From an uncultured Acidobacteriota bacterium (GTDB lineage Bacteria > Acidobacteriota > Vicinamibacteria > Vicinamibacterales > CAVVIG01), in the NCBI GenBank assembly GCA_902825985.1, contig CADEDC010000011.1, positions 1 through 64,000 of the forward strand: a stretch of DNA of 64,000 nt. The letters are read 5' to 3'. A program made the position numbers and the translations under genes. Of the stretch, positions 1 to 64,000 are shown piece by piece. The stretch's first letter is position 1. Every line of letters begins with the position of its first letter. The notes under the pieces were generated by a model. It did no database searches and was not told the origin of the DNA. It saw only the letters and a list, made by a program, of their open reading frames with translations.

Positions 1-132
1 CATCCGCCGCAACACGACTCCTGCGACATCATGTCGCAGCTCCATCGCCTCCAGCGCCGCCAGAATGTCTCTCGAGTGCCGCCGCTGGCTGCTGGCAGCC
101 GGGTCAGCACGGCGGCGGGGGGACGGACGCTT

Positions 133-1377
133 TTGGCGAAATCGACAGTGCGACGCGTGGGTGGCGGCATCGGTCTGTTGGCGATCGCCGTCGCGGTGAG
201 TGGTCGCATGGGCATCGGCGTCGCTGGATTCGCGCCGACCGACCCGTCGGTCATCAGGCCGATTCCTGTGCCGGCCGGTGGCGATGCCGGCATCTACTCG
301 CTGGCGTCGGACCAGCGCGGCGGCGCCCTCCTCAGCTGGCTGGAACCGACAGACGCCGGGCTGGTCCTGCGATTCTCCTCGCTCGAGCGCGGGGCGTGGA
401 CGACGCCGACGGTGATCGCCCAGGGACGCCATCTGTTCTCGAACTGGGCCGACCATCCCTCGGTCGCCGTGCAACCGAACGGCACCCTGCTGGCGCAATG
501 GCCGGTCATCAACGACGGTCCGCAGCCGCCCGGCTCCTACAACAACAGCATGCGGATCGCGATGTCGACCGACCGCGGGAAGACGTGGCGCGAAGCGTTT
601 GCCGACGGGCTCGACAACCTCTACTCATACAGTGGCTTCGTCACCCTGATGCCGGCTGCGTCCGGTGCGCGCGCCGTCTACCTCACGCCGCCGCGGCCGA
701 TTGCCCACGATCCGGCCGATCACCAGATGACGCTCAGCCACGTCGCGTTCGACGCGCAGGGCCGCCGCCTCGCGAATGGCGTGGTCGATGGCGACACCTG
801 CAGCTGCTGCCCCACCACGATCGGGATGACCGCGGCCGGTCCGATTGCCGCCTACCGTGACCACGAGCCCGGGGAGGTCCGTGACATCGCCGTCGTGCGC
901 CTCGTGAACGGCGCGTGGACCTCGCCGCGGCCCGTGCATCGCGACGGCTGGGTCATCAACGGCTGCCCAACCAACGGCCCGGCACTCGCCACCGGCGGCT
1001 CTCGAGTGGCCATCACCTGGTTCACGGCAGCACGAAACCGCCCGGCCGTGAACGTGGCTTTCTCGCACGACAACGGGCAGACCTTCACCGCCCCGATCGA
1101 GGTCGACGGGGCGCCGGCGGTCGGACGTCCAGCCATCGTGCTGCTGGCCGACGGCGCGGCGGTCGTCGCCTGGCTCGCGTCCGTCGGTGGAGGGCGTGGG
1201 GAACTGCGGGTCCGGCGCGTGACGCCGGCCGGCGTCACCGGCCCGGTGCTCGTCGCCGGCGCGGCCTCTCCCGGGCGTCTCAGTGGGATGCCGCAACTCG
1301 TGCTGGCGGAAGACGGCTTGATCGCCGCCTGGCGCGGTGATGGCCTTCAGACCGTTCGCATGCCGATTCCGCGCTGA
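133..1377 (+). CDS. Secreted Asp-box (sialidase-fold) protein with CSCC motif
   Basis: Predicted exported beta-propeller protein of the BNR/sialidase-like superfamily. Two Asp-box motifs (SxDxGxTW type) are visible, STDRGKTW and SHDNGQTF. A compact Cys cluster, TCSCCPTT (codons around 796-815), lies in the middle and could bind a metal or form disulfides. The N-terminus is uncertain. The frame is open from an ATG at 31, but that leaves about 40 residues before the hydrophobic segment. A TTG at 133 behind a G-rich stretch, or a GTG at 148, gives a normal signal peptide (RRVGGGIGLLAIAVAV). No catalytic sialidase residues could be assigned, so an enzymatic role is not claimed. It ends 38 bp before a siderophore-type TonB receptor on the same strand, which suggests co-transcription and a role at the outer membrane. 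Confidence 0.65.
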   Translation: MAKSTVRRVGGGIGLLAIAVAVSGRMGIGVAGFAPTDPSVIRPIPVPAGGDAGIYSLASDQRGGALLSWLEPTDAGLVLRFSSLERGAWTTPTVIAQGRHLFSNWADHPSVAVQPNGTLLAQWPVINDGPQPPGSYNNSMRIAMSTDRGKTWREAFADGLDNLYSYSGFVTLMPAASGARAVYLTPPRPIAHDPADHQMTLSHVAFDAQGRRLANGVVDGDTCSCCPTTIGMTAAGPIAAYRDHEPGEVRDIAVVRLVNGAWTSPRPVHRDGWVINGCPTNGPALATGGSRVAITWFTAARNRPAVNVAFSHDNGQTFTAPIEVDGAPAVGRPAIVLLADGAAVVAWLASVGGGRGELRVRRVTPAGVTGPVLVAGAASPGRLSGMPQLVLAEDGLIAAWRGDGLQTVRMPIPR

Positions 1378-1415
1378 CGACGCGCGGCACTTCACACATT
1401 CGACAGGAGACACTC

Positions 1416-3869
1416 GTGATCAACTCGACCCGTCTGCCCGCGCGGATCGGCGCAGCGTTGCGCCCGGCGCTCACTGCACTGCTCGCCTTCCTCCTGGCCA
1501 CCGCCGGCAGTGTCACCGCCGCCGCGGCCCAGTCCGGCCAGATCGCCGGGACCGTTCGTGACGCCACCGGCGGTGCGGTCGTCGGTGCCCGCGTCGACCT
1601 GACCGTCGCCGGCCAGAACCGGACCGCGACGACGGACGCCGAGGGCCGCTACCGCTTCGACACCGTGCCCGACGGCGCGCACCGTGTCACCGCCACCCAT
1701 ACCGGGATGGCGCCGGTAACTGCCGACGTCACGGTGGCCAGCGGCGCCGCCACGCTGGATCTGACATTCGGCAGCGTGGTCGTCAGCGAAGATGTGTCGG
1801 TCACCGGCATCGCCCCGGGGGCGACCCTGAACACGCCGACGGCGGCGGCCAGTCGTCTCGGGCTGACCGCCCGCGAGACCCCGGCAACGGTTACCGTGAT
1901 GACCTTCGCCGAATCGCAGGCCCGCGGGCTCGGCACGACTACCGAAGCGCTGACCCGCGTGCCGGGTGTCCAGGTGTCGAACATTCCGGCGACGTTTGCC
2001 GCTTCGATGCGCGGCTTCACCGCACAAGCCATCTCCACGCTCTTCGACGGCACGCGCCAGACGACGTCGACGATGGTGATGCGGAATTTCGACAGCTGGA
2101 CCTTCGAGCGGATCGAGGTCCTGAAGGGACCCGCCTCGGTGCTCTATGGCGAAGGGGCTCTGGCCGGCGCCGTGAATTTCGTCTCGAAGCGGCCCGACTT
2201 CTCGCGCCGCAGCGGGGAAGGGCTGATCTCGTTCGGGTCCCTGCGCAACCCGCGCCTGGCGCTCGGCACGACGGGACCGATTGGCGACGGCGCCCGAGCC
2301 GCCTACCGTGCCGACGTCGTCTTCAACCGCAGCAATGGCTACATCGCCGACGCCGACTCGCAGCTGTTCGACGCCAGCGCGGCCGTTGACGTCCGGCTCA
2401 CGCCGGCCGCGACGCTGTCGCTGTCGGTCGATCACTTCCGAGACAACTACGACTCGCCGTACTGGGGCACGCCGCTCATCGCGGCCAGCCTGGCGCGCGA
2501 CGCCAGCGACGTCGTGAGCGACAGCCGCGGGCTGGTGCTCGATCGCCGGCTGAAGGAGAGCAACTTCGAGGTCGCCGACGCGATCACCCGGTCGCACAGC
2601 ACCTGGCTCCGCGCGCGTCTGGACTGGCGGATCAGTCCGAGCTGGCGCCTGGTGAACGACGCCTACGGCTACCGTGCGCAGCGCGAGTGGAAGGGCGCCG
2701 ACACCTACGGCTTCGACACCACCCGCGGCCTGGTCACGCGGGCGAGCACCGGGATCACGCACTACCACGACTTCTTCGGCAACCGCCTGATGCTGGCCTC
2801 GGATCGCCGCTTCGGCAGCCGACGCAACCGGCTCTCCGTCGGCGTCGAAGCCAACCACAACCACTTCTTCATGCCGCGCCGGTTCGGGACGACGACGAGC
2901 GTCGATCCCTTCGCGCCGGTGCGCGGCAGTTTCCCCGCCATCACCGCCGCCAACTTCCCCGGCGCCGGAAACTTCGTCGACTTCACCACCGACATCACCA
3001 TGATGTCGGGATTCGCCGAAGAGGCGTTCACGCTGGCGCCGCGCGTCACGCTGGTGGGTGGCTTCCGTTACGATCGCCTGCTGCTCGACCGCGTCGTCAA
3101 GGACTACAACGCCGGCACCACGACCCCGTTCGATCGGACCTTCGAGCCGCTGTCCGGCCGCGGTGGCGTCGTGGTCGATGTCGTCAAGGACACCCAGCTG
3201 TTCGCCCAGTACACGTCGGCCGTGGCGCCGGTGTCGACCGTGCCGATCATCTCGCAGACCAACGCCCGCTTCGATCTGACGACCGGCAAGTCGTGGGAAG
3301 GCGGCGTGAAGAGTACCCTTGGCGGCGGTCGCCTCGAAACGACGGCGTCGGTGTTCCGGGTGGCGCAGAGCAACATCCTGACGCGCGACCCGAACAACGC
3401 CAACATCACCATCCAGGGCGGTCGGCAGTCGTCCACCGGTGTCGAGCTGGCGGTCACCACCAACGTCACGCCGGCCTTCCGCATCGACGCCAACGCGGTG
3501 TTGCTGAAGGCACAGTTCGACGAACTGATCGAAGCCGGCGGCATCGATCGCACCGGCAACGTGCCGACGAACGTGCCGGAGCGGAGTGCCGGGATCTGGG
3601 CCACCTACCGCTTCATCGACTACCCGCTGGTCGTCAGCGCCGGGGTCCGAGGTCAGGGGCGATACTTTGCGAACAACGCGAATACGGTCCGCATCGGCGG
3701 CTACGCGCTGCTCGACGCCCAGGCCAGCTGGCGCGTCGGCAACGGCGATGTCACGGTCAGGGGCAAGAATCTGACGAACCGCTTCTATGTCGACTGGGGG
3801 CTGACGGCCAATCAGGTCATGATTGGCATGCCGCGCGTTGTCGAAGCGGCCTACCAGTTCCGCTTCTGA
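1416..3869 (+). CDS. TonB-dependent siderophore-type receptor
   Basis: An 817-aa outer-membrane receptor predicted to import a ferric-siderophore-like ligand using TonB energy. The order is a signal peptide ending near AAAAQSG, a carboxypeptidase-regulatory-like beta domain (GTVRDATGGAVVGARV), a plug domain (ETPATVTVMTF, RIEVLKGPASVLYGEG, GAVNFVSKRP) and a long beta-barrel ending in the aromatic C-terminus AAYQFRF. The plug resembles the FpvA/FhuE siderophore-receptor type; the ligand cannot be read from sequence. The GTG start at 1416 is supported by an ACAGGAGA ribosome-binding site just upstream. It lies between the Asp-box protein and the amidohydrolase, with 22 bp to the latter, so the three probably form one transcript. 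Confidence 0.9.
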   Translation: MINSTRLPARIGAALRPALTALLAFLLATAGSVTAAAAQSGQIAGTVRDATGGAVVGARVDLTVAGQNRTATTDAEGRYRFDTVPDGAHRVTATHTGMAPVTADVTVASGAATLDLTFGSVVVSEDVSVTGIAPGATLNTPTAAASRLGLTARETPATVTVMTFAESQARGLGTTTEALTRVPGVQVSNIPATFAASMRGFTAQAISTLFDGTRQTTSTMVMRNFDSWTFERIEVLKGPASVLYGEGALAGAVNFVSKRPDFSRRSGEGLISFGSLRNPRLALGTTGPIGDGARAAYRADVVFNRSNGYIADADSQLFDASAAVDVRLTPAATLSLSVDHFRDNYDSPYWGTPLIAASLARDASDVVSDSRGLVLDRRLKESNFEVADAITRSHSTWLRARLDWRISPSWRLVNDAYGYRAQREWKGADTYGFDTTRGLVTRASTGITHYHDFFGNRLMLASDRRFGSRRNRLSVGVEANHNHFFMPRRFGTTTSVDPFAPVRGSFPAITAANFPGAGNFVDFTTDITMMSGFAEEAFTLAPRVTLVGGFRYDRLLLDRVVKDYNAGTTTPFDRTFEPLSGRGGVVVDVVKDTQLFAQYTSAVAPVSTVPIISQTNARFDLTTGKSWEGGVKSTLGGGRLETTASVFRVAQSNILTRDPNNANITIQGGRQSSTGVELAVTTNVTPAFRIDANAVLLKAQFDELIEAGGIDRTGNVPTNVPERSAGIWATYRFIDYPLVVSAGVRGQGRYFANNANTVRIGGYALLDAQASWRVGNGDVTVRGKNLTNRFYVDWGLTANQVMIGMPRVVEAAYQFRF

Positions 3870-3891
3870 GCCCGGCAAGGAGACGCCGCCG

Positions 3892-5202
3892 ATGACAGCA
3901 TCCCCGTGCGCAGTTGCACATTCCCGACTCGGTGGCACGGGGGGTTGGTGGATCGTTTCGATGGTCATCCTGCTCGCGGCCTGTGCGCCGGCGCGCGGGC
4001 CGGCAGCGCCGTCGACACTGCTCCTCACGGCAGACCGGGTCTTCGACGGCAACGCCATGCAGCCCGGTGCGGTCGTGCTGATCGCCGACGGCGTCGTGAC
4101 GGCGGTCGCCCAGGCGGCCGATCACGCAGCGGCGGGACAGGTGATCGATCTCGGAGACGCCACGATTCTCCCCGGGTTCATCGAACCGCACGCGCACGCG
4201 CGGTTCGCCGGTGTCGCATTGGACGTCGTGCTGCGCCATGGCATCACCACCATGCAGGATCTCGGAGGACCGCTGCGAAACACCGAGGGCGGGCGTGGGT
4301 CAGTCCGTCTGCTGAGTGCCGGCCCCATCCTGACGGCGCCGGGTGGCTACCCGATTCCCGCCTTCGGGCAGACCGATGTGGCGCGAGTCGTGACGTCCGA
4401 GGCGGACGGTCGCGCAGCGGTACGCGCACTCGTCGCCGGCGGGGCGAGCGTCATCAAGATTGCACTCGAGCCGGGGGGCGAGCCTGGGGCGCCGTGGATG
4501 CGTCACGCGCCGCATGGCGCGGCCGCGCACGCTGAGGGATCGACTGCCCCGACGGCTGCGTCACACACCGCACATGGTGCGGCGCCAGTGACGGTGCCGT
4601 GGCCGATGCTGCCGGCGGCGACCGTGGCCGCCATCGTCGACGAGACCCATCGCCTGGGAAAGGGCACCATCGCGCACCTGGCCGATGACGCCGGCGTCAC
4701 GGTGGCGCTCGACGCCGGGGTCGACGCCTGGGCGCACGTGCCGTGTCTGCCGGTCCAGGACGCGCTGCTCCGCCGCGCCGCGGAAGGCCGGGTCATCGTC
4801 GTCACGACGCTCGATACCCTTTCCAAGTGCCCCGGCATCGCGGCGAATGCGCGCCGGCTGGCGGCGCTCGGCGCCCGGCTGATCTATGGCGCCGAGATCG
4901 CGCACGCCGATGTCCCGTGGGGCATCGACGCCGAGGAATTGAACGCGATGCGGGTGGCGGGACTCGCACCGCTGGAGATTCTTCGTGCCGCGACGTCGCA
5001 TTCAGGAGACGCGTTGGGACTGGCGCCGCTCGGCAGCCTGGTACCCGGTGCGCCGGCCGACCTGGTGGCGGTACGCGGCGACGTGCTCACCGATTTCAAA
5101 CGCCTCGAGTATCCGGACCTGGTGATCTCCGGCGGCGAGATCGTCGTCAACCGGTTCACCTCGCCTCAGATGCGGGCGACAGATCCGCTGCCGCCCCACT
5201 GA
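3892..5202 (+). CDS. Lipoprotein amidohydrolase with His-rich insert
   Basis: A 436-aa metal-dependent hydrolase of the amidohydrolase (TIM-barrel) superfamily, predicted to be lipid-anchored by the LAAC lipobox (Cys31). The N-terminal metal motif HAH is at residues 100-102 (FIEPHAHARF). Lys189 (VIKIAL) is the likely carboxylated bridging lysine, with His262 and His282 following. Where many relatives have a GTD-type aspartate, the sequence reads GAEIAHAD. An unusual insert at about residues 205-228 carries five histidines (205, 208, 213, 225, 228). The ATG at 3892 follows a CAAGGAGA ribosome-binding site; the open frame extends further upstream, but that part overlaps the receptor. The substrate is unknown; imidazolonepropionase-like or prolidase-like activity is typical of relatives. 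Its position after a TonB receptor suggests processing of an imported compound. Confidence 0.85.
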   Translation: MTASPCAVAHSRLGGTGGWWIVSMVILLAACAPARGPAAPSTLLLTADRVFDGNAMQPGAVVLIADGVVTAVAQAADHAAAGQVIDLGDATILPGFIEPHAHARFAGVALDVVLRHGITTMQDLGGPLRNTEGGRGSVRLLSAGPILTAPGGYPIPAFGQTDVARVVTSEADGRAAVRALVAGGASVIKIALEPGGEPGAPWMRHAPHGAAAHAEGSTAPTAASHTAHGAAPVTVPWPMLPAATVAAIVDETHRLGKGTIAHLADDAGVTVALDAGVDAWAHVPCLPVQDALLRRAAEGRVIVVTTLDTLSKCPGIAANARRLAALGARLIYGAEIAHADVPWGIDAEELNAMRVAGLAPLEILRAATSHSGDALGLAPLGSLVPGAPADLVAVRGDVLTDFKRLEYPDLVISGGEIVVNRFTSPQMRATDPLPPH

Positions 5203-5270
5203 GGTCCGAATGCGAGCGCCGCTGCATCGACTGAGCCGTGCGAGCCGGAGGTATCAGTCGCAGCCATCCA

Positions 5271-7622
5271 TCAGAACGACAGCCGCAGGCCTGTGTAGGC
5301 GGCGCGCGGTGTGCCCGGATTGAGCACACGCGAATCGTTGGTGGCCACGTTCAACACGCTGAGGGTGGCGATGTACCGCGTGTCGAACAGATTGCGGACC
5401 TCGCCAAACAGTTCCCAGCGCCGCCCGGAGAGGCCGGCGCGCAGACCCATCAGACCGTAGCCGTCCACCGTGTAGGAGTTGACGAAGTCGACGAAGCGCT
5501 CGCCGACGAAGTCCAGGGTGGGCCCGGCATAGAAGCCGCGGGCGTGCCGGTAAATAACTTCGGCGCGGGTGCCGTGGGTCGGCGCAGCCGGCAGGCGGTT
5601 GTTGCGGTAGAGCGGATCACCGGCAAAGCGGAAGCGATTGAGCGTCAGGCTGACCTGGGGCTCGAGGCGATGGGCGTCACCCATCTGAATGACTCCGCCG
5701 ACCAGCGCTTCGACGCCGGCGTGGCTGGTCTTGTCGATGTTGGTCACCAGGCTGTTGCCCGGGGCGTTCGGATCGTCGAGCGACAGGATCTCGTTGCTGA
5801 TTCGGGCGTAGTACGCCGCGATGTCCCACCGCCAGTACATCGCCCGTGACTGGTCGACGCGGGACCGCCAGCCGAACTCGGCCACCGTGCCGGTCATCGG
5901 GTCGAGCGTCGCCGTGCCGCCGCGCACCTGATCGATCAGCTGGAACGTGGTCGGCGCCTCGAACAGGCGGCTGACGTTGCCGTAGACCTCACCGGCGCTG
6001 CGGAGGGAGGCGATGACGCCGGCCCGCGGGTTGATGGTGTTGTAGCGGGCATCCGGGTTGGTGATCGCGCCGGTGATGGCGTTGTCGACACGGACGCCGC
6101 GTGCGGCGCTCACAAACTGCGCGCCAATGACGGTCGTCCATCGACTGGACAGCCGCCAGCGGTCGACGATGAAGCCTTCGGAGCTGTCGGAGTCGCTGTT
6201 GTAGTACTGGCTGATGCCGTTGGGGCGCCCGCCACGGTTGCGATAGTTGCCGCCGGTGACCGAGCCCTTGCCGACATTGATGCCGGCGAGCACGTCGTGT
6301 GCGCCGATGCGGCGGTCGTAGCGCATCATCGCCCCGAGGTCGCGGTGGTCGGTGTCGATGAGCAGACTGAAGACTTCTACCGGTGCGTTGGGTCCGGGAC
6401 CGTCGAAGTCGACGAAGATCTGGTTCACGATCGGGTGAAACAGCGACTGTCCTTCGTAGGACAGTCCGGCCGACAACGTGCCGTTGCCGCCGAGCGACCA
6501 CGTGGACTTGGCCGCGAAGCGGCCGGTCTTGACGACCTTGCCGTAGTCCCCGTCCAGGGCAGCGGCGCTCGCCTGATTGGGATCGGCGTTCGCCTCGGCG
6601 CGGGTGAGGGCACCGGGCAGCCGCTGATCGTTGTAGACGTACGTCCCGGACAACTGCACGTTCGTCGTCGCCGACGGCCGCCAGCCGGTGTTGGCGTAGA
6701 TGCCCCAGCGGTCCTGGCTGCTGTGCTCGCGGTAGCCGTCCCATTGCCGGCCCTCGAAGGTGACCAGCCCATCGATTTTCTCACCGGCGCCACCGACGGT
6801 GAGGCGGCCGTTCAGCGACCCGTAGTTGCCGGCGTCCAGGAACACCGACCGCGTGGCGCTGTTGCGCGCGGTGGGCGACGTGAAGTCGATGGCACCTCCC
6901 AGCGTGCTGGCGCCATACGTGAGGGCGTTGGCGCCGCGTGCCACGCTCGCGTAGCGCGCGGCCATCGGATCGATGACACGGTTGTGGTTGTTGCCGTCGG
7001 CGGTGGTGACCGGCAGCCCGTCCTGGAGCAGCTTGACGCCGTTCTTGTCGTAGTCGGTGGCGTCGAGATTCGAGCCGCGGCTCGAGAAGAACAGCTCTTC
7101 GGCACCGTAGGCGCTCTCGGCCCACATACCCGGCACATAGCGCAGCATGTCGGCGACACCGCTGACGTGCCGACTGTACAACGTGTCGTTGTCGATGACC
7201 GTGACGCCGCCCGGCGTGAGCGCGCGCTGCGCCTCGAGTGCGGCCCTGGCGGCTTCGCCGGTGACGAAGACACTCTCCTCCACCCCCTGCACCTCGAGGC
7301 GAATGTCGGCGACGACGGGCGCCGAGGTCGAGACGCCAATCGGTCGTTCGGCTGGCTGGAACCCTGGCGCCACCACCCTGAGGGAGTAGTCACCCGCCGG
7401 CAGACCGTCGAATCGATAGCGACCTTGGCTATCGGTCACCGCCGACCGGGGGGCTGCCTGCCGGGTGACGAGTTCGACCCGGGCGCCGACAATGGCGGCT
7501 CCGGTCGAGTCCGAGACCAGTCCGCTGACAGCGACGGGCGGCTGCGCAGCGCTCGCTGAAGCGGCTCCGGCCATCAGTGCAGCAACGAGGACGGCGATAG
7601 CACGACGAACGACGCATGACAT
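5271..7622 (-). CDS. TonB-dependent receptor with carboxypeptidase-regulatory domain
   Basis: A 783-aa outer-membrane receptor. It has a signal peptide (AIAVLVAALMAGAASASAAQ), a carboxypeptidase-regulatory-like domain (VSDSTGAAIVGARVEL, GDYSLRV), a plug (VSGVADMLRYVPGMW, ARGANALTYGASTLGGAIDF) and a beta-barrel ending in YTGLRLSF. The plug resembles FecA/iron-complex receptors, but the ligand is not determined. The start was placed at the ATG at 7622 because AGGAG lies about 10 nt upstream and a signal peptide follows at once; the open frame continues 48 nt further upstream. It is convergent with the amidohydrolase gene and has no obvious operon partner, so it is probably transcribed alone. 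Confidence 0.88.
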   Translation of the reverse strand: MSCVVRRAIAVLVAALMAGAASASAAQPPVAVSGLVSDSTGAAIVGARVELVTRQAAPRSAVTDSQGRYRFDGLPAGDYSLRVVAPGFQPAERPIGVSTSAPVVADIRLEVQGVEESVFVTGEAARAALEAQRALTPGGVTVIDNDTLYSRHVSGVADMLRYVPGMWAESAYGAEELFFSSRGSNLDATDYDKNGVKLLQDGLPVTTADGNNHNRVIDPMAARYASVARGANALTYGASTLGGAIDFTSPTARNSATRSVFLDAGNYGSLNGRLTVGGAGEKIDGLVTFEGRQWDGYREHSSQDRWGIYANTGWRPSATTNVQLSGTYVYNDQRLPGALTRAEANADPNQASAAALDGDYGKVVKTGRFAAKSTWSLGGNGTLSAGLSYEGQSLFHPIVNQIFVDFDGPGPNAPVEVFSLLIDTDHRDLGAMMRYDRRIGAHDVLAGINVGKGSVTGGNYRNRGGRPNGISQYYNSDSDSSEGFIVDRWRLSSRWTTVIGAQFVSAARGVRVDNAITGAITNPDARYNTINPRAGVIASLRSAGEVYGNVSRLFEAPTTFQLIDQVRGGTATLDPMTGTVAEFGWRSRVDQSRAMYWRWDIAAYYARISNEILSLDDPNAPGNSLVTNIDKTSHAGVEALVGGVIQMGDAHRLEPQVSLTLNRFRFAGDPLYRNNRLPAAPTHGTRAEVIYRHARGFYAGPTLDFVGERFVDFVNSYTVDGYGLMGLRAGLSGRRWELFGEVRNLFDTRYIATLSVLNVATNDSRVLNPGTPRAAYTGLRLSF

Positions 7623-8056
7623 GTCGGTGGACTCCTGTGCGCGAAAGTATCTGGGCATGTGGAAAGGCATGTGGGAGAGCCTGATTCAGTTCAGCAAGTG
7701 ACGCAGCGCTGGCACTCGGCGCATCAGCAACCACATGAGACGTGAGGCTCTCATGCCAGCATGTGGGCGCCGGTCAGGTTTGCAGCGAGTCGTCGGTCCG
7801 TGCAGCCGGTGGTGGTGTTTCGGCAGCGGAGGGCGCGACGACTGATGGTCCCGCACAGGCCCGTACTGACCAGGCGTCCACCGCCTGTCGCCACGTGCAG
7901 CGGTGTTGTGGCCTCCGGCACTCAGGCCGGTCGGCGGCCCGGTCCACACGTCCCGTGATGTCGTTGCAGGTCCAACGAGCGCTTCGGCCGTGGACAAACG
8001 CTCGTATGATGCGTATGGCGAAGATGAACCACGCGCGAACAGAAGGAGTCGTAGCG
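7623..8056. other. Divergent intergenic region
   Basis: This 434-bp stretch separates a minus-strand TonB receptor from the plus-strand DinB-like gene and should hold both promoters. A TATGAT at 8005-8010, about 46 nt before the DinB-like start, is a possible -10 box, but the -35 region (near TTCGGC, 7983-7988) is weak. Open frames here have no recognisable protein features. I see no hairpin or repeat worth naming. Confidence 0.35.
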
Positions 8057-8629
8057 ATGAAGACCGTATCCCTGATCGTGGCTGCCCTGTGCCTTACCGC
8101 CAGCTCCGCGATCGCCCAACCGCCACCCGCCGGGCAGGCCCTGACGCTGACCGCGAGCCTGAACCGCGGCTACAACGCCGTGAAGATGAACCTGACGGAA
8201 GAAGCGGCGAAAATGCCGGAGTCGGACTACGGCTTCAAGCCGGGCCCAGCTCCCGAGCTCCGCACCTACGGGCAGCTGTTCGCGCACGTGGCCACCTCGC
8301 AGTTCGGGGCATGCGCCGCCGCCCTCGGTCAGCCGAACCCGAACCAGGGACACACCCTGGAAACCGAGCTCAAGACCAAGGCGGAGTTCCAGAAGGCGCT
8401 GGCCGATTCGTTCGCGCTGTGCGACAAGGCCTTTGCCGGCTTGACCGACCAGAACGCGACCGAGATGGTCAAGCAGGGGCAAGGTGAAATCGCCCGCGCG
8501 GCGTTGCTCGCCAACGTCGTCGCTCACAGCAACGAGATGTACGGCACCGGCGCGGTGTACATGCGCGCAAAGGGCCTGGTACCACCGTCCACGGAACGGG
8601 CGGCGGCTGGGCGCGGTGCAGCCCGGTAG
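8057..8629 (+). CDS. Secreted DinB-like protein
   Basis: A 190-aa protein with a signal peptide (SLIVAALCLTASSAIAQ) followed by a DinB/YfiT-like four-helix bundle. DinB-family members usually bind a metal through three histidines. Here the first (about residue 81, AHVATSQ) and second (AHSNEMYG) are present, but the position normally written HSNEHYG has Met in place of the third His. The C-terminal YMRAKGLVPPST closely matches the family. The ATG at 8057 has an AGAAGGAG ribosome-binding site at 8041. Extracytoplasmic DinB-like proteins are common in Acidobacteriota; their function is unknown, and cytoplasmic relatives include thiol-dependent transferases. The altered site suggests weak or changed metal binding. 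Confidence 0.8.
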   Translation: MKTVSLIVAALCLTASSAIAQPPPAGQALTLTASLNRGYNAVKMNLTEEAAKMPESDYGFKPGPAPELRTYGQLFAHVATSQFGACAAALGQPNPNQGHTLETELKTKAEFQKALADSFALCDKAFAGLTDQNATEMVKQGQGEIARAALLANVVAHSNEMYGTGAVYMRAKGLVPPSTERAAAGRGAAR

Positions 8630-8729
8630 ACCTACCGGACTTCCACCCGGAACCAGCCACGCGACACGCATGCCCTTCAGCGTATCGGTGGCGCACACGT
8701 CGAGGACGTCGTGACGCTGACCCGCCGAC

Positions 8730-9224
8730 TCAGTTGGTCAGCACCTTCGCCCCCTTGACGATCACGTCACCGGTGCCCAGCACGCTGATGCGGCTACCCT
8801 TGATCTGCACCTCGCCGTTGGCCTTGAGGATCAGCGACGCCGACCCGACCGCGATCGTCACGGTCTGCGCCGCCTTCAACACGAGGTGTCGGCCTGCCTG
8901 GATGACGATGTCGCGTCCGCCGTCCCACTGGTGATCCTGTCCGACGGCGACGCGGGCCGATCGCGCGATCGCCACCGTCTGGCTGCCACCCACCGACAGC
9001 ACGTGGTCGCCGCCAATCGCCGACGCCTGTTGTCCGCCGACCGTCACCGTCTGGGTGCCACCGACCTCGATCGTCTGCGCGCCGCCAATCGTCACCTGCT
9101 GCGGCCCGTCGACCGCGATGCGGGCCGCGCTCTCGATCGGCACTCGAGCCGCGGCCCCGGACGCCCGTCGCGGGCCGGTCGCCTTCCGTCCACCGGTGCG
9201 TGTCGCTCGCGCTGACTTCGCCAT
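8730..9224 (-). CDS. Orphan VgrG-like beta-helix spike protein
   Basis: A 164-aa protein that looks like only the C-terminal needle of a type VI secretion VgrG or phage gp5 spike. After a basic, disordered N-terminus rich in Lys/Arg/Ala, an octad-type repeat runs for about 80 residues (VTIGGAQT, IEVGGTQT, VTVGGQQA, LSVGGSQT). It then grades into the DUF2345-like ending LILKANGEVQIKGSRISV. There is no VgrG gp27/gp5 body, signal peptide or effector domain. The ATG at 9224 follows GGGAGG. The neighbours (DinB-like, GGDEF) are not secretion genes. It could be a small trimeric beta-helix tip, an adapter, or a free-standing structural protein. The fold assignment is fairly safe; the role is unknown. 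Confidence 0.7.
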   Translation of the reverse strand: MAKSARATRTGGRKATGPRRASGAAARVPIESAARIAVDGPQQVTIGGAQTIEVGGTQTVTVGGQQASAIGGDHVLSVGGSQTVAIARSARVAVGQDHQWDGGRDIVIQAGRHLVLKAAQTVTIAVGSASLILKANGEVQIKGSRISVLGTGDVIVKGAKVLTN

Positions 9225-9333
9225 GTGTCCTCCCTGGCCTGGTGTCTCCCGTGCGGCCGTGTCGACCACGCTATCAGAACGGCGCCGCCGAACGAAGGCG
9301 GGTGTCGCCGGCCACGGACCGCGCCACCACAGG

Positions 9334-10353
9334 TCAGCGCGGGCGGCGCTTCGCGGCGTACATCGACTGGTCCGCCTCGTTGACGAGTGCGGCGGCGGTG
9401 ACCCCGGGTCGCCACTCGGCGGCGCCCACCGACAGATGGAGATCGACCTTCACCGCCCCGTGCGGCCCGACGAGCGTATAGCGGCCGCCGACCCATTGAC
9501 GAATCCGCTGGATGTGGTCGCAGGCGTCGGCGCCGGCACAGCCGGAGACGATGATGAACTCGTCACCGCCCCACCGGCCGACCGCATCGCCGGGGCGGAG
9601 GTTGGCCTTGAGATCGACGCTGAACTGCCGGAGCAGATCGTCTCCCGCCGCATGGCCGAATCGATCGTTCGTGGACTTGAAGTCATCGAGGTCGATGAGA
9701 CCGATGGTGAACGGCTCGCCCGCCTGCACGCGGCGCTCGATGAGCAGCTCGATCTTGCGGCGATTGAGCAGGCCGGTCAGCGGGTCGTGCGCCGCGAGCC
9801 GCTCCGCCGCCTCCAGGCTCGCCTGGTAGACGGTCAGTTCCGCCTGCATCGCGGTCACCGCCGCCCTGGTCGACTTCGACATCTCCTCGACCGACGCACA
9901 CAGCTCGCTCGCGCTGTCGAGGACGGCGCTTCGCAGGTCACGGACGTCGTCCAGCGTCGCGATCCGTCGCAGGCGGGTGGTCAGCGCGTCGAAGCGCAGC
10001 ACATGCTCCGCGTCGCTCGCCGCCACGCTGGCAGCGGTGTGTGCCAACGTCACGAGCAGTTCCTTGACGTCCGACGTCTTCCGTCGCAGATCGTCCTCCA
10101 CCGAGTCGGCCCACTGCTCCAGGGCCTCGCGCGCGCCCGCGCCGGTGGCAGCGATGTCGGCGGGAGTGTCGGCCGCCGCCATCTGACGCCCGAGCGTCGC
10201 GAACTGGCGTTGGAAGCCGCCATCGGTCGCGGGCCCTACCCTGGTCGTGCCAGCGCCGACGGCCGCGAGCGTGCTCGCATACACGTCTTTCAACGCCCGC
10301 AGGAGCACGGCCGACGTGTGCTCGGTCTCCATGTGCCGCTTGAGTGAGATCAC
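9334..10353 (-). CDS. Diguanylate cyclase (GGDEF)
   Basis: A soluble protein of about 339 aa that should make cyclic-di-GMP from two GTP. The C-terminal GGDEF domain (about residues 180-335) is intact: DPLTGLLNRR at its start, IDLDDFKSTNDRFGHAAGD, and the signature WGGDEF. The upstream half is alpha-helical and probably a sensory or dimerising region; it has no recognised domain and no transmembrane segment. No obvious RxxD inhibitory site precedes the signature. The start is uncertain: the GTG at 10353 has a GGGGGACC stretch upstream, while the ATG at 10332 (METEH) has none. It is transcribed alone, between the VgrG-like gene and a TPR lipoprotein on the same strand. Confidence 0.88.
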   Translation of the reverse strand: MISLKRHMETEHTSAVLLRALKDVYASTLAAVGAGTTRVGPATDGGFQRQFATLGRQMAAADTPADIAATGAGAREALEQWADSVEDDLRRKTSDVKELLVTLAHTAASVAASDAEHVLRFDALTTRLRRIATLDDVRDLRSAVLDSASELCASVEEMSKSTRAAVTAMQAELTVYQASLEAAERLAAHDPLTGLLNRRKIELLIERRVQAGEPFTIGLIDLDDFKSTNDRFGHAAGDDLLRQFSVDLKANLRPGDAVGRWGGDEFIIVSGCAGADACDHIQRIRQWVGGRYTLVGPHGAVKVDLHLSVGAAEWRPGVTAAALVNEADQSMYAAKRRPR

Positions 10354-10496
10354 GCCCGGTCCCCCATCGTGCTCAAATCGGCAGTCCGGCCGAGAAATTG
10401 AGGGCGGGACGGTTTTGCACGCAGCTCGCCGTCGCGGCCACGGCCGGGCGGTCGCGACGGTACGGGGCTGCACGCCGACGTGGCGGAGGATCCGGT

Positions 10497-12092
10497 TCAG
10501 GGGATCCGCGCCAGCAGCGTCCGCGCTGGCGGGCCAAACTCGTCGTCGGCCACGACGAGCTCAGCGAACCGGCGCGCATCGTCCATCCGGGCGGAGTAGT
10601 ACGACGCAACCGCCGAGTTGAACCACACCGTCGCGAGCAGCCGCTCGCCGGTCGCCAGGCGCTGCTCCCGGGCCGCGACGTCGCGCGCCTGTCGCGCCGT
10701 CGCGCCGGGCGCGCGCGGCGCCTCGGCAGTCGCGCGCAGCCGCGCGATCTCGGCACGCAGCTGACGGTCGACCGTCTCGAGACAGGTCGCGGTCCTGCCG
10801 AGAGCCTCGAGTGCCCCGGACCACGCCCGCAGTCCGCTCTGGACGATGCTGAGGTGAACGCCCACCTCACAGTCGGTGCCGTTTCGCCGCCACGCTTCCT
10901 CGAATTTGCCGCGGGCCACCTCGGGCCTCCCCAGACGATGGGCGATGATGCCGGCCAGCTTCGAGACGTCGGCACTGACGATGAGCGTTGCGGCACGCTC
11001 GATGTCGGCCCACGCCGCCTCATAGCGTTCGAGCTGCGTTTCGTTCAAGGCGCGCCAGTAGCGGGCGTCGCCGGGATACCAGCCGTTCAGGGCAAGCAAC
11101 CGATCGAGGACGGCGAGCGCCTCGTGGTGGCGCCCCAGATAGGTTAACGCCCGCGCCTTACCGAGGAGAGCCGCCGCCTCGTCGGCCGTCAGTTCGAGCG
11201 CCCGATCGTAGAATGCCAGCGCACGGTCCCACTCGTCGATACCCAGGTAGGCCTCAGCCAGCGCCTGGCTCAGTGCCGGCCAGCGGCTGCGCCATTGGTA
11301 GGCCGGCAGCCACATGGCGATGGCTTCATCGATGAGGCCGCCGTCCACGGCTTGTTGCCCGGCGACGTAGCGGAGTTCGACGAACCTCGGGTGCGCCGCG
11401 AGCAGTTCCTGCAGCGTCGTCCGGTCGCCGCCGCGGCATGTGGCCGCGCGGTACACGAGCAGCGTCGTGTCGCGCCAGCTCGACGTGCGGCGTAACAAGC
11501 TTTCGACACCTTCTTCGCCGCCGCTGCGGTAGGCACAGCTGAACGAGAGCCAGACATACCCGAACAGCGGGCTGTCGTTCGCATGCGCTTCGAGGAAGGC
11601 GCGAAACTCGTCGCGGCGCCGCACGGCGGTGCTCCGGCGGGCGACATCGCGATCCGACGCCGGCGTTCCACCGGAGTGGCCGCCAGGCAGCGCGTCAACG
11701 ATGTCCATCAGCAGCAGGAGGGCGTCGCGGTCGGCGGCGGCCAGTTGCGACAGCCGGCTCGTGGAGCGCTCGACCAGTCCACCCGGTTCCAGCCCAAGTT
11801 CCCGTTCGCGCGCCGCCACGAGAATGGCCGTCTCGACAGCGCCTCGTGCGGCTTGCGATCCGACTCCAGGCTCGGCCGCGAGGCCGCCGTACAGTTCGTA
11901 CGCGTCGAGCAGGCAATCCAGGCATCCCTCGGACACGAGGGCGTCGGCCGACCGCAGCGCGTCGGTGGCCAGGGCGCGCCGGGCGGCCCCGTCAACCGGA
12001 ACCATCGTCGGTGGCGGCGCCACGGCGCACGCCGCCGCAAGCGCCGAGGACAGCATCAGCAGCATCGTGGTGCCCAGATGCCGCGCGCGCAT
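10497..12092 (-). CDS. TPR-repeat lipoprotein
   Basis: A 531-aa predicted lipoprotein (lipobox LAAAC near residue 22). It has several tetratricopeptide-like helical pairs, clearest in AYLGIDEWDRALAFYDRALE, ALTYLGRHHEALAVLDRLLA and HRLGRPEVARGKFEEAWRR. Such proteins usually scaffold cell-envelope complexes; no enzymatic motif is visible. The ATG at 12092 gives the best signal peptide (TTMLLMLSSALAAAC). An ATG 36 nt further upstream is also open, and neither has a clear ribosome-binding site. The partner is unknown; the flanking genes (GGDEF protein, small secreted protein) give no firm hint. Confidence 0.75.
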   Translation of the reverse strand: MRARHLGTTMLLMLSSALAAACAVAPPPTMVPVDGAARRALATDALRSADALVSEGCLDCLLDAYELYGGLAAEPGVGSQAARGAVETAILVAARERELGLEPGGLVERSTSRLSQLAAADRDALLLLMDIVDALPGGHSGGTPASDRDVARRSTAVRRRDEFRAFLEAHANDSPLFGYVWLSFSCAYRSGGEEGVESLLRRTSSWRDTTLLVYRAATCRGGDRTTLQELLAAHPRFVELRYVAGQQAVDGGLIDEAIAMWLPAYQWRSRWPALSQALAEAYLGIDEWDRALAFYDRALELTADEAAALLGKARALTYLGRHHEALAVLDRLLALNGWYPGDARYWRALNETQLERYEAAWADIERAATLIVSADVSKLAGIIAHRLGRPEVARGKFEEAWRRNGTDCEVGVHLSIVQSGLRAWSGALEALGRTATCLETVDRQLRAEIARLRATAEAPRAPGATARQARDVAAREQRLATGERLLATVWFNSAVASYYSARMDDARRFAELVVADDEFGPPARTLLARIP

Positions 12093-12203
12093 CACCGCCG
12101 ATGTCCGTCCGCGTCCTGTGGAACACATGGTGTCGCGTCACCGGGGACGTTGACTCACGCCGCGGCGCCCCCGCTGCAGCCTCGTGCGAACCGCGGTCGA
12201 GTG

Positions 12204-12749
12204 CTACTGTCCCGGGATCATCAGGTGCGCGGTAGAGGTGCCGGCGTTCATGATCCACACGCCGCCGCCGCTGGCGGTGTCGGGCAGCCCCAGCGTCGCT
12301 GAAGTGGCGCCGGGGACGGCGATCGTGGTGTGCGACATGCGGCCCGCTTCGTCTGGACCGTACTGGTTGTAGAAGGTCGATCCGAACTCGGGCTTGATCC
12401 GGGTGCCGTCCTTCTCGGCCGCCTCGATGAGCGCGTTGGCCCTGGCGCGGTCACCGATCGCCTCGAACTTCATGCTTTGCGCGACCCTCGGCAGATTGCC
12501 TTGCATCGTGCACTCGATGGCGAACGGCCGCTGGAGAGGCGCCCCGGACCGATCGTAGCAGACGAGATTGTTGGTGCCCTTCTTCAGCGTGTCGTAGGAG
12601 TGGTCGGACTTCCACCGGATCACCGTCGCCGCTTCACGCAAACTCGGCGGTGCGGCCAGCAGCGCCCGGGCGATCGGGTCGGTCGTCTGAGCCGACGAGG
12701 ACAGGGCAATCGACGAAGTCGCCAGCACGAGCAGGATGATGCGCGTCAC
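12204..12749 (-). CDS. Secreted protein of unknown function
   Basis: A 181-aa protein with a signal peptide (IILLVLATSSIALSSSAQ). The mature part contains SLREAATVIRW, LVCYDRSGAP and a C-terminal segment SHTTIAVPGATS. I do not recognise a catalytic motif. The layout resembles small exported proteins of unknown function seen in Acidobacteriota and Proteobacteria. A GTG at 12749 behind GGAG was chosen over two upstream in-frame ATGs because the signal peptide follows at once. It is convergent with nothing nearby, and the next gene upstream is the divergent YfiR operon. Confidence 0.6.
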   Translation of the reverse strand: MTRIILLVLATSSIALSSSAQTTDPIARALLAAPPSLREAATVIRWKSDHSYDTLKKGTNNLVCYDRSGAPLQRPFAIECTMQGNLPRVAQSMKFEAIGDRARANALIEAAEKDGTRIKPEFGSTFYNQYGPDEAGRMSHTTIAVPGATSATLGLPDTASGGGVWIMNAGTSTAHLMIPGQ

Positions 12750-12934
12750 GTTGGAGTCTCCACGGTCCATGGGTCTGCAGCCGCTCAACGGTGGCTTCGC
12801 ACCATCTTAGCAGCGGCGTGGCCGACCGCGCTGTCCGCCGGTGGCGCCCGGCCGGAAGGGTTCGTCATCGAGCGGGCCGATCAGCTCTGCCGTGGCGTGC
12901 GGGTTAGAATCATCGCGCACTTCGCCGCTGACGC

Positions 12935-13564
12935 GTGTTCGCCGCCGCCCAGTCTGCCCACGACCAGCCCCGCGGCAGACGTCTCGCCGGACGCGACGGT
13001 CGCGATCCATCTCCGCTCTCGCGTCTCCTCGTTGGCGTACTGTGCGCAGCGCTGCTCGTCCTCGGGTGCCGGGCGATGGCGCAGGAGACGCCGGCCGAGT
13101 ACCGGCTGAAGGCCGCGATCGTCTCGAAGTTCCCGCCATTCGCACAGTGGCCCGAGGCGGTGCTGTCGAACCGTCAGACGGTGGAGTTCTGCGTGCTCAA
13201 GCCGAACCCCTTCGGACGGGCGCTGGAGGACCTGGTGCGCGGCGAGTCGCTGAACGGCCGCGCCCTGCACGTGCGGGAAATCGGCGCCGCAACGGAACTC
13301 GACCCGTGTCACCTGCTGTTCGCGGCCGGCGCGCCGCGTCAGGCGCGACTCCGCCAGGCGGTCCTGGCGCGCGCCGCGACGCGGCCGATCCTGACGATCG
13401 GCGACGACCCCGACTTCCTGCAGCGCGGCGGCATCATCGCGCTGCGCGTGGTCGACGGCCGCGTGCGATTCGAAGTCGATATCGACTCGGCGGCTCGCGC
13501 CGGAATCCACCTGAGCTCGCAGCTGCTGCAGCTGGCGCTCGCGGTGCGCGGAGGTCCGGAATGA
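12935..13564 (+). CDS. YfiR-family periplasmic protein
   Basis: A 209-aa exported protein of the YfiR (DUF4154) family. In Pseudomonas, YfiR is the periplasmic repressor of a membrane diguanylate cyclase; elsewhere the family often sits beside sensor kinases. The hallmark regions are visible: EYRLKAAIVSKFPPFAQWP at the mature N-terminus, FCVLKPNPFGRAL in the middle, and ILTIGDDPDFLQRGGIIAL with FEVDIDSAARAGIHLSSQLL at the end. The single mature-region Cys pair (FCVL, DPCH) may form a disulfide. A GTG at 12935 begins the frame; a TAGAAT at 12904-12909 may be its -10 box. Its stop overlaps the next gene's ATG (ATGA), so it is translationally coupled to the kinase that it probably regulates. Confidence 0.85.
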   Translation: MFAAAQSAHDQPRGRRLAGRDGRDPSPLSRLLVGVLCAALLVLGCRAMAQETPAEYRLKAAIVSKFPPFAQWPEAVLSNRQTVEFCVLKPNPFGRALEDLVRGESLNGRALHVREIGAATELDPCHLLFAAGAPRQARLRQAVLARAATRPILTIGDDPDFLQRGGIIALRVVDGRVRFEVDIDSAARAGIHLSSQLLQLALAVRGGPE

Positions 13565-15462
13565 CCGGCTGGTTCGCGCACCTGCCGATTCATCGGAAGC
13601 TCGTCGCGCTCGCCCTCATGGTCACCGCGACGGCCCTCGTCCTGGCGACCGCCAGCCTCGTGGCGGTGGACGTCTGGCGGTTCCGCGTCACGGCGATCGA
13701 AGACACCTCGGCGCTCGCCCAGGTCGTCGCCGAGAACATGGTCGCCGCCGTCACGTTCCAGGACGAGGATGCGGCTCGCACGATCCTCGCGACGCTGCGC
13801 GTGCGCCCGGGCCTGCGGCGCGGCTGCGTGTACCTGGAGTCCGGCCGGCTGTTCGCCGGCTTCAACGTGACCGACGCGCTGGTCTGCCCGGCTACCGTCA
13901 CCCGGCCGACTTCGTGGCGCATCGTCGCGGGCAACGCTGACGTCACCCGGAACGGGCGTCAGGTCGGCCGCGTCTACGTGGAGCGTGACCTCTCCGAGAT
14001 CGCGGCACGGATTGCGATTGCCGCCGTCACCGGGCTGGTCGTGCTGCTGGCGGCCGGCGGTGTCGCGTTCCTGCTGGCGCATCGCCTGCATCGTCTCGTG
14101 TCCTCGCCGATCACCCGGCTGGCGGCCGCCGCTCGCGGCATCGATCCGTCGACCGGCAACCTGCACCTGCCCGACCTGGACGCCGGCGGCGACGAGGTGG
14201 GCGACCTGGTGCGGGCGTTCCGCGGCATGCTCGAGCGGGTCCACGACGCCAACGCACGCCTCATCGAGTCGAACGACACGCTCCGCCGCCAGGAATCCGA
14301 GCGCGAAGGGCTGTTGCGCCGCGAGCGCGAGGCGAGCCGGCTGAAGGACGAGTTCCTCGCCGCCGTGTCGCACGAACTGCGGACGCCGCTCAACGCCATC
14401 GTCGGCTGGGTCCAGATCCTCACGACGGCGACGGCCAACGAACGCACCCTGGCCAAGGCCATCGCCAGCATCGAGCGCAACGCCAGGGCGCAGACCCGGG
14501 TCATCGAAGACCTCGTCGACGTCTCGCGCATCGCCGCGGGTACCCTGAACATCCGCGTCGCGCCGGTGTCGCTCCGGGAAGTCGTCGAGGCAGCGCTCGA
14601 CACGCTGCGCGGCGCCGCCGAAGCGCGAGCGATCGACACCCGCGTCACGCTGCCGGCGGACGCCTGCATCGTGCACGGCGACCGTGACCGCCTGCAACAG
14701 GTCGTCTGGAATCTGCTGTCGAACGCGATCAAGTTCACGCCGGAGGGCGGCGCGATGGCCGTCGAGCTCGCCATCGATCGACGCCACTTCACCGTCGCGG
14801 TCACCGACTCGGGCATCGGCATCGAGCCGTCGTTCCTGCCGCAGGTGTTCGAGAAATTCCGCCAGGCCGACGGTTCGATCACCCGGGAGCGCGGCGGCCT
14901 CGGGCTCGGTCTGGCGATCGTCAAGGAACTGACCGAGCTGCACGGCGGCTCGGTCACGGCCGTAAGTGCCGGGCTGGGTCGCGGCGCGACGTTCGTCGTG
15001 CGTCTCCCGCGATGCGACGTGGTCCCGGTCGCCGGGCCGTCCGACGCGGCAGCGGCCGTCGGCCGTCGCGCCAGCCTCGACGGCGTCGAGATTCTCGCCG
15101 TCGACGACAACGCGGATGCCCTCGACGTCCTCGCCGCGACGCTCGGCCAGGCCGGTGCGACGGTCCGCATGGTCACCTCCGGCGCCGAGGCGATCGCGGA
15201 ATGGGAACGTCGTCCGGCGGACGTGCTCATCTGCGATCTCGCCATGCCTCACATGGACGGCTTCGAGGTCCTGCAGGCGATCCGGATGCGTGACCGGGAG
15301 GTCGGGCGTGGGACGCCGGCGATTGCGCTGAGCGCCTACGCGTCGGCCGACTACGTCGACCGGACGCGACGGGCCGGCTTCGCGGCGCACGTCGGCAAGC
15401 CGGCGGCGCTCGACGACCTGATCAACGCCGTGCGCGCGGTCATCGACGAGGTTCGCCAATGA
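13561..15462 (+). CDS. Hybrid sensor histidine kinase (CHASE8-like, HAMP, REC)
   Basis: A 633-aa inner-membrane sensor kinase. Transmembrane helix 1 is at about 15-37 and helix 2 at about 152-173, with a periplasmic sensor of about 115 residues between them (CHASE8/DUF-type; AENMVAAVTFQDEDAA). HAMP follows (SSPITRLAAAARGID), then HisKA with His271 in VSHELRTPLNAI, HATPase (NLLSNAIKFTPEGG, DSGIGI, GLGLGLAIVKE) and a C-terminal receiver whose phosphoacceptor Asp lies in LICDLAMPHMDGF. With both kinase and receiver it can start a phosphorelay, but no histidine phosphotransfer domain or DNA-binding output is encoded here. It overlaps both yfiR upstream and the TonB receptor downstream by ATGA junctions. 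Confidence 0.9.
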   Translation: MTGWFAHLPIHRKLVALALMVTATALVLATASLVAVDVWRFRVTAIEDTSALAQVVAENMVAAVTFQDEDAARTILATLRVRPGLRRGCVYLESGRLFAGFNVTDALVCPATVTRPTSWRIVAGNADVTRNGRQVGRVYVERDLSEIAARIAIAAVTGLVVLLAAGGVAFLLAHRLHRLVSSPITRLAAAARGIDPSTGNLHLPDLDAGGDEVGDLVRAFRGMLERVHDANARLIESNDTLRRQESEREGLLRREREASRLKDEFLAAVSHELRTPLNAIVGWVQILTTATANERTLAKAIASIERNARAQTRVIEDLVDVSRIAAGTLNIRVAPVSLREVVEAALDTLRGAAEARAIDTRVTLPADACIVHGDRDRLQQVVWNLLSNAIKFTPEGGAMAVELAIDRRHFTVAVTDSGIGIEPSFLPQVFEKFRQADGSITRERGGLGLGLAIVKELTELHGGSVTAVSAGLGRGATFVVRLPRCDVVPVAGPSDAAAAVGRRASLDGVEILAVDDNADALDVLAATLGQAGATVRMVTSGAEAIAEWERRPADVLICDLAMPHMDGFEVLQAIRMRDREVGRGTPAIALSAYASADYVDRTRRAGFAAHVGKPAALDDLINAVRAVIDEVRQ

Positions 15463-17480
15463 GATCGGCAGGGACCGGGAGGCTGGCCGGGATGCGGACG
15501 AAGTGCGTCGGGCTCATCACACTGGGGCTGCTGGCCGCCGCCGCACCCGCCGACACGCAGACGACGACTCAGGACCTCAAGCGCATGAGTCTGGCGGCGC
15601 TGCTCAACCTCGACGTGTCGACCGTATCCCGCACGCCCCAACCGGCGATGCAGGTGCCGGCGGCGGTTTTCGTGATCACGGCCGAGGACATCCGGCGATC
15701 CGGAGCGCTTTCCATTCCGGAGGCGCTGCGCCTCGCGCCCGGCGTGCAGGTCGCGCGCGCCAGCGCCGGCACCTGGGCGATCGGCATGCGCGGCTTCGCC
15801 GATCGACTCGCCCGTTCGATGCTGGTGCTGATTGACGGGCGCGCGGTGTACTCGCCGTTGTTCGCCGGCACCTACTGGGAGACGCAGGACACGCTGCTCG
15901 AGGACATCGAGCGAATCGAGGTGATACGCGGTCCGGGTGGCACGCTGTGGGGGGCGAATGCCGTCAACGGCATCATCAACATCATCACCCGCTCGGCCAA
16001 GGAGACAACCGGCGCGCTGGCGACGATTGGCGGCGGCAGCCGGGATCGGGCGTTTGCCGCCGTCCGCTACGGCAGCGCACTGGGAACGACCGGCAGCTAC
16101 CGCCTGTATGCCAAGGGCTTCAGCCGGACGCATCAGTTCCACCCGACCGGGCTCGATTTCGATGGCCTGCACTCGGCGCAGGCCGGCTTTCGCGCCGACT
16201 GGCTGCCGGCCGAGGGACGGGGCGTCACGCTGCAGGGCGATCTCTACGCGGCCCGACTCGGGCAGCGGGCGCTCGTCACCCGTCTGACACCGCCGTTCAG
16301 CGTGACCGACGATCGAGAAGCGCCGCTCGCCGGCGGCAACCTCCTGTGGCGGTGGACCCGGCCGCTGGGCAGGACCGGACCGTTCCAGCTGCAGATGTTC
16401 TATGCCAGAACCACCCGCGACGAGCTCCCGGTGGCCGAGGCGCGCGACACCGTCGATGCCGACTTCCAGCACACGCCGCCGTCGTGGCGGCGCCACCAGT
16501 TCAAGTGGGGGTTGGGCTACCGGCTCACCTCGGGCCGAATCACGGCCGTGGCGCCGACCCGGTTCTTCCCGGAGCGCCGGACGGATCCCCTGTACAGCGG
16601 CTTTGCCCAGGACGACATCACCGTGATTCCGGAGCGCCTCCGGATCACGGTGGGCTCGCGGCTCGAACACAATGCCTACAGCGGTTTCGAGGTACAGCCA
16701 ACGGCGCGGCTGCTGTGGACGCCGTCGTCGACGCAGACCGCCTGGGGCGCCATCACCCGCAGCGTCCGCACGCCGTCACGCGTCGAGACCGATTACACGA
16801 CGGTCAGCGTCGTCAACCCGGCGGTTCCGATCTTCCTCCGGCTGCTCCCGAACCCCGACTTCGTGCCGGAACGGCTCGTCGCGTACGAAGCCGGCTATCG
16901 GCGCCAGCCGCTGCCGTCGGTCGCGGTGTCCGCGGCGGCGTTCTACAACCAGCTCCGTGACGTGCTCAGCGCCGACGCCCTTCCGCCGTTCGTCGAACCG
17001 GCCGCGGCCCCAACCCGGGTCATCCTGCCGGTCACGTTCGGCAACGGCCTCCAGGGCGACAGCTACGGCACCGAATTGTCCCTGGACGTCAGGCCGCGGC
17101 CAGGCTGGCGCGTCGCCGCCAACTACTCCTATCTGCGAATTCAGCTGTCGAAGGACGCCGGCGGGCTCGACGTCTCGCAGGAACGGCGCAACGAGGGTCA
17201 GAGTCCGCGGCATCAGCTGCAGGTCCAGGGCAGCGTCGACCTGCCGGGCAACTGGTCCGCCGACGTCGCGGCCCGGTACATCTCAGGCCTGCCGGCGGCG
17301 GCGATTCCCGGGTATGGGTCGGCGAATCTGCGGCTCGCCTGGCGCGTGTCGACGGGCCTCGAATTCGCGGTGATCGGTCAGGATCTGCTGCAGCCGCGAC
17401 ACGTCGAGTGGCCCGGCGGTGGCGCCGGCCCGATCGGCATCGCGCGGAGCGCGTACGTCAGTCTCTCGTGGCAACGCTGA
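15459..17480 (+). CDS. TonB-dependent receptor of the YfiR operon
   Basis: A 673-aa outer-membrane receptor with no carboxypeptidase-regulatory domain, unlike the other full-length receptors here. The signal peptide (LITLGLLAAAAPADTQ) is followed by a short N-terminal segment (LKRMSLAALLNLDVSTVSR) that is typical of BtuB/CirA-like receptors encoded with sensor kinases. The plug contains PAAVFVITAEDIRRSGA, MLVLIDGRAVYSPLF and IERIEVIRGPGGTLWGAN. The barrel ends in SAYVSLSWQR. The ATG at 15459 overlaps the kinase stop; MRTK at 15492 is an alternative start with a tighter signal peptide. The overlap with yfiR and the kinase suggests a ligand-sensing or uptake unit rather than a stand-alone transporter. 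Confidence 0.88.
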   Translation: MRSAGTGRLAGMRTKCVGLITLGLLAAAAPADTQTTTQDLKRMSLAALLNLDVSTVSRTPQPAMQVPAAVFVITAEDIRRSGALSIPEALRLAPGVQVARASAGTWAIGMRGFADRLARSMLVLIDGRAVYSPLFAGTYWETQDTLLEDIERIEVIRGPGGTLWGANAVNGIINIITRSAKETTGALATIGGGSRDRAFAAVRYGSALGTTGSYRLYAKGFSRTHQFHPTGLDFDGLHSAQAGFRADWLPAEGRGVTLQGDLYAARLGQRALVTRLTPPFSVTDDREAPLAGGNLLWRWTRPLGRTGPFQLQMFYARTTRDELPVAEARDTVDADFQHTPPSWRRHQFKWGLGYRLTSGRITAVAPTRFFPERRTDPLYSGFAQDDITVIPERLRITVGSRLEHNAYSGFEVQPTARLLWTPSSTQTAWGAITRSVRTPSRVETDYTTVSVVNPAVPIFLRLLPNPDFVPERLVAYEAGYRRQPLPSVAVSAAAFYNQLRDVLSADALPPFVEPAAAPTRVILPVTFGNGLQGDSYGTELSLDVRPRPGWRVAANYSYLRIQLSKDAGGLDVSQERRNEGQSPRHQLQVQGSVDLPGNWSADVAARYISGLPAAAIPGYGSANLRLAWRVSTGLEFAVIGQDLLQPRHVEWPGGGAGPIGIARSAYVSLSWQR

Positions 17481-17583
17481 CGCAGCCCGAGGAAGCACCC
17501 GGCCTGCCGGCGCCGGCGGCCGAACGCGACCACGGGCCGGCGCCCGCCGCTCGTTCCCGGCCGATCACGGCGTCGCGAGGGCC

Positions 17584-19221
17584 TCAGGCCGACCGGTGCG
17601 GCAACGGCGCCGCGAGCGGGCGGGGGCGGCCGCGCAGGCGGCGAAGCGCCCGGTGCACCCGCCGCATCGCGTTGTCCGGTGGCCGTGTCATCGGCAGCCC
17701 GACGATGCGCAGGTCGATGCCGTCCATCTTCGCCCGCTGCTCGAAGTCGCGAATGATCTCGAGTACGTCGTGATCGAGATGCACGGTGCGTGTCGCGTCG
17801 ATCTCGACGCGTGCCCCGTCGGGGACGTTGGCCAGCGTCTGCCTGATGTTGGCCCGGTTGAGGAATGAGACGTCCTCCGACAGCTGGATGCGGATGACGT
17901 CGCCCGTGCGGTACGGCCGGTTCTCGACGAAGTAGGGGTGGCGATAGTTCGTCAGCAGGATGAAGAACACCGCCACCGCGACGCCGAGCCCGATACCGAC
18001 GAGCAGGTCGGTCAGCAGGATGCCGGTCACGGTGACGACGAACGGCGCGAACTGCGACCAGCCGAGGCGATACATGTCGCCGAACAGCGCCGGCTTGGCC
18101 AGCTTGTAGCCGACCGCGAACAGGATGGCGGCGAGCGCCGCGAGCGGGATGAGGTTCAGCACGCGCGGCATCGCGACGACGGCGGCGAGCAGCAGCGCGC
18201 CGTGCGCGATCGCCGACACCTTCGTGCGGGCTCCCGATTGGATGTTCGCCGAGCTGCGGACGATCACCTGCGTGATCGGCAAACCGCCGATGAGCCCCGA
18301 CACGATGTTGCCGAGCCCCTGCGCCTTCAGCTCCCGATCGGCCGACGTCGTCCGCTTGAACGGGTCCAGCCGATCGGTCGCCTCGACGCAGAGCAGCGTC
18401 TCGAGGCTGGCGACCACCGCGAGCGTCAGTGCGGTCGTGAAGATCGCCGGATTGGTGAGCTGCGAGAAGTCGGGAACCGTGAACAGGCCCAGGAAGCCGG
18501 ACCAGCTCTCGGCGATCGGCAGCTCGACGAGATGCGTCGGCTGGATCACGAGCGCCGGGGCGAACCGCTTGAACGCCTCGTTCAGCGCGATGCCGGTGGC
18601 AACGGCGACCAACGGTCCCTGAACCCAGCGGGAGACCGCCGAGTTCTTCACCACCCGGTCCCAGAGGATGAGCACGGCGAGGGCCAGCAGCGTGACGACC
18701 AGCGCACCCGGTTCGACGACGGCCACCATCTGCCGCAGGGCGGAAAACGTGTTCTCCTCGTTGCCCTGGCTGAACGCCAGCACCCCTTCCGGCGTCGAGT
18801 CGTAGCCGACCGCATGCGGCAACTGCTTGAGGATGATGGTCAGGCCGATGCCGGCCAGCATCCCCTTGATGACGGACGACGGGAAGTAGTACGCGACGAT
18901 GCCAGCTCGCAGGAAGCCGAGTGCGAGCTGGAGCACGCCGGCGAGGACCACCGCCAGCAGAAACGCGTCCCACGCGCCGAGGCGACCGATGGCCTCCAGC
19001 ACGATGACCGCCAGCCCGGCCGCCGGGCCGCTGACGCCGAGTGCCGAACCGGATGCCAGCCCGACAACAATCCCGCCGACGATGCCGGCGATGATGCCCG
19101 CGAAGAGCGGGGCGCCCGAGGCGAGGGCGATGCCCAGGCACAGCGGCGTGGCAACCAGGAAGACGACAATGCTGGCGGGGAGATCGGCCCGGAGATTGTC
19201 AGTGAAACGCGACTCGCGCAT
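17584..19221 (-). CDS. SulP-family anion transporter with STAS domain
   Basis: A 545-aa polytopic inner-membrane transporter of the SulP/SLC26 family. The family carries sulfate, bicarbonate or other anions. About 12 membrane segments span residues 12-420, starting with the family signature LPASIVVFLVATPLCLGIAL; GGLPITQVIVRSSANIQSGA is the conserved central motif. The C-terminal STAS domain (about 440-520) contains ARVEIDATRTVHLDHDVLE. The ATG at 19221 has GAGAGG upstream; a TTG 6 nt earlier is less likely. No carbonic anhydrase or sulfate-assimilation gene is adjacent, so the substrate is open; this subtype is often annotated as a sulfate or bicarbonate transporter. It is transcribed alone and convergent with the TonB receptor gene. 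Confidence 0.9.
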   Translation of the reverse strand: MRESRFTDNLRADLPASIVVFLVATPLCLGIALASGAPLFAGIIAGIVGGIVVGLASGSALGVSGPAAGLAVIVLEAIGRLGAWDAFLLAVVLAGVLQLALGFLRAGIVAYYFPSSVIKGMLAGIGLTIILKQLPHAVGYDSTPEGVLAFSQGNEENTFSALRQMVAVVEPGALVVTLLALAVLILWDRVVKNSAVSRWVQGPLVAVATGIALNEAFKRFAPALVIQPTHLVELPIAESWSGFLGLFTVPDFSQLTNPAIFTTALTLAVVASLETLLCVEATDRLDPFKRTTSADRELKAQGLGNIVSGLIGGLPITQVIVRSSANIQSGARTKVSAIAHGALLLAAVVAMPRVLNLIPLAALAAILFAVGYKLAKPALFGDMYRLGWSQFAPFVVTVTGILLTDLLVGIGLGVAVAVFFILLTNYRHPYFVENRPYRTGDVIRIQLSEDVSFLNRANIRQTLANVPDGARVEIDATRTVHLDHDVLEIIRDFEQRAKMDGIDLRIVGLPMTRPPDNAMRRVHRALRRLRGRPRPLAAPLPHRSA

Positions 19222-19362
19222 AGGCAACCTCTCGAAGATGGTCGACGGCGACCGGCCGGCCGCACTCGGAGGAGGATAGCGAGCCGCCCGTCCAGAGGGG
19301 AAAGAGATAATTCCGAATCGCTCAATCGACTGCGCCTATCCCCGCCGACCGGCGTCACGGGG

Positions 19363-19368
19363 TACACT
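19363..19368 (+). promoter_or_regulatory. -10 box TACACT, probable leaderless start
   Basis: TACACT lies 7 nt before the ATG of the PH-domain gene, which has no Shine-Dalgarno sequence. That spacing would place the transcription start at the start codon itself. No -35 hexamer is recognisable. The same arrangement occurs before four other genes in the window. Confidence 0.45.
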
Positions 19369-19375
19369 CTCCCCC

Positions 19376-19750
19376 ATGGGAATGCTCGCACGCTTGCTGG
19401 GGAACGCCTCGGAGACCGACGTCGCCGACGTCGAGGCCCATCTGGAGCAGATACTCGCGGCGGACGAACAGGTGCAGCGCGCCTTCGCGCTGATCCGCGA
19501 CCTGCTCATCTTCACCGACCGCCGTTTCATCCTCGTCGACAAGCAGGGGATGACCGGCATGAAGACCGAGTACCACTCGATACCCTACCGCGCCATCACC
19601 CGCTTTTCGGTGGAGACCGCCGGACCGACGGATCTCGATTCCGAGCTCCGCATCTGGGTGTCGAGTTCGCCGGCGCCGATCCAGAAGACCTTCCGCCGCG
19701 GCAGCGCGATCTTCGAGGTCCAGCAGGCGCTCGCCACCTATTGCCGCTAG
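19376..19750 (+). CDS. Bacterial PH-domain protein
   Basis: A 124-aa cytoplasmic protein matching the YvbH/DUF1696-type bacterial pleckstrin-homology fold. Helpful features are the N-terminal helix (VADVEAHLEQIL), the strand-rich core LIFTDRRFILVDKQGMTG, the conserved KTEYHSIPYRAITRFSVET and the terminal helix IFEVQQALATYCR. The function of these proteins is not established. The stop codon TAG is supplied by the first bases of the adjoining palindromic repeat (19747-19912), so the original C-terminus may have been altered by insertion. Expression is probably leaderless, because a TACACT box sits 7 nt before the ATG. Confidence 0.85.
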   Translation: MGMLARLLGNASETDVADVEAHLEQILAADEQVQRAFALIRDLLIFTDRRFILVDKQGMTGMKTEYHSIPYRAITRFSVETAGPTDLDSELRIWVSSSPAPIQKTFRRGSAIFEVQQALATYCR

Positions 19751-19912
19751 TCCCCTGGAACCGTGATGACTTGCATAAGTCCCGGCGCGCGGCGCCCGGA
19801 TCGCAAGGCGCGACGACCGAGGATATTGGCCATATCTGAGGGAGGAGCAACGCCGCGAGGCGGGATGCCGCGCCCGGGAATTATGTGAGTCATCACGGTT
19901 CCAGGGGACTAG
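19747..19912. repeat. 166-bp palindromic (MITE/REP-like) element
   Basis: The element is bounded by perfect 24-bp inverted repeats. The left arm is 19747-19770 (starting CTAGTCCCCTGG) and its exact reverse complement is 19889-19912. Complementarity continues imperfectly inward: TTGCATAAGTCCCGG pairs approximately with CCCGGGAATTATGTGA, and the centre is the near-palindrome GATATTGGCCATATC at about 19825-19839. The whole unit could therefore fold into one long hairpin. It encodes no protein, lies between a plus-strand gene and a minus-strand gene remnant, and could be a non-autonomous mobile element, a bidirectional terminator, or both. No target-site duplication is evident. Confidence 0.75.
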
Positions 19913-19921
19913 GTGACGGCG

Positions 19922-20109
19922 CTACCTGACGGTATACGGCAGAAAGACCTGCTGCGGCAGGAAGTCATGGCTGGTTTGCACGGCACACCCGGTCTTGCCC
20001 AGCTCGGCGCTGATCTGGTTCGCGTGAAGCGGCATTCCACCAGCGGCCCCTGCGGCGCGTCCTTCCGGAGGTCGACGATCGCCAGTCGAGCTCCCGGGTG
20101 CTCAACCAT
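19922..20109 (-). pseudogene. Decayed C-terminus of a SAM-dependent methyltransferase
   Basis: Two minus-strand frames together read like the end of a class I methyltransferase. The upstream frame gives HPGARLAIVDLRKDAPQGP, which matches the usual GGRLAIVDLRK strand of such enzymes. After a frameshift near 20020, the second frame gives NQISAELGKTG, then SHDFLPQQVFLPYTVR and a stop at 19924-19922. The SAM-binding N-terminal two-thirds is missing; the universal stress gene ends only 59 bp further on. It is therefore a truncated, frameshifted relic. It begins 10 bp from the palindromic repeat, which may be related to the decay. Confidence 0.5.
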
Positions 20110-20167
20110 CGATCGCTCGGTATCGACGGCATACGCCTTCGGCTTCGCCGCTGAATTCGCCGGCGGA

Positions 20168-20881
20168 CTATGAACCGGGAACGAAGAGCACGGGGCGCGT
20201 GCAGACGCGCAACAGATGTTCAGCCTGATGCATGTGCGTCGGGTTCGCCTGCGGCCACGGTGAGCCGGCCACGACAAGGCTTGCGTCGGTGGCCGCGGCA
20301 GTGTCGGCCAGATGCTCGACATCAGTGACGGACCAGCGGCCGTGCAGGCAGGTCGCCAGTGCCTGCCCATACTCCTGCAACGCGCGATCGCGGGCATCGC
20401 CCGTCCCGGCGATCAGGACCAGCGGTTCCGCGGCGAGTTCGGCGGCACCTTCGTGGACGACGAGGACCGCTTGCTGACTGCTGCGGAGGACGCGCTCGGC
20501 CACCGACCCGAGCCACCATCGACTGACCCCGCGCCGACCGTGCGTGCCCATGACGATGAGGTCACGATTCTGGGCCGCCTGCAGGATCACGTCGACGGCC
20601 GCTCCCTCGACAACCGCGGTGGTGAACGGCTGACGGGTATGGGTCTGGCCGAACCGCCGGAGGTAGTCGATGGCCTGCGTGCGTGCCACCTCACGCTCAC
20701 GCTCGAGGGTGCCGATCTGCTCGGGTGTGAAATACGGTGGCACCTCGAACTGCTCGGCATGCAGCAACTGCAGTTCGGGGACCGCGCACGCGATGGCCAG
20801 CCGTCCCGCCAGCGTGATGGCGCTGCCCGAAGCGGTCCCGAAGTCGACCGGGACGACAATCGACGCAATCTTCCTGGTCAT
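20168..20881 (-). CDS. Universal stress protein (tandem Usp-like)
   Basis: A 237-aa cytoplasmic protein. Residues 1-150 form a classical UspA domain, with the start ASIVVPVDFGTASG and the ATP-binding loop MGTHGRRGVSRWWLGSVAER. The second half is a shorter, degenerate Usp-like segment with SLVVAGSPWPQANP and a final strand RPVLFVPG; it has lost the glycine-rich loop. The ATG at 20881 has AAAGGAG 11 nt upstream and was preferred to further upstream codons in the same frame. Usp proteins support survival under starvation or oxidative stress; the exact role is not readable. A 29-codon membrane-peptide gene lies just upstream on the same strand. Confidence 0.85.
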   Translation of the reverse strand: MTRKIASIVVPVDFGTASGSAITLAGRLAIACAVPELQLLHAEQFEVPPYFTPEQIGTLEREREVARTQAIDYLRRFGQTHTRQPFTTAVVEGAAVDVILQAAQNRDLIVMGTHGRRGVSRWWLGSVAERVLRSSQQAVLVVHEGAAELAAEPLVLIAGTGDARDRALQEYGQALATCLHGRWSVTDVEHLADTAAATDASLVVAGSPWPQANPTHMHQAEHLLRVCTRPVLFVPGS

Positions 20882-20942
20882 GTCAGCAACCGGCTCCTTT
20901 GTCTGGCGGTGGTTCGCCCCGACGGGGCGGATGCGGGACGGC

Positions 20943-21032
20943 TCACGTCGGTACCCCCAGCCGCGGAAGCACGACGCGCTGCAGCAGCAGCCACACGGCG
21001 ACGACAGCCGCAAGTCTCAGGATCTCTTCCAT
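20943..21032 (-). CDS. 29-aa single-pass membrane peptide
   Basis: A short open frame encodes a peptide that starts MEEILRLAAVVAVWLLLQ and ends RVVLPRLGVPT. It has one hydrophobic helix flanked by an acidic N-terminus and a basic C-terminal tail. The composition looks selected rather than random, and the frame lies 61 bp upstream of the universal stress gene on the same strand. A weak GGGGAAG is about 11 nt before the ATG. I recognise no named family. It could be a regulatory membrane peptide; existence as a gene is plausible but unproven. Confidence 0.4.
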   Translation of the reverse strand: MEEILRLAAVVAVWLLLQRVVLPRLGVPT

Positions 21033-21278
21033 AGGTCGCGGGCTTCCCCGCCCGGTTCGCTCACACAGATGCAAGGGCGCGGCATTTCGTCACACCCGCG
21101 GGATTTGTCACCATGCCGCCGGCGCTGCATCTGTGAGGCATCAGCCGACGGCCGTCGCGGGGGATTTTCCAGCGGTCGTGGCTTTTCTCGCGGTCGGCGC
21201 GCGCGCTGGCGCACATTTTCGCCACCCCGTCGCCGTCCGCGATTGGCATCGTCATTGCGCTAGCCAGCGTCAACCCTC

Positions 21279-21611
21279 ATGAACCGCATCTGGGCACTGT
21301 TCGTCATCGTCGCCATGCTGACGCTCTCCGTGTCGCCGTTCGCGGCGACCGTGCATCGCTCCAGCCATGTGATGGACGACTCGTGCCCGATGGTCCATGC
21401 GGAGAACGACGAGCCGTGTATTGGCGCCCCCTGCCCGTGCGATCACGGCAGCGACGGTTCCCTCTTGCCGGCCGGTCCGCTCGCACTGCCGCTGGCGCCT
21501 CGTCAGCTGACGCCTGTCGCGCCCTCGCTTCCACACACCCCCCCTCTCAGCGGTGCGGCGCAGGCCGGATTTCCGCGCGTGCGAGAGCGTCCCCCGTCCC
21601 GTCGCGCCTGA
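21279..21611 (+). CDS. Secreted Cys/His-rich protein of the copper cassette
   Basis: A 110-aa protein with a signal peptide (ALFVIVAMLTLSVSPFAA) and a metal-ligand-rich segment. His26, His30, DDSCPMVHAEND and EPCIGAPCPCDHG supply four Cys, five His and two Met within about 40 residues; the rest is Pro-rich and basic. The layout recalls DUF2946-type proteins that often precede copper TonB receptors. No Shine-Dalgarno sequence is visible before the ATG at 21279. It is followed after 113 bp by the OprC-like receptor, so a periplasmic copper-binding role is inferred. Confidence 0.6.
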   Translation: MNRIWALFVIVAMLTLSVSPFAATVHRSSHVMDDSCPMVHAENDEPCIGAPCPCDHGSDGSLLPAGPLALPLAPRQLTPVAPSLPHTPPLSGAAQAGFPRVRERPPSRRA

Positions 21612-21724
21612 TCCGACGCACACGCGCGATCGCCAGGTGGCGACCCGTGACACATCGACGCGATGTGGCCGGGGTGGGTCTGCCTGGCCAGGATCCGAGG
21701 CTGGTCTCACGGGAGGGAGTTTCC

Positions 21725-24031
21725 ATGGTTACGACATTCGTTCGGGCGGTGGTCACCGCTGTCCTCGTGCCGATGATCGCGATGGCGGCGACGGCGTCGG
21801 CGCAATCACGATTCAGCGTGTCCGGCTCGGTGTCGAGCAGTGACGGAGCCCGGCTGCCACACGCGTCGGTCCTGTTGGTCGATGCGGCGTCTGGCCGTGA
21901 GTTCCGCACCACCAGTGACGATCTCGGATCGTTCTTCCTGGATCGCCTGCCGGCCGGCGACTACGTTCTGGTCGCCGCGTTCCCCGGGCTGGAACCGCGC
22001 ACGATCCAGCCGGTCGCGGTTGGCGCGACGGCGGCGCCGATGCTCACCATCGTGCTCGAACCGGCGCGTGTGCTGGAGATGGTGACGGTGTCGGCCGCCG
22101 TGCCGCGTGACAGCGTCGAGGTCACCGAGGTGCGCGAGAGCTCGGCTCGCGATGTCGGTGAACTGCTGTCCGAACATGCCGGACTGTGGAAGCTGCGCAA
22201 AGGCGCGATCGCCAACGACGTCGTCCTCCGCGGTCTGCAGAGTCGCGACCTCAACATCCTGATCGATGGCGAACGGTTGTACGGCGCCTGTCCGAATCAC
22301 ATGGATCCGCCGGCCTTCCATGTCGACTTCTCGCAAGTCGAACGGGTCGATGTCGGCAAAGGGCCGTTCGACGTACGCTATCAAGGCAGCCTGGGCGGCA
22401 TCGTCAACATCGTCACGCGACGCCCGGACGAAGGATGGCACGCGACCGCAACGGCGGGGCTCGGCTCGTACGGCTATGCCAATCCGTCGACGACGGTGTC
22501 GTACGGGGGCGCGCGGACGTCCGGCCTCGCCGGCGCTTCGTACCGCCGATCCGACCCGTTCCGCGACGGTCGCGGTCAGCTGATGACCGCCGGCGCCGGC
22601 TACCGCACCGACAGCCTCGACTCGGACGCCTTCCGCGCTTCGACCCTCTGGGGCCGCAGCGCGTGGCGTCCGGCCGAGGGTCACCAGCTGGAAATCAGCT
22701 ATACCCGGCAGCGCACCGACCACGTCCTCTACCCGTACTTGTTGATGGACGCCATTTACGACAACGCCGACCGTGCGGCCATTCACTACAACGCGCCGAC
22801 GACCGGGGCGCGGCTGTCTGGAATCAAGGCGCAAGCCTATTACTCGGCGGTCGATCATTGGATGACCGATGCGTATCGCACCTCGTCGACCACGGCGCTG
22901 CGGGCCTATTCCATGGGAACCGACGCCACCACCTACACCGCGGGCGGCCGCGTCGAGGCGGCCGTGATGACCAGCACCGTTGGAGTCGAGCTCTTCCGGC
23001 GCAACTGGAACACGGAGACGGTGATGGCCGGGATGGGCGCCTACGCGCCGCAATACGCCATTCCCGACGTCAACATCGACACGGTCGGCGCGTTCATCGA
23101 GCATGCCCGCCCGCTCTCGTCCTGGGCCTCGCTCGACCTTGGCGGCCGTCTCGATCGCGTCGCCACCGCAGCTGACCCGGCCCGCGCGAACACCGCGCTC
23201 TATGCGGCGTACCACGGCACGACGGCGACATCGCGTAGCGACGTACTGCCGTCCGGCCGCGCCAAGGCGACCTTCCAGCTCTCGAAGCACATCGACCTCG
23301 CGGCCGGCGTCGGTCATACCGCCCGCGTCGCGGAAGGGAACGAGCGGTTCTACGGTCTGCGGCGCATGGGTACCGACTGGGTCGGCAATCCGGGGCTCGC
23401 GCCGGCCAGGAACACCGGCGTGGACGTGTCGCTGTCGCTGCATCGTCCGCGCGTCACGGTGTCGGCGAACGCCTACCTCAACGCCGTGCACGACTACGTC
23501 GCGGTGTATGGTGCGACGCGGCAGCAGATGGTCCCCGGCGTGATGAACACGACCGCGCGTTCGTACGCAAACGTCGACGCGCGGCTCCGCGGCATGGAGG
23601 CAAACGGCACCGTGAAGCTGCGGGCGTTCCTCTCGGTGTCGGGCGACCTCTCGTACGTGCGGGGCACGATGACGCCGGAGCCGTCCATCGGCATCGCGTC
23701 CACCGACCTGACCGAGACGCCGCCGCTGCGCTCACGGCTCCGCATGCGCCTCGACAACAGTCGGGTCTTCGCCGAAGTGGAAGGCGTGGCCAGCGCGGCA
23801 CAGACGCATGTCGATCGCACGCTCGGGGAGTCGACGACACCGTTCTATGCAATCGCCAACCTGTCGGCCGGCCTCCGGCGCGGTCGGCTGTCGGTCACTG
23901 CAGGCGTCGCCAACCTGTTCGATCGCTACTTCGTCGAGCACCTGTCGTATCAGCGCGACCCGTTCCGATCAGGCATCCGCGTTGCCGAGCCTGGGCGCAA
24001 TCTCTTCTCCAGCGTCAGCTGGAAGTTCTGA
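21725..24031 (+). CDS. TonB-dependent copper receptor (OprC-like)
   Basis: A 768-aa outer-membrane receptor: signal peptide, carboxypeptidase-regulatory-like domain (residues 30-120), plug and barrel ending in SSVSWKF. Pseudomonas OprC binds copper through CxxxM and HxM motifs. Both appear here at equivalent places: Cys189 and Met193 in YGACPNHMDPP in the plug, and His378/Met380 in AVDHWMTD in the barrel. This strongly supports copper as substrate. The ATG at 21725 has a GGGAGGGAG ribosome-binding site. It lies in a cassette with a Cys/His-rich exported protein upstream and a CcmH-like protein downstream, which suggests copper supply to exported cuproproteins or cytochrome assembly. Confidence 0.9.
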   Translation: MVTTFVRAVVTAVLVPMIAMAATASAQSRFSVSGSVSSSDGARLPHASVLLVDAASGREFRTTSDDLGSFFLDRLPAGDYVLVAAFPGLEPRTIQPVAVGATAAPMLTIVLEPARVLEMVTVSAAVPRDSVEVTEVRESSARDVGELLSEHAGLWKLRKGAIANDVVLRGLQSRDLNILIDGERLYGACPNHMDPPAFHVDFSQVERVDVGKGPFDVRYQGSLGGIVNIVTRRPDEGWHATATAGLGSYGYANPSTTVSYGGARTSGLAGASYRRSDPFRDGRGQLMTAGAGYRTDSLDSDAFRASTLWGRSAWRPAEGHQLEISYTRQRTDHVLYPYLLMDAIYDNADRAAIHYNAPTTGARLSGIKAQAYYSAVDHWMTDAYRTSSTTALRAYSMGTDATTYTAGGRVEAAVMTSTVGVELFRRNWNTETVMAGMGAYAPQYAIPDVNIDTVGAFIEHARPLSSWASLDLGGRLDRVATAADPARANTALYAAYHGTTATSRSDVLPSGRAKATFQLSKHIDLAAGVGHTARVAEGNERFYGLRRMGTDWVGNPGLAPARNTGVDVSLSLHRPRVTVSANAYLNAVHDYVAVYGATRQQMVPGVMNTTARSYANVDARLRGMEANGTVKLRAFLSVSGDLSYVRGTMTPEPSIGIASTDLTETPPLRSRLRMRLDNSRVFAEVEGVASAAQTHVDRTLGESTTPFYAIANLSAGLRRGRLSVTAGVANLFDRYFVEHLSYQRDPFRSGIRVAEPGRNLFSSVSWKF

Positions 24032-24139
24032 GGCTGTAACAAGGGCCCGCCATTCTGCATCGCTCCGATAGCGGCGTGTCCGGATTCACCGGACGCGCCG
24101 CGGGGTTGACCAACCGCACGTGGCGGCAGGAGGGGTGTG

Positions 24140-24643
24140 ATGAGGAGGCTGGCGCTTGCCGTCCTGGTCGCGGTTGGCATGGCGACGGGGCTGGACGCCG
24201 ACACCCGTCGGCGGGCCGGCGACGAATCCAGCGATACGGCGTTGACGCGCGAGGCCCAGACCGTGGCGGCCATGCTGATGGCGCCGTGCTGCTACTCGCA
24301 GCAGGCCTCGGTGCACCAGTCGGACGCCGCCGAGCAGGTGCGGCTCGACGTTCGCGCTCGCCTCGGCCGTGGCGAGACGCGGGCCCGGATTCTCGAGGCG
24401 TACGTGGCGCGCTACGGCAAGCGGATTCTCGCGGAGCCACCGGCCACCGGATTCGACCGCTCGCTGTACATCCTGCCCGTCGTCGTGTTCGGCCTGAGCC
24501 TCGGGCTCGTGGCGATCGTGCTGCGTCGCTCCTCTCGGCGGCCGTCCGAAGGCACGGCCGGCCCCACCGGGGCAGACGAGCACGACGAGGTGCCCGCAAC
24601 CGTCCAGCGGCAACTCGACGACGAGCTGCGCGATCTGGACTAG
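24140..24643 (+). CDS. CcmH-like cytochrome c maturation protein, CC variant
   Basis: A 167-aa membrane-anchored periplasmic protein of the CcmH/CycL type. The family holds apocytochrome thiols reduced for haem attachment, normally with an LRCxxCQ motif. Here the equivalent place reads MLMAPCCYSQQASVHQS, with adjacent cysteines 50-51. The rest of the family pattern is kept: VRLDVRARLGRGETRARILEAYVARYGKRILAEPP, followed by one transmembrane helix (ILPVVVFGLSLGLVAIVL) and an acidic tail. The ATG at 24140 follows CAGGAGGGG; a GTG 3 nt earlier is possible. It follows the copper receptor by about 108 bp on the same strand. No other ccm gene is in the window. Confidence 0.75.
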   Translation: MRRLALAVLVAVGMATGLDADTRRRAGDESSDTALTREAQTVAAMLMAPCCYSQQASVHQSDAAEQVRLDVRARLGRGETRARILEAYVARYGKRILAEPPATGFDRSLYILPVVVFGLSLGLVAIVLRRSSRRPSEGTAGPTGADEHDEVPATVQRQLDDELRDLD

Positions 24644-24871
24644 ACGAGCTGCCGTCCGCACTCTGGACCAGTCGAGCTGCCGCCAAGGACCACAATCGGT
24701 TCGCTTTGTGATACCCCGTCACCTCGGGCCCGTCGCTGCATCTCTCACGCAGGGGATCGCCGGCGTCCTCGCGGTTCACCGATAGCCGGTCATCGCTGGC
24801 GGACGGCGCTGGCGCCCGCAGCGTGGACCGGTTACCTCATGCGGACCCACTCAGCTTCCAGGAGCACTTCC

Positions 24872-25312
24872 ATGATCAATGCACACCTTATCCGACGCTG
24901 GGCTCTGTTCGCGGGCCTCGCGATGATCGCTGGCGCGTCCACCGCGGCGGCACAACGCGGCGGCGGAATGGGCACGCCGCGCTACGATTCGGCCACGGAG
25001 ACGACAATCACCGGTACGGTGACCGAGGTCCAGTCGCATCAAGGTCGCATGAATCGTACGGGTGTTCACCTGATGGTTCAGACAGCGACCGGCACGATCG
25101 ACGTGCACGTCGCCCCGACCGCGTGGCTGGCGGAGCACCACCACGAGTTCAGCACGGGCGACACCGTGACGGTTGTCGGTTCGCTCGTCACCATCGATGA
25201 GACGAAGGCGCTGCTGGCGCGCGAGATCACCCGTGGCGCCGCGACCGTCACCCTGCGCGACAAGAGCGGCCGTCCCGAGTGGGCACGGGCGCGCGGCCGT
25301 CGTCAGTCGTAG
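24872..25312 (+). CDS. Secreted OB-fold-like protein
   Basis: A 146-aa exported protein with a signal peptide (FAGLAMIAGASTAAAQ) and a small beta-rich domain (TTITGTVTEVQSH, GVHLMVQTATGTIDVHVAP, DTVTVVGSLVTID, TLRDKSGRPEWA). It resembles an OB-fold of the kind found in many short Acidobacteriota exported proteins. Three successive His (AEHHHEF) and a His pair at each end could bind metal, but this is not established. The ATG at 24872 has AGGAG 11 nt upstream. It may belong to the copper cassette, 228 bp downstream of the CcmH-like gene, though it could be independent. Confidence 0.6.
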   Translation: MINAHLIRRWALFAGLAMIAGASTAAAQRGGGMGTPRYDSATETTITGTVTEVQSHQGRMNRTGVHLMVQTATGTIDVHVAPTAWLAEHHHEFSTGDTVTVVGSLVTIDETKALLAREITRGAATVTLRDKSGRPEWARARGRRQS

Positions 25313-25555
25313 GGACCGCCCTCGGAGGGTCGCCTCATCTGACGGCCCTCCACGTCATCTCCCGGCCGAGGTCGCGGCACCGGGCACGCCGGCCCAGAGT
25401 GTGCCTCACCGGCCATCGTCACCCTCTCCTCCAGTGTTTGCCCGATTCCGTCCGGGCGCGACCAGAGTTACCGTCAGATGTCACGCCGGACGCGACCCGG
25501 TCGCATTGCGCGCCGGGTGGCGCGCCGAAATCGCGGCGTCCATGGAGGAACGGAC

Positions 25556-26248
25556 ATGCACCTTCGCAAGCGGATCGGGTGGGGATCGATCATAGCGGTC
25601 ACGATCATCGGTTCGATCGGGTGTGCCAGCAAGGGGTTCGTGCGCACCAGCGTTGGCGAAGTGAACGACAAGGCGGACTCGCTCGGTCGTTCCGTCGAGG
25701 AAACACAGGAGCGCACGCGCCAGAACGAGGGGCGTATCGCCGAGGTCGACAAACGCGCGCAAGCGGCGGACGCCAACGCCACGACCGCCGCGCAAGCAGC
25801 GCAGACCGCGCAGACCGCCGCGACCCAAGCCGCCGGCGCCGCCGCCCAGGCCGGCAGCAAGGCCGATGCGGTCGACCGCGCGATCAAGCGCATCGTCTTC
25901 GAGGTGGTGCTGAGCGAAGACCAGGGGAATTTCGCGTTCGGGCAGTCCGGCCTGCCCGATGAGGCGAGGGCCCGGCTCGACGACATGGTTGCCCGGCTCA
26001 AGGCCGATCCCAAAGGGGCCTATTTCGAGATCGAAGGTCACACGGACAACATCGGTGACCGGCTCTACAACGAACAGCTGGGAGCAGAACGTGCGGAGGC
26101 GGTGAAGCGCTATCTGTACGAGCAACACCAGATTCCGCTGCACCGGATGAACGTCATCAGCTACGGTGAAAGCAAGCCGGTCGCTCCCAACTCCAATCGC
26201 GGCGGCCGGTCGCAGAATCGGCGCGTTGTCGTCCGGGTCCTGGGATAG
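25556..26248 (+). CDS. OmpA-family lipoprotein
   Basis: A 230-aa protein. A hydrophobic N-terminus ends at a possible lipobox Cys (GSIGCASKG); a long Ala/Thr/Gln-rich coiled-coil-like linker spans residues 30-110. The C-terminal OmpA domain (about 118-230) has the peptidoglycan-binding motif FEIEGHTDNIGD..YN and the conserved LHRMNVISYGESKPVAPN and GRSQNRRVVVRV. It should tether the outer membrane to peptidoglycan, as Pal does. The ATG at 25556 follows ATGGAGGAA. It is convergent with the kdp operon end, 5 bp apart. It is not linked to tol genes here, so it is probably a Pal-like accessory protein rather than Pal. Confidence 0.88.
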   Translation: MHLRKRIGWGSIIAVTIIGSIGCASKGFVRTSVGEVNDKADSLGRSVEETQERTRQNEGRIAEVDKRAQAADANATTAAQAAQTAQTAATQAAGAAAQAGSKADAVDRAIKRIVFEVVLSEDQGNFAFGQSGLPDEARARLDDMVARLKADPKGAYFEIEGHTDNIGDRLYNEQLGAERAEAVKRYLYEQHQIPLHRMNVISYGESKPVAPNSNRGGRSQNRRVVVRVLG

Positions 26249-26253
26249 CGCGT

Positions 26254-27165
26254 TCAGCGCGTGCCGTAGGACGTCCGGGCGTCGAGGCCCTGCAGGACGG
26301 CTTGCAGGATGTCGTCGCAGGTGGTCGTCAGCTTCCCCTTCTCGTTCAACGCCAGGGCCAGCGAACGGACGTTGGTATTGCGCCGTGACAGGGCAAGGAT
26401 TTCACGATGGCTCGTCATGAACGTGTCGAACGCCGTCACGGCGTCGTTGACGGCCGTCCGCCCCCGCCCGGGTGTGACATCGGCGAGCCTGCGTAAGGTC
26501 TGGCGCACAGTCGCCTCGGATGCCTCCATCCGCTGCTCCATCCGTGTCATCGAGGCATCGGCTGGTTCGGCGATATGTGGCGCCTCCATCGCCTGGAGGC
26601 TCCGCACCGCCGTCGTCACTTCGGCGACCAGCGCACGAGTCCGCCAATCGCCCGGCACGGCCCGCGCGACGGTCTGCAGTGCGGCGACAACGGCGTCGGC
26701 GCGATCGGCGGCGAGTCCGAACGACAACTGCTGGGCCTTGATGTTGCTGTTCTCGACAGCAAGGTCGAGTATCCGCGCCTCGAGGGCGCGATACTCCGCG
26801 AACCGGAGTGTGAAGGTCGCCACCTGCTCGGCTTCTGGCTGGTAGCCGAGTCCCTGTACGAGCGGCAGCAGGGCGTCAAGGTTTCGCTGTGCCACGTCGG
26901 ATGCCTGACGGGCCTCCAGGGCGGCCGCCTGCGACGCTTCGTCCGTCAGGGCCATCACGGCGCGATTCGTCGCGTCACTGGCCTTCGTAAACGATACGGC
27001 CAGTTCGCTGGCCCGGTGGCGCGCATCCAGCGTCCGCACCATCGCCGGACGCTGCTGGCACGCCGTCAGCGTCAGCGCGAGGGCCACCAGCCCCCCCGTC
27101 CACCGAGCGCCGCGCACCGACGCGAACGAGGGGACGAACCGTGTGTCGATTACCCTCTGTCTCAT
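26254..27165 (-). CDS. Helical-bundle lipoprotein at the end of the kdp operon
   Basis: A 303-aa predicted lipoprotein (lipobox LTAC, ALTLTACQQRP). The remainder is almost entirely alpha-helical and Ala/Leu/Arg-rich, with a pattern like the four-helix bundle sensor modules of chemoreceptors (MALTDEASQAAALEARQASD, AFDTFMTSHREILALSRRN). It has no kinase, HAMP or methyl-accepting domain. The ATG at 27165 overlaps the stop of the truncated KdpD gene (ATGA), so the two are translationally coupled. A periplasmic or outer-membrane sensor or accessory of the Kdp system is inferred from position alone; no family name was recognised. Confidence 0.6.
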   Translation of the reverse strand: MRQRVIDTRFVPSFASVRGARWTGGLVALALTLTACQQRPAMVRTLDARHRASELAVSFTKASDATNRAVMALTDEASQAAALEARQASDVAQRNLDALLPLVQGLGYQPEAEQVATFTLRFAEYRALEARILDLAVENSNIKAQQLSFGLAADRADAVVAALQTVARAVPGDWRTRALVAEVTTAVRSLQAMEAPHIAEPADASMTRMEQRMEASEATVRQTLRRLADVTPGRGRTAVNDAVTAFDTFMTSHREILALSRRNTNVRSLALALNEKGKLTTTCDDILQAVLQGLDARTSYGTR

Positions 27166-28328
27166 CGCCGCACCGCCGTGTCCCCATCTGCGCCACTGGG
27201 CGGCACCACCTGGACGGCGGCGTCGCGGACTTCCGAGAGAAAGCGATCGATCGTCGACCCCCGCCAGATCAGCTCCCATCGTGACCTGGCACTCTGGCCG
27301 AAAATCACGTGGGTGATCCCCTCCCGCTGCGCGAACGCAATCAGCCCCTGCGACGGCGACTCGGCGGTCACCCGAACGACCGTCGCGCCGAGCGATTCCG
27401 CCAGGCCGATGTTCTGCCGCAGCGCCTCCGAGTCGGCGGCCGTCATCCGCCCCGGACGCTCGGCCGGTGTCTGCACATAGACGGCGTACCAGCGGGCGCC
27501 AAGCCGGCCGGCAATCCGGGCGCCGGTGCGGATGACGCGCGGCGCGTGCGCATTCGAACTCATGCATACCATCACACGCTCGGGTATCAGCGCCGGCTCC
27601 AGCCCTTCGCGCTCACGGTAGCTCGCCGCTTTTTCACCGACCTCATCGGCAACCGCGCGCAACGCGAGCTCGCGCAGCGTCGACAGATTGCCCTTGCGGA
27701 AGAAGTGATTCAGCGCCTGCTCGACCTTCTCCGGACGGTAGACCTTGCCGTGTCGCAGACGGTCACGGAGCTCCTCCACCGTCACATCGACGTTGATGAC
27801 CTCGTCGGCGCGATCGAGGAACGTGTCCGGCACGGTCTCGCGCACGCGCACACCGGTGACCCGTGCGACGGCGTCGTTCAGCGTCTCGAGGTGCTGGATG
27901 TTGACCGCCGTCATCACATGGATCCCGGCGTTCAACAGGTCGAGTACGTCCTGGTAGCGCTTCTCGTTGCGACTGCCCGGTGCGTTGGAGTGCGCCAGTT
28001 CGTCGACGAGGCACACCTGCGGACGGCGGGCGATGATGGCGTCGACATCCATCTCCTCCAGTACGGTGCCACGATACTCGATCCGACGGCGCGGCACGAC
28101 CTCGAGGTCCTTGATCTGGGCCAGCGTATCTGCCCGCTCGTCGGCCTCGATGACGCCGGCGACGACATCGACGCCGCGGGCACGCAGGACCTGCGCCTCC
28201 TGCAGCATCGCGTAGGTCTTGCCGACTCCCGGCGCCGCCCCGATGTAGATCCGCAGCCGCGCCCGATCCCGGTGTTTGAGGCGTTCCAGCAGCGCTTCCG
28301 GCGTCCGGTGGGGCATCGCCTGGTTCAT
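27162..28328 (-). CDS. kdpD: KdpD N-terminal half (ATP-binding and Usp domains)
   Basis: A 388-aa soluble protein equal to the cytoplasmic N-terminal half of KdpD, the turgor/potassium sensor. Walker A is GAAPGVGKT (residues 30-38) and Walker B is CLVDELAHSNAPGS (Asp109). The C-terminal part is a Usp domain (VMVCMSSNAHAPRVIRTGAR; FGQSARSRWELIWRGSTIDR). It has no membrane segments and no kinase domain. The missing half is encoded 5.4 kb upstream in the same operon direction; 388 plus 498 residues nearly equals the usual length of about 890. The ATG at 28328 has a strong GAGGAGG site and follows kdpC by 21 nt. In E. coli this region modulates kinase activity by nucleotide and c-di-AMP-type signals. 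Confidence 0.93.
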   Translation of the reverse strand: MNQAMPHRTPEALLERLKHRDRARLRIYIGAAPGVGKTYAMLQEAQVLRARGVDVVAGVIEADERADTLAQIKDLEVVPRRRIEYRGTVLEEMDVDAIIARRPQVCLVDELAHSNAPGSRNEKRYQDVLDLLNAGIHVMTAVNIQHLETLNDAVARVTGVRVRETVPDTFLDRADEVINVDVTVEELRDRLRHGKVYRPEKVEQALNHFFRKGNLSTLRELALRAVADEVGEKAASYREREGLEPALIPERVMVCMSSNAHAPRVIRTGARIAGRLGARWYAVYVQTPAERPGRMTAADSEALRQNIGLAESLGATVVRVTAESPSQGLIAFAQREGITHVIFGQSARSRWELIWRGSTIDRFLSEVRDAAVQVVPPSGADGDTAVRR

Positions 28329-28349
28329 GAGCGACCTCCTCGTACCCGG

Positions 28350-28931
28350 CTACCGCGCCGACACCAGCGTCGCATCGAGTGCTAGGTTGAGTTCGAGAAC
28401 GTTGACGCGCGCCTCACCAAGGAAGCCGAACGTCCGTCCTTCGGTGTACGCTTCGACCAGCGCCTCGACATCGGATGGCGCGACACCACGCGCGCGTGCC
28501 ACGCGCGGCACCTGGAAGCGGGCTGCCGCCGGCGTCAGGTGCGGGTCGACGCCGGAGGCCGATGCCGTCACCAGATCGACGGGCACCGGCGCGCCGGGAT
28601 TATCGGTGCGCGCCCTGGCGACGTTGGCGCGCACCGTCTCGATCAGCTTCGCGTTGGTGGGCCCATACTGGCTGCCACCCGAGTTCGCCGCGTCATACGG
28701 CGTGCTGGTCGCCGACGGGCGGGCATGGAAGTACCCTGGCCTGGAGAACCCCTGACCGATGAGACGCGATCCGACGACGACGCCGTTCCGCGCAATCAGC
28801 TGACCGTTCGCCTGCTCAGGAAACAGCAGCTGGGCAATGGCGGTCATCGTCAAGGGATACACCACGCCGAGCAACACGGTCGTCACGGCGGTCATCAGGA
28901 GGGCGATGCGGAGGTGACGGGCAAGGTGCAT
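28350..28931 (-). CDS. kdpC: Potassium-transporting ATPase subunit C
   Basis: A 193-aa subunit with one N-terminal membrane helix ([20 protein letters not shown]) and a periplasmic domain containing [37 protein letters not shown] and [20 protein letters not shown], all standard KdpC signatures. It stabilises the KdpFABC complex and raises the ATP affinity of KdpB. The length is normal. It follows kdpB by 24 nt and precedes the truncated kdpD gene. Confidence 0.96.
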
Positions 28932-28955
28932 GATCGGCTCCAGTGTGAACCACGG

Positions 28956-31058
28956 TTACGCGAGGCCGAGCGCCGTCACGAGGACGTCGATCGCCTTGAT
29001 GCCGATGAACGGAATCACGACGCCGCCGAGACCATAGACTATGAGGTTCCGCCGCAGCAGGGCAGCCGCACCGGCCGGGCGGTAACGCACGCCGCGCAAG
29101 GCGAGCGGCACCAGTGCGACGATGATCAGCGCGTTGAAGATGACGGCCGACAGAATTGCCGATTCCGGCGTCCGCAGCCCCATGACGTTCAGGGCGTCCA
29201 GTTGCGGAAACGCCGCCAGGAACATCGCCGGGATGATGGCGAAGTACTTGGCCAGGTCATTGGCGATCGAGAAGGTGGTCAGCGCGCCGCGGGTGATCAG
29301 CAACTGCTTGCCGATCTCGACGATCTCAATCAGCTTCGTCGGATTCGAATCGAGGTCGACCATGTTGCCGGCTTCCTTGGCCGCCTGTGTCCCGGTGTTC
29401 ATGGCGACGCCGACGTCGGCCTGTGCCAGCGCCGGCGCGTCGTTGGTGCCGTCGCCGGTCATCGCCACCAGCTTGCCGTCGGCCTGCTCGCGCTTGATGA
29501 GGACCATCTTGTCCTCAGGTGTCGCCTGCGCGAGGAAGTCGTCGACGCCAGCCTCCGCCGCAATCGCCGCCGCCGTGAGCGGGTTGTCGCCCGTGATCAT
29601 CACCGTCTTGATACCCATCGCCCGCAGGTGGGCGAAGCGTTCCCGCATGCCGCTCTTGACGATGTCCTTGAGATGGATGACGCCGAGCACCTCCGGGCCG
29701 TCGGCGACGACCAGCGGCGTGCCACCGGCGCGGGCAATCCGCGCGACCAGGTTGGCGAGTTCGCCGGGGACGCTGCCGCCGTGCGTCACGACCCAGCGCT
29801 CGACAGCGTCGGCGGCGCCCTTGCGGATCGCCCGCACGCCGGCCGCCGATCCGGCGGTCGGCCCGGCTGCCACGACCGCGACCGCGCCGTCGACAGGCAC
29901 GTCGACGCCGGACATCCGGGTCTGCGCCGTGAAGGGGACGAACGTGTGCATGTCCGCGTGTGTCGGCGGGCGCATCTGGTAGCGTTCCTTCGCCAACGCC
30001 ACGATCGAGCGTCCTTCGGGGGTCTCGTCCGGTACCGACGCCAGCAGCGCGGTCTCGGCCAGGCGCGCTTCACCAACCCCGGGCAGCGCGACGAACTCGC
30101 TCGCCTGGCGGTTGCCCAGCGTAATCGTACCGGTCTTGTCGAGCAACAGCGTGTGCACGTCGCCGGCGGCCTCGACGGCGCGGCCCGACATCGCCAGCAC
30201 GTTGTGCTGGACCAGCCGGTCCATGCCGGCGATACCGATGGCCGACAGCAGACCGCCGATGGTCGTCGGGATCAGGCAGACCAGCAGGGCGCTGAGCACG
30301 AAGATTGACTGCGGGGCGCCAGCGTAGAGGGCGAACGGCTGCAGCGTCACGACCGCGATGAGGAAGACGATCGTCAAGCCGGCCAGCAGAATGTTCAGGG
30401 CAATCTCGTTCGGGGTCTTCTGGCGTTCCGCCCCTTCGACCAGCGCGATCATCCGGTCGATGAAGGTCTCACCGGGGTTGGCCGTGATCCGCACCCGGAT
30501 CCAGTCGGACAGCACCCGCGTACCGCCGGTCACGGCCGAGCGGTCGCCGCCGGATTCGCGGATGACGGGCGCCGACTCCCCGGTAATGGCGCTCTCGTCG
30601 ACCGATGCGACCCCCTCGATGATTTCGCCGTCGGCCGGAATGACGTCGCCGGCCGCCACCCGGACGATGTCACCCTTGCGCAACTGCGGCGCCGCCACCG
30701 CCTCGAACGACCCGTCCGGCCGTTCGCGGTGCGCCAGCGTCTCGGTCTTGGCACGGCGCAGCGTGTCGGCCTGGGCCTTGCCGCGTCCTTCGGCCATCGC
30801 CTCGGCGAAGTTGGCGAACAGCACGGTCAGCCACAGCCACAGCGTGATCTGCAGTTCGAACCGGACGTTGCCGGTGCCGCTCAGCACGCCCTGCACGAGC
30901 CGCCACGTGGTGAGCACGCTGCCGACCTCGACGACGAACATGACGGGATTGCGTGCCATCACTCTCGGGTCGAGTTTGCGCTGCGCGTCGCGGCTTGCCC
31001 GCCTGACGAGCTGCGGATTCCACAAAGACGTCGTCCTGCCTCGCGCATGCGTCGTCAT
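28956..31058 (-). CDS. kdpB: Potassium-transporting ATPase ATP-binding subunit B
   Basis: A 700-aa P-type ATPase subunit that hydrolyses ATP and passes potassium through the membrane. The phosphorylated Asp is at 307 in [13 protein letters not shown]. The actuator motif TGES spans 159-162; its Ser162 corresponds to the inhibitory phosphorylation site of E. coli KdpB. The hinge [20 protein letters not shown] and membrane motif [16 protein letters not shown] are present. The ATG at 31058 lies 2 nt after the kdpA stop. All catalytic residues that I can check are conserved, so the pump should be active. Confidence 0.97.
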
Positions 31059-31060
31059 GA

Positions 31061-32791
31061 CTAGAACACCCGCCCGTGATGCATGAGGAAATGCTCGACC
31101 ACCGGGCCGAGACTGAGCGCCGGAAAGAACGTCAGGGCGCCGACGATGACAATGACGCCGACCAACAGGACCGTGAACAGCGGCGTGGTCACCGGAAACG
31201 TGCCGGTCGACGCCGGGATCACCTTCTTGCGGCTCAGGCTGCCGGCAATCGCCAGCGGTGGGATGATCATGAAGAAACGGCCGAACAACATCGCCATCCC
31301 AAGCGTCGTGTTGAACCACGGCGTGTTGGCGCTCAGACCGCCGAACGCCGAGCCGTTGTTCGCAGTCGCCGACGAGTAGGCATAGAGCAATTCAGACAGT
31401 CCATGTGGTCCCTGGTTGAAGACACTGGCGGTGCCGAACCCCGGCGACACGCTCGACACCGCGGTGAACGCGAGGATGACCAGCGAGAAGATGAGGACGG
31501 TCAGCATCGCCATCTGCACTTCGAAGGCCTGGATCTTCTTGCCGAGATACTCCGGCGTCCGCCCGACCATCAGGCCGGCGATGAACACCGCGAGAATGAC
31601 GTAGACCAGCACGCCGTACATCCCGGCGCCGACGCCGCCGAACACCACCTCGCCCAACTGCATGTTGGCGAGCGGCACGAGTCCGCCGATCGGGGTGAAC
31701 GAGTCATGCCAGCCGTTCACGGCTCCGCAGCTCGCCGCTGTCGTCGCGGTCGCAAACAGGGCCGTGTTGGCAATGCCGAACCGGACCTCCTTGCCCTCCA
31801 TGTTCCCGCCCGGCGCCAGTGCCGAGACCGTCTGGTCGGCGCCGGCTGTCGTCAACAGCGGGTTGCCGCGCGCTTCGGCCCAGTACGCCACCGTGACACC
31901 GGCGACGAACAGCACGGCCATGGCACCCCACACCGCCCAGCCGTGTCGCCGCGAGCCGGTCAGCGAGCCAAGCGTGTAGGTCAATCCAGACGAAATGGCG
32001 AAGATGCCGAACATCGCCAGCCAGTTGGTCAGCGGTGTCGGATTCTCGAACGGGTGGGCACTATTGGCGTTGAAGAAGCCGCCACCGTTGGTACCGAACT
32101 GCTTGATGATTTCCTGGGACGCGACCGGTCCCTGTGCGATGACCTGTGCCGCGCCTTCGACCGTCTGCACCGTGTCGTACGGGCGCAGGTTCTGAACCAC
32201 TCCTTGCGAGACGAGCACGAGGGTGCCGATGACGGCAATCGGCAGCAGCAGATAGAGCGACGCGCGAACCATGTCGACCCAGAAATTGCCAATCGTCTCC
32301 TGCTCGCGGTTGGCGATGCCGCGAATGAACGCGACGGCGACGGCGATACCGGCGGCCGCCGACACGAAGTTGTGGTACGCCAGTCCGGCCATCTGCGTGA
32401 GATAGCTCATCGTCGACTCGCCGCTGTAGGCCTGCCAGTTCGTGTTCGTGGTGAATGACACCGCCGTGTTGAAGGCGAGAACCGGCGGCACCGCGGGCAG
32501 GCCCTGCGGATTGAACGGCAGCCGCCCCTGCAACCGCTGCAGCGCGTAGAGCACGAGCAGCGATACGACGCTGAACAGCAGCAGGGCGATGGCGTACTCG
32601 GTCCAGCGCATCTCGCGTGTCTCGTCGACGCCCGTGAGGCGATACACCTGCCGCTCGAGCGGCCGCATCACGGGATCGAGGAACGTCCGCTGATGGGTGA
32701 ACAGCCGCGCCATGTAGCCGCCCAGGAGCGGGGTGACGAGCACCACCGTGGCGAGGAAGAACGCGATTTGAAGCCAGCCGTTGAGGGTCAT
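31061..32791 (-). CDS. kdpA: Potassium-transporting ATPase channel subunit A
   Basis: A 576-aa polytopic subunit of the high-affinity potassium pump that forms the selectivity filter. The four filter-loop signatures are present: [43 protein letters not shown] and [17 protein letters not shown]. The final part contains [17 protein letters not shown]. It starts at the ATG at 32791, 16 nt after the kdpF stop. The length matches the family (about 560-600). Confidence 0.97.
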
Positions 32792-32807
32792 GTGCGCAGG
32801 TCTCCGG

Positions 32808-32897
32808 TCAGAACTTCTCCGGCATCACCAGAGCGGCCACCAGGTAAGCCAGCAGCGCAAGCGCCGCCAGCAGAGCGATCAGCGCGTCGCTTCCCAT
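32808..32897 (-). CDS. kdpF: Potassium-transporting ATPase subunit F
   Basis: A 29-aa membrane peptide, [20 protein letters not shown] followed by AALVMPEKF. One transmembrane helix and the PEKF C-terminus are the hallmark of KdpF, which stabilises the KdpABC complex. The ATG at 32897 is the best start; a GTG at 32909 overlapping the upstream small gene's stop would add four residues. It is directly upstream of kdpA. Confidence 0.9.
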
Positions 32898-32905
32898 TGC
32901 CTGCC

Positions 32906-32995
32906 TCACCGCATCAAGCGGTCGCACATCGCGACGTAGCCGATGCCGAGCGCGAAGAATACGAGCGTGAGCGCGACGAAGATCACGTCCAACAC
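32906..32995 (-). CDS. 29-aa membrane peptide upstream of kdpF
   Basis: This short frame encodes a one-helix membrane peptide: GTG start, then LDVIFVALTLVFFALGIGYV and AMCDRLMR. A textbook AGGAGGT ribosome-binding site lies 7 nt before the GTG, and the stop overlaps the possible GTG of kdpF, so translation is probably coupled. Similar peptides are common just before kdpF in many bacteria; the function is not known to me. It may be an additional small subunit of the pump. Confidence 0.7.
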   Translation of the reverse strand: MLDVIFVALTLVFFALGIGYVAMCDRLMR

Positions 32996-33086
32996 GAAAG
33001 CACCTCCTGCCTACGATGTGAGTGTAGGGACGCCGGCCTGAGGTGCGCCGAAGAAGTACCTGAGGAAATCCTAAAGTCGAGGAACG

Positions 33087-33794
33087 CTAGGCATTCGCGT
33101 GGGTGGCGGCGGTGACGAGACGGTAGCCGACCCATGGCTCGCTGACGATCAGGCGCGGCTGGGTCGGGTCCGGCTCCAGCTTCTTGCGCAGCTGGCCCAC
33201 CAGGACCCACAGGTGCTCCGGCTGCTCGACCGCATGCTGTCCCCACACCGCCTTCAGGATGGTCTGGTGGGTCACGACGCGGTCGGCATTGCGGGCCAGC
33301 AGCGACAGCAGCTCGAACTCCTTCGGCGTCAGGCGGATCTCGCCGCCGCCGCGGATGACCCGCCGGCGATCGTAGTCGATGGTGAGCGCGCCAATCGTCA
33401 GGCGGCCGGATGCCGTCGTCGCGGCCGTCGTCCGTCGCAACGCCACCCTGATGCGGGCGAGCAGCTCCTCCGGACCAAACGGTTTGGTGACGTAGTCGTC
33501 GGCGCCGACGTCCAGTGCCGCGACCTTGTCGCGCTCTGCGGCGCGCGCCGACAGCACGATGATCGGCACGGTCGAGGCCTGACGGATACGGCGGCAGACC
33601 TCCGGACCGTCGATGTCCGGCAGCCCGAGGTCGAGGACGATCAGGTCCGGCGCGTACTCGGCCGACAGGTCGAGCGCCTCCCTGCCGCTGCCGGCGACCG
33701 CCACATCGTAGTCCCGCGATCGCAGCAGGGTCGCGACGGCGCGCTGAATCGCGACCTCGTCGTCGACGAGCAGGATTCGTGGGGCGGTGGTCAT
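33087..33794 (-). CDS. kdpE: Response regulator KdpE
   Basis: A 235-aa OmpR/PhoB-type regulator: receiver domain with phosphoacceptor Asp in LIVLDLGLPDIDGPE and the switch Lys in DDYVTKPFG, then a winged-helix DNA-binding domain (IRLTPKEFELLSLLARNADR, WVLVGQLRKKLEPDP, EPWVGYRLV). KdpE activates kdpFABC transcription when phosphorylated by KdpD. Its ATG overlaps the stop of the kinase gene (ATGA), so the pair is co-translated. It is followed by a gap of about 90 bp before the small gene of the kdpFABC part, where a KdpE-controlled promoter could lie. Confidence 0.93.
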   Translation of the reverse strand: MTTAPRILLVDDEVAIQRAVATLLRSRDYDVAVAGSGREALDLSAEYAPDLIVLDLGLPDIDGPEVCRRIRQASTVPIIVLSARAAERDKVAALDVGADDYVTKPFGPEELLARIRVALRRTTAATTASGRLTIGALTIDYDRRRVIRGGGEIRLTPKEFELLSLLARNADRVVTHQTILKAVWGQHAVEQPEHLWVLVGQLRKKLEPDPTQPRLIVSEPWVGYRLVTAATHANA

Positions 33795-35287
33795 GACTCC
33801 ACCGCGTGCTCGAGCGATCGCGTCGCCGCCGGAACCGCGATGGTGAAGATGGCGCCGCCCTCGGGCCGCGATTCGGCCCAGACCCGTCCGCCTTCCGCCG
33901 CGAGCAGTCCGCGGGCAATCGACAATCCCATGCCCGAGCCGGCATGCTGACCACTCGACTGACCACGATAGAAGCGTTCGAACAACCGCGGCTGATCGAT
34001 GACGGCGATGCCGGGACCGCGATCCAGCACGGCGATGGTCAACTCGCCGTCGTGCATCCGGGCGACGACGTCGATGGCCGATCCGGCGGGCGAATACTGG
34101 GCGGCATTCTCGAGCAGATGCGAGAGCGCCGATGCCGTCAGCCGCGGATCCAGTTTGACGACCAGCGAGGAGTCGGTCGCAACCGTGACGCGATGGTGCG
34201 CCAGCGCCGGTGCAACCAGTTCGCGCGCCACCTCGATGATCTCGTCGGCGTGCACCCAGCGTTGCTCCGCCGCGATCGCGCGGGCATCGATGCGGGCCAT
34301 CTCGAGGATGTTCTGGAACAGCCGGGTGAGGCGCTCGACTTCCGAGCGCACGAGGGCTGCCTGCTCGTGCCGATCGGCGTCGCTCATCGGCAGCAGCAGG
34401 TTCGCCGCCGCCACCCGGATGGCGGTGAGCGGCGTGCGCAGGTCGTGGCCGAGCGATGCCAGCAGCGACGACTTGAGCGCTTCGCCCTGGCGTGCGAGTT
34501 CCGCCGCCCGGTGATCCTCGAGCAGGCGCGCCCGCTCGATGGCAATCGCCACCAGCCCGCCAAGCGCGTCGAGAGTCGCGCGCTCGACATCCCGGCCGCT
34601 GGCGGCCAGCAGGCCAAGCGCCGTCGCGCCAGCGCGGAGCGGCACCAGTTGAACCGCCGCCCCGCCGACGTCCAGGGTCCGATGCCCGGCGTACGTACGG
34701 GTCGACGCGTCGAACTCCATCCGCTGCCTGGCCGCCGCGAAAGCAGCGTCGAGGGCCGCGGCCGGCACCTCGCCCGGCAGCCGGCCGGCGGCGGCGATCG
34801 TCCAGGACTCCGACGTCGGCTGGCAGATGGCCACGTAGGGCAGGTCGAGGCGCCGGGCGATCACCTGCGTCAGCCGCGTCATGGCCTGCGGGCCGCCGGT
34901 CATGATGAGGATGTCGCGTCCCAGGTCGAACAACCGGGTCATGGCGTCGCGCTGCTCCACCGCTTCGCGGGCGCGGGCCCGCGCCGCCGATGACAAGTTG
35001 CTCGCCACCAGGCTGACGATCAGGAAGGCGCCGAGCACGACCCAGTTCTGCGGATCGGCGATGTTGAGGGTCCCGACCGGCTCGAGGAAGAAGAAGTTGA
35101 AGCTGACCATCGACAGCACCGATGCCGACACGGCGGTCGACAGCGGTCGCGTCGCGGCGGTGAACAGCACAATCGTGAGAAACGTCAGGGCGACGATCGT
35201 GCTGTTGGTGATCCCGGCCCAGCGGAATCCGGCGGTCGTCGCCGCGATGCTGGCGACCACGAGCGCTGACCTGGCGGCGTGAGCCAT
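33791..35287 (-). CDS. kdpD: KdpD C-terminal half (membrane histidine kinase)
   Basis: A 498-aa sensor kinase that begins exactly where the DUF4118 membrane domain of KdpD begins. Four transmembrane helices lie within residues 8-98, with the signature FNFFFLEPVGTLNIADPQNW. A GAF-like domain follows (about 120-255), then HisKA with His281 in SLGHDLRTPLTAI and HATPase (LLENAAQYSP, DRGPGI, GSGMGLSIARG). The Walker/Usp half of KdpD is absent and is encoded separately downstream of kdpC. It should phosphorylate KdpE, whose gene overlaps its stop. The start at 35287 fits a leaderless transcript: TAAGCT sits 6 nt upstream and there is no Shine-Dalgarno sequence. Confidence 0.93.
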   Translation of the reverse strand: MAHAARSALVVASIAATTAGFRWAGITNSTIVALTFLTIVLFTAATRPLSTAVSASVLSMVSFNFFFLEPVGTLNIADPQNWVVLGAFLIVSLVASNLSSAARARAREAVEQRDAMTRLFDLGRDILIMTGGPQAMTRLTQVIARRLDLPYVAICQPTSESWTIAAAGRLPGEVPAAALDAAFAAARQRMEFDASTRTYAGHRTLDVGGAAVQLVPLRAGATALGLLAASGRDVERATLDALGGLVAIAIERARLLEDHRAAELARQGEALKSSLLASLGHDLRTPLTAIRVAAANLLLPMSDADRHEQAALVRSEVERLTRLFQNILEMARIDARAIAAEQRWVHADEIIEVARELVAPALAHHRVTVATDSSLVVKLDPRLTASALSHLLENAAQYSPAGSAIDVVARMHDGELTIAVLDRGPGIAVIDQPRLFERFYRGQSSGQHAGSGMGLSIARGLLAAEGGRVWAESRPEGGAIFTIAVPAATRSLEHAVES

Positions 35288-35293
35288 GCCACC

Positions 35294-35299
35294 AGCTTA
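35294..35299 (-). promoter_or_regulatory. -10 box TAAGCT, probable leaderless start
   Basis: On the minus strand TAAGCT is followed by 6 nt and then the ATG of the kinase half of kdpD. No ribosome-binding site is present. The spacing matches four other genes in the window. This would be the promoter of the kdpD-C/kdpE pair and perhaps of the whole operon. Confidence 0.4.
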
Positions 35300-35639
35300 C
35301 TGCCGGGCAGCGGCCGGCGATGGGGAATGCGTGGCCGCCTGGGTCGGCAGGACCGCGGGCCGGCCCCGGCGCCGGCGCGGGCGGCGCCGGTCGTTCTGGG
35401 CATCGACCAGATGCGCGCTCGTCCTGAGCGCCGACGTCTTCGACGCCGCCCGGCTCTCACCGGCGTCCGGGCTGGCGATGGCGGAGCCGCAACGCCACAG
35501 CCTCGACGCCGGCCGGTTGGTCCGCGATCCGACGTTCGCCGCGCCGCAACCGCGGTCGGCTGATCGGGTTGCCACGGCCGGAGTCCGCGGTACGGCCCGC
35601 CCATCGCCGCCCGCGCCGCGACCGGCCGGCCCACGAGGG
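35300..35639. other. Intergenic region upstream of the kdp operon
   Basis: About 340 bp of very GC-rich DNA between the kdp operon and a hydrolase gene. The open frames crossing it translate to low-complexity Arg/Ala/Pro sequence without any domain, so I see no gene. No hairpin with a T-tract is apparent. Confidence 0.4.
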
Positions 35640-36983
35640 CTACCGCGCCGCCGGCGCCCCGCGTTCGAGCACCAGACCGACAGCCGTGCCACGCTTGAAG
35701 CCCTTCCAGTAGGTGTGTGCCGGCTGCGGCCGGCCGTCTGCGTCGGTGGCATAGACGGCATCTCGGCCATTCGGCACCACGTCGAAGTACGACAGCTTGG
35801 CCGCATCCCCCTTCAGGTAGGCGTCGAAGTGCGCGGTGACGAAATGGGCCAGGATATTGTTCATCCGCACCGAGTCCCACACGGCGTCGGCGTAGTGTGT
35901 GAACGGATAGCCGCGCATCGACTCGGAGTACCGGTAGGTTTCAGCCGGTGCGGGAATCGGGGCGGCGGCATTGTGGTTGGCGTTGATGAACGTCAGCAGG
36001 ACACGCGTCGCATTCACGGCGCCCATGAAAATCGCGCGCGTCCCCTTCTCATAGCTCGACACCTCGTCGTGACTGCCGGCGACGAACAGCGTCGGCGTCC
36101 GGATGCCGGCCAGACCGGCGGCATCCCAATAGCCGTTCTGCATGCCCCACGGACCGATGGCGACGGCCGACCTGATGCGCGGGTCGACCGCGGCCCGGTA
36201 GGCCGGGTTGTCCGCCCCGCGTTCGCGCAGCATGCGGTTGGGCGGCGCGCCGCGGAACGAGGCGGCAGCCGCGCGATAGCCACCACCGATCACATTGACG
36301 ACGCCGTAGCCGCCCATCGAATAGCCGACCAGGCCGGTGCGCGATGCATCGACCCGACCGGCCAGGAAGCTGCCGGAGCCGGCCGCGCCCAGTCTGGCGA
36401 TTTCGTCCACCACGAACAGCTGGTCGAACGGCCGGTTGTAGAGTGTGCTCGCGAATGCTTTCTGATCGTCGTAGGTGCTCTCCGGATGATCGATGGAGAC
36501 GACGACATAGCCCTTGCTGGCAAGGTTTTCGCCGAGATGGCTCATCAGGTAGCGATTGCCCGGATAGCCGTGCGAGACGACGACGAGCGGGAACGGTGCG
36601 GCGGGCGTGAGCGGCGGCGCGTCACGCACCGCACGGCCGTGCAGTGTCGCCGTCACCGCGGGGTCGCGGGTCACGGCGCGGTAGTCGGTGCCAGGCGTCT
36701 GCGACGGCCCGAGGATCGCGGGGTACCAGACCTCGAGCGTGAACCGGCGGTCGGCGCGCACGGTTGGTCCGCCCTCGGCCGTCCGGACGACGTCGGGCCG
36801 GTTGCGGTCAATCGCCTGGATGGTCCGCACGCCGATGGCATGGGTGCCGAACTCCGCCAGTTCCGGTGCCGCCGGTGCGACAACGTCGATGCGGTTGTCC
36901 TGCGCGACGCTCGGGGACAGGTCGGCCGCCACGGTCGCGAGCGTCAGCAGCAGCAGACGGATGACCGACGATCGCATTCGCAC
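35640..36983 (-). CDS. Secreted alpha/beta hydrolase (PAF-acetylhydrolase-like)
   Basis: A 447-aa exported serine hydrolase. It has a signal peptide (VIRLLLLTLATVAADLSPSVAQ), the oxyanion-hole motif VVVSHGYPGNRYLMSHLGE and the nucleophile elbow GYSMGGYG. A late Asp (AGSHDEVSS) and the final His in FINANHNAAA complete a plausible catalytic triad. The overall pattern resembles platelet-activating-factor acetylhydrolase/dienelactone-hydrolase-like esterases; the substrate is unknown. The GTG at 36983 has AGGAGAG at good spacing; an ATG 6 nt later is the alternative. It is followed upstream on the same strand by the sugar dehydrogenase gene. Confidence 0.82.
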   Translation of the reverse strand: MRMRSSVIRLLLLTLATVAADLSPSVAQDNRIDVVAPAAPELAEFGTHAIGVRTIQAIDRNRPDVVRTAEGGPTVRADRRFTLEVWYPAILGPSQTPGTDYRAVTRDPAVTATLHGRAVRDAPPLTPAAPFPLVVVSHGYPGNRYLMSHLGENLASKGYVVVSIDHPESTYDDQKAFASTLYNRPFDQLFVVDEIARLGAAGSGSFLAGRVDASRTGLVGYSMGGYGVVNVIGGGYRAAAASFRGAPPNRMLRERGADNPAYRAAVDPRIRSAVAIGPWGMQNGYWDAAGLAGIRTPTLFVAGSHDEVSSYEKGTRAIFMGAVNATRVLLTFINANHNAAAPIPAPAETYRYSESMRGYPFTHYADAVWDSVRMNNILAHFVTAHFDAYLKGDAAKLSYFDVVPNGRDAVYATDADGRPQPAHTYWKGFKRGTAVGLVLERGAPAAR

Positions 36984-37085
36984 GCAACTCTCCTGTCCTG
37001 CGTCCCTGAGGTCGATATACCGCGCGGCCTGGGTCGCGTACGTCCGGATGCTGGCGCGTCGCCCGGGCGCGCGACGCGCTGACGC

Positions 37086-38531
37086 TCACGGCACCAGCAC
37101 CCGAATCGTCCCGTCGCCCTTGTTCAGCAGAAAGACCTGCTCCTGCGGGCCGACACCGAACTTGATGTCGGCTCGCGGCGCCGCGACCGCCCCCTGAGCC
37201 TTGTTCTTCTCGTGAATCAGCTGCAGCAGCGTCTTCCGCGAGCCGTCGTGATTGAACAGCACGCGGCGAATCGCGCTCTGGCCGCCGCCGGCCGGCAGCC
37301 TGTCGGCGTCGACGTAGAACAGTTCGCCGCTCGGCATGTCGCCGAAGAGCAGCAGATGCGCGAGCTGCGGGATGGCGGTGCCGCGATAGACGTGCACGCC
37401 GGTGACGGCCGAGCGGGTGAACAAGGGATCGCGATGGTCGAACTCGACGACCGGCCAGGTCATCCCGGCTTCGCTGCGGGGATTCGCCATGTCGATGGAG
37501 CGGTTGGCATGGCGGAAGCTCGCTTCCCATCTGTTCCAGCCGAGATTGGCGCCGCGCGTCACCGGACTCACCTCTTCGACGATGTTCTGACCGATGTCAG
37601 CGACGTACATGGTGCCGGTCTTCGCGTCCCAGGTGAATCGCTGCGGATTCCGCAGGCCGTAGGCGTAGATCTCGCCGAGCGTGTCGGCCCGGCCGTCGCC
37701 GGCAAACGGGTTCGCGGCGGGAATGCCGTAGCGCCCGTTGCCGCTGTTCCGGCCCAGCGGATCGATCCGCAGGATCTTGCCGAACGCCGACGCGAGGTTT
37801 TGTGCGTGATTGTAGGGATCGCCACCGCTGCCGCCGTCCGCGACGCCGACATACAGCAGTCCGGACTCGGGCGTCCCGGCACCGGTCAGCGGGTTGAACG
37901 CGATGTGCCCGGCGTTGTGATTGGGGAACGGCTGCGCCAGGCGCAACAGCTCGCGGGGCGCCGCGCCGTCGTAGCGTGCCGCTGCCGCATCCCTCGCCGC
38001 CCACTCGAGCAGCACGGTGTCGTGCGTGTGCCCGTCGCCACTCGGCAGGAAGTCGGCCGTCGCGGTCATCGCGCTGGTGTCGGTGTAGGTGTAGAACCGG
38101 CCGTAGCCGGGCGTGCCGGGCTGCCCGAACTGCGGATGGAAGGCGAAGCTCTGGAAGCCGCGTTCGCGCCCCCTCGCCTCGACCGCAACGTCCCACGGTG
38201 CCGCGTTGAGGTCGACGTACGGGGTCACGGTCCTGCCGTCGTAGCTGACGCTGTAGATCATCCCCTGCATCGTGTTGACGAACAACCGTCGCGTCCCGGG
38301 TTCGTCGATCAGCAGCATCAACCGTGGCGCCTCGCTCCCGGCGTTCGGAATGGTGGCGAACTCGGCGATGTTGACGGCGACGATGTCGCGGGTCGACTCG
38401 ATGGGGGTGGGAAACGGGTCGGCCGCCGGCGCCTGCCCGGCCGCCGGCTGCGCGCCAGCGCTCACCAGACCTGGCGGAGTCCCGAGTGCCAGGCCGGCGA
38501 TGATCAGAGCACGGGTGACGCGTGGACGCAT
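37086..38531 (-). CDS. PQQ-type soluble sugar dehydrogenase (GSDH fold)
   Basis: A 481-aa exported six-bladed beta-propeller of the glucose/sorbosone dehydrogenase family, which oxidises sugars with PQQ in the periplasm. Family motifs seen are ERGFQSFAFHPQFGQPG, FPNHNAGHIAFNPLTG, LLYVGVADGGSGGDP, LRIDPLGRN, IYAYGLRNPQRFTWD and VADIGQNIVEEV. The signal peptide is in residues 1-27. The catalytic-type His in NHNAGH and the Arg of GLRNPQRF are kept. Whether it still binds PQQ cannot be decided; no pqq biosynthesis genes are in the window. A TAGACT box about 40 nt upstream is a possible -10. Confidence 0.87.
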   Translation of the reverse strand: MRPRVTRALIIAGLALGTPPGLVSAGAQPAAGQAPAADPFPTPIESTRDIVAVNIAEFATIPNAGSEAPRLMLLIDEPGTRRLFVNTMQGMIYSVSYDGRTVTPYVDLNAAPWDVAVEARGRERGFQSFAFHPQFGQPGTPGYGRFYTYTDTSAMTATADFLPSGDGHTHDTVLLEWAARDAAAARYDGAAPRELLRLAQPFPNHNAGHIAFNPLTGAGTPESGLLYVGVADGGSGGDPYNHAQNLASAFGKILRIDPLGRNSGNGRYGIPAANPFAGDGRADTLGEIYAYGLRNPQRFTWDAKTGTMYVADIGQNIVEEVSPVTRGANLGWNRWEASFRHANRSIDMANPRSEAGMTWPVVEFDHRDPLFTRSAVTGVHVYRGTAIPQLAHLLLFGDMPSGELFYVDADRLPAGGGQSAIRRVLFNHDGSRKTLLQLIHEKNKAQGAVAAPRADIKFGVGPQEQVFLLNKGDGTIRVLVP

Positions 38532-38601
38532 GCTGGAGCCCCCCCTCGGAATGACGGACTCCCCAGTCTACCGAACCGCCGGGCCGCGCGGCCACCCGAC
38601 G

Positions 38602-38904
38602 CTAGATGATCCAGATGCTGGGTTGCGTCTCCATCAACGGGATGTCGGCCGACTCGACCGACGGGCTGTTCCGCACCTGTTCGCGGGTCAGCGCGATGTC
38701 GATGCGCTGCTCCGCGGGATCGACGCCACGGACGACGGCCGGCGAGACCAGCACCGACCTGCCGCCCACCCAGTTGCTGGTGTCGACGACCAGGTAACGG
38801 ATCCGCCAGTCCTTCTCATCGAACAGCAGGTCGTCGACGTGGCCGATCGGACCATCGGCGGCGTGCAGATGAAAGCCGGTGACCTTCACGGATCGATGCA
38901 GCAT
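38602..38904 (-). CDS. PRC-barrel domain protein
   Basis: A 100-aa soluble protein made of one PRC-barrel (photosynthetic reaction centre H-subunit-like) domain: VTGFHLHAADGPIGHVDDLLFDE, IRYLVVDTSNWVGGRSVLVS and SPAVVRGVDPAEQRIDIAL. The function of free-standing PRC-barrel proteins is generally unknown; stress or RNA-related roles have been suggested for some. The ATG at 38904 has no Shine-Dalgarno sequence, but TAGACT lies 6 nt upstream, so the mRNA is probably leaderless. Confidence 0.88.
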   Translation of the reverse strand: MLHRSVKVTGFHLHAADGPIGHVDDLLFDEKDWRIRYLVVDTSNWVGGRSVLVSPAVVRGVDPAEQRIDIALTREQVRNSPSVESADIPLMETQPSIWII

Positions 38905-38910
38905 TCCGCG

Positions 38911-38916
38911 AGTCTA
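38911..38916 (-). promoter_or_regulatory. -10 box TAGACT, probable leaderless start
   Basis: TAGACT on the minus strand ends 6 nt before the PRC-barrel ATG. No ribosome-binding site is present. This is the clearest of the five such boxes, as the surrounding DNA is otherwise GC-rich. Confidence 0.45.
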
Positions 38917-39089
38917 CACCCGCCGGTGCGAAGGACAAGCTGAGGCGCGCGAGCGCGCCATCGGCTGAGGTCGCGGAGGCTGTCGACGCGGGGGCCGGTC
39001 GTCCTGTTGACGTCGGCGGGACCGCGCGACCCCGAACGCCGGCAGGAGGAGTCGCGGACGCGCGGCCGGGGGTGGGAACGCCGACGGCC

Positions 39090-40241
39090 TCACGACGGCC
39101 GACGGCCGCCGCTGCGCGGCAGGGTGACGGCGAAGGTGGTGCCGGCCTCGTTCGACTGCACGGCGATGTCACCGTCGTGGGCGCGGACGATCTGCTGAAC
39201 GATATAGAGTCCGAGACCGAGGCCGCGGGCGCGGCCGGCTTCCCGCTCGGCGCCGCGGAAGGGGTCGAACAGGTGCGCCAGCAGATCGGCCTCGATCCGG
39301 CCGCGGTTGTGGACGGTCAGCGTCACCTGCCCGGATGCTTCGCCGTCGACGCTGGCGGTGACGTCGCCAGCCGGGTCGCCGTGCTGGAGGGCGTTGCCGA
39401 TCAGATTGGACACGGCCTGCGTCAGCCGGGCGGCATCCCATACGCCCGATGCGTCGCCACTGGCCTGCAGCCGCAATCGGCCCGGCGCCATGGCGCCATA
39501 TTCGTCGATGACCCCGTGCAGGAGGAGGTCGAGGCGGGTGGGCTGGCGGTTCAGCGGGATGCCACCGGCGAGTCGGGCGCGGGCCAGGTCCAGGATGTCT
39601 TCGATGAGTTGGCTCATGCGACGCGCGCTGGACGTCATGCGCGCGGCGGTTCGCTTCACCGCGTCGGAGTCGGCCTGGCGTTCGAGCAGCTGGGCGCCGG
39701 CCAGCAGGACGTTCAGCGGCTGCCGGAGGTCGTGGCCGAGGACCGCCGTGAACATCTCGTTCAGTCGCAGCGTTTCCGTGCGCTCGCGCAACTGGCGCGC
39801 CAGCTGCTGCTTCTGGCGATAGAGCTGGAAGAACACGTCGGCCTTGTTCTTCAGGATGTGCGGGTCGATCGGCTTGTAGAGGAAGTCCACCGCGCCGCTG
39901 TCGTAGCCCTTGAAGAGGCGCCTCTGATCGTGCGATCCGGCGGTCACGAAGATGATGGGCACGTGGCGGGTCCGCTCACTGCCCCGCATCAGCTCGGCGA
40001 GCTCGAAGCCGTCCATCTCCGGCATCTGGACGTCGAGCAGCGCGAGCGCCACGTCGCGGGCGAGGAGAAGGTCGAGCGCCTCGGCCCCTGAGGTGGCGTG
40101 CACCACGTCCACACCCTCGCTGCGCAGCAGGCTCGACAGGGCCAGGACGTTCTCCTCCCGATCGTCGACGATCAGGCAGGTGACGCGCGCCGGCGGGCTG
40201 TCGTTCGCCGCGTCGGACCGGTCGGATTCGCGTACCAGCAT
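39090..40241 (-). CDS. Receiver-histidine kinase fusion
   Basis: A 383-aa soluble signalling protein. The N-terminal receiver domain (about 20-140) has its phosphoacceptor Asp in LALLDVQMPEMDGFELA and its Lys in DFLYKPID. A helical linker leads to HisKA with His in VLGHDLRQPLNVL and to HATPase (NLIGNALQHGDP, GLGLGLYIVQQIV). No membrane segment. It may receive phosphate from the triple-receiver hybrid kinase of the same operon. The ATG at 40241 overlaps the cheB stop (TGATG); a GTG 3 nt earlier is possible. It is the last gene of the cheR-cheB cluster. Confidence 0.9.
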   Translation of the reverse strand: MLVRESDRSDAANDSPPARVTCLIVDDREENVLALSSLLRSEGVDVVHATSGAEALDLLLARDVALALLDVQMPEMDGFELAELMRGSERTRHVPIIFVTAGSHDQRRLFKGYDSGAVDFLYKPIDPHILKNKADVFFQLYRQKQQLARQLRERTETLRLNEMFTAVLGHDLRQPLNVLLAGAQLLERQADSDAVKRTAARMTSSARRMSQLIEDILDLARARLAGGIPLNRQPTRLDLLLHGVIDEYGAMAPGRLRLQASGDASGVWDAARLTQAVSNLIGNALQHGDPAGDVTASVDGEASGQVTLTVHNRGRIEADLLAHLFDPFRGAEREAGRARGLGLGLYIVQQIVRAHDGDIAVQSNEAGTTFAVTLPRSGGRRPS

Positions 40242-40819
40242 CACAGCCCCCGCAGGACGTCGGCAATCTGCTTGAGCGTCATCACCCGATCCACCGCGCT
40301 TCGACGTACCGCCGCGTCGGTCATCGCCGATGCATACGCTTCGGCTGAGTCCTGCACCACGGTCAGTCCTCCCGCGGCCTGCACGGCCGCGAGACCGGCG
40401 GCCCCGTCGTGACTGGCGCCCGTGAGAATGATACCGAGAAGACCGGCTCCGTACACATCAGCCGCAGACTCGAACAGCACGTCGATCGACGGCCGGGAGA
40501 AGTTTACCGCCTCGTCGGCCGCCAGCGACAGTACCGGACCGTCGTCGATCAGCATGTGGTAGTCCGGCGGCGCGAAGTAGACGACACCCGGCTCGACCGG
40601 CGACTTGTCCTCGGCCTCGCGCACCGGGCGCCGGCACTTGCGGCCGAAGATCTCGACCAACAGGCTCGGTTTCGCCGGCGTCAGGTGCAGCACGACGAAG
40701 ACCGGAGGCCGCAGGGTCCCGGGCAGCGACGGAAACAGGACGGACAGCGCTTCGATGCCACCGGCCGAGGTACCGATCGCCACCGCATCCACGATCCGGT
40801 CGGGCCACGGCCATGGCAT
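40241..40819 (-). CDS. CheB-type methylesterase domain protein
   Basis: A 192-aa protein that is only the CheB catalytic domain; it lacks the N-terminal receiver of classical CheB. The Ser-His-Asp triad is intact: Ser18 in GTSAGGIEAL, His45 in VVLHLTPAK and Asp138 in TGASHDGAAG. It removes methyl groups from, or deamidates, chemoreceptor-like proteins, but no chemoreceptor gene is nearby. It overlaps cheR and the receiver-kinase gene by TGATG junctions. The target may be the coiled-coil region of the partner hybrid kinase. Confidence 0.92.
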   Translation of the reverse strand: MPWPWPDRIVDAVAIGTSAGGIEALSVLFPSLPGTLRPPVFVVLHLTPAKPSLLVEIFGRKCRRPVREAEDKSPVEPGVVYFAPPDYHMLIDDGPVLSLAADEAVNFSRPSIDVLFESAADVYGAGLLGIILTGASHDGAAGLAAVQAAGGLTVVQDSAEAYASAMTDAAVRRSAVDRVMTLKQIADVLRGL

Positions 40820-41646
40820 CACGCGACGTCCTGTTTCTGGAACAGCCGCTCGCCCGGCGCCACTTCGCGGAAGGCTCGACCGTGTGACGAGAAGCGGAGC
40901 GACTCCTTCGCGCCGATGCCGAGAAAGCCCTTCCGGCACAGCGACTCGCTGAACAGGCCGACCGCGCGATCCTGGAGCAACCGGTTGAAGTAGATGAGCA
41001 CGTTGCGGCACGACACGAACTGCACTTCGGCGAAGACGTTGTCCGTGGCGAGGCTGTGATCGGAGAACACGATCTGCCGGCGCAGCGACTTGTCGAATAC
41101 GGCGAGTCCATACGCGGCGCGGTAGTACTCCGACAGCGAGGCGCGGGCACCGGACCGCCGATGATTCTCGGTGAAGCTCGGCAGACGATCGACCGGATAG
41201 ACGCCGGCCTCGGCCTTCTGCAGGCTGTCGGGGTTGATGTCCGTGGCGTAGATGAGCGTCCGCTCCAGCAACCGTTCCTCGCGCAGGAGAATCGCCAGCG
41301 AATACACCTCCTCGCCGGTGCTGCAGCCGGCAACCCAGACCTTGAGCGACGGATAGGTGCGCAGCAGCGGCACCACCGTCCTCCGGATGGTGAGGAAGTA
41401 CGAGGGATCCCGGAACAGGTCGCTGACCGGCACCGTGAGGATGTTCAGGAGCTGCGAGAACAGCGCCGGCTCGCGCAGGAGACGCTCCTGCAGCTGCGAC
41501 AGCGTCGGGCAGCCCAGACGGCTCAGGGCGGCCCGGGCGCGGCGTTTGATGGAGGCCGTCGCGTACTCGCGAAAGTCGTAGTGGTAGCGGTGATAGATCG
41601 CATCAATCAGCAGCTGCAGCTCGATGTCGAACGTCCGGTCGCTCAC
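40819..41646 (-). CDS. CheR-type methyltransferase
   Basis: A 275-aa SAM-dependent glutamate methyltransferase. The N-terminal CheR helical domain (about 5-75, DFREYATASIKRRARAALSR) precedes the catalytic domain, with SAM motif VWVAGCSTGEEVYSLAI, the acidic strand IYATDINPDSLQKA and VQFVSCRNVLIYF. The GTG at 41646 is 5 nt after the hybrid kinase stop; no strong ribosome-binding site is visible, suggesting coupling. With CheB it forms a reversible methylation pair in an operon with no chemoreceptor or flagellar gene. Confidence 0.92.
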   Translation of the reverse strand: MSDRTFDIELQLLIDAIYHRYHYDFREYATASIKRRARAALSRLGCPTLSQLQERLLREPALFSQLLNILTVPVSDLFRDPSYFLTIRRTVVPLLRTYPSLKVWVAGCSTGEEVYSLAILLREERLLERTLIYATDINPDSLQKAEAGVYPVDRLPSFTENHRRSGARASLSEYYRAAYGLAVFDKSLRRQIVFSDHSLATDNVFAEVQFVSCRNVLIYFNRLLQDRAVGLFSESLCRKGFLGIGAKESLRFSSHGRAFREVAPGERLFQKQDVA

Positions 41647-41651
41647 GATGA

Positions 41652-44600
41652 CTACTTCGGCAGCCACACGCGGACCAGCGACAGCAGCTTCTCGACATCG
41701 AGCGGTTTGGCGATGTAGTCGTTGGCTCCGGCCGCCAGACAGCGCTCCTGATCGTCCTTCATCGCCTTGGCGGTGAGGGCGATGATCGGCAGGCGCTTCC
41801 ATGCGGGCCGCGTCCGAATCTCACGAATCGCCGTCAAGCCGTCCATTTCGGGCATCATGATGTCCATCAGCACCAGATCGATGGGCGTGCCCGCCTGCTC
41901 GGCTTTCGTGAGTTCGTCCAGGCCTTCCCTGCCATTCCTGGCAATCTCCACCCGGGCTCCTTTCGGCTCCAGCACGCTCGACAGCGCGAAGATGTTGCGG
42001 GCATCGTCCTCGACCACCAGGATGCGCCGGCCTTCGAAGGTCGATTCGCGATCGCGCGCCAGGCGCAGCATGCGCTGCCGCTCGGCCGGCAGCGACGATT
42101 CGACCTGATGCAAGAAGAGTGTCACCTCGTCCAGCAGCCGCTCCGGCGAACGCGCATCCTTGATGATGATCGACCTGGAGAACCGCTGGATTCGCTGCTC
42201 TTCGTCACGCGTCAGCGAGCGCGCCGTGTAGACGATGACCGGCGGGAACGACCCGCCGTCCTGCTGGGCCATGTCCTCGAGCAGTTCGTAGCCGCTCATG
42301 TCGGGGAGGTTGAGGTCCATGACGACGCAATCGAACGTCAGACTCCGCAGCTGTGCGAGGGCGCCGCCGGCGTCCCCGACCGTCAGGATTTCCACGTCGT
42401 CGCTGGCCAGCAGCTGGCGGATGCCGTCGCGCTGCCGTGCGTCGTCTTCGACGACCAGGACCCGGCGGACCCGCTGGGAGAACTTGGCTTCGAGGTTGCG
42501 GAACGCCTGGATGAGCTCGCTGCGTTGCACCGGCTTCACCGCATAGCCGATCGCGCCGCGCTCGAGCGCCTCGTGCGCGAAGTCGTCCACCGACGCCATG
42601 TGGACCGGGATGTGGCGGGTGTCCGGATTGCGCTTCAGCTGATCGAGCACGCCGAGGCCCGAATGGTCGGGGAGGTTCACATCCAGCACGATGGCGCTGG
42701 GCCGGAAGCGAATGGCCGCCCCGAGCCCCTCGTTGGCCGAGTGGGCGACGATGCACTGGAATCCAAGCTCGTGTGCGAGGTCCCGCAGGATGGCGGCAAA
42801 GTGTGGATCGTCCTCGACCACCAGGATGAGCCTGGCGTCGGCGGCGAGATGCGCGCGATCGTCATCGGGGATTGCGACCGGTTCCGCCGGTCGCGGCCGC
42901 GGCGCCGGTGCGGCGATCGGCGGGCGGCTCCCCTGAAGCGGAGCCGATGGCGCCAGCCGCTGCGGTTCGAGCCCGGAGTAGGCGACGGGGATGGTCAGCG
43001 TGAACGTGCTCCCCTCGCCAGCCACGCTGGTGACCTCGAGGTCGCCGCCGAGCAGGCGCGCGAGATCGCGCGAGATGGCAAGCCCGAGTCCGGTGCCGCC
43101 GTACTTGCGGTGCGTACTGCCATCCGCCTGACGGAATGCTTCGAAGATCAGGCCCTGTTGATGGGGCGGGATGCCAATGCCGGTGTCGCGGACGGCAAAC
43201 GCGATCCGGCCATCGGCGGTGGCCGCGACATGCAGGGAGACGCGGCCGCGGTCCGTGAACTTGACGGCGTTGGCGAGCAGGTTCTTCAGAATCTGACCCA
43301 ACCGGCGCGGATCGGTCTGCAGCTGCTCGGGTATCGCCGGCGCAATGCTGACCTGCAGGTCGAGCCCTTTCTCGCGCGCGATGGCGGCGAACGGACTCGC
43401 CTGCTCCTCGACCAGCCGGCCAATCGCCACCGCCTCGGCGGTAATATCGACCCGGCCGGCCTCGATACGCGACAGGTCGAGGATGTCGTTGATGAGTGCC
43501 AGCAGGTCGTGGCCGGCCGAAGCAATGGTCCGGGCAAAACGCACCTGCTCGTCGGTGAGATTGCCCTCCCGGTTGTCGGACAACAGCTTGGCGAGGATCA
43601 GCGACGAGTTGAGGGGCGTCCGGAGTTCATGGCTCATGTTGGCGAGGAACTCGCTCTTGTATTGATTCGCCCGCTCGAGCTCGGCCGCCTTCGCCGCCAG
43701 GGTCAACTCGGAGTTCGCGAGATGGTCCTTCTGGATCTCGAGGAGCTGCGTCTGCTCCTCGAGGTTCGCGTTGATCTGCTCGAGTTCCACCTGTTGCGAT
43801 TCCAGCCGCGCCTGCGACTCCCGCAGCGCCTTCGCCTGCTCCTCCAGCTCTTCGTTGGTGACGCGCAGCTCCTCCTGCTGTGTCTGCAGTTCCTCGGCCT
43901 GCATCTGTGTCCGGGCCAGCAGGTCTTCGAGCTGGCTGCGGTCACGCGACGTCCGGAAGGCGATGCCGAGCGATTCGGCGACTCTCGCCACGAGGTCGAG
44001 ATCGACCGGCGTGACGCGGCGGAGGAAGCCCAGCTCGACGACGCTCTGTGTGACCCCTTCGACCACCGCTGGAACGATCACCAACTCTCGCGGCTTGGTC
44101 GCACCGACACTGGACGACACCTGGAAGTAATCGTCCGGGACGTCGGTCACGTGCAACGTGCGATTGTCACGGGCGCTCTGCACCGCCAGTCCGCCGCCCG
44201 GCGCCCGGCCGCCGGCCGCCGGGTCGGCGAGGGCATAGCTCGCCACCTGCCGAAAGCCGCCGTCCTCGACAACGCTCACTGTGCCGACCCGCACCTGCAG
44301 TGACTCGGCGAAGAACGCAAGGATCTCCGCGCCCAGCCTTTCGAGGCGGTGCTCGCCCTGGATCCTGGCGCGAAACGTGGCGAGACCGGCGCGCAGCCAT
44401 GACTCCTGCCGCCGCATCCGGTAGTCGCGAGACGTGACGACCGCCACCGCCACGATCAGACTGAGGACGATCAGCGAGCCCAACCAGGTGATGCGGCTCG
44501 AGGCCGACACCGCTTCGTCGAACAGCGCCTGCCGCCGCGTCAGTTCGTCGCGCTGGGCGGTCTGCACGGTCGCCAGCAGCGCCCGTATGCGGTCCATCGT

Positions 44601-45086
44601 GATCTTGCCGCGATCGGTTCGCACGAGGGCGATGGCCTCGTCGACGGCGCCGGACCGGTAGACGGCAACTGTGTCGCCGAGTTCCATCATCTTGTCGGCG
44701 GCGAGCTGCTCCAGTTCGAAGATCGGTCCACCGGGCGTCCCGGCATCGGCGGCGCTCGTACGGAGTGTCGCCAGTGCAATCGGCAGCTGCGCCGCAGCCA
44801 GCGTGAACGGCTCCAGGTAGCGCTCTTCGCCGGTCAGCAGGAAGCCCCGCTGGCCGGTTTCGGCGCGCGTCAGCACCGCATCCAGCGCCGCGAGCCGTTC
44901 GATTGTCTCGAGTGAATCGGCAACCGCGGTGACCGCCCGTTCGCGCGTCTGGAGGGATTGGTAGGTGACCCACGCGATGGCGATCACGGCAATGGCTTTG
45001 ATGGTGAACCCGGCAAAGGCCCACGGCGGCAGCGGCAACGGCCCGCGGGCCAGGCGCGCTTCGGGTGCTGCAGGAGGAGTGGTCAT
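41652..45086 (-). CDS. Hybrid histidine kinase CHASE3-GAF-HK-REC-REC-REC
   Basis: A 1144-aa inner-membrane kinase. Transmembrane helix 1 is at about 22-42, a periplasmic CHASE3 bundle at about 45-190 (AETGQRGFLLTGEERYLEPF), and transmembrane helix 2 at about 198-218. GAF follows (about 235-395), then a Glu/Gln-rich coiled coil (about 395-475, QMQAEELQTQQEELRVTNEE). HisKA has its His in NMSHELRTPLNSS, and HATPase has DTGIGI and GGTGLGLAISR. Three receivers end the protein, with acceptors in AIVLDVNLPDHSG, CVVMDLNLPDMSG and LVLMDIMMPEMDG. The coiled coil next to CheR/CheB may be a methylation target. The ATG at 45086 has GGAGG 5 nt upstream. Confidence 0.93.
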   Translation of the reverse strand: MTTPPAAPEARLARGPLPLPPWAFAGFTIKAIAVIAIAWVTYQSLQTRERAVTAVADSLETIERLAALDAVLTRAETGQRGFLLTGEERYLEPFTLAAAQLPIALATLRTSAADAGTPGGPIFELEQLAADKMMELGDTVAVYRSGAVDEAIALVRTDRGKITMDRIRALLATVQTAQRDELTRRQALFDEAVSASSRITWLGSLIVLSLIVAVAVVTSRDYRMRRQESWLRAGLATFRARIQGEHRLERLGAEILAFFAESLQVRVGTVSVVEDGGFRQVASYALADPAAGGRAPGGGLAVQSARDNRTLHVTDVPDDYFQVSSSVGATKPRELVIVPAVVEGVTQSVVELGFLRRVTPVDLDLVARVAESLGIAFRTSRDRSQLEDLLARTQMQAEELQTQQEELRVTNEELEEQAKALRESQARLESQQVELEQINANLEEQTQLLEIQKDHLANSELTLAAKAAELERANQYKSEFLANMSHELRTPLNSSLILAKLLSDNREGNLTDEQVRFARTIASAGHDLLALINDILDLSRIEAGRVDITAEAVAIGRLVEEQASPFAAIAREKGLDLQVSIAPAIPEQLQTDPRRLGQILKNLLANAVKFTDRGRVSLHVAATADGRIAFAVRDTGIGIPPHQQGLIFEAFRQADGSTHRKYGGTGLGLAISRDLARLLGGDLEVTSVAGEGSTFTLTIPVAYSGLEPQRLAPSAPLQGSRPPIAAPAPRPRPAEPVAIPDDDRAHLAADARLILVVEDDPHFAAILRDLAHELGFQCIVAHSANEGLGAAIRFRPSAIVLDVNLPDHSGLGVLDQLKRNPDTRHIPVHMASVDDFAHEALERGAIGYAVKPVQRSELIQAFRNLEAKFSQRVRRVLVVEDDARQRDGIRQLLASDDVEILTVGDAGGALAQLRSLTFDCVVMDLNLPDMSGYELLEDMAQQDGGSFPPVIVYTARSLTRDEEQRIQRFSRSIIIKDARSPERLLDEVTLFLHQVESSLPAERQRMLRLARDRESTFEGRRILVVEDDARNIFALSSVLEPKGARVEIARNGREGLDELTKAEQAGTPIDLVLMDIMMPEMDGLTAIREIRTRPAWKRLPIIALTAKAMKDDQERCLAAGANDYIAKPLDVEKLLSLVRVWLPK

Positions 45087-45241
45087 ACGCGCCTCCAATG
45101 TACCGCAGCGATGGCGCGACCGAGGCGCCGGGGAACCAGGCGGCGATCACCGGCTCAGCCGGCACGGAACAGCCCGACCGCCGCCGCCGCGACGTGCCGC
45201 TCGTGCCGGCCGGACGACGTGGAGCCGCTTTTGCTGTCGGC

Positions 45242-45661
45242 ATGGGCATGGACGGTTCGAGGGTCCCGGCAGTCGATGGCACGAGCGACACCCTGCTCGT
45301 CGTGGAGGACGATGACGCGAATCGGCAATTCCTGCGCGAGCTGCTGGAAGCGGAAGGCTTCGATGTGGCCACCGCGCGGGACGGACAGGAAGCGCTCGAC
45401 TGGCTCGCCTGTCATCCGTCACCCACCCTCATCCTGCTCGACCTCGACATGCCGCGCATGAACGGCTGGGAGTTCCTGCGCGCCGCCGACCGCCTCACGG
45501 CTGTGGCCGGCACGCGGGTCGTGGTGCTGACGGGGCGAGCCGAGCACCTGCCCGTCCTCGACTGGGTGGCGAAGCCGGCGCTGCCTGAGCAATTGATCGA
45601 GACGCTCCGGTGGCACGTCGGGACTCGACGACCGCGCCATCGGCACGACCCGTCTACGTGA
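45242..45661 (+). CDS. Single-domain response regulator
   Basis: A 139-aa receiver-only protein: acidic pocket VVEDDDANRQF, phosphoacceptor Asp in LILLDLDMPRMNGWEF, Thr in VVVLTGRAEHL and Lys in WVAKPALPEQ. The loop between the last strands is shorter than usual. It is divergent from the hybrid kinase and is probably its diffusible phosphate acceptor. The start is uncertain; the ATG at 45242 gives a normal length, while the open frame begins further upstream with a low-complexity extension. Its stop overlaps the end of a decayed cupin-like gene on the other strand. Confidence 0.8.
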   Translation: MGMDGSRVPAVDGTSDTLLVVEDDDANRQFLRELLEAEGFDVATARDGQEALDWLACHPSPTLILLDLDMPRMNGWEFLRAADRLTAVAGTRVVVLTGRAEHLPVLDWVAKPALPEQLIETLRWHVGTRRPRHRHDPST

Positions 45662-45912
45662 ACTCGAAGATCAGCGCCCGCGGCGCGCCGGTCGCCATCG
45701 CGAGCGTGTCGGGTGCGCCGCGATCGAGATGACGCATCGTGCCGGCGTGCACAGCCGCGATCGTCGTCGACCACCGGCCCTTCCCATCTGACGTCCCACA
45801 CGTTGATGCGCCCGCTCTGAGAGAGCAACGTCGCGCTCGGCCTCGGCAAGGGCGGTGGCAGGTTCTGCGACGCGACGGTGACGCCGACGGCGGTCACGAG
45901 CCACTGCGCCAT
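45654..45912 (-). pseudogene. Decayed cupin-like gene fragment
   Basis: Two minus-strand frames look like the two ends of one small exported cupin-type protein. The first (from the ATG at 45912) reads TAVGVTVASQNLPPPLPRPS then SQSGRINVWDVRW. The second ends DGKGRWSTTIAAVHAG, MRHLDRGAPDTLAMATGAP and RALIFEFT, with a stop at 45656-45654. The frames switch near 45785, where the central cupin barrel with its His motif should be. This suggests an internal deletion plus frameshift. The assignment rests on general cupin-like patterns and is tentative. Confidence 0.4.
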
Positions 45913-45962
45913 TCGGGTCCGGCACCTGCCGTGAAGAATGTGCGCGATGACTGGCGTCGGTC

Positions 45963-45968
45963 TATAAT
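45963..45968 (+). promoter_or_regulatory. TATAAT -10 box before metalloprotease gene
   Basis: A perfect TATAAT stands out in GC-rich DNA 50 nt before the metalloprotease ATG. The -35 region, about 17 nt upstream, has no good TTGACA match. The gene has a normal ribosome-binding site, so this would be a standard leadered transcript. Confidence 0.4.
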
Positions 45969-46018
45969 CCGCGCATTCCCACGAGCCGTCGACGTCGTGA
46001 ACAGGAGTGAGGACCCAC

Positions 46019-47878
46019 ATGGTGACAGCCCTTCGCGCCCTACTCGTGGCCGCCGCGCTCGCCGCGACCGCCACCGTCGCGCCCGCCGCACCGCCCGATG
46101 GCCGCGACGCGCCAGACCTCAAGACGCTGCGTCCGGGTGCATTCGTCGTGCAGCAGCAGGCCGTCCCGGTGGATGTCGTGTTCATCGGCTACCGCCGCCA
46201 GCAGATCGATGAGGCGACCCTGCTCGGCATGCTGCCGCAGACCTATCGGCCGACGGTGCGCTATCCGCAGTTCTACGGCCTGAACGGCCGCGACATGGGG
46301 CTCGAGTTCCGGTTCCGCTACCGCACCCGCTACGCGTCGCGCGCGTTCGAGAACGAGTTCTTCGACTTCCTGGCGAAGGCCGGTTCCGACGGACCGCTGA
46401 CCCCGTTCCAGAACGCCTACAACGACCAGACGCGGAACGTCCTCGACGTCGCCGGGCCGGTGCTCTACATCGACGCGCCGAGTGTCGAGTCGTATCTCGC
46501 CTCCCAGAAGGACGGCGACCGCCAGGGCTACACCATCTACTTCATCAACTGGTACGGCCGCCGCGACTTCCGCTTCCACGTCTACACGAAGACCGACGAG
46601 GTCGATCCCGACACCGGCTACGACTTCGGCACCCTGCGCGGCTCGCGCAAGATGATCGCGTGGGGCGGCAGCGTATCGCGCACCTGGTTCTACGACCTCT
46701 CGGCCGGTCCGGAGTCGTGGACGAACAACTGGCTTGTCGACGACGACCAGTCCGAGTACCACATGCCGCCGGTATGGGAGTACCGGACGGGCGGCTACCG
46801 GACGCCGGCCGCACTGACATCGGACCTCGGTCTGGTGGCACGGTTCGTCGGCATCGACCTCCTGTTCACGACCTCGCCGCTCTACGATCCGCTGGTGACG
46901 GCGCCCGACGTCGGCGGCGCCAAGGTGGTCCACGTGTCGATGCACGAAGACGACCCGGCGAGCAACGGCCTGCAGTACTTCAACCGCGAGTTCACGCGGC
47001 GCGAACTGCGGCGCTTCGAGCCCTACTACCCGTGGAAGGTCGGGCTGACCGATCACCGGCCCATCGACCCCGGCGCCAAGCGATCGCTGGACATCTTCGC
47101 CAACACGCTGGTGGCCGACGACTGCTGGAACGCGCTGGGCTCGACGTTCGGGCAGCTGTTCTGCTATTTCAACGCGAATCTGGCGCGCTACGTGCCGCAC
47201 TATCCGGCGCGCGACTACGTCGGTGAGGTGTTCGGCTTCAACACCACCGATGCGGCACTCGGAGCGCTCAGCGGCCTGCTCGGGTTCGCCGACGACAACT
47301 GGGTGGACGGCACCCAGACGCACGTGTTCATGTTCGACACCCCCGAAACCCGCGGTGCCGGCTTCGGGTTCACGACCACGACGATTCATGAATTCGGGCA
47401 CCACATCGGGATGTCGCATCCGCATGATGGCTACGATTCCGAGCTGGGACTCGACTTCGGCGCCGCCGGGCCGTTCGAATTCGCCTGGTCCGGCGACGAA
47501 AGCGCAACCGTGATGCACTACATCGCGCTGTCGAATGGCTTCGGCACGTTCGACCGGGACAACCAGCATCGCTGGGAGATGGCGGGCTATGTGAACTGGT
47601 CGAACGCCGTCCTCGGTGACATCGCCGGGCACCCGCGAGTCGCCGCGGTGGCCGGACTCATCGAGGCGGCCGACGAGGCCGCCGGCGAGGCGGTCGACGC
47701 GTTCCGGCGATGGGAGTACCTGCGCGCCGCGACGAAGGCGCGCGAGGCCTACTCGCACGTGGCCCTGGCGGCCCGCCAGATCGGCGCGTCGACGCCGACG
47801 CTGGATGCCGCCCGGCGGGCGCTGCCGGCCGCGGCGTCGCAGCGCATCATCTGCGAAATCCGCCACCCGTTCGACTAG
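46019..47878 (+). CDS. Secreted metzincin-type zinc metalloprotease
   Basis: A 619-aa exported protein with a signal peptide (ALRALLVAAALAATATVAPA). The zinc site HEFGHHIGMSH (His457, Glu458, His461, His467) follows the metzincin HExxHxxGxxH pattern, and VMHYIALSNGFG about 40 residues later could be the Met-turn. The N-terminal 400 residues are unassigned (VDVVFIGYRRQQID, YTIYFINWYGRRDFRFHVY). The C-terminal helical segment (EAADEAAGEAVDAFRRWEYL) may be a packing or binding domain. The ATG at 46019 has AGGAG upstream. The substrate is unknown. The next gene on the strand encodes an exported beta-propeller protein. Confidence 0.85.
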   Translation: MVTALRALLVAAALAATATVAPAAPPDGRDAPDLKTLRPGAFVVQQQAVPVDVVFIGYRRQQIDEATLLGMLPQTYRPTVRYPQFYGLNGRDMGLEFRFRYRTRYASRAFENEFFDFLAKAGSDGPLTPFQNAYNDQTRNVLDVAGPVLYIDAPSVESYLASQKDGDRQGYTIYFINWYGRRDFRFHVYTKTDEVDPDTGYDFGTLRGSRKMIAWGGSVSRTWFYDLSAGPESWTNNWLVDDDQSEYHMPPVWEYRTGGYRTPAALTSDLGLVARFVGIDLLFTTSPLYDPLVTAPDVGGAKVVHVSMHEDDPASNGLQYFNREFTRRELRRFEPYYPWKVGLTDHRPIDPGAKRSLDIFANTLVADDCWNALGSTFGQLFCYFNANLARYVPHYPARDYVGEVFGFNTTDAALGALSGLLGFADDNWVDGTQTHVFMFDTPETRGAGFGFTTTTIHEFGHHIGMSHPHDGYDSELGLDFGAAGPFEFAWSGDESATVMHYIALSNGFGTFDRDNQHRWEMAGYVNWSNAVLGDIAGHPRVAAVAGLIEAADEAAGEAVDAFRRWEYLRAATKAREAYSHVALAARQIGASTPTLDAARRALPAAASQRIICEIRHPFD

Positions 47879-48136
47879 AGGCCCGCCGGCCGCCACCGCG
47901 CCGAAACGGCGCAATCGTTGTGGGTGTATCGCAGCGGCGCCGCCGCCTCCGGCGGCCGCTGCGACACGTCCGTCGCCGGGGGGCGGCGAGCGGTGCCGGC
48001 GGGCGTCCGCCGCCCGCCGGCCACGCCACCTTCGCGTTCTGTTCCCTCTATTTTCCTGCCTCGTCGCGGCCCTTCATTGGATACCGCTCCCCCCAGCGCA
48101 CGCCAGGACCCGGTCACCCAATTGCGAGGACCCCGA

Positions 48137-50347
48137 ATGATGCTCCCGTTCCGTCTCCGACACGTGCTGCGCGCCAACCTCCTGGCACTCGCAGCACTCG
48201 CGTTCACGCTTCCCGCAGCGGCCCAGGGTCAGGTCTACGTCGTCTCGGGCAGCACGGTCGCCGCGATCGATCCCGCCACGCACACCGTGCAGGCGGTCAT
48301 ACCCGTCGGTGCCTCGCCGGCGCGCGTCGTGGCGTCGCCCGACCGGACCCGCGCCTATGTCACCAACGCCGGGTCCAATTCGGTGTCGGTGATCGACACC
48401 GGGCTGAATGCGGTGGTCGCCACCTTCGCGGTCGGCGTGGCGCCGTCCGGTGTGGCCGTGTCGCCAGACGGCACCACGCTGTACGTGTCGACCGACGGCG
48501 GCGTCATCCAGACCGTCGATACGGGCACCGGGCTCGTCACCGGCGCGATCGCCACAGCCGGCGGCGCCGGCGGCGACGTCGCGGTCAGCGCCGACGGGGC
48601 TCGCGTCTACGTCGCCTCGGGACCGGTGACGGTCATCGATGCGGCGTCGCGTGCGGTGGTCGCGTCGTTTGCGTCGGGCGCCTCCGGTATCGAGGTGTCA
48701 CCTGACGGCACGCGCGCCTACGTCACCTATATGGCCACGCTGTTCGGCGGCGGACTGCAGGTGATCGACCTGACGGCCGGTTTTGCCGTGCTCGCAACGC
48801 TGAACCTTGGCGTCCCGGGCCCGATGGCGCTGGCAGCGGACGGCAGCCGCCTCTACATCAGCCATTCGGCGACGTTCGTCGACACCGGCTATGGCGCCGG
48901 CTTCTTCCCCGGCCGCTCGGTCTTCGTCTTCGATCCGCTGACCAACACCGTGGTGGCCCAGATCGACCTCGGCGCCTCCGGCTCGAACTGGAGCCAGCAG
49001 CACACGCCCGGGGCCCTCGCGGTGACGCCCGACAAGCGTCGCGTCTACATCTCGGTGCCCCGACTCGCGGCGGTGGCTGCCGCCGACGTCAACACCCACC
49101 AGGTGACCGCCACGACGCCGATCGCCAGCCCCGGCTCCGTGACCGTCATCGGCGACGGCGCCGCCGTCGTGCCGTTCGTCATCAACGCGGTGGACGATAC
49201 CGCGACGTATGCAGACCTGGGCGGCGTCGCGATCGCCAGCGTGCTCGCCAACGACTCGCTCGGTGGCGTGCGGCCGACGCTGCAGCACGTGACGCTGGCG
49301 CTGGTCGCCGCCAGCCAGGGCCTGACCCTCGACGAGGCGTCCGGTGCCGTCACCGTGGCCGCCGGGGCACCGCTCGGCGATGCCACCGTCGTCTACGAGA
49401 TCTGCGAGCGTGCGACGCCCGGCAACTGCGACCGGGCGACGGCGACGGTGACCGTTCGCGAGAACTACGCCATCGACGCCGTCGACGACGCCGCCACGAC
49501 GCTGCCGGGGCGCTACGCCCTGGCCAGCGTCCTCGCCAACGACCTGTTCCACGGCGCCCCGGCGACGCTGACCGACGTGGTCGTCAGCCAGGTTGCGACC
49601 GGTGCGAGCACCATCGCCCTGGTGCCCTCGACCGCTGGGGTGTTCGTCTCGGTCGGCACGCCGGCCGGCGTCCACACCCTCACCTACCGCATCTGCGAGC
49701 GCGCGACGCCGGGCAACTGCGACGAGGCGACCGTGACGTTGACCGTCGATGGGTTCGCGATCGACGCGGTGGACGACGCCGGCGCCGTCACGCGGACCGG
49801 CGGCACCGCCGTCGCCAGCGTGCTGGCCAACGACCGGTTCAACGGCGCGGCCGCGACGGTGACGCGGGTGGCGCTGTCGGTGGTCACAGCGGCGACGGGC
49901 GTGACGCTGAACACCGCCACCGGGGCGGTGACCGTGTCGCCGGCGACGCCGACCGGGGTCTACACCGTGCGTTATCGCATCTGCGAGATCGCCACACCGG
50001 CCAACTGCGATACGGCAGCGGTGACGATCACCGTCCGCCCGTATCTGGTGAGCGCCGTGAACGACTACGGCCGCGGTTCGTCGAAGGTCGCGAATACGCC
50101 GATTGCGAGCGTGCTGGCCAACGACACGATTGGCGGCGTGCGGGCGACGGCATCGAACAGCGTGCTGTCCCTGGTGTCCCTGACACCGGCAAACAGCAAG
50201 ATCCGCCTCGACACTGCGGACGGCTCGGTCGACGTCCTGGGCAAGACGAGCTCGAGTGTCTTCGCGCTCCGTTATCGGCTGTGCGAGGCCGCGGATCCGG
50301 CCAACTGTGCCGAAGCGGTGGCAACCATCGAACTGAGCGGCAAGTAG
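48137..50347 (+). CDS. Exported YVTN beta-propeller with four Ig-like repeats
   Basis: A 736-aa surface or periplasmic protein. After a signal peptide (LLALAALAFTLPAAAQ), residues 25-350 form a YVTN-type beta-propeller (SPDRTRAYVTNAGSNSVSVI, SPDGTTLYVST). Four tandem cadherin/Big_9-like repeats of about 90 residues follow, each starting AVDD or AVND, containing SVLANDxxxG and ending in YxICERATPGNCDxATxTVTV; the cysteines in each unit could pair. The last unit is the most divergent. Such proteins usually mediate adhesion or matrix binding. No sortase or PEP-CTERM-like tail is present. The ATG at 48137 was chosen for the signal peptide. Confidence 0.8.
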   Translation: MMLPFRLRHVLRANLLALAALAFTLPAAAQGQVYVVSGSTVAAIDPATHTVQAVIPVGASPARVVASPDRTRAYVTNAGSNSVSVIDTGLNAVVATFAVGVAPSGVAVSPDGTTLYVSTDGGVIQTVDTGTGLVTGAIATAGGAGGDVAVSADGARVYVASGPVTVIDAASRAVVASFASGASGIEVSPDGTRAYVTYMATLFGGGLQVIDLTAGFAVLATLNLGVPGPMALAADGSRLYISHSATFVDTGYGAGFFPGRSVFVFDPLTNTVVAQIDLGASGSNWSQQHTPGALAVTPDKRRVYISVPRLAAVAAADVNTHQVTATTPIASPGSVTVIGDGAAVVPFVINAVDDTATYADLGGVAIASVLANDSLGGVRPTLQHVTLALVAASQGLTLDEASGAVTVAAGAPLGDATVVYEICERATPGNCDRATATVTVRENYAIDAVDDAATTLPGRYALASVLANDLFHGAPATLTDVVVSQVATGASTIALVPSTAGVFVSVGTPAGVHTLTYRICERATPGNCDEATVTLTVDGFAIDAVDDAGAVTRTGGTAVASVLANDRFNGAAATVTRVALSVVTAATGVTLNTATGAVTVSPATPTGVYTVRYRICEIATPANCDTAAVTITVRPYLVSAVNDYGRGSSKVANTPIASVLANDTIGGVRATASNSVLSLVSLTPANSKIRLDTADGSVDVLGKTSSSVFALRYRLCEAADPANCAEAVATIELSGK

Positions 50348-50786
50348 CCGCAACGCACCATCGCGCCGCGCGAGCTTCCAACGGACGCGCCGCCGGGCCC
50401 GGTCGGCCCGGCGGCGCAGTCCGTCACCACGCCGGCCGCCCGCAGTGACGCGGCGCGGCCGAGCCACCGCTCCCGCCCTTCCCCGCTCGCGGCCGGCCGC
50501 AGCCTGGTCGCCGCCCCCCGCTCGGTCACCGACGCTTTCGAATCGCGAATGCACTTTCATCGATCGACGGCCGGCGTGACCTGGCCGGCGTTCCTTCATC
50601 GGCGAGCCGCCGGCAACCGGCGGCGATTCCGCTGATATCGCGTCCCGATCGCCACCGCGGCGAGCTGGCGCTCGACTTGCACTTGCATGCCGGCACCTGG
50701 CACTGACAGGCGGGGTCGCCGCGCCCGGCATGGGCGCGGCCTCACGCGCGGTGCACACGACCTCCCGTCCGAAGGAGTCCGACTCG
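50348..50786. other. Intergenic region before the respiratory operon
   Basis: These 439 bp hold no supportable gene. A perfect hairpin, GCCGCCGG-CAA-CCGGCGGC, is at 50606-50624; it lacks a T-tract. The promoter of the downstream six-gene operon should lie here, but I cannot point to convincing hexamers. Confidence 0.35.
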
Positions 50787-51191
50787 ATGCGAGGCCTCAC
50801 TATATTGTTCTGTCTCTCCCTCTCGGCCGGCGCGCTGGCGGCGGGCACCGCCGAACAGGCCGGCGGCAATCCGAAGGCCGCGACGACCGTCAATCCCGTC
50901 AAGCCGACGCCGCAGTCGATCGCCAAGGGCAAGCAGGCGTTCAACAAGGCGTGCCGACACTGCCACGGCTCGGGCGGCAAGGGTGATGGTCCGCTGGCGC
51001 CGACGAACCCGCCGCCCGCCGATCTCACCGACGCCACCTGGGACCATGGCTCCACCGATGGCGAGATCTTCGCCATCATCGCGAACGGCATCGGCGGCAA
51101 GTCCGAGATGAAGGGTCTGAAGAGCGAGTTGACCCCGACGGACATCTGGAACATCGTCAACTTCCTGCGCAGCATCGGCCCGACGTCCTAG
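50787..51191 (+). CDS. Monohaem cytochrome c (ActE-like)
   Basis: A 134-aa exported class I cytochrome c. It has a signal peptide (LTILFCLSLSAGALAAG), one haem site CRHCH in KGKQAFNKACRHCHGSGGKG, the LAPTNPPPADLTD segment, a likely axial Met in GGKSEMKGL, and the C-terminal helix DIWNIVNFLRSIG. The ATG at 50787 has GAAGGAG 9 nt upstream. It starts a compact operon and ends 3 bp before the pentahaem gene. Alternative Complex III contains a similar monohaem subunit (ActE) that passes electrons onward to an oxidase or soluble cytochrome. Confidence 0.9.
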   Translation: MRGLTILFCLSLSAGALAAGTAEQAGGNPKAATTVNPVKPTPQSIAKGKQAFNKACRHCHGSGGKGDGPLAPTNPPPADLTDATWDHGSTDGEIFAIIANGIGGKSEMKGLKSELTPTDIWNIVNFLRSIGPTS

Positions 51192-51194
51192 GAC

Positions 51195-51809
51195 ATGTCG
51201 ATGCGGATCGTCACCGTCGCGCTGTGCGTGCTTGCGGCCGGTGGGGCCGGTATCGGCTGTCAGCCGTCGCCGCGCGCGCTGCCGGCGCGCCCGGACAGCG
51301 CACGGCTGCCCGGGCAGACCGACGACGTGTTCACGACGGCGCGACCGTCGCTCGCGGTGGCAGTCAACGACTTTCTCGTGCGCCGGCCGGTCCCCGTACA
51401 GCCGATCGAGTTCCCGCACGACGTCCACGCCGGCCGCCGGATCGCGTGCGACGAATACTGTCACGAAGGGGTCTCGACCCAGGCGGTGGCAGGACTGCCC
51501 AGCCTTCGCACCTGCATGATCTGCCACAACACCATTGCCACCGATCGGCCGCGCATCCAGTCGATGACGGCGATGCGGGCCGCCGGCCGCGATCTGGCGT
51601 GGCAGCGGGTGTTCGACTATCCGCCGTCGTCGCACGTGCGGTTCAACCATGCGCCGCACATCCGGACCGGCATCGAGTGCTCGACCTGCCACGGCGACAT
51701 CGCCGGCCAGACGGTGGCGCGCCGCAACGTCGCCCTGACGATGGGGTTCTGCGTCACTTGCCATGATCAGCAGCAGGCATCCGTGGATTGCCAGAGTTGC
51801 CATTACTGA
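51195..51809 (+). CDS. Pentahaem cytochrome c (ActA/QrcA-like)
   Basis: A 204-aa exported multihaem cytochrome. Five attachment sites are visible: CDEYCH (85-90, a CX3CH variant), CMICH (107-111), CSTCH (162-166), CVTCH (186-190) and CQSCH (199-203). Histidines in FPHDVH and FNHAPH are likely axial ligands. The N-terminus is hydrophobic and ends in GIGC, a weak lipobox. It is equivalent to ActA of Alternative Complex III or QrcA, which link the membrane quinol site to periplasmic acceptors. The stop overlaps the next ATG (TGATG). Confidence 0.88.
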   Translation: MSMRIVTVALCVLAAGGAGIGCQPSPRALPARPDSARLPGQTDDVFTTARPSLAVAVNDFLVRRPVPVQPIEFPHDVHAGRRIACDEYCHEGVSTQAVAGLPSLRTCMICHNTIATDRPRIQSMTAMRAAGRDLAWQRVFDYPPSSHVRFNHAPHIRTGIECSTCHGDIAGQTVARRNVALTMGFCVTCHDQQQASVDCQSCHY

Positions 51810-54082
51810 TGGACCGCCGATCCTTCATCTCACTCACGCTGGTGTCCGGCACCACCGCCGCGCTCACCGGCGGTTGCGCCGTCCCGCAGACGTCGCTGAT
51901 CCGGTTCGTCCCGGCCGAGGACATCCAGCCCGGTCAAGCCAGCTGGAGACCCGGCGTCTGCACGCTGTGCCCGGCCGGCTGCGGCCTCACGGTTCGCGTG
52001 ATGGACGCAGACGCCGATGTGGTCCGTGACGGCATCACGGGTGTCCAGCGGATTCTGGCCGCCAAGAAGCTCGAGGGCGGGGTGGACCATCCGGTGAACC
52101 GCGGGCGCCTCTGTGCGCGTGGCCAGGCCGGCGTCCAGGCGACCTACCATCCGGACCGGATTACCCAGCCGCTGAAGCGGTCCGGAGATCGCGGCACCGG
52201 ACAGTACGTGGCGATTTCGTGGGACGAAGCCATGGCCACGTTCGTGCGCCATCTCGATGCGATCGATCGCCGCGCGCACCCGCCGGCGCTCGCGTGGTTC
52301 GGACGGCCGGACCGCGGTCACCGCGGCACGTTCATCGCGCACCTCCTGTCGCGGCTCGGCGGCGTCGGCCCGATCGGCGTCGACCTGTTCGGCGACGCGG
52401 TGCTGCGGCGGGCCAACGCCATGAGCTTCGGACGATCGCAACTTCCCACGGTGGATCTGGCGGCCGCCCGCCACGTCCTGAGTTTGGGCGCCGACTTCCT
52501 CGGCGCGTGGAACTCGCCGGTCGCGCAGAGCCGCGGCTACGGGGCGATGCGAACCGGACGCCGCGGCGTCCGCGGCGCCTTCGTCCAGGTCGAAGCGCGC
52601 ATGACACAAACCGGCGCCAACGCCGACGAATGGGTGCCGGTCCATCCAGGCACCGAGGGGGCGCTCGCGCTCGGCCTGGCGCACGTCGTGCTGCAGACCG
52701 GTGCGTTCGCCGCCGACACGGCGGGCCGGGCTGGCGAATGTGTCGCCGGCTGGGCGGACGGCCTCCCCGACTGGACTCCCGAGGCGGTGGCGGCGATCAC
52801 CGGCCTGGCACCCGGCCGGATCGATCGTCTCGCACGCGCACTCATCGACGGTGTCCCGTCGGTCGTGCTCATCGGCGGCCCGCCGCTGGCGCATTCGAAC
52901 GGACTGCACGCCGCGCTCGCGGTGAACGCGTTGAACGCGCTGCTCGGCGCCATCGAACAACCGGGTGGCATCTACTTCACGCCGCAGGCAGACGTCTCGG
53001 CAATGTCGGGGCTCGACGCCGGCGACGTCGCCGTGGCACCGGCCATGAGCCAGTTCGTCGCCGAACGCCTGTCGGCCGGTTCGCGGCCGCCTGCCCTGCT
53101 CGTCGTCGACGACAGCAATCCGGTGTTCACCGCACCGCCGGCGTGGCGGCTGCGCGAGGCGCTGCTGCGCCTGCCGACGATCGTCAGTGTCGGCAGCTTC
53201 CTCGATGAAACCAGCAGCCTCGCCGACCTCATCCTGCCGGATCACTCGTACCTCGAATCATGGGTGGACGCAGTACCGGAGTCCGGCGCCCGGACCGCCG
53301 TGATCAGTCTCGCCCCGCCCGTGGTGCGGCCGTTGCACGACACCCGCTCGACCGTCGACCTGCTGCTCGAGGCGAGTGCGAACCTGGCAGCGCCGATTTC
53401 GTGGCCGTGGGCGACGCACGAGGCGCTGCTGGCGGCGGCGCTCGGCACGCTGCCGCCGTCCGTCACGGCCGGCGATACGTGGACCGAAGTCCAGGAACGC
53501 GGCGGCTGGTGGGGCGAGTTGCCGGCCGCGGTGGCGCAGGCAGCGGCGGCGACGGCCACCCCTGCGCCGACTGCCTTCACGGCGCCCACCTTCGAGGGCA
53601 CACCCGGAGAGTACCCCTTGCACTTCCTGCCCTACGCCTCGACGTTCCTCGACGGCGGGCTGGCGCACCTGCCATGGCTGCAGGAGATGCCGGACCCGCT
53701 CACGTCGGCGATGTGGAGCAGCTGGCTGGAGATCAACCCGGCGACCGCGGCCGCGCTCGGCATCGCCGACGGTGACGTCATCCGCGTCACGTCGGCGCAC
53801 GGCGTCATCGAGGCGGCGGCGCTGCTGTCGCCGGGCATTGCGCCGTCGATCGTCGCCATGCCAGCCGGTCAGGGCCACACGGCCTTCACGCGCTACGCCA
53901 GCCATCGTGGCGCCAACCCGCTGGGCATCCTCGCGCCGGTGACCGACCCGGCAACCGGCGCGCTCGCCTGGGCGGCGACCCGCGTCCGCGTGGAACGCAT
54001 CGGCGATCCCGACGGACGCCTGATCCTGTTCGCCGGCGGCACACGCGAGCACGGCGACGATGATCGCCCCCCGCACCGATGA
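51809..54082 (+). CDS. Molybdopterin-oxidoreductase-like subunit (ActB1/QrcB-like)
   Basis: A 757-aa periplasm-facing subunit of the complex iron-sulfur molybdoenzyme family. It starts with a twin-arginine signal (DRRSFISLTLVSG) and a possible lipid Cys (TGGC). The N-terminal iron-sulfur motif CTLCPAGCGL with a later Cys in GRLCARGQAG is complete. Family blocks follow: ISWDEAMATFVRHLDAI, AARHVLSLGADFLGAWNSP, DSNPVFTAPPAWRLREALL, GSFLDETSSLADLILPDHSY and EINPATAAALGIADGDVIRV. I see no Cys or Ser at the usual Mo-ligand place after LFGDAVLRRANAMSFG, so it may not carry Mo, as in ActB and QrcB. The ATG at 51809 overlaps the cytochrome stop. Confidence 0.87.
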   Translation: MDRRSFISLTLVSGTTAALTGGCAVPQTSLIRFVPAEDIQPGQASWRPGVCTLCPAGCGLTVRVMDADADVVRDGITGVQRILAAKKLEGGVDHPVNRGRLCARGQAGVQATYHPDRITQPLKRSGDRGTGQYVAISWDEAMATFVRHLDAIDRRAHPPALAWFGRPDRGHRGTFIAHLLSRLGGVGPIGVDLFGDAVLRRANAMSFGRSQLPTVDLAAARHVLSLGADFLGAWNSPVAQSRGYGAMRTGRRGVRGAFVQVEARMTQTGANADEWVPVHPGTEGALALGLAHVVLQTGAFAADTAGRAGECVAGWADGLPDWTPEAVAAITGLAPGRIDRLARALIDGVPSVVLIGGPPLAHSNGLHAALAVNALNALLGAIEQPGGIYFTPQADVSAMSGLDAGDVAVAPAMSQFVAERLSAGSRPPALLVVDDSNPVFTAPPAWRLREALLRLPTIVSVGSFLDETSSLADLILPDHSYLESWVDAVPESGARTAVISLAPPVVRPLHDTRSTVDLLLEASANLAAPISWPWATHEALLAAALGTLPPSVTAGDTWTEVQERGGWWGELPAAVAQAAAATATPAPTAFTAPTFEGTPGEYPLHFLPYASTFLDGGLAHLPWLQEMPDPLTSAMWSSWLEINPATAAALGIADGDVIRVTSAHGVIEAAALLSPGIAPSIVAMPAGQGHTAFTRYASHRGANPLGILAPVTDPATGALAWAATRVRVERIGDPDGRLILFAGGTREHGDDDRPPHR

Positions 54083-54816
54083 CACCGCCGCTCGTCACGA
54101 CGAGCGTGCAAGAAGAGGACACGACGGAAATGCCGAAATGGGGAATGGCGGTGGATCTCGACGCCTGCACGGGATGCGGTGCCTGCGTGACCGCCTGTCA
54201 TGCGGAGAACAACATCTCGACGGTTGGCGCCGAGCAGGCGGCGCGCGGCCGCGCCAAACACTGGATTCGCGTCGAACGATACTGGGAAGGCAGCTTCCCA
54301 GACGTCCGGCTCAGGTTCCAGCCGGTCATGTGCCAGCAGTGCGACAGCGCGCCCTGTGAGCCCGTCTGTCCGACCTATGCGAGCCATCACACGGAGGATG
54401 GCTTGAACGCGCAGGTCTACAACCGCTGCATCGGCACGCGCTACTGCGCCAACGCCTGCCCGTACAACACGCGATTCTTCGACTTCTTCAACCCGGCATG
54501 GGACAAACCGCTGCACCTGCAGCTCAACCCGGACGTCTCGCTCCGCGAAGTCGGCGTCATGGAGAAGTGCACCTTCTGCGTGCAACGGATCAGGGCCGGC
54601 ACGATCGCAGCCAAGGCCGACGCGCGTGAACTGAAAGACGGCGACATCACGACGGCGTGCGTGCAGACCTGTCCGGCCCACGCCCTCGTCTTCGGCGACC
54701 TGTCGGATCCAGACAGCCGCGTCTCGCAGATGGCGCGCGCGGCCCGCGGCACGGCGCTGCTCGGGGATCTGGGCACGCAGCCCAACGTCACCTACCTGCA
54801 GCGGCAGACACCATGA
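54079..54816 (+). CDS. Four-cluster ferredoxin subunit (ActB2/QrcC-like)
   Basis: A 245-aa electron-transfer subunit of the NrfC/PsrB type with four cluster-binding Cys groups: CTGCGACVTACH, CQQCDSAPCEPVCP, CIGTRYCANACP, and CTFC with CVQTCP. In the third group the second Cys is Thr (CIGTRYC), the pattern associated with a [3Fe-4S] centre in ActB; the other three should be [4Fe-4S]. The ATG at 54079 overlaps the previous stop (ATGA). An ATG at 54130 (PKWGMAVDLDAC) is an alternative nearer the fold start. In most Alternative Complex III this domain is fused to the subunit encoded just upstream; here it is a separate gene. Confidence 0.92.
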   Translation: MTPPLVTTSVQEEDTTEMPKWGMAVDLDACTGCGACVTACHAENNISTVGAEQAARGRAKHWIRVERYWEGSFPDVRLRFQPVMCQQCDSAPCEPVCPTYASHHTEDGLNAQVYNRCIGTRYCANACPYNTRFFDFFNPAWDKPLHLQLNPDVSLREVGVMEKCTFCVQRIRAGTIAAKADARELKDGDITTACVQTCPAHALVFGDLSDPDSRVSQMARAARGTALLGDLGTQPNVTYLQRQTP

Positions 54817-56135
54817 CGCCCGCACGGCCGCCGTCTCACGAGCAGATGACCGCCGACCTGTTGCGGCCTCTGCTGCGGACGACCTGGCGTTTCTTCCTGC
54901 TCGCCGCCGTCTGCACGGCTCCCGTGCTGGCCGGCCTCGTCGCCTGGGCCACCCAGGCCTACTACGGCTTCGGCGTGACCGGCCTCGGCTGGCCGGTGTA
55001 CTGGGGCTTCTACATCACCAGCTTCGTGTTCTGGATCGGCATCAGCCACGCCGGAACGCTCATTTCCGCGATCCTCCGCCTGGTTGATGCCGGCTGGCGG
55101 CGGCCGGTCACCAGGTGCGCCGAGGCAATCACCGCCTTCTCACTGATCATCGGCGCGATGTTTCCGCTCATCCACCTCGGTCGGCCCTGGCTGGCGTTCT
55201 GGCTGGCGCCGTACCCGAGCGAGCGGATGCTGTGGCCCAACTTCCGTTCGCCGCTCGTGTGGGACTTCTTCGCCATCAACACCTACCTGACCGGCAGCCT
55301 GCTCTTCCTGGCGCTGCCGATGATTCCCGACTTCGCCACGGTTCGCGACAACTCCACCGGCGTGCGGCGCCGGATCTATGGCGTGCTGGCGCTCGGCTGG
55401 CGCGGCTCGTCGGCGCAGTGGCACCGCCTCGAGACGGCGATGGCGATCATGGCCATCGCCATCGTCCCGGTCGCCGTCTCGGTCCACACGATCGTCTCTT
55501 TCGACTTCTCGATGGCACCGGTGCCGATGTGGCAGTCGACGATCTTCGGACCCTACTTCGTGGCCGGCGCCATCTTCAGCGGCATCGCCGGCCTGATCAT
55601 TGCGATGGCGCTGCTCCGCCGCTTCCTCCACCTCGAGGCCTACCTGCTGCCGCTGCACTTCGACAACCTCGGCAGGCTGCTGCTGGTGATGTCCCTGCTG
55701 TGGGCCTACTTCGTCTTCAACGAGCGGCTGGTCACCTACTATGGGAACGAGCCGTCCGACATGGCCGTGTTCTGGCGAACCCAGCGGCTGTCCTTCGCGC
55801 CACTCTACTGGACGATGGTCACCTGCAACTTCCTCGTGCCGCTCGTCCTGCTCGGCGTCCGCCGCTTCAGGACGATCTCCGGCTGCGTGACCGCCTCCGT
55901 CGCCGTCGTGGTCGGCATGTGGCTCGAACGATTCCTCATCATCGTACCGTCGCTCGGCCACAAGTTCCTGCCGTACAGCCATGGCAGCTATCGGCCGACG
56001 CCGATCGAGATCGTGATCGCCTTCTCGACATTCGCCGCGATGGCGCTCCTCTACGTGCTGTTCACCAAGCTCGTGCCGATCATCTCGATCTGGGAGATGA
56101 AGGCCGGCGCCACAGCCGACACGGTACGCTCATGA
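54813..56135 (+). CDS. NrfD-like quinone-binding membrane subunit (ActC-like)
   Basis: A 440-aa integral membrane protein with about ten transmembrane helices, of the NrfD/PsrC/ActC family. It anchors the iron-sulfur subunits and binds quinol. Recognisable family segments are GWPVYWGFYITSFVFWIGISHAGTLISAILRL, which carries the His of the quinone region, LIHLGRPWLAFWLAPYP, NFRSPLVWDFFAINTYLTGS and SFDFSMAPVPMWQSTIFGPYF. The ATG at 54813 overlaps the ferredoxin stop (ATGA), and its own stop overlaps the DUF3341 gene. No second NrfD-like subunit (ActF) follows. Confidence 0.93.
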   Translation: MTPARPPSHEQMTADLLRPLLRTTWRFFLLAAVCTAPVLAGLVAWATQAYYGFGVTGLGWPVYWGFYITSFVFWIGISHAGTLISAILRLVDAGWRRPVTRCAEAITAFSLIIGAMFPLIHLGRPWLAFWLAPYPSERMLWPNFRSPLVWDFFAINTYLTGSLLFLALPMIPDFATVRDNSTGVRRRIYGVLALGWRGSSAQWHRLETAMAIMAIAIVPVAVSVHTIVSFDFSMAPVPMWQSTIFGPYFVAGAIFSGIAGLIIAMALLRRFLHLEAYLLPLHFDNLGRLLLVMSLLWAYFVFNERLVTYYGNEPSDMAVFWRTQRLSFAPLYWTMVTCNFLVPLVLLGVRRFRTISGCVTASVAVVVGMWLERFLIIVPSLGHKFLPYSHGSYRPTPIEIVIAFSTFAAMALLYVLFTKLVPIISIWEMKAGATADTVRS

Positions 56136-56653
56136 GCGCGATATACGGACTCTATCCGGACGCCGCCGCCGCGCAGGCCGCCGTCGACGGGCTGCGGGCC
56201 GCCGGCGTGGCCGGTCCGGACATCACCGTCCTCACGTCGTTCCCGATGGACGGCTGCCGCTTCTTTGACGACGGGTCCGACGACCGGGTGCGCCGCCGGA
56301 TGTGGACGATGGCCGGCGGCGGCGGCCTCACCGGCCTCACCGCGGCGTTCGCTCTGTCGTGGGTCGCCGAAACCTCGTGGCCGTTGTCTGTCGGCGGCCT
56401 GCCGGTGTTTGCCTGGTGGCCCAACCTCATCATCATGTTCGAGCTGACGATGCTCGGTGCGATGCTCGCCACCGTCGTGACGCTGGTCGTCGGCGCCCGT
56501 CTGGGACGCCGGGTGACCCTCTACGATCCAGAGGTGTCGCGGGGGCACATCCTCGTCGGAATCGAGCGGCCCGACCGCGACCGGATCGCCGCCCTGACGC
56601 GCGCGCTTGCCGCGCCGGCCGGGGCGCGCCTCGGGGGCAACGCCGGAGCATGA
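56132..56653 (+). CDS. DUF3341 membrane protein (ActD-like)
   Basis: A 173-aa protein with two central transmembrane helices and family landmarks: the N-terminal GLYPDAAAAQAAVDGLRAAG, ITVLTSFPM, a Gly-rich first helix (GGGGLTGLTAAFALSWV), SVGGLPVFAWWPNLIIMFELTMLGAM, and the C-terminal DPEVSRGHILVGIER. It matches ActD of Alternative Complex III (DUF3341), a small subunit of unknown role. It overlaps the previous stop (ATGA) and is the last gene of the six-gene operon. The next gene, on the other strand, ends 16 bp away. Confidence 0.92.
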   Translation: MSAIYGLYPDAAAAQAAVDGLRAAGVAGPDITVLTSFPMDGCRFFDDGSDDRVRRRMWTMAGGGGLTGLTAAFALSWVAETSWPLSVGGLPVFAWWPNLIIMFELTMLGAMLATVVTLVVGARLGRRVTLYDPEVSRGHILVGIERPDRDRIAALTRALAAPAGARLGGNAGA

Positions 56654-56669
56654 AGCGCCCCGCGAAGTG

Positions 56670-58241
56670 TCACTGCTCCTGCGTCTCCTTGACCCGTCCG
56701 ACTTCCACCTTGCAGCGGGCCGTCTGGTTGCCGCTCGTCACGATCACGTCGTAGCCCCCGATCGCGGTGAACGTCGTCGTGAACAGCGCTCCCGTGCCGG
56801 TCGCCGGGGTGCCCGCAGAGGCGCTCCAGGCATACGTGCCGGTGCCACCCGATGCCTGGGTGGTCACCGGTTGCCCCACCACCGTGTCCGTGACGCGCGG
56901 CCCGCAGACCAGCACGGGCGGCGCCGGCGGCGGCGGTACCGGAACGACCATCACTTCCGCCTTGCACTTCGCCTCGAGGCCGGCGCTCCGGACCCAGATC
57001 CGGAAGTCACCAGCGGTATCGAAGCGGGTCGTGAACGACGAGCCGGCGCCATCCGACGGCGTGCCGCCCGGCGCACTCCACGCATAGGTGCCGTTCCCGC
57101 CCGTCGCGCGGACGGTAACCGGCTGTCCGACGGTGACCGTGACGACGTTCGGCGCACAGACCAGCTCGGTGACCGGCGGCGGCGGGTTGACAGTGACCGT
57201 GCACGAGGCCGACATCGGACCGCTCGTCACCACGACCGTGTGAAAGCCGGCCGATCCGTACACCGTGGAGAAGGCGGCGCCGTCGCCGGTCGCCGGCGAT
57301 CCGGCCGGTGCGCTCCAGGCGTAGGTGCCGGTGCCGCCGGTCGCGTGCAGCTGCACGACCTGATTGGGCAGCACGGTCGAATTCACCGGCGTGCAGGTGA
57401 GCTGCTCCACCGGCGGCGGTGGGCTCTGCACGATGACGAGGCAGGTGGCCGTCAGGCCGGCGCTGGTCACGGCGACGCGGTGCTCGCCGGCGGTCGAGAA
57501 CGAGGTGGTCAAGGTGGCGCGCGAGTCGACGGACGGGGTGCCGGGCACCGTCCACGCGTAGACGCCGTTGCCGCCCGTCGCGGTCAGGGTGATGGTCTGG
57601 TTCAGCGCGATGGTCTGCGTCGGCGGCGTGCATTGCAGGTCGACGATGACCGGCGGCACCACCGGCGGCGGCACCACGGGCGGCGGTGCCTGGCAGACGG
57701 TGCCGTAGTTCACCACCATCCCGATCAGCAGCGACTCGTGCCCCTGCGCGTCGAAAGCCGATACGTCCACCTGCACCCGGCCGCAGCTGAAGTGGCGCGG
57801 GTCGAACTCGAACGTCGTCCGCCCCTGTGCGTGCGCCAGGTAGTCCTGCACACCTGACACGGTCACGCGGGGGCGCGGGTTGTCGGTGGTCGCACCGCAC
57901 CCAGGCTCGAGCGCCGCGTGCGCCAGTGCGACGAACCGCAACTGCGAGGGGCCGGCGTCGCTCACGTCGAGCAGCCACCGCATCGGGTCGGCACCAGCCG
58001 GTAGGCATCCGACCGGCCCGTTCACGACATACTCCGGTCGGGCGGCGCCGCTGGCCGCCGGTGTGCCGCCACCCGCTCCGGTGGCCTCCGGCGCACCGCC
58101 GGCGCCATTGGCACCGCCGCTGGCAGCAGATCCGGACGATGCGGTCGACGACGACGCAGTGGTCGAAGCCGTAGGGCTGACGAGCGACTGACCCGAGCAG
58201 CCGGCGGACAGAACGGCCAGGGCGATGAGCAGCTTCTTCAC
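56670..58241 (-). CDS. Lipoprotein with four PKD-like repeats
   Basis: A 523-aa predicted lipoprotein (LAVLSAGCSGQ). A Ser/Thr/Gly/Ala-rich linker (about 25-65) is followed by a unique domain with several Cys (GPVGCLPAGADP, LEPGCGATTDNPRP, FDPRHFSCGRVQVDVSAFDA). Four tandem PKD/Ig-like repeats of about 75-80 residues then run to the end, each with TATGGxGxYAW, a Pro-rich joint and a Cys near each end (LVCAPNVVTVTVGQP, AKCKAEV). The GTG at 58241 has AAGAGGTGG upstream. A surface-exposed binding or structural role is likely; no enzyme motif is seen. Confidence 0.75.
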   Translation of the reverse strand: MKKLLIALAVLSAGCSGQSLVSPTASTTASSSTASSGSAASGGANGAGGAPEATGAGGGTPAASGAARPEYVVNGPVGCLPAGADPMRWLLDVSDAGPSQLRFVALAHAALEPGCGATTDNPRPRVTVSGVQDYLAHAQGRTTFEFDPRHFSCGRVQVDVSAFDAQGHESLLIGMVVNYGTVCQAPPPVVPPPVVPPVIVDLQCTPPTQTIALNQTITLTATGGNGVYAWTVPGTPSVDSRATLTTSFSTAGEHRVAVTSAGLTATCLVIVQSPPPPVEQLTCTPVNSTVLPNQVVQLHATGGTGTYAWSAPAGSPATGDGAAFSTVYGSAGFHTVVVTSGPMSASCTVTVNPPPPVTELVCAPNVVTVTVGQPVTVRATGGNGTYAWSAPGGTPSDGAGSSFTTRFDTAGDFRIWVRSAGLEAKCKAEVMVVPVPPPPAPPVLVCGPRVTDTVVGQPVTTQASGGTGTYAWSASAGTPATGTGALFTTTFTAIGGYDVIVTSGNQTARCKVEVGRVKETQEQ

Positions 58242-58496
58242 AACCACCTCTTCTCGCGACGAGCGGCGGCCGGTGCAGCGGTCCGCCTGAGTCACGATGT
58301 CGGGTGAGAATGAAAAGAGCCTACCAACCTCAGCCACACGGACAGGTCCGCGTAAGCGACTGGTTGACAACGGCTTACAAAACCAGCGTCACCGCGGGAG
58401 TCATTCGACCGGCAGACTGAGGACGGCGCCTGCCCGGACTAGATGCCCATCACAGGCTGACCGTCTGCGCACGTCGGGCAGACTGTTCTCTGCCGG

Positions 58497-59003
58497 TCAG
58501 CGATCGAGGCGATGCATCGTGCCGACGTCGGGCATCTGCCCGGTCAACCAGCCCTTGACCATCTCGAAGAGCACCACCGGCTGCGGCTTGTTCACTTCGA
58601 GAAACACCGCCGCGTGGATCTGCACACCGATGAGCACCAGGCGCGGATCGTCAGGGGTGCCGTGCCGCGGGTCACCGGCGTCGGGGAACCAGGCCGGCCA
58701 GTCGGCCGCCCACAGCGTGCGAATCGTCTCGCGGTCGCGCGAGAGCCTCGCCAGGCCCGACACCGACACCCATTCACGCGTCCGGTCCTTGTAATACGCG
58801 AGGTTCACGTGCGGGTCGTACTCGATGTCGAGCACCTTCTGTGTCCCCTCGGCGCTGACGAACCAGAGGTCGGCGCCGGGCGCCGGTTTCTGGTTCGCCA
58901 TGGCGCGCGATTCGAGATGACCGTCGGGTCGGCGGGTCGTGAGCATCGCAATCTCGATGTCGGCAATCTGATCGTAGAATCGCTGCAATTCGCTCTTTGC
59001 CAT
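58497..59003 (-). CDS. Pyridoxamine 5'-phosphate oxidase-like flavin protein
   Basis: A 168-aa protein of the split-barrel flavin-binding family (general stress protein 26 type). Evidence: IEIAMLTTRRPDGHLESRAMA near the N-terminus, DLWFVSAEGTQKVLDIEYDPHVNLAYY and WVSVSGLARLSRD. Relatives bind FMN or F420 and are often linked to stress resistance rather than vitamin B6 synthesis. The ATG at 59003 has GGAAGG upstream. It is divergent from a luciferase-like flavin monooxygenase gene, with 108 bp between them. Confidence 0.87.
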   Translation of the reverse strand: MAKSELQRFYDQIADIEIAMLTTRRPDGHLESRAMANQKPAPGADLWFVSAEGTQKVLDIEYDPHVNLAYYKDRTREWVSVSGLARLSRDRETIRTLWAADWPAWFPDAGDPRHGTPDDPRLVLIGVQIHAAVFLEVNKPQPVVLFEMVKGWLTGQMPDVGTMHRLDR

Positions 59004-59099
59004 CACACATCCTTCCAGGATGGGCCATGGTTCCACGATGCATGCCGACCCACGGCTGTGTCGAGGGTCCACCTGGACCCGGGCCGCCGGCGGCGACGG

Positions 59100-59105
59100 T
59101 ACAAT
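59100..59105 (+). promoter_or_regulatory. -10 box TACAAT, probable leaderless start
   Basis: TACAAT ends 6 nt before the GTG start of the luciferase-like gene, which has no Shine-Dalgarno sequence. It belongs to the set of five similar boxes in the window. Confidence 0.45.
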
Positions 59106-59111
59106 GCGCCG

Positions 59112-60152
59112 GTGACACAGCTCATCGAACTGGGACTCGACACGTTTGGCGATGTCACCCGCGCTCCGGACGGGCGGCCGCTGCCGCAGGCCCAGGTGCT
59201 CCGCCACGTCGTCGACGAAGCGACGCTTGCCGATCAGGTCGGGCTGCACTTCTTTGGCGTCGGCGAGCATCATCGCGAAGACTTCGCAGTGTCGGCACCC
59301 GAGGTGGTGCTGGCCGCGATCGCCGCGCGCACCGAGCGGATTCATCTCGGCACCGCCGTCACCGTGCTGAGCTCGGACGATCCGATCCGCGTCTATCAGC
59401 GCTTCTCCACGCTCAATGCGCTGTCGAACGGGCGGGCCGAGGTCATCCTCGGCCGCGGGTCGTTCACCGAATCGTTCCCACTGTTCGGCTATGACCTGTC
59501 CGACTACGACAGCCTCTTCGACGAGAAGCTGCAGCTCTTTGCCGAGTTGCTGAAGGAGGCGCCGGTCACGTGGAGCGGTCGCACCCGGCCCGCACTGCGC
59601 CAGCAGCGCGTCTTTCCACCGATCGAACACGGACGGCTGCTGGCGTGGATCGGCGTCGGTGGCACGCCCGCCTCGGTCGTCCGGGCCGCGCACTACGGCC
59701 TGCCGCTGATGCTCGCCATCATTGGCGGCTCACCGCAGCGCTTTGCCCCATACGTCGACCTCTACCACCAGACCCTCGAGCGCGGCGGACTGCCGGTGCC
59801 ACCAATCGGCGCCCACTCCCCTGGTCACGTCGCGCCATCGGACGAGCAGGCGCGGGAGGAGTTGTGGCCGCACTACGCGGCGATGATGACGCGGATCGGG
59901 GCCGAGCGCGGTTGGCCGCCGATGACACGGGCGCACTTCGATCGGGAAGCAGGCCCCGACGGCGCGCTGTGCGTCGGCTCGCCCGAGACGGTCGCCAACA
60001 AGATCGTCCGGACGGCAACCAGTCTGCATCTCGCCCGCTTCGACATGAAGTACAGCGCGGGTACGATGCCCCACGACCTGCTGCGGCGCAGCATCGAACT
60101 CTACGGCACACGGGTCGCGCCGCTGGTGCGTGAGCGCCTCGGCGCCAACTGA
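59112..60152 (+). CDS. Luciferase-like flavin monooxygenase
   Basis: A 346-aa protein of the bacterial luciferase-like (LLM) flavin monooxygenase family. It has [20 protein letters not shown] near the N-terminus, [20 protein letters not shown] and [13 protein letters not shown], which are the family's core barrel motifs. The C-terminal part has [15 protein letters not shown]. The enzyme oxidises an unknown substrate with reduced FMN (or F420) and oxygen. The GTG at 59112 was chosen because nothing upstream is in register with the family start, and a TACAAT -10 box lies 6 nt before it. It is divergent from a flavin split-barrel protein. Confidence 0.9.
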
Positions 60153-60180
60153 CCGCCGCGCGGCGATGCCAGGAACCAAG

Positions 60181-60186
60181 TACACT
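60181..60186 (+). promoter_or_regulatory. -10 box TACACT, probable leaderless start
   Basis: TACACT lies 7 nt before the ATG of the SEC-C gene. The hexamer and the spacing are identical to those before the PH-domain gene at 19363. No ribosome-binding site is present. Confidence 0.45.
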
Positions 60187-60193
60187 CTGGATC

Positions 60194-60508
60194 ATGACAG
60201 CTGCGACGACTGCGAAACCTGGACGAAACGAGCCCTGCTACTGCGGCTCTGGCAAGAAGTACAAGCAATGCTGCCTGGCCAAGGACGAGGCCGACGCAGC
60301 CGCCCGCCGGGCGGCCGCCCAGGCGGCCCTGGCGGTCGAGGCGGCAGGATCGGCGGAAGAGGGCAGCGAGACCGCCGACGTGCCGGCGGCCAGGCCGGCA
60401 GCACCCACTCACGCGCCGAAGCATCAAACCCATCAACCGTGGAAGGCGACCACCTCTCGGGGGTTCGCGCCGAAGAATCGTACGCCGCGCAAGGCCGGCG
60501 GCAGCTAG
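60194..60508 (+). CDS. Small SEC-C zinc-motif protein
   Basis: A 104-aa soluble protein with an N-terminal SEC-C motif, [19 protein letters not shown], where the CxC and CC cysteines bind one zinc ion as in the SecA tail. The rest is an Ala/Glu-rich helix followed by a basic, Pro/Thr-rich disordered tail ([11 protein letters not shown]). SEC-C motifs mediate binding to SecB or to ribosomes, but free-standing small versions have no defined role. A probable leaderless start is set by the TACACT box. Confidence 0.85.
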
Positions 60509-60772
60509 GCAGCCGGGCAGCTGGCGACAACTTCGAAGACGGGCTCAGCAAGGCGGATAACGTCGCGACGCATCGACGCGTTGGGACAGCGGTTGCCGCG
60601 GTTGCGGGATGCCGGGTCGCTGGGTGAGCCGGATGGCGAATCCGGACGTGAGGGCGGTGACGGCGGCTCGTGGATGACGCCGGTCGGTGAACGACGTGCG
60701 CGACGATGGCCGTCGCGCACGCCTGCCACCGACGGAGGTCCTGGAAGAACCCCCGGCCGGAAACGGTGGGAA

Positions 60773-61657
60773 CTACTTCGAGACCGTGACCGTGATGTCT
60801 TTGTAAGTGGTCAGCAGCCCGTCTTCTGCCGCGACGCGCAGCGTGTACTGGCCAGGAGCCGAGAAGGTGACGCCGCTCACGGCCTTTCCGCCTTCGACCT
60901 TGGCGTGCGCCGCATCGAACTGCGCATCCGCCGGACCACGAAACACGAACCAGCGCACCGTCAGACCATTCGGCCGCCTCGGCTCAGACTCGTTCAGCCA
61001 CGGCACGTTCGCCGGTGACTTCGGGCCACCGGCCAGGGCCGGCGGCGTCTCCTGGCCGACCGCCGGCTTGACCGGGGGCCGCGGCACCGGCAGGCCGTCG
61101 TCAGTGGCGCTTGCAGTGAGTGCCGCCCGAATGCCGACCGTTGCTGTGGCGAGCGGCGCGGGGTCGAGCGTCGGTGCCTTGTTCGACCGCGCTTCCTTCG
61201 TCGTGGTCGTCCCAGCCGCGCCACCGTCAGGCGTGATCTCCCAGTCGGCCTTCAGATAGCCGACCGTCGTCCGCGTCTTGCCGTTGGCCGTCAGCGTCCA
61301 CACCAACTCCTGTTTGCCGAAGTCGGCCGGCACGTTGACGACGAACACCTTGCGATGGGTGCGCGTATCGAACAACGTCGGCTGGCCGCGATCGGGCGGC
61401 CCCGGCGAGAACGAATTGGCCGGGCCGACCGGAATGGCCAGCTGCTCCTTCCAGTTGCGATTCAGATAGCCGAAGTAGAGGTCGAAGGTGCCGTTCGGCA
61501 CCCGTGCCCAACCTTCGAACGCCGGCTGCAGATCCTGTCCCGAGTCGTACTTGATGTTGTTGTTGAACTCGGTCTGCGCGGTCGCGCCGATGGTGCCGAG
61601 CACCACCAGCGCCACGGCGCCCATCCACTTCAGCGCCCGCCAACGAGGATGAATCAT
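60773..61657 (-). CDS. Exported protein of unknown function
   Basis: A 294-aa protein with a signal peptide (WMGAVALVVLGTIGATAQ). The mature N-terminus, EFNNNIKYDSGQDLQPAFEGW with FDLYFGYLNRNWKEQL, and the C-terminal beta-rich part, VSGVTFSAPGQYTLRVAAED, suggest a two-domain beta-sandwich protein with an Ig-like end. No catalytic residues were recognised. It is 43 bp downstream of the cytochrome c/monooxygenase-like gene, on the same strand, so the two are probably co-expressed and may work together. Confidence 0.65.
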   Translation of the reverse strand: MIHPRWRALKWMGAVALVVLGTIGATAQTEFNNNIKYDSGQDLQPAFEGWARVPNGTFDLYFGYLNRNWKEQLAIPVGPANSFSPGPPDRGQPTLFDTRTHRKVFVVNVPADFGKQELVWTLTANGKTRTTVGYLKADWEITPDGGAAGTTTTKEARSNKAPTLDPAPLATATVGIRAALTASATDDGLPVPRPPVKPAVGQETPPALAGGPKSPANVPWLNESEPRRPNGLTVRWFVFRGPADAQFDAAHAKVEGGKAVSGVTFSAPGQYTLRVAAEDGLLTTYKDITVTVSK

Positions 61658-61700
61658 TTCCCGTAACCCTTTCCCATGGTCGGTCGACGGTCTCGTCGGC

Positions 61701-63038
61701 TTACTGCTGCTGTTGCTGTTGCTGTTGCTGCGTCGTCGTCCGGGACTGACGCGCTTTGCGTGCCGCCAGTTCGGCCTGGTATTCCTCCTCGGTGATCTCG
61801 ACCCAGCCGAGCCAGAAGAAGCCCATCTCGTCGACCGTGCGGTTGCCATTGCCGACCCAGTTGCGCGGATCCGACGCACGCGGGTTCGCCGCCGTGTTGT
61901 CGTGCCACTGGATGTTGTGCAGCATCGTGCCGGCCGGCACGATCGGCTGGACGTCATCGGCGTAGTTGTACGAGAGGTGCCAGCTGTTGTTGAAGTTCAC
62001 ACAGTTGACGACTTCGGTCTTGGCTGAGGCTCCCTCAGTCGGGTAGATCAGTTCGAGACACTGCTTGGTGCCGAGCAGATGCAGGTGCGGCTGGAATGCA
62101 ATGATCCGCGCCGGCTTGTGCATCATGACGTAGCCGTCCGAACGGGCGACCTGTCCTGGTGGGATGTCGAGCGGCGTCGTCGGCTGCGCCAGCTGCTTCG
62201 ACCAGCGGATCTTCTTCGGGACGTAGCCCTTCGGATAGAGCACCATGCCGAGTTCGATCTCCATCTGGGTATCTTCACCGTAGGAGTGCGTGTGGTAGCT
62301 CACGCGCGCCTTCTCGCCGGCCTTGAGCAGCACACCCGACCCTTCCGGGTAGACTTCGGCGTTCTTGCCCGAGGCGTACTCGACGAGGAACTGGCCACCT
62401 TCATTCGACATGTCGCCCTGAATCGCGTCGGGCGAGACCGAGTAGGAGAGAGCGTGGTGCACGACCTTGTGCGACTCGGCGGTCGCCGACCGCGTCTGGA
62501 TCGCCTTGATGTAGCGATCGCTGTCAATCGGAATGTCGGCGAACAGATCGCCATAGAGGTCGGGCGACTCGGCCGGCACGAGGTACTTGGGGAACTTGAC
62601 GACGATGTCGGGCTCGCCGATCGTCCACGAGTTCGGGTCACCGAACTTGCGCGCCGGCGGCATGTCGGCCGGATTGCCCTGCGGCGCCCCGGCGTCCACC
62701 CACTTGACGATGGTGTCGATCTCGCCGGCGCTCAGCGACGGATTGTTCTTGAACTCCTGGATGCCGACGGTGCGATCGATGTGAAATGGCGGCATCTCGC
62801 GGTTGGCCACCTTGGTCTTGATCGAGCGCGCCCACGGCCGCGCGTCCTGGTACGACACGAGCGACATCGGCGCCATGGCGCCTGGGCGATGGCAGTCCTG
62901 GCACTTCTGCTGGAAGATTGGCGCGACGTCTTTCGTGAACGTCACCTGACGCGCCGCAGGCGTCTGGGCGGCCGCGAAACCGGGAATCAGCAGCAGCCCT
63001 GCGACCGCCGTCAGCCCACTCTTTAGACCCACTCTCAT
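61701..63038 (-). CDS. Cytochrome c / copper monooxygenase-like exported protein
   Basis: A 445-aa exported protein. After the signal peptide, a cytochrome c domain has one haem site, CQDCH (46-50). Residues from about 150 to 430 resemble the copper type II ascorbate-dependent (peptidylglycine alpha-hydroxylating) monooxygenase fold, whose copper ligands appear conserved: His194-His195 (VVHHALSYS), His249/His251 (YHTHSYG), His318/His320 (QPHLHLLG) and Met405 (TVDEMGFFW). The C-terminus is nine consecutive Gln (437-445), encoded by a CAG/CAA run. The ATG at 63038 has GGAGG. It probably oxidises an organic substrate in the periplasm with electrons passed through the haem; the substrate is unknown. 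Confidence 0.83.
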   Translation of the reverse strand: MRVGLKSGLTAVAGLLLIPGFAAAQTPAARQVTFTKDVAPIFQQKCQDCHRPGAMAPMSLVSYQDARPWARSIKTKVANREMPPFHIDRTVGIQEFKNNPSLSAGEIDTIVKWVDAGAPQGNPADMPPARKFGDPNSWTIGEPDIVVKFPKYLVPAESPDLYGDLFADIPIDSDRYIKAIQTRSATAESHKVVHHALSYSVSPDAIQGDMSNEGGQFLVEYASGKNAEVYPEGSGVLLKAGEKARVSYHTHSYGEDTQMEIELGMVLYPKGYVPKKIRWSKQLAQPTTPLDIPPGQVARSDGYVMMHKPARIIAFQPHLHLLGTKQCLELIYPTEGASAKTEVVNCVNFNNSWHLSYNYADDVQPIVPAGTMLHNIQWHDNTAANPRASDPRNWVGNGNRTVDEMGFFWLGWVEITEEEYQAELAARKARQSRTTTQQQQQQQQQ

Positions 63039-63422
63039 CGTTACCTCCACCCTGCCGAAACGTTGCTACCCCTGGGAGTCAGTGCAGATCGAACTCGCGG
63101 AGGGCCCGGTGAGCAAAAAAGGGGCCGCCGGTGGTTCGTGCGTAATTTCCAAGCAAATTTCGACATTTCAGGCGGTTGCGGGCCGCACGGCGCATCCGAG
63201 CGCCGCGCGGATCTGGGGAAAATTCCGAGGTGCGGCGCGGATTTTTATCTACCCGATATCGGTTAGGCAGGTATAGATAGCAGGTATAGATAAACGATAG
63301 GTGCCGGGGTCGGGACAGCGACGCCCGCCACCCCTGGACCGCCGCGGCGCACGGCGGCTGGCCGACCGCGGCGGTCGCGGCCGGTCAGGCCCGCCGGTCG
63401 ACAGGCCTGCCGCGCGAACCGC
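63039..63422. other. Intergenic region with AT-rich regulatory-like block
   Basis: 384 bp without a gene. The centre (about 63115-63300) is much richer in A and T than its surroundings and contains GATATCGG, runs of T/A and the direct repeat listed separately. It separates a TonB receptor gene (ends at 63423) from the cytochrome gene transcribed in the same direction, so it probably carries the promoter of the latter. Confidence 0.45.
63268..63292. repeat. 12-bp tandem direct repeat
   Basis: GCAGGTATAGATA occurs twice, at 63268-63280 and 63280-63292, sharing one base. A related inverted sequence, TTATCTACC, is found at about 63246-63254. The block is a candidate transcription-factor site. 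Confidence 0.5.
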
Positions 63423-64000
63423 CTACAGCGCCCACTTGATCTGAAAGCGCACCAGCCGCCCGCTCAGGATCGTGTTGGGATTGCCCTGCGTCGGCCCGTA
63501 CACGGTGCGCAGCGTCAGCACCGGGTTGGCATTGAGCAGATTGAACACGTCCACCTGCGGCGTCAGACGGGTCCGCCCGATGGTGACGTTCTTCGACACG
63601 GCGAAATCCAGCTGGGTGACGCGTGGCAGGATGCTGCTGCCAGGCTCGTCGAGAAACACCGAGACGTTGGACTGCACGAGCGCCGGCAGCTGCGTCCGTG
63701 TCACGTTGTAGGTGTAGAGCCGCAAATGGTTGTCGGGATTCTGCCCCAGCAGCGGCGCCGGTGGCGCTGCCGTGTTGAAGCCATCGGAACTCTGGAACAC
63801 GCCGCTCACGCGGATGTCGTAGGGCAGCGGATACGACCATGTCAGCTTGAACGTCTTGCGCATCGGAATGTCGTACTGGCTCTGATCGCAGAAGCGCAGC
63901 TGATTGGGGTCGCCGACATCGCACAGCGAGCTGATCGTCCGGCCGAGCGACAACCCGCCGGCCACCGTCGACCCGTTGGCGCGCCGCGCATTCATCGTCA
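63423..64000 (-). CDS. TonB-dependent receptor, C-terminal part (cut by window end)
   Basis: The 3' end of a large outer-membrane receptor running off the right edge; about 192 residues are visible. The region has the Oar-like pattern of Acidobacteriota receptors: MRKTFKLTWSYPLPYDIRVS, GVFQSSDG, YNVTRTQLPAL, VTQLDFAVSKNVTIGRTRLT and PQVDVFNLLNANPVLTLRT. It ends with a beta-strand and aromatic-rich terminus (LVRFQIKWAL). The start and plug lie outside the window, so ligand and domain order cannot be stated. Confidence 0.8.
   Translation of the reverse strand, partial: TMNARRANGSTVAGGLSLGRTISSLCDVGDPNQLRFCDQSQYDIPMRKTFKLTWSYPLPYDIRVSGVFQSSDGFNTAAPPAPLLGQNPDNHLRLYTYNVTRTQLPALVQSNVSVFLDEPGSSILPRVTQLDFAVSKNVTIGRTRLTPQVDVFNLLNANPVLTLRTVYGPTQGNPNTILSGRLVRFQIKWAL

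Follow-up and report, generated by a model that had tools for sequence, protein, structure and literature searches.

A candidate copper-sensing leader peptide with a conserved cysteine–diproline spacing upstream of OprC-type receptor genes in Acidobacteriota

Two genes on the + strand of the window, i.e., of the whole 64 kb stretch of acidobacterial DNA that was analyzed, are proposed to form a functional unit: the first encodes a putative copper-sensing leader peptide, and the second, which begins 113 nt past it, an outer-membrane copper importer of the OprC type. To go by its relatives, the DNA probably comes from a member of Vicinamibacterales. This leader–receptor pair is spread across Acidobacteriota, and in some relatives it heads nitrous-oxide reduction genes. 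On the spacing of conserved residues in the leader and by analogy with CruR of Bordetella pertussis, it is probable, at roughly three in four, that a copper sensor acting as a nascent chain controls the receptor in the CruR mode, i.e., that the receptor is made when copper is scarce.

The receptor gene (21725..24031, +; ATG at 21725, stop codon ending at 24031) encodes 768 amino acids. It is separated from the leader gene by 113 nt (21612..21724, +) containing a GGGAGG ribosome-binding site. In Pfam, the plug PF07715 and the barrel PF00593 scored over their cut-offs, and an N-terminal CarboxypepD_reg domain was found in addition. The best NCBIfam family was TIGR01778 (TonB-copper); since the score of 185.7 bits lay under the cut-off of 472.45, the protein is a distant relative and no equivalog by NCBI's rule. 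The best PDB chains in a phmmer search were those of OprC. The alignment to OprC entry 6fok (E 1.4e-26) placed CPNHM (Cys189 and Met193; 22289..22303, +) over CPNRM and HWM (His378 and Met380; 22856..22864, +) over HIM. These two motifs, the sole CxxxM and the sole HxM of the receptor, represent the plug half and the barrel half of the proposed copper site. Both arise in 0.8% of shuffled receptor sequences; their position in the alignment to OprC is the stronger test. The sequence-only reading had named these residue pairs as OprC copper-site motifs, which was borne out by their falling on the OprC positions, and it had given coordinates and residue numbers correctly.

That reading had also suggested modelling the receptor on OprC. 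An AlphaFold (AF2) model with a pLDDT of 85.5, built from an input alignment of 25 sequences, was compared with PDB structures, and the 13 best entries were all OprC (Z 37.8–38.9, rmsd 2.4–2.7), with heme and zinc receptors ranking below. Thus, sequence alignment and model confirmed the receptor as OprC-like, and copper binding and import are predicted. Import would proceed via the M-HxM site, with C189 as a Cu(II)-competent fourth ligand. With OprC of Pseudomonas aeruginosa (NosA of P. stutzeri), the protein shares the TonB-dependent receptor fold and CxxxM-HxM ligands at aligned positions, and, as with NosA, some of its relatives have nos operon neighbors. It differs from OprC in that it is about 24% identical in the structural alignment, carries the extra CarboxypepD_reg domain and has relatives in which the Cys is replaced by Gly.

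Conservation of the site was assessed in an even draw of 396 Acidobacteriota genomes, in which a receptor was called at E 1e-60 or better. A receptor was present in 56 genomes, and 52 of these receptors were aligned, those of L057, L062, L075 and G128 being excluded because the DNA ahead of the gene was lacking or had not been fetched. A scan of genome contigs was left out of the motif counts because motif peptides had served as its bait. M193, H378 and M380 were kept in all 52 receptors; no other column of Cys, His or Met was conserved in 48 or more of them. Position 189 was occupied by Cys in 34 receptors and by Gly in 18, and the latter constituted one clade with a support of 100/100. When a Gly-clade receptor was compared with the PDB, the top match was the OprC sequence with Ala in place of that Cys. 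In the passages of PMC8610252 on this variant, OprC C143A lost Cu(II) binding and kept three silver peaks, which was read as Cu(I) competence. By this comparison, the Gly clade is a natural counterpart of C143A and may be a Cu(I)-only version of the receptor.

The leader ORF (21279..21611, +) encodes 110 amino acids with a hydrophobic N-terminus, a CPM...CIGAPCPCDH segment and the tail RERPPSRRA; no clear ribosome-binding site was found ahead of its ATG. Its CPC motif (Cys52 and Cys54; 21432..21440, +), the proposed copper site, lies 52 and 50 residues before the diproline Pro105-Pro106 (21591..21596, +), the proposed translation-arrest site, and the C-terminus follows four residues further. 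The ORF had been listed as an exported Cys/His-rich protein flanking the receptor, and a role as regulatory leader peptide is more plausible for it than one as copper carrier.

In order to be counted as a leader under the strict rule, a same-strand ORF had to lie at most 900 nt upstream of the receptor and to have a hydrophobic N-terminus (signal peptides were judged by hydropathy, without SignalP), three or more Cys and a PP within its last 15 residues. Two of the 52 receptors (L094 and L100) were dropped for short upstream DNA, and 176 genes of the window and of loci related to it served as controls. A leader was found at 30 of the 50 receptors and at 1 of the 176 control genes; a PPP tail occurred at 22 receptors and at no control gene. 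The tails were of the types PP(P)R, RAPP/RGPP or xPPx. The rule had been shaped on earlier loci, from which 13 of the 50 receptors recur; among the 37 receptors unseen during rule-making, 19 had a leader (p 5e-16). When PP was not required, 32 of 51 receptors had a signal-bearing, Cys-rich ORF upstream; at 31 of the 32, such an ORF carried PP within its last 18 residues. Under the strict rule, the leader was missing at 20 of the 50 receptors, including that of G007, the window's closest relative in the tree, and relaxed rules regained about two; metagenome-assembled contigs in the survey may be cut or chimeric.

In total, 44 leaders were kept. Two leader-like ORFs (L090 and L098) were rejected as chance occurrences, since a Cys motif was lacking and, in addition, the gap measured 706 nt or the tail was poor. 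Leader ORFs evolve as proteins: of 24 close pairs, 23 had a dN lower than dS, the exception being L088/L089. The sequences are scarcely alignable, with a mean column identity of 15%, and share the Cys, the tail and scattered prolines. None of the 44 matched a Pfam family, and searches against PF11162 (DUF2946) gave no match at E up to 0.1. An NCBIfam lantibiotic model that matched one of the 44 (E 0.076) was dismissed as an identification.

A Cys was present 46–55 residues ahead of the PP run in all 44 leaders, and likewise in 19 of 19 independent ones, and the PP run was followed by a median of four residues. After clustering at 40% identity, Cys was found at 51–54 in 28 of the 33 representatives; 300 trials with randomly shifted patterns gave 17 on average and 22 at most. 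With clustering by global identity, the observed value exceeded all 300 random shifts at each of three thresholds. This clustering replaced BLAST single linkage, which had chained 36 of the 44 leaders into one group (ruler p 0.09–0.10). When this spacing was included in the rule, a single ORF in the whole 64 kb window matched, i.e., the leader at 21279–21611, and 16 matches were obtained in 491 kb of related loci, all 16 being known leaders at receptors.

This geometry matches that of CruR. As described in passages of PMC9426467, CruR is a DUF2946 leader of the TonB receptor gene bfrG/crtA, in which a CXXC and a C-terminal RAPP stand 45 residues apart and are both needed for copper control; it works via Rho-dependent termination, and homologues were reported ahead of OprC-type genes. 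The acidobacterial leaders likewise are exported Cys peptides encoded by the first gene, with a C-terminal PP, a Cys–PP spacing near 50 and a TonB receptor downstream past a long gap. They differ from CruR in having no DUF2946 match and in carrying CxC or a single Cys rather than CXXC (CIGAPCPC in the window leader). Their tails are mostly PPPR or xHPP, RAPP/RGPP being found in 5 of 44 (L065, L078, L082, L099 and L102), and the RERPP of the window leader is neither RAPP nor PPPR. Among control loci with OprC-like genes on proteobacterial plasmids, five of six had a leader with an RAPP/RGPP tail and a Cys–PP spacing of 46–48; all three proteobacterial leaders scanned with the same pipeline matched DUF2946, with one score exceeding the Pfam cut-off and two falling just short of it. 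Thus, the acidobacterial leader is CruR-like in architecture and fails the DUF2946 sequence test. SecM and the RAPP-type arrest peptides (RQH family, uA_LPPP) are also described as exported leaders that carry RAPP-like or PPP motifs close to the C-terminus. Unlike the leaders found here, they serve to monitor protein export and are located ahead of secA, secDF or yidC, and the passages on these peptides contain no Cys ruler.

In the proposed mechanism, the leader would be translated and its export would begin, as its signal-like N-terminus suggests, and the ribosome would be slowed or halted at the C-terminal PP motif. In the stalled state, the Cys cluster would lie just outside the ribosome tunnel; the observed spacing of about 50 residues fits this placement, and the Cys would presumably be free to bind copper. 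By analogy with CruR, bound copper would end the arrest, the ribosome would depart, Rho would reach the C-rich leader RNA and no receptor would be made. Under copper scarcity, Rho would be kept off the RNA by the stalled ribosome, and the receptor would be made. A C-rich, G-poor stretch of 80 nt within the leader (21471..21550, +) is a candidate Rho-loading (rut) region, with a GC skew within the lowest 0.2% for 80-nt windows of the 64 kb. C exceeded G in 43 of the 44 leaders; this C-richness, to which proline codons contribute, would suit Rho. No intrinsic terminator beyond chance was found in the leader–receptor gap, and no sigma-70-like promoter was found in 20900–25600.

The opposite sign of control is unlikely, though it is the strongest of the alternatives. 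In the CutF mode, sensing would be coupled to export, and copper would strengthen the pause, free the ribosome-binding site of the receptor and turn the gene on. CutF of Rhodobacter capsulatus is described in passages of PMC9973294 as a leader related to CruR with the opposite copper response. Like CutF, the window leader precedes a copper gene and has a similar size, a signal, a Cys motif and a proline-rich motif at the C-terminus. Moreover, it counts as CutF-like since it passes the operational filters given there (fewer than 150 amino acids, PP in the last 15 residues, a signal peptide and a same-strand gene within 1,000 nt) with 110 amino acids, PP at 105–106, a hydrophobic N-terminus by hydropathy and 113 nt to the receptor. 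The CutF mode would also suit copper-induced nos operons. However, CutF is reported to control a multicopper oxidase in a copper-activating manner via an intergenic stem-loop, whereas the leader–receptor intergenic RNA of the window folded no better than its shuffles (z 0.80) and no stable stem-loop stood out over the receptor start. In addition, copper is expected to switch an importer off, which has been reported for oprC and bfrG (for oprC in passages of PMC9426467), and the CruR mode is favored for this reason.

It is improbable that the small protein is instead a periplasmic copper chaperone or buffer that receives copper from the receptor. Such a role would fit a protein that is exported, rich in Cys and encoded next to a copper importer. 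However, a chaperone would need neither the C-terminal PP nor the fixed Cys–PP spacing, both of which an arrest peptide needs, and the scarce alignability of the leaders also speaks against this role. Furthermore, CutF is rapidly degraded once exported, according to the pertinent passage of PMC9973294.

The window locus contains four same-strand ORFs, for the leader, the receptor, a CcmH-like protein and an exported OB-like protein, with gaps of 105 and 228 nt also present in the cluster. The sequence-only reading had regarded them as a copper uptake cassette that may be linked to cytochrome or cuproenzyme assembly. The small exported ORF, the CcmH-like protein (PF03918, E 7e-20, with PCC instead of the usual CxxC) and the exported protein are indeed present; the OB-fold similarity of the latter is weak (PF01336, E 4e-4, under its cut-off). 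The CcmH-like and OB genes were absent from all 39 other receptor loci within the fetched flanks of 1.5–6 kb, several of which ended at contig ends. Nine relatives of the CcmH-like protein with 42–50% identity, and relatives of the OB protein in ten other genomes, were located amid unrelated genes. Thus, the OprC-type receptor of the proposed cassette stood, while the four-gene arrangement is particular to the window's genome. Cooperation of all four proteins in cytochrome or cuproenzyme assembly, for which strand and gaps would permit co-transcription here, is even less probable than the chaperone role and was rejected because synteny fails at every other receptor locus examined and the relatives of both downstream genes lie elsewhere.

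A cuproenzyme link was retained in altered form, i.e., to nitrous-oxide reductase in relatives and not to CcmH. In eight distinct loci, a gene for a GltD-like oxidoreductase follows the receptor on the same strand. Rieske and cytochrome b genes come next in six of the eight, the fetched DNA ending earlier in the other two, and nosZ follows in all four loci with DNA reaching far enough. A leader was present at all seven of these loci with upstream sequence. Receptor and nosZ occurred together in 17 of the 396 genomes, compared to 7.2 expected (p 1.4e-4, a statistic that ignores shared ancestry). No NosZ match was found in the window's own genome, so imported copper must serve other enzymes there. 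It would be odd for a leader repressed by copper to stand before a copper enzyme, and control in the nos loci may therefore have a different sign.

Among the titles and abstract openings of the papers listed in literature searches, no description of the leader–receptor arrangement in Acidobacteriota was found, and "TonB" is absent from the main text of PMC13122619. The broader proposal, for which the balance appears even, is that Acidobacteriota hold a large family of copper-sensing arrest peptides that are not detectably related to DUF2946 and carry a Cys-to-PP ruler of about 50 residues. These would control OprC-type receptors and, in one lineage, probably the whole nitrous-oxide reductase operon, and the sister Gly receptors would be Cu(I)-only versions of OprC. 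The leaders would then constitute a second, sequence-unrelated set of CruR/CutF-type cases in which geometry alone is conserved, i.e., Cys, about 50 residues, PP and stop, and the ruler model thus becomes directly testable. The Gly clade, as a natural C143A counterpart, would make it possible to examine if this Cys decides between uptake of Cu(II) and of Cu(I). Finally, the nos loci suggest that the nitrous-oxide reduction genes of abundant soil bacteria come under copper control at their head.

Two of the genes downstream of the OprC-like receptor gene had been proposed as members of its cassette in the sequence-only reading. The first (window 24137–24643) encodes a CcmH-family protein in which CxxC is replaced by PCC. 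Relatives of this protein sharing 42–50% identity occur in nine other genomes of the same order, and PCCWSQ is present in one of the nine (L123). The second (24872–25312) encodes an exported protein with weak similarity to OB folds and to the magnetosome protein MamS (E 1.6e-6, far below the cut-off); its relatives in ten other genomes were found in varied contexts.

On the minus strand at 19925–20097, a methyltransferase gene remnant is split across two frames. An intact relative is located directly upstream of the receptor gene in G007 (L003/L013), the closest relative of the window in the receptor tree, which lacks the Cys-rich leader ORF.

Elsewhere in the window, a second TonB-dependent receptor (15459–17480) is close to the TOL_0244 family, scoring 618 bits against a cut-off of 645. 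A 388-aa ORF (27162–28328, minus strand) adjoins kdpC-like and kdpB-like ORFs and, judging by its translation, putatively corresponds to no more than an N-terminal portion of KdpD.

In the related loci L020, L031, L035/L110 and L113, the leader and an OprC-like receptor head a same-strand run that continues with GltD-like, Rieske, cytochrome b and Sec-dependent nosZ genes. These runs recall NosA, the P. stutzeri counterpart of OprC.
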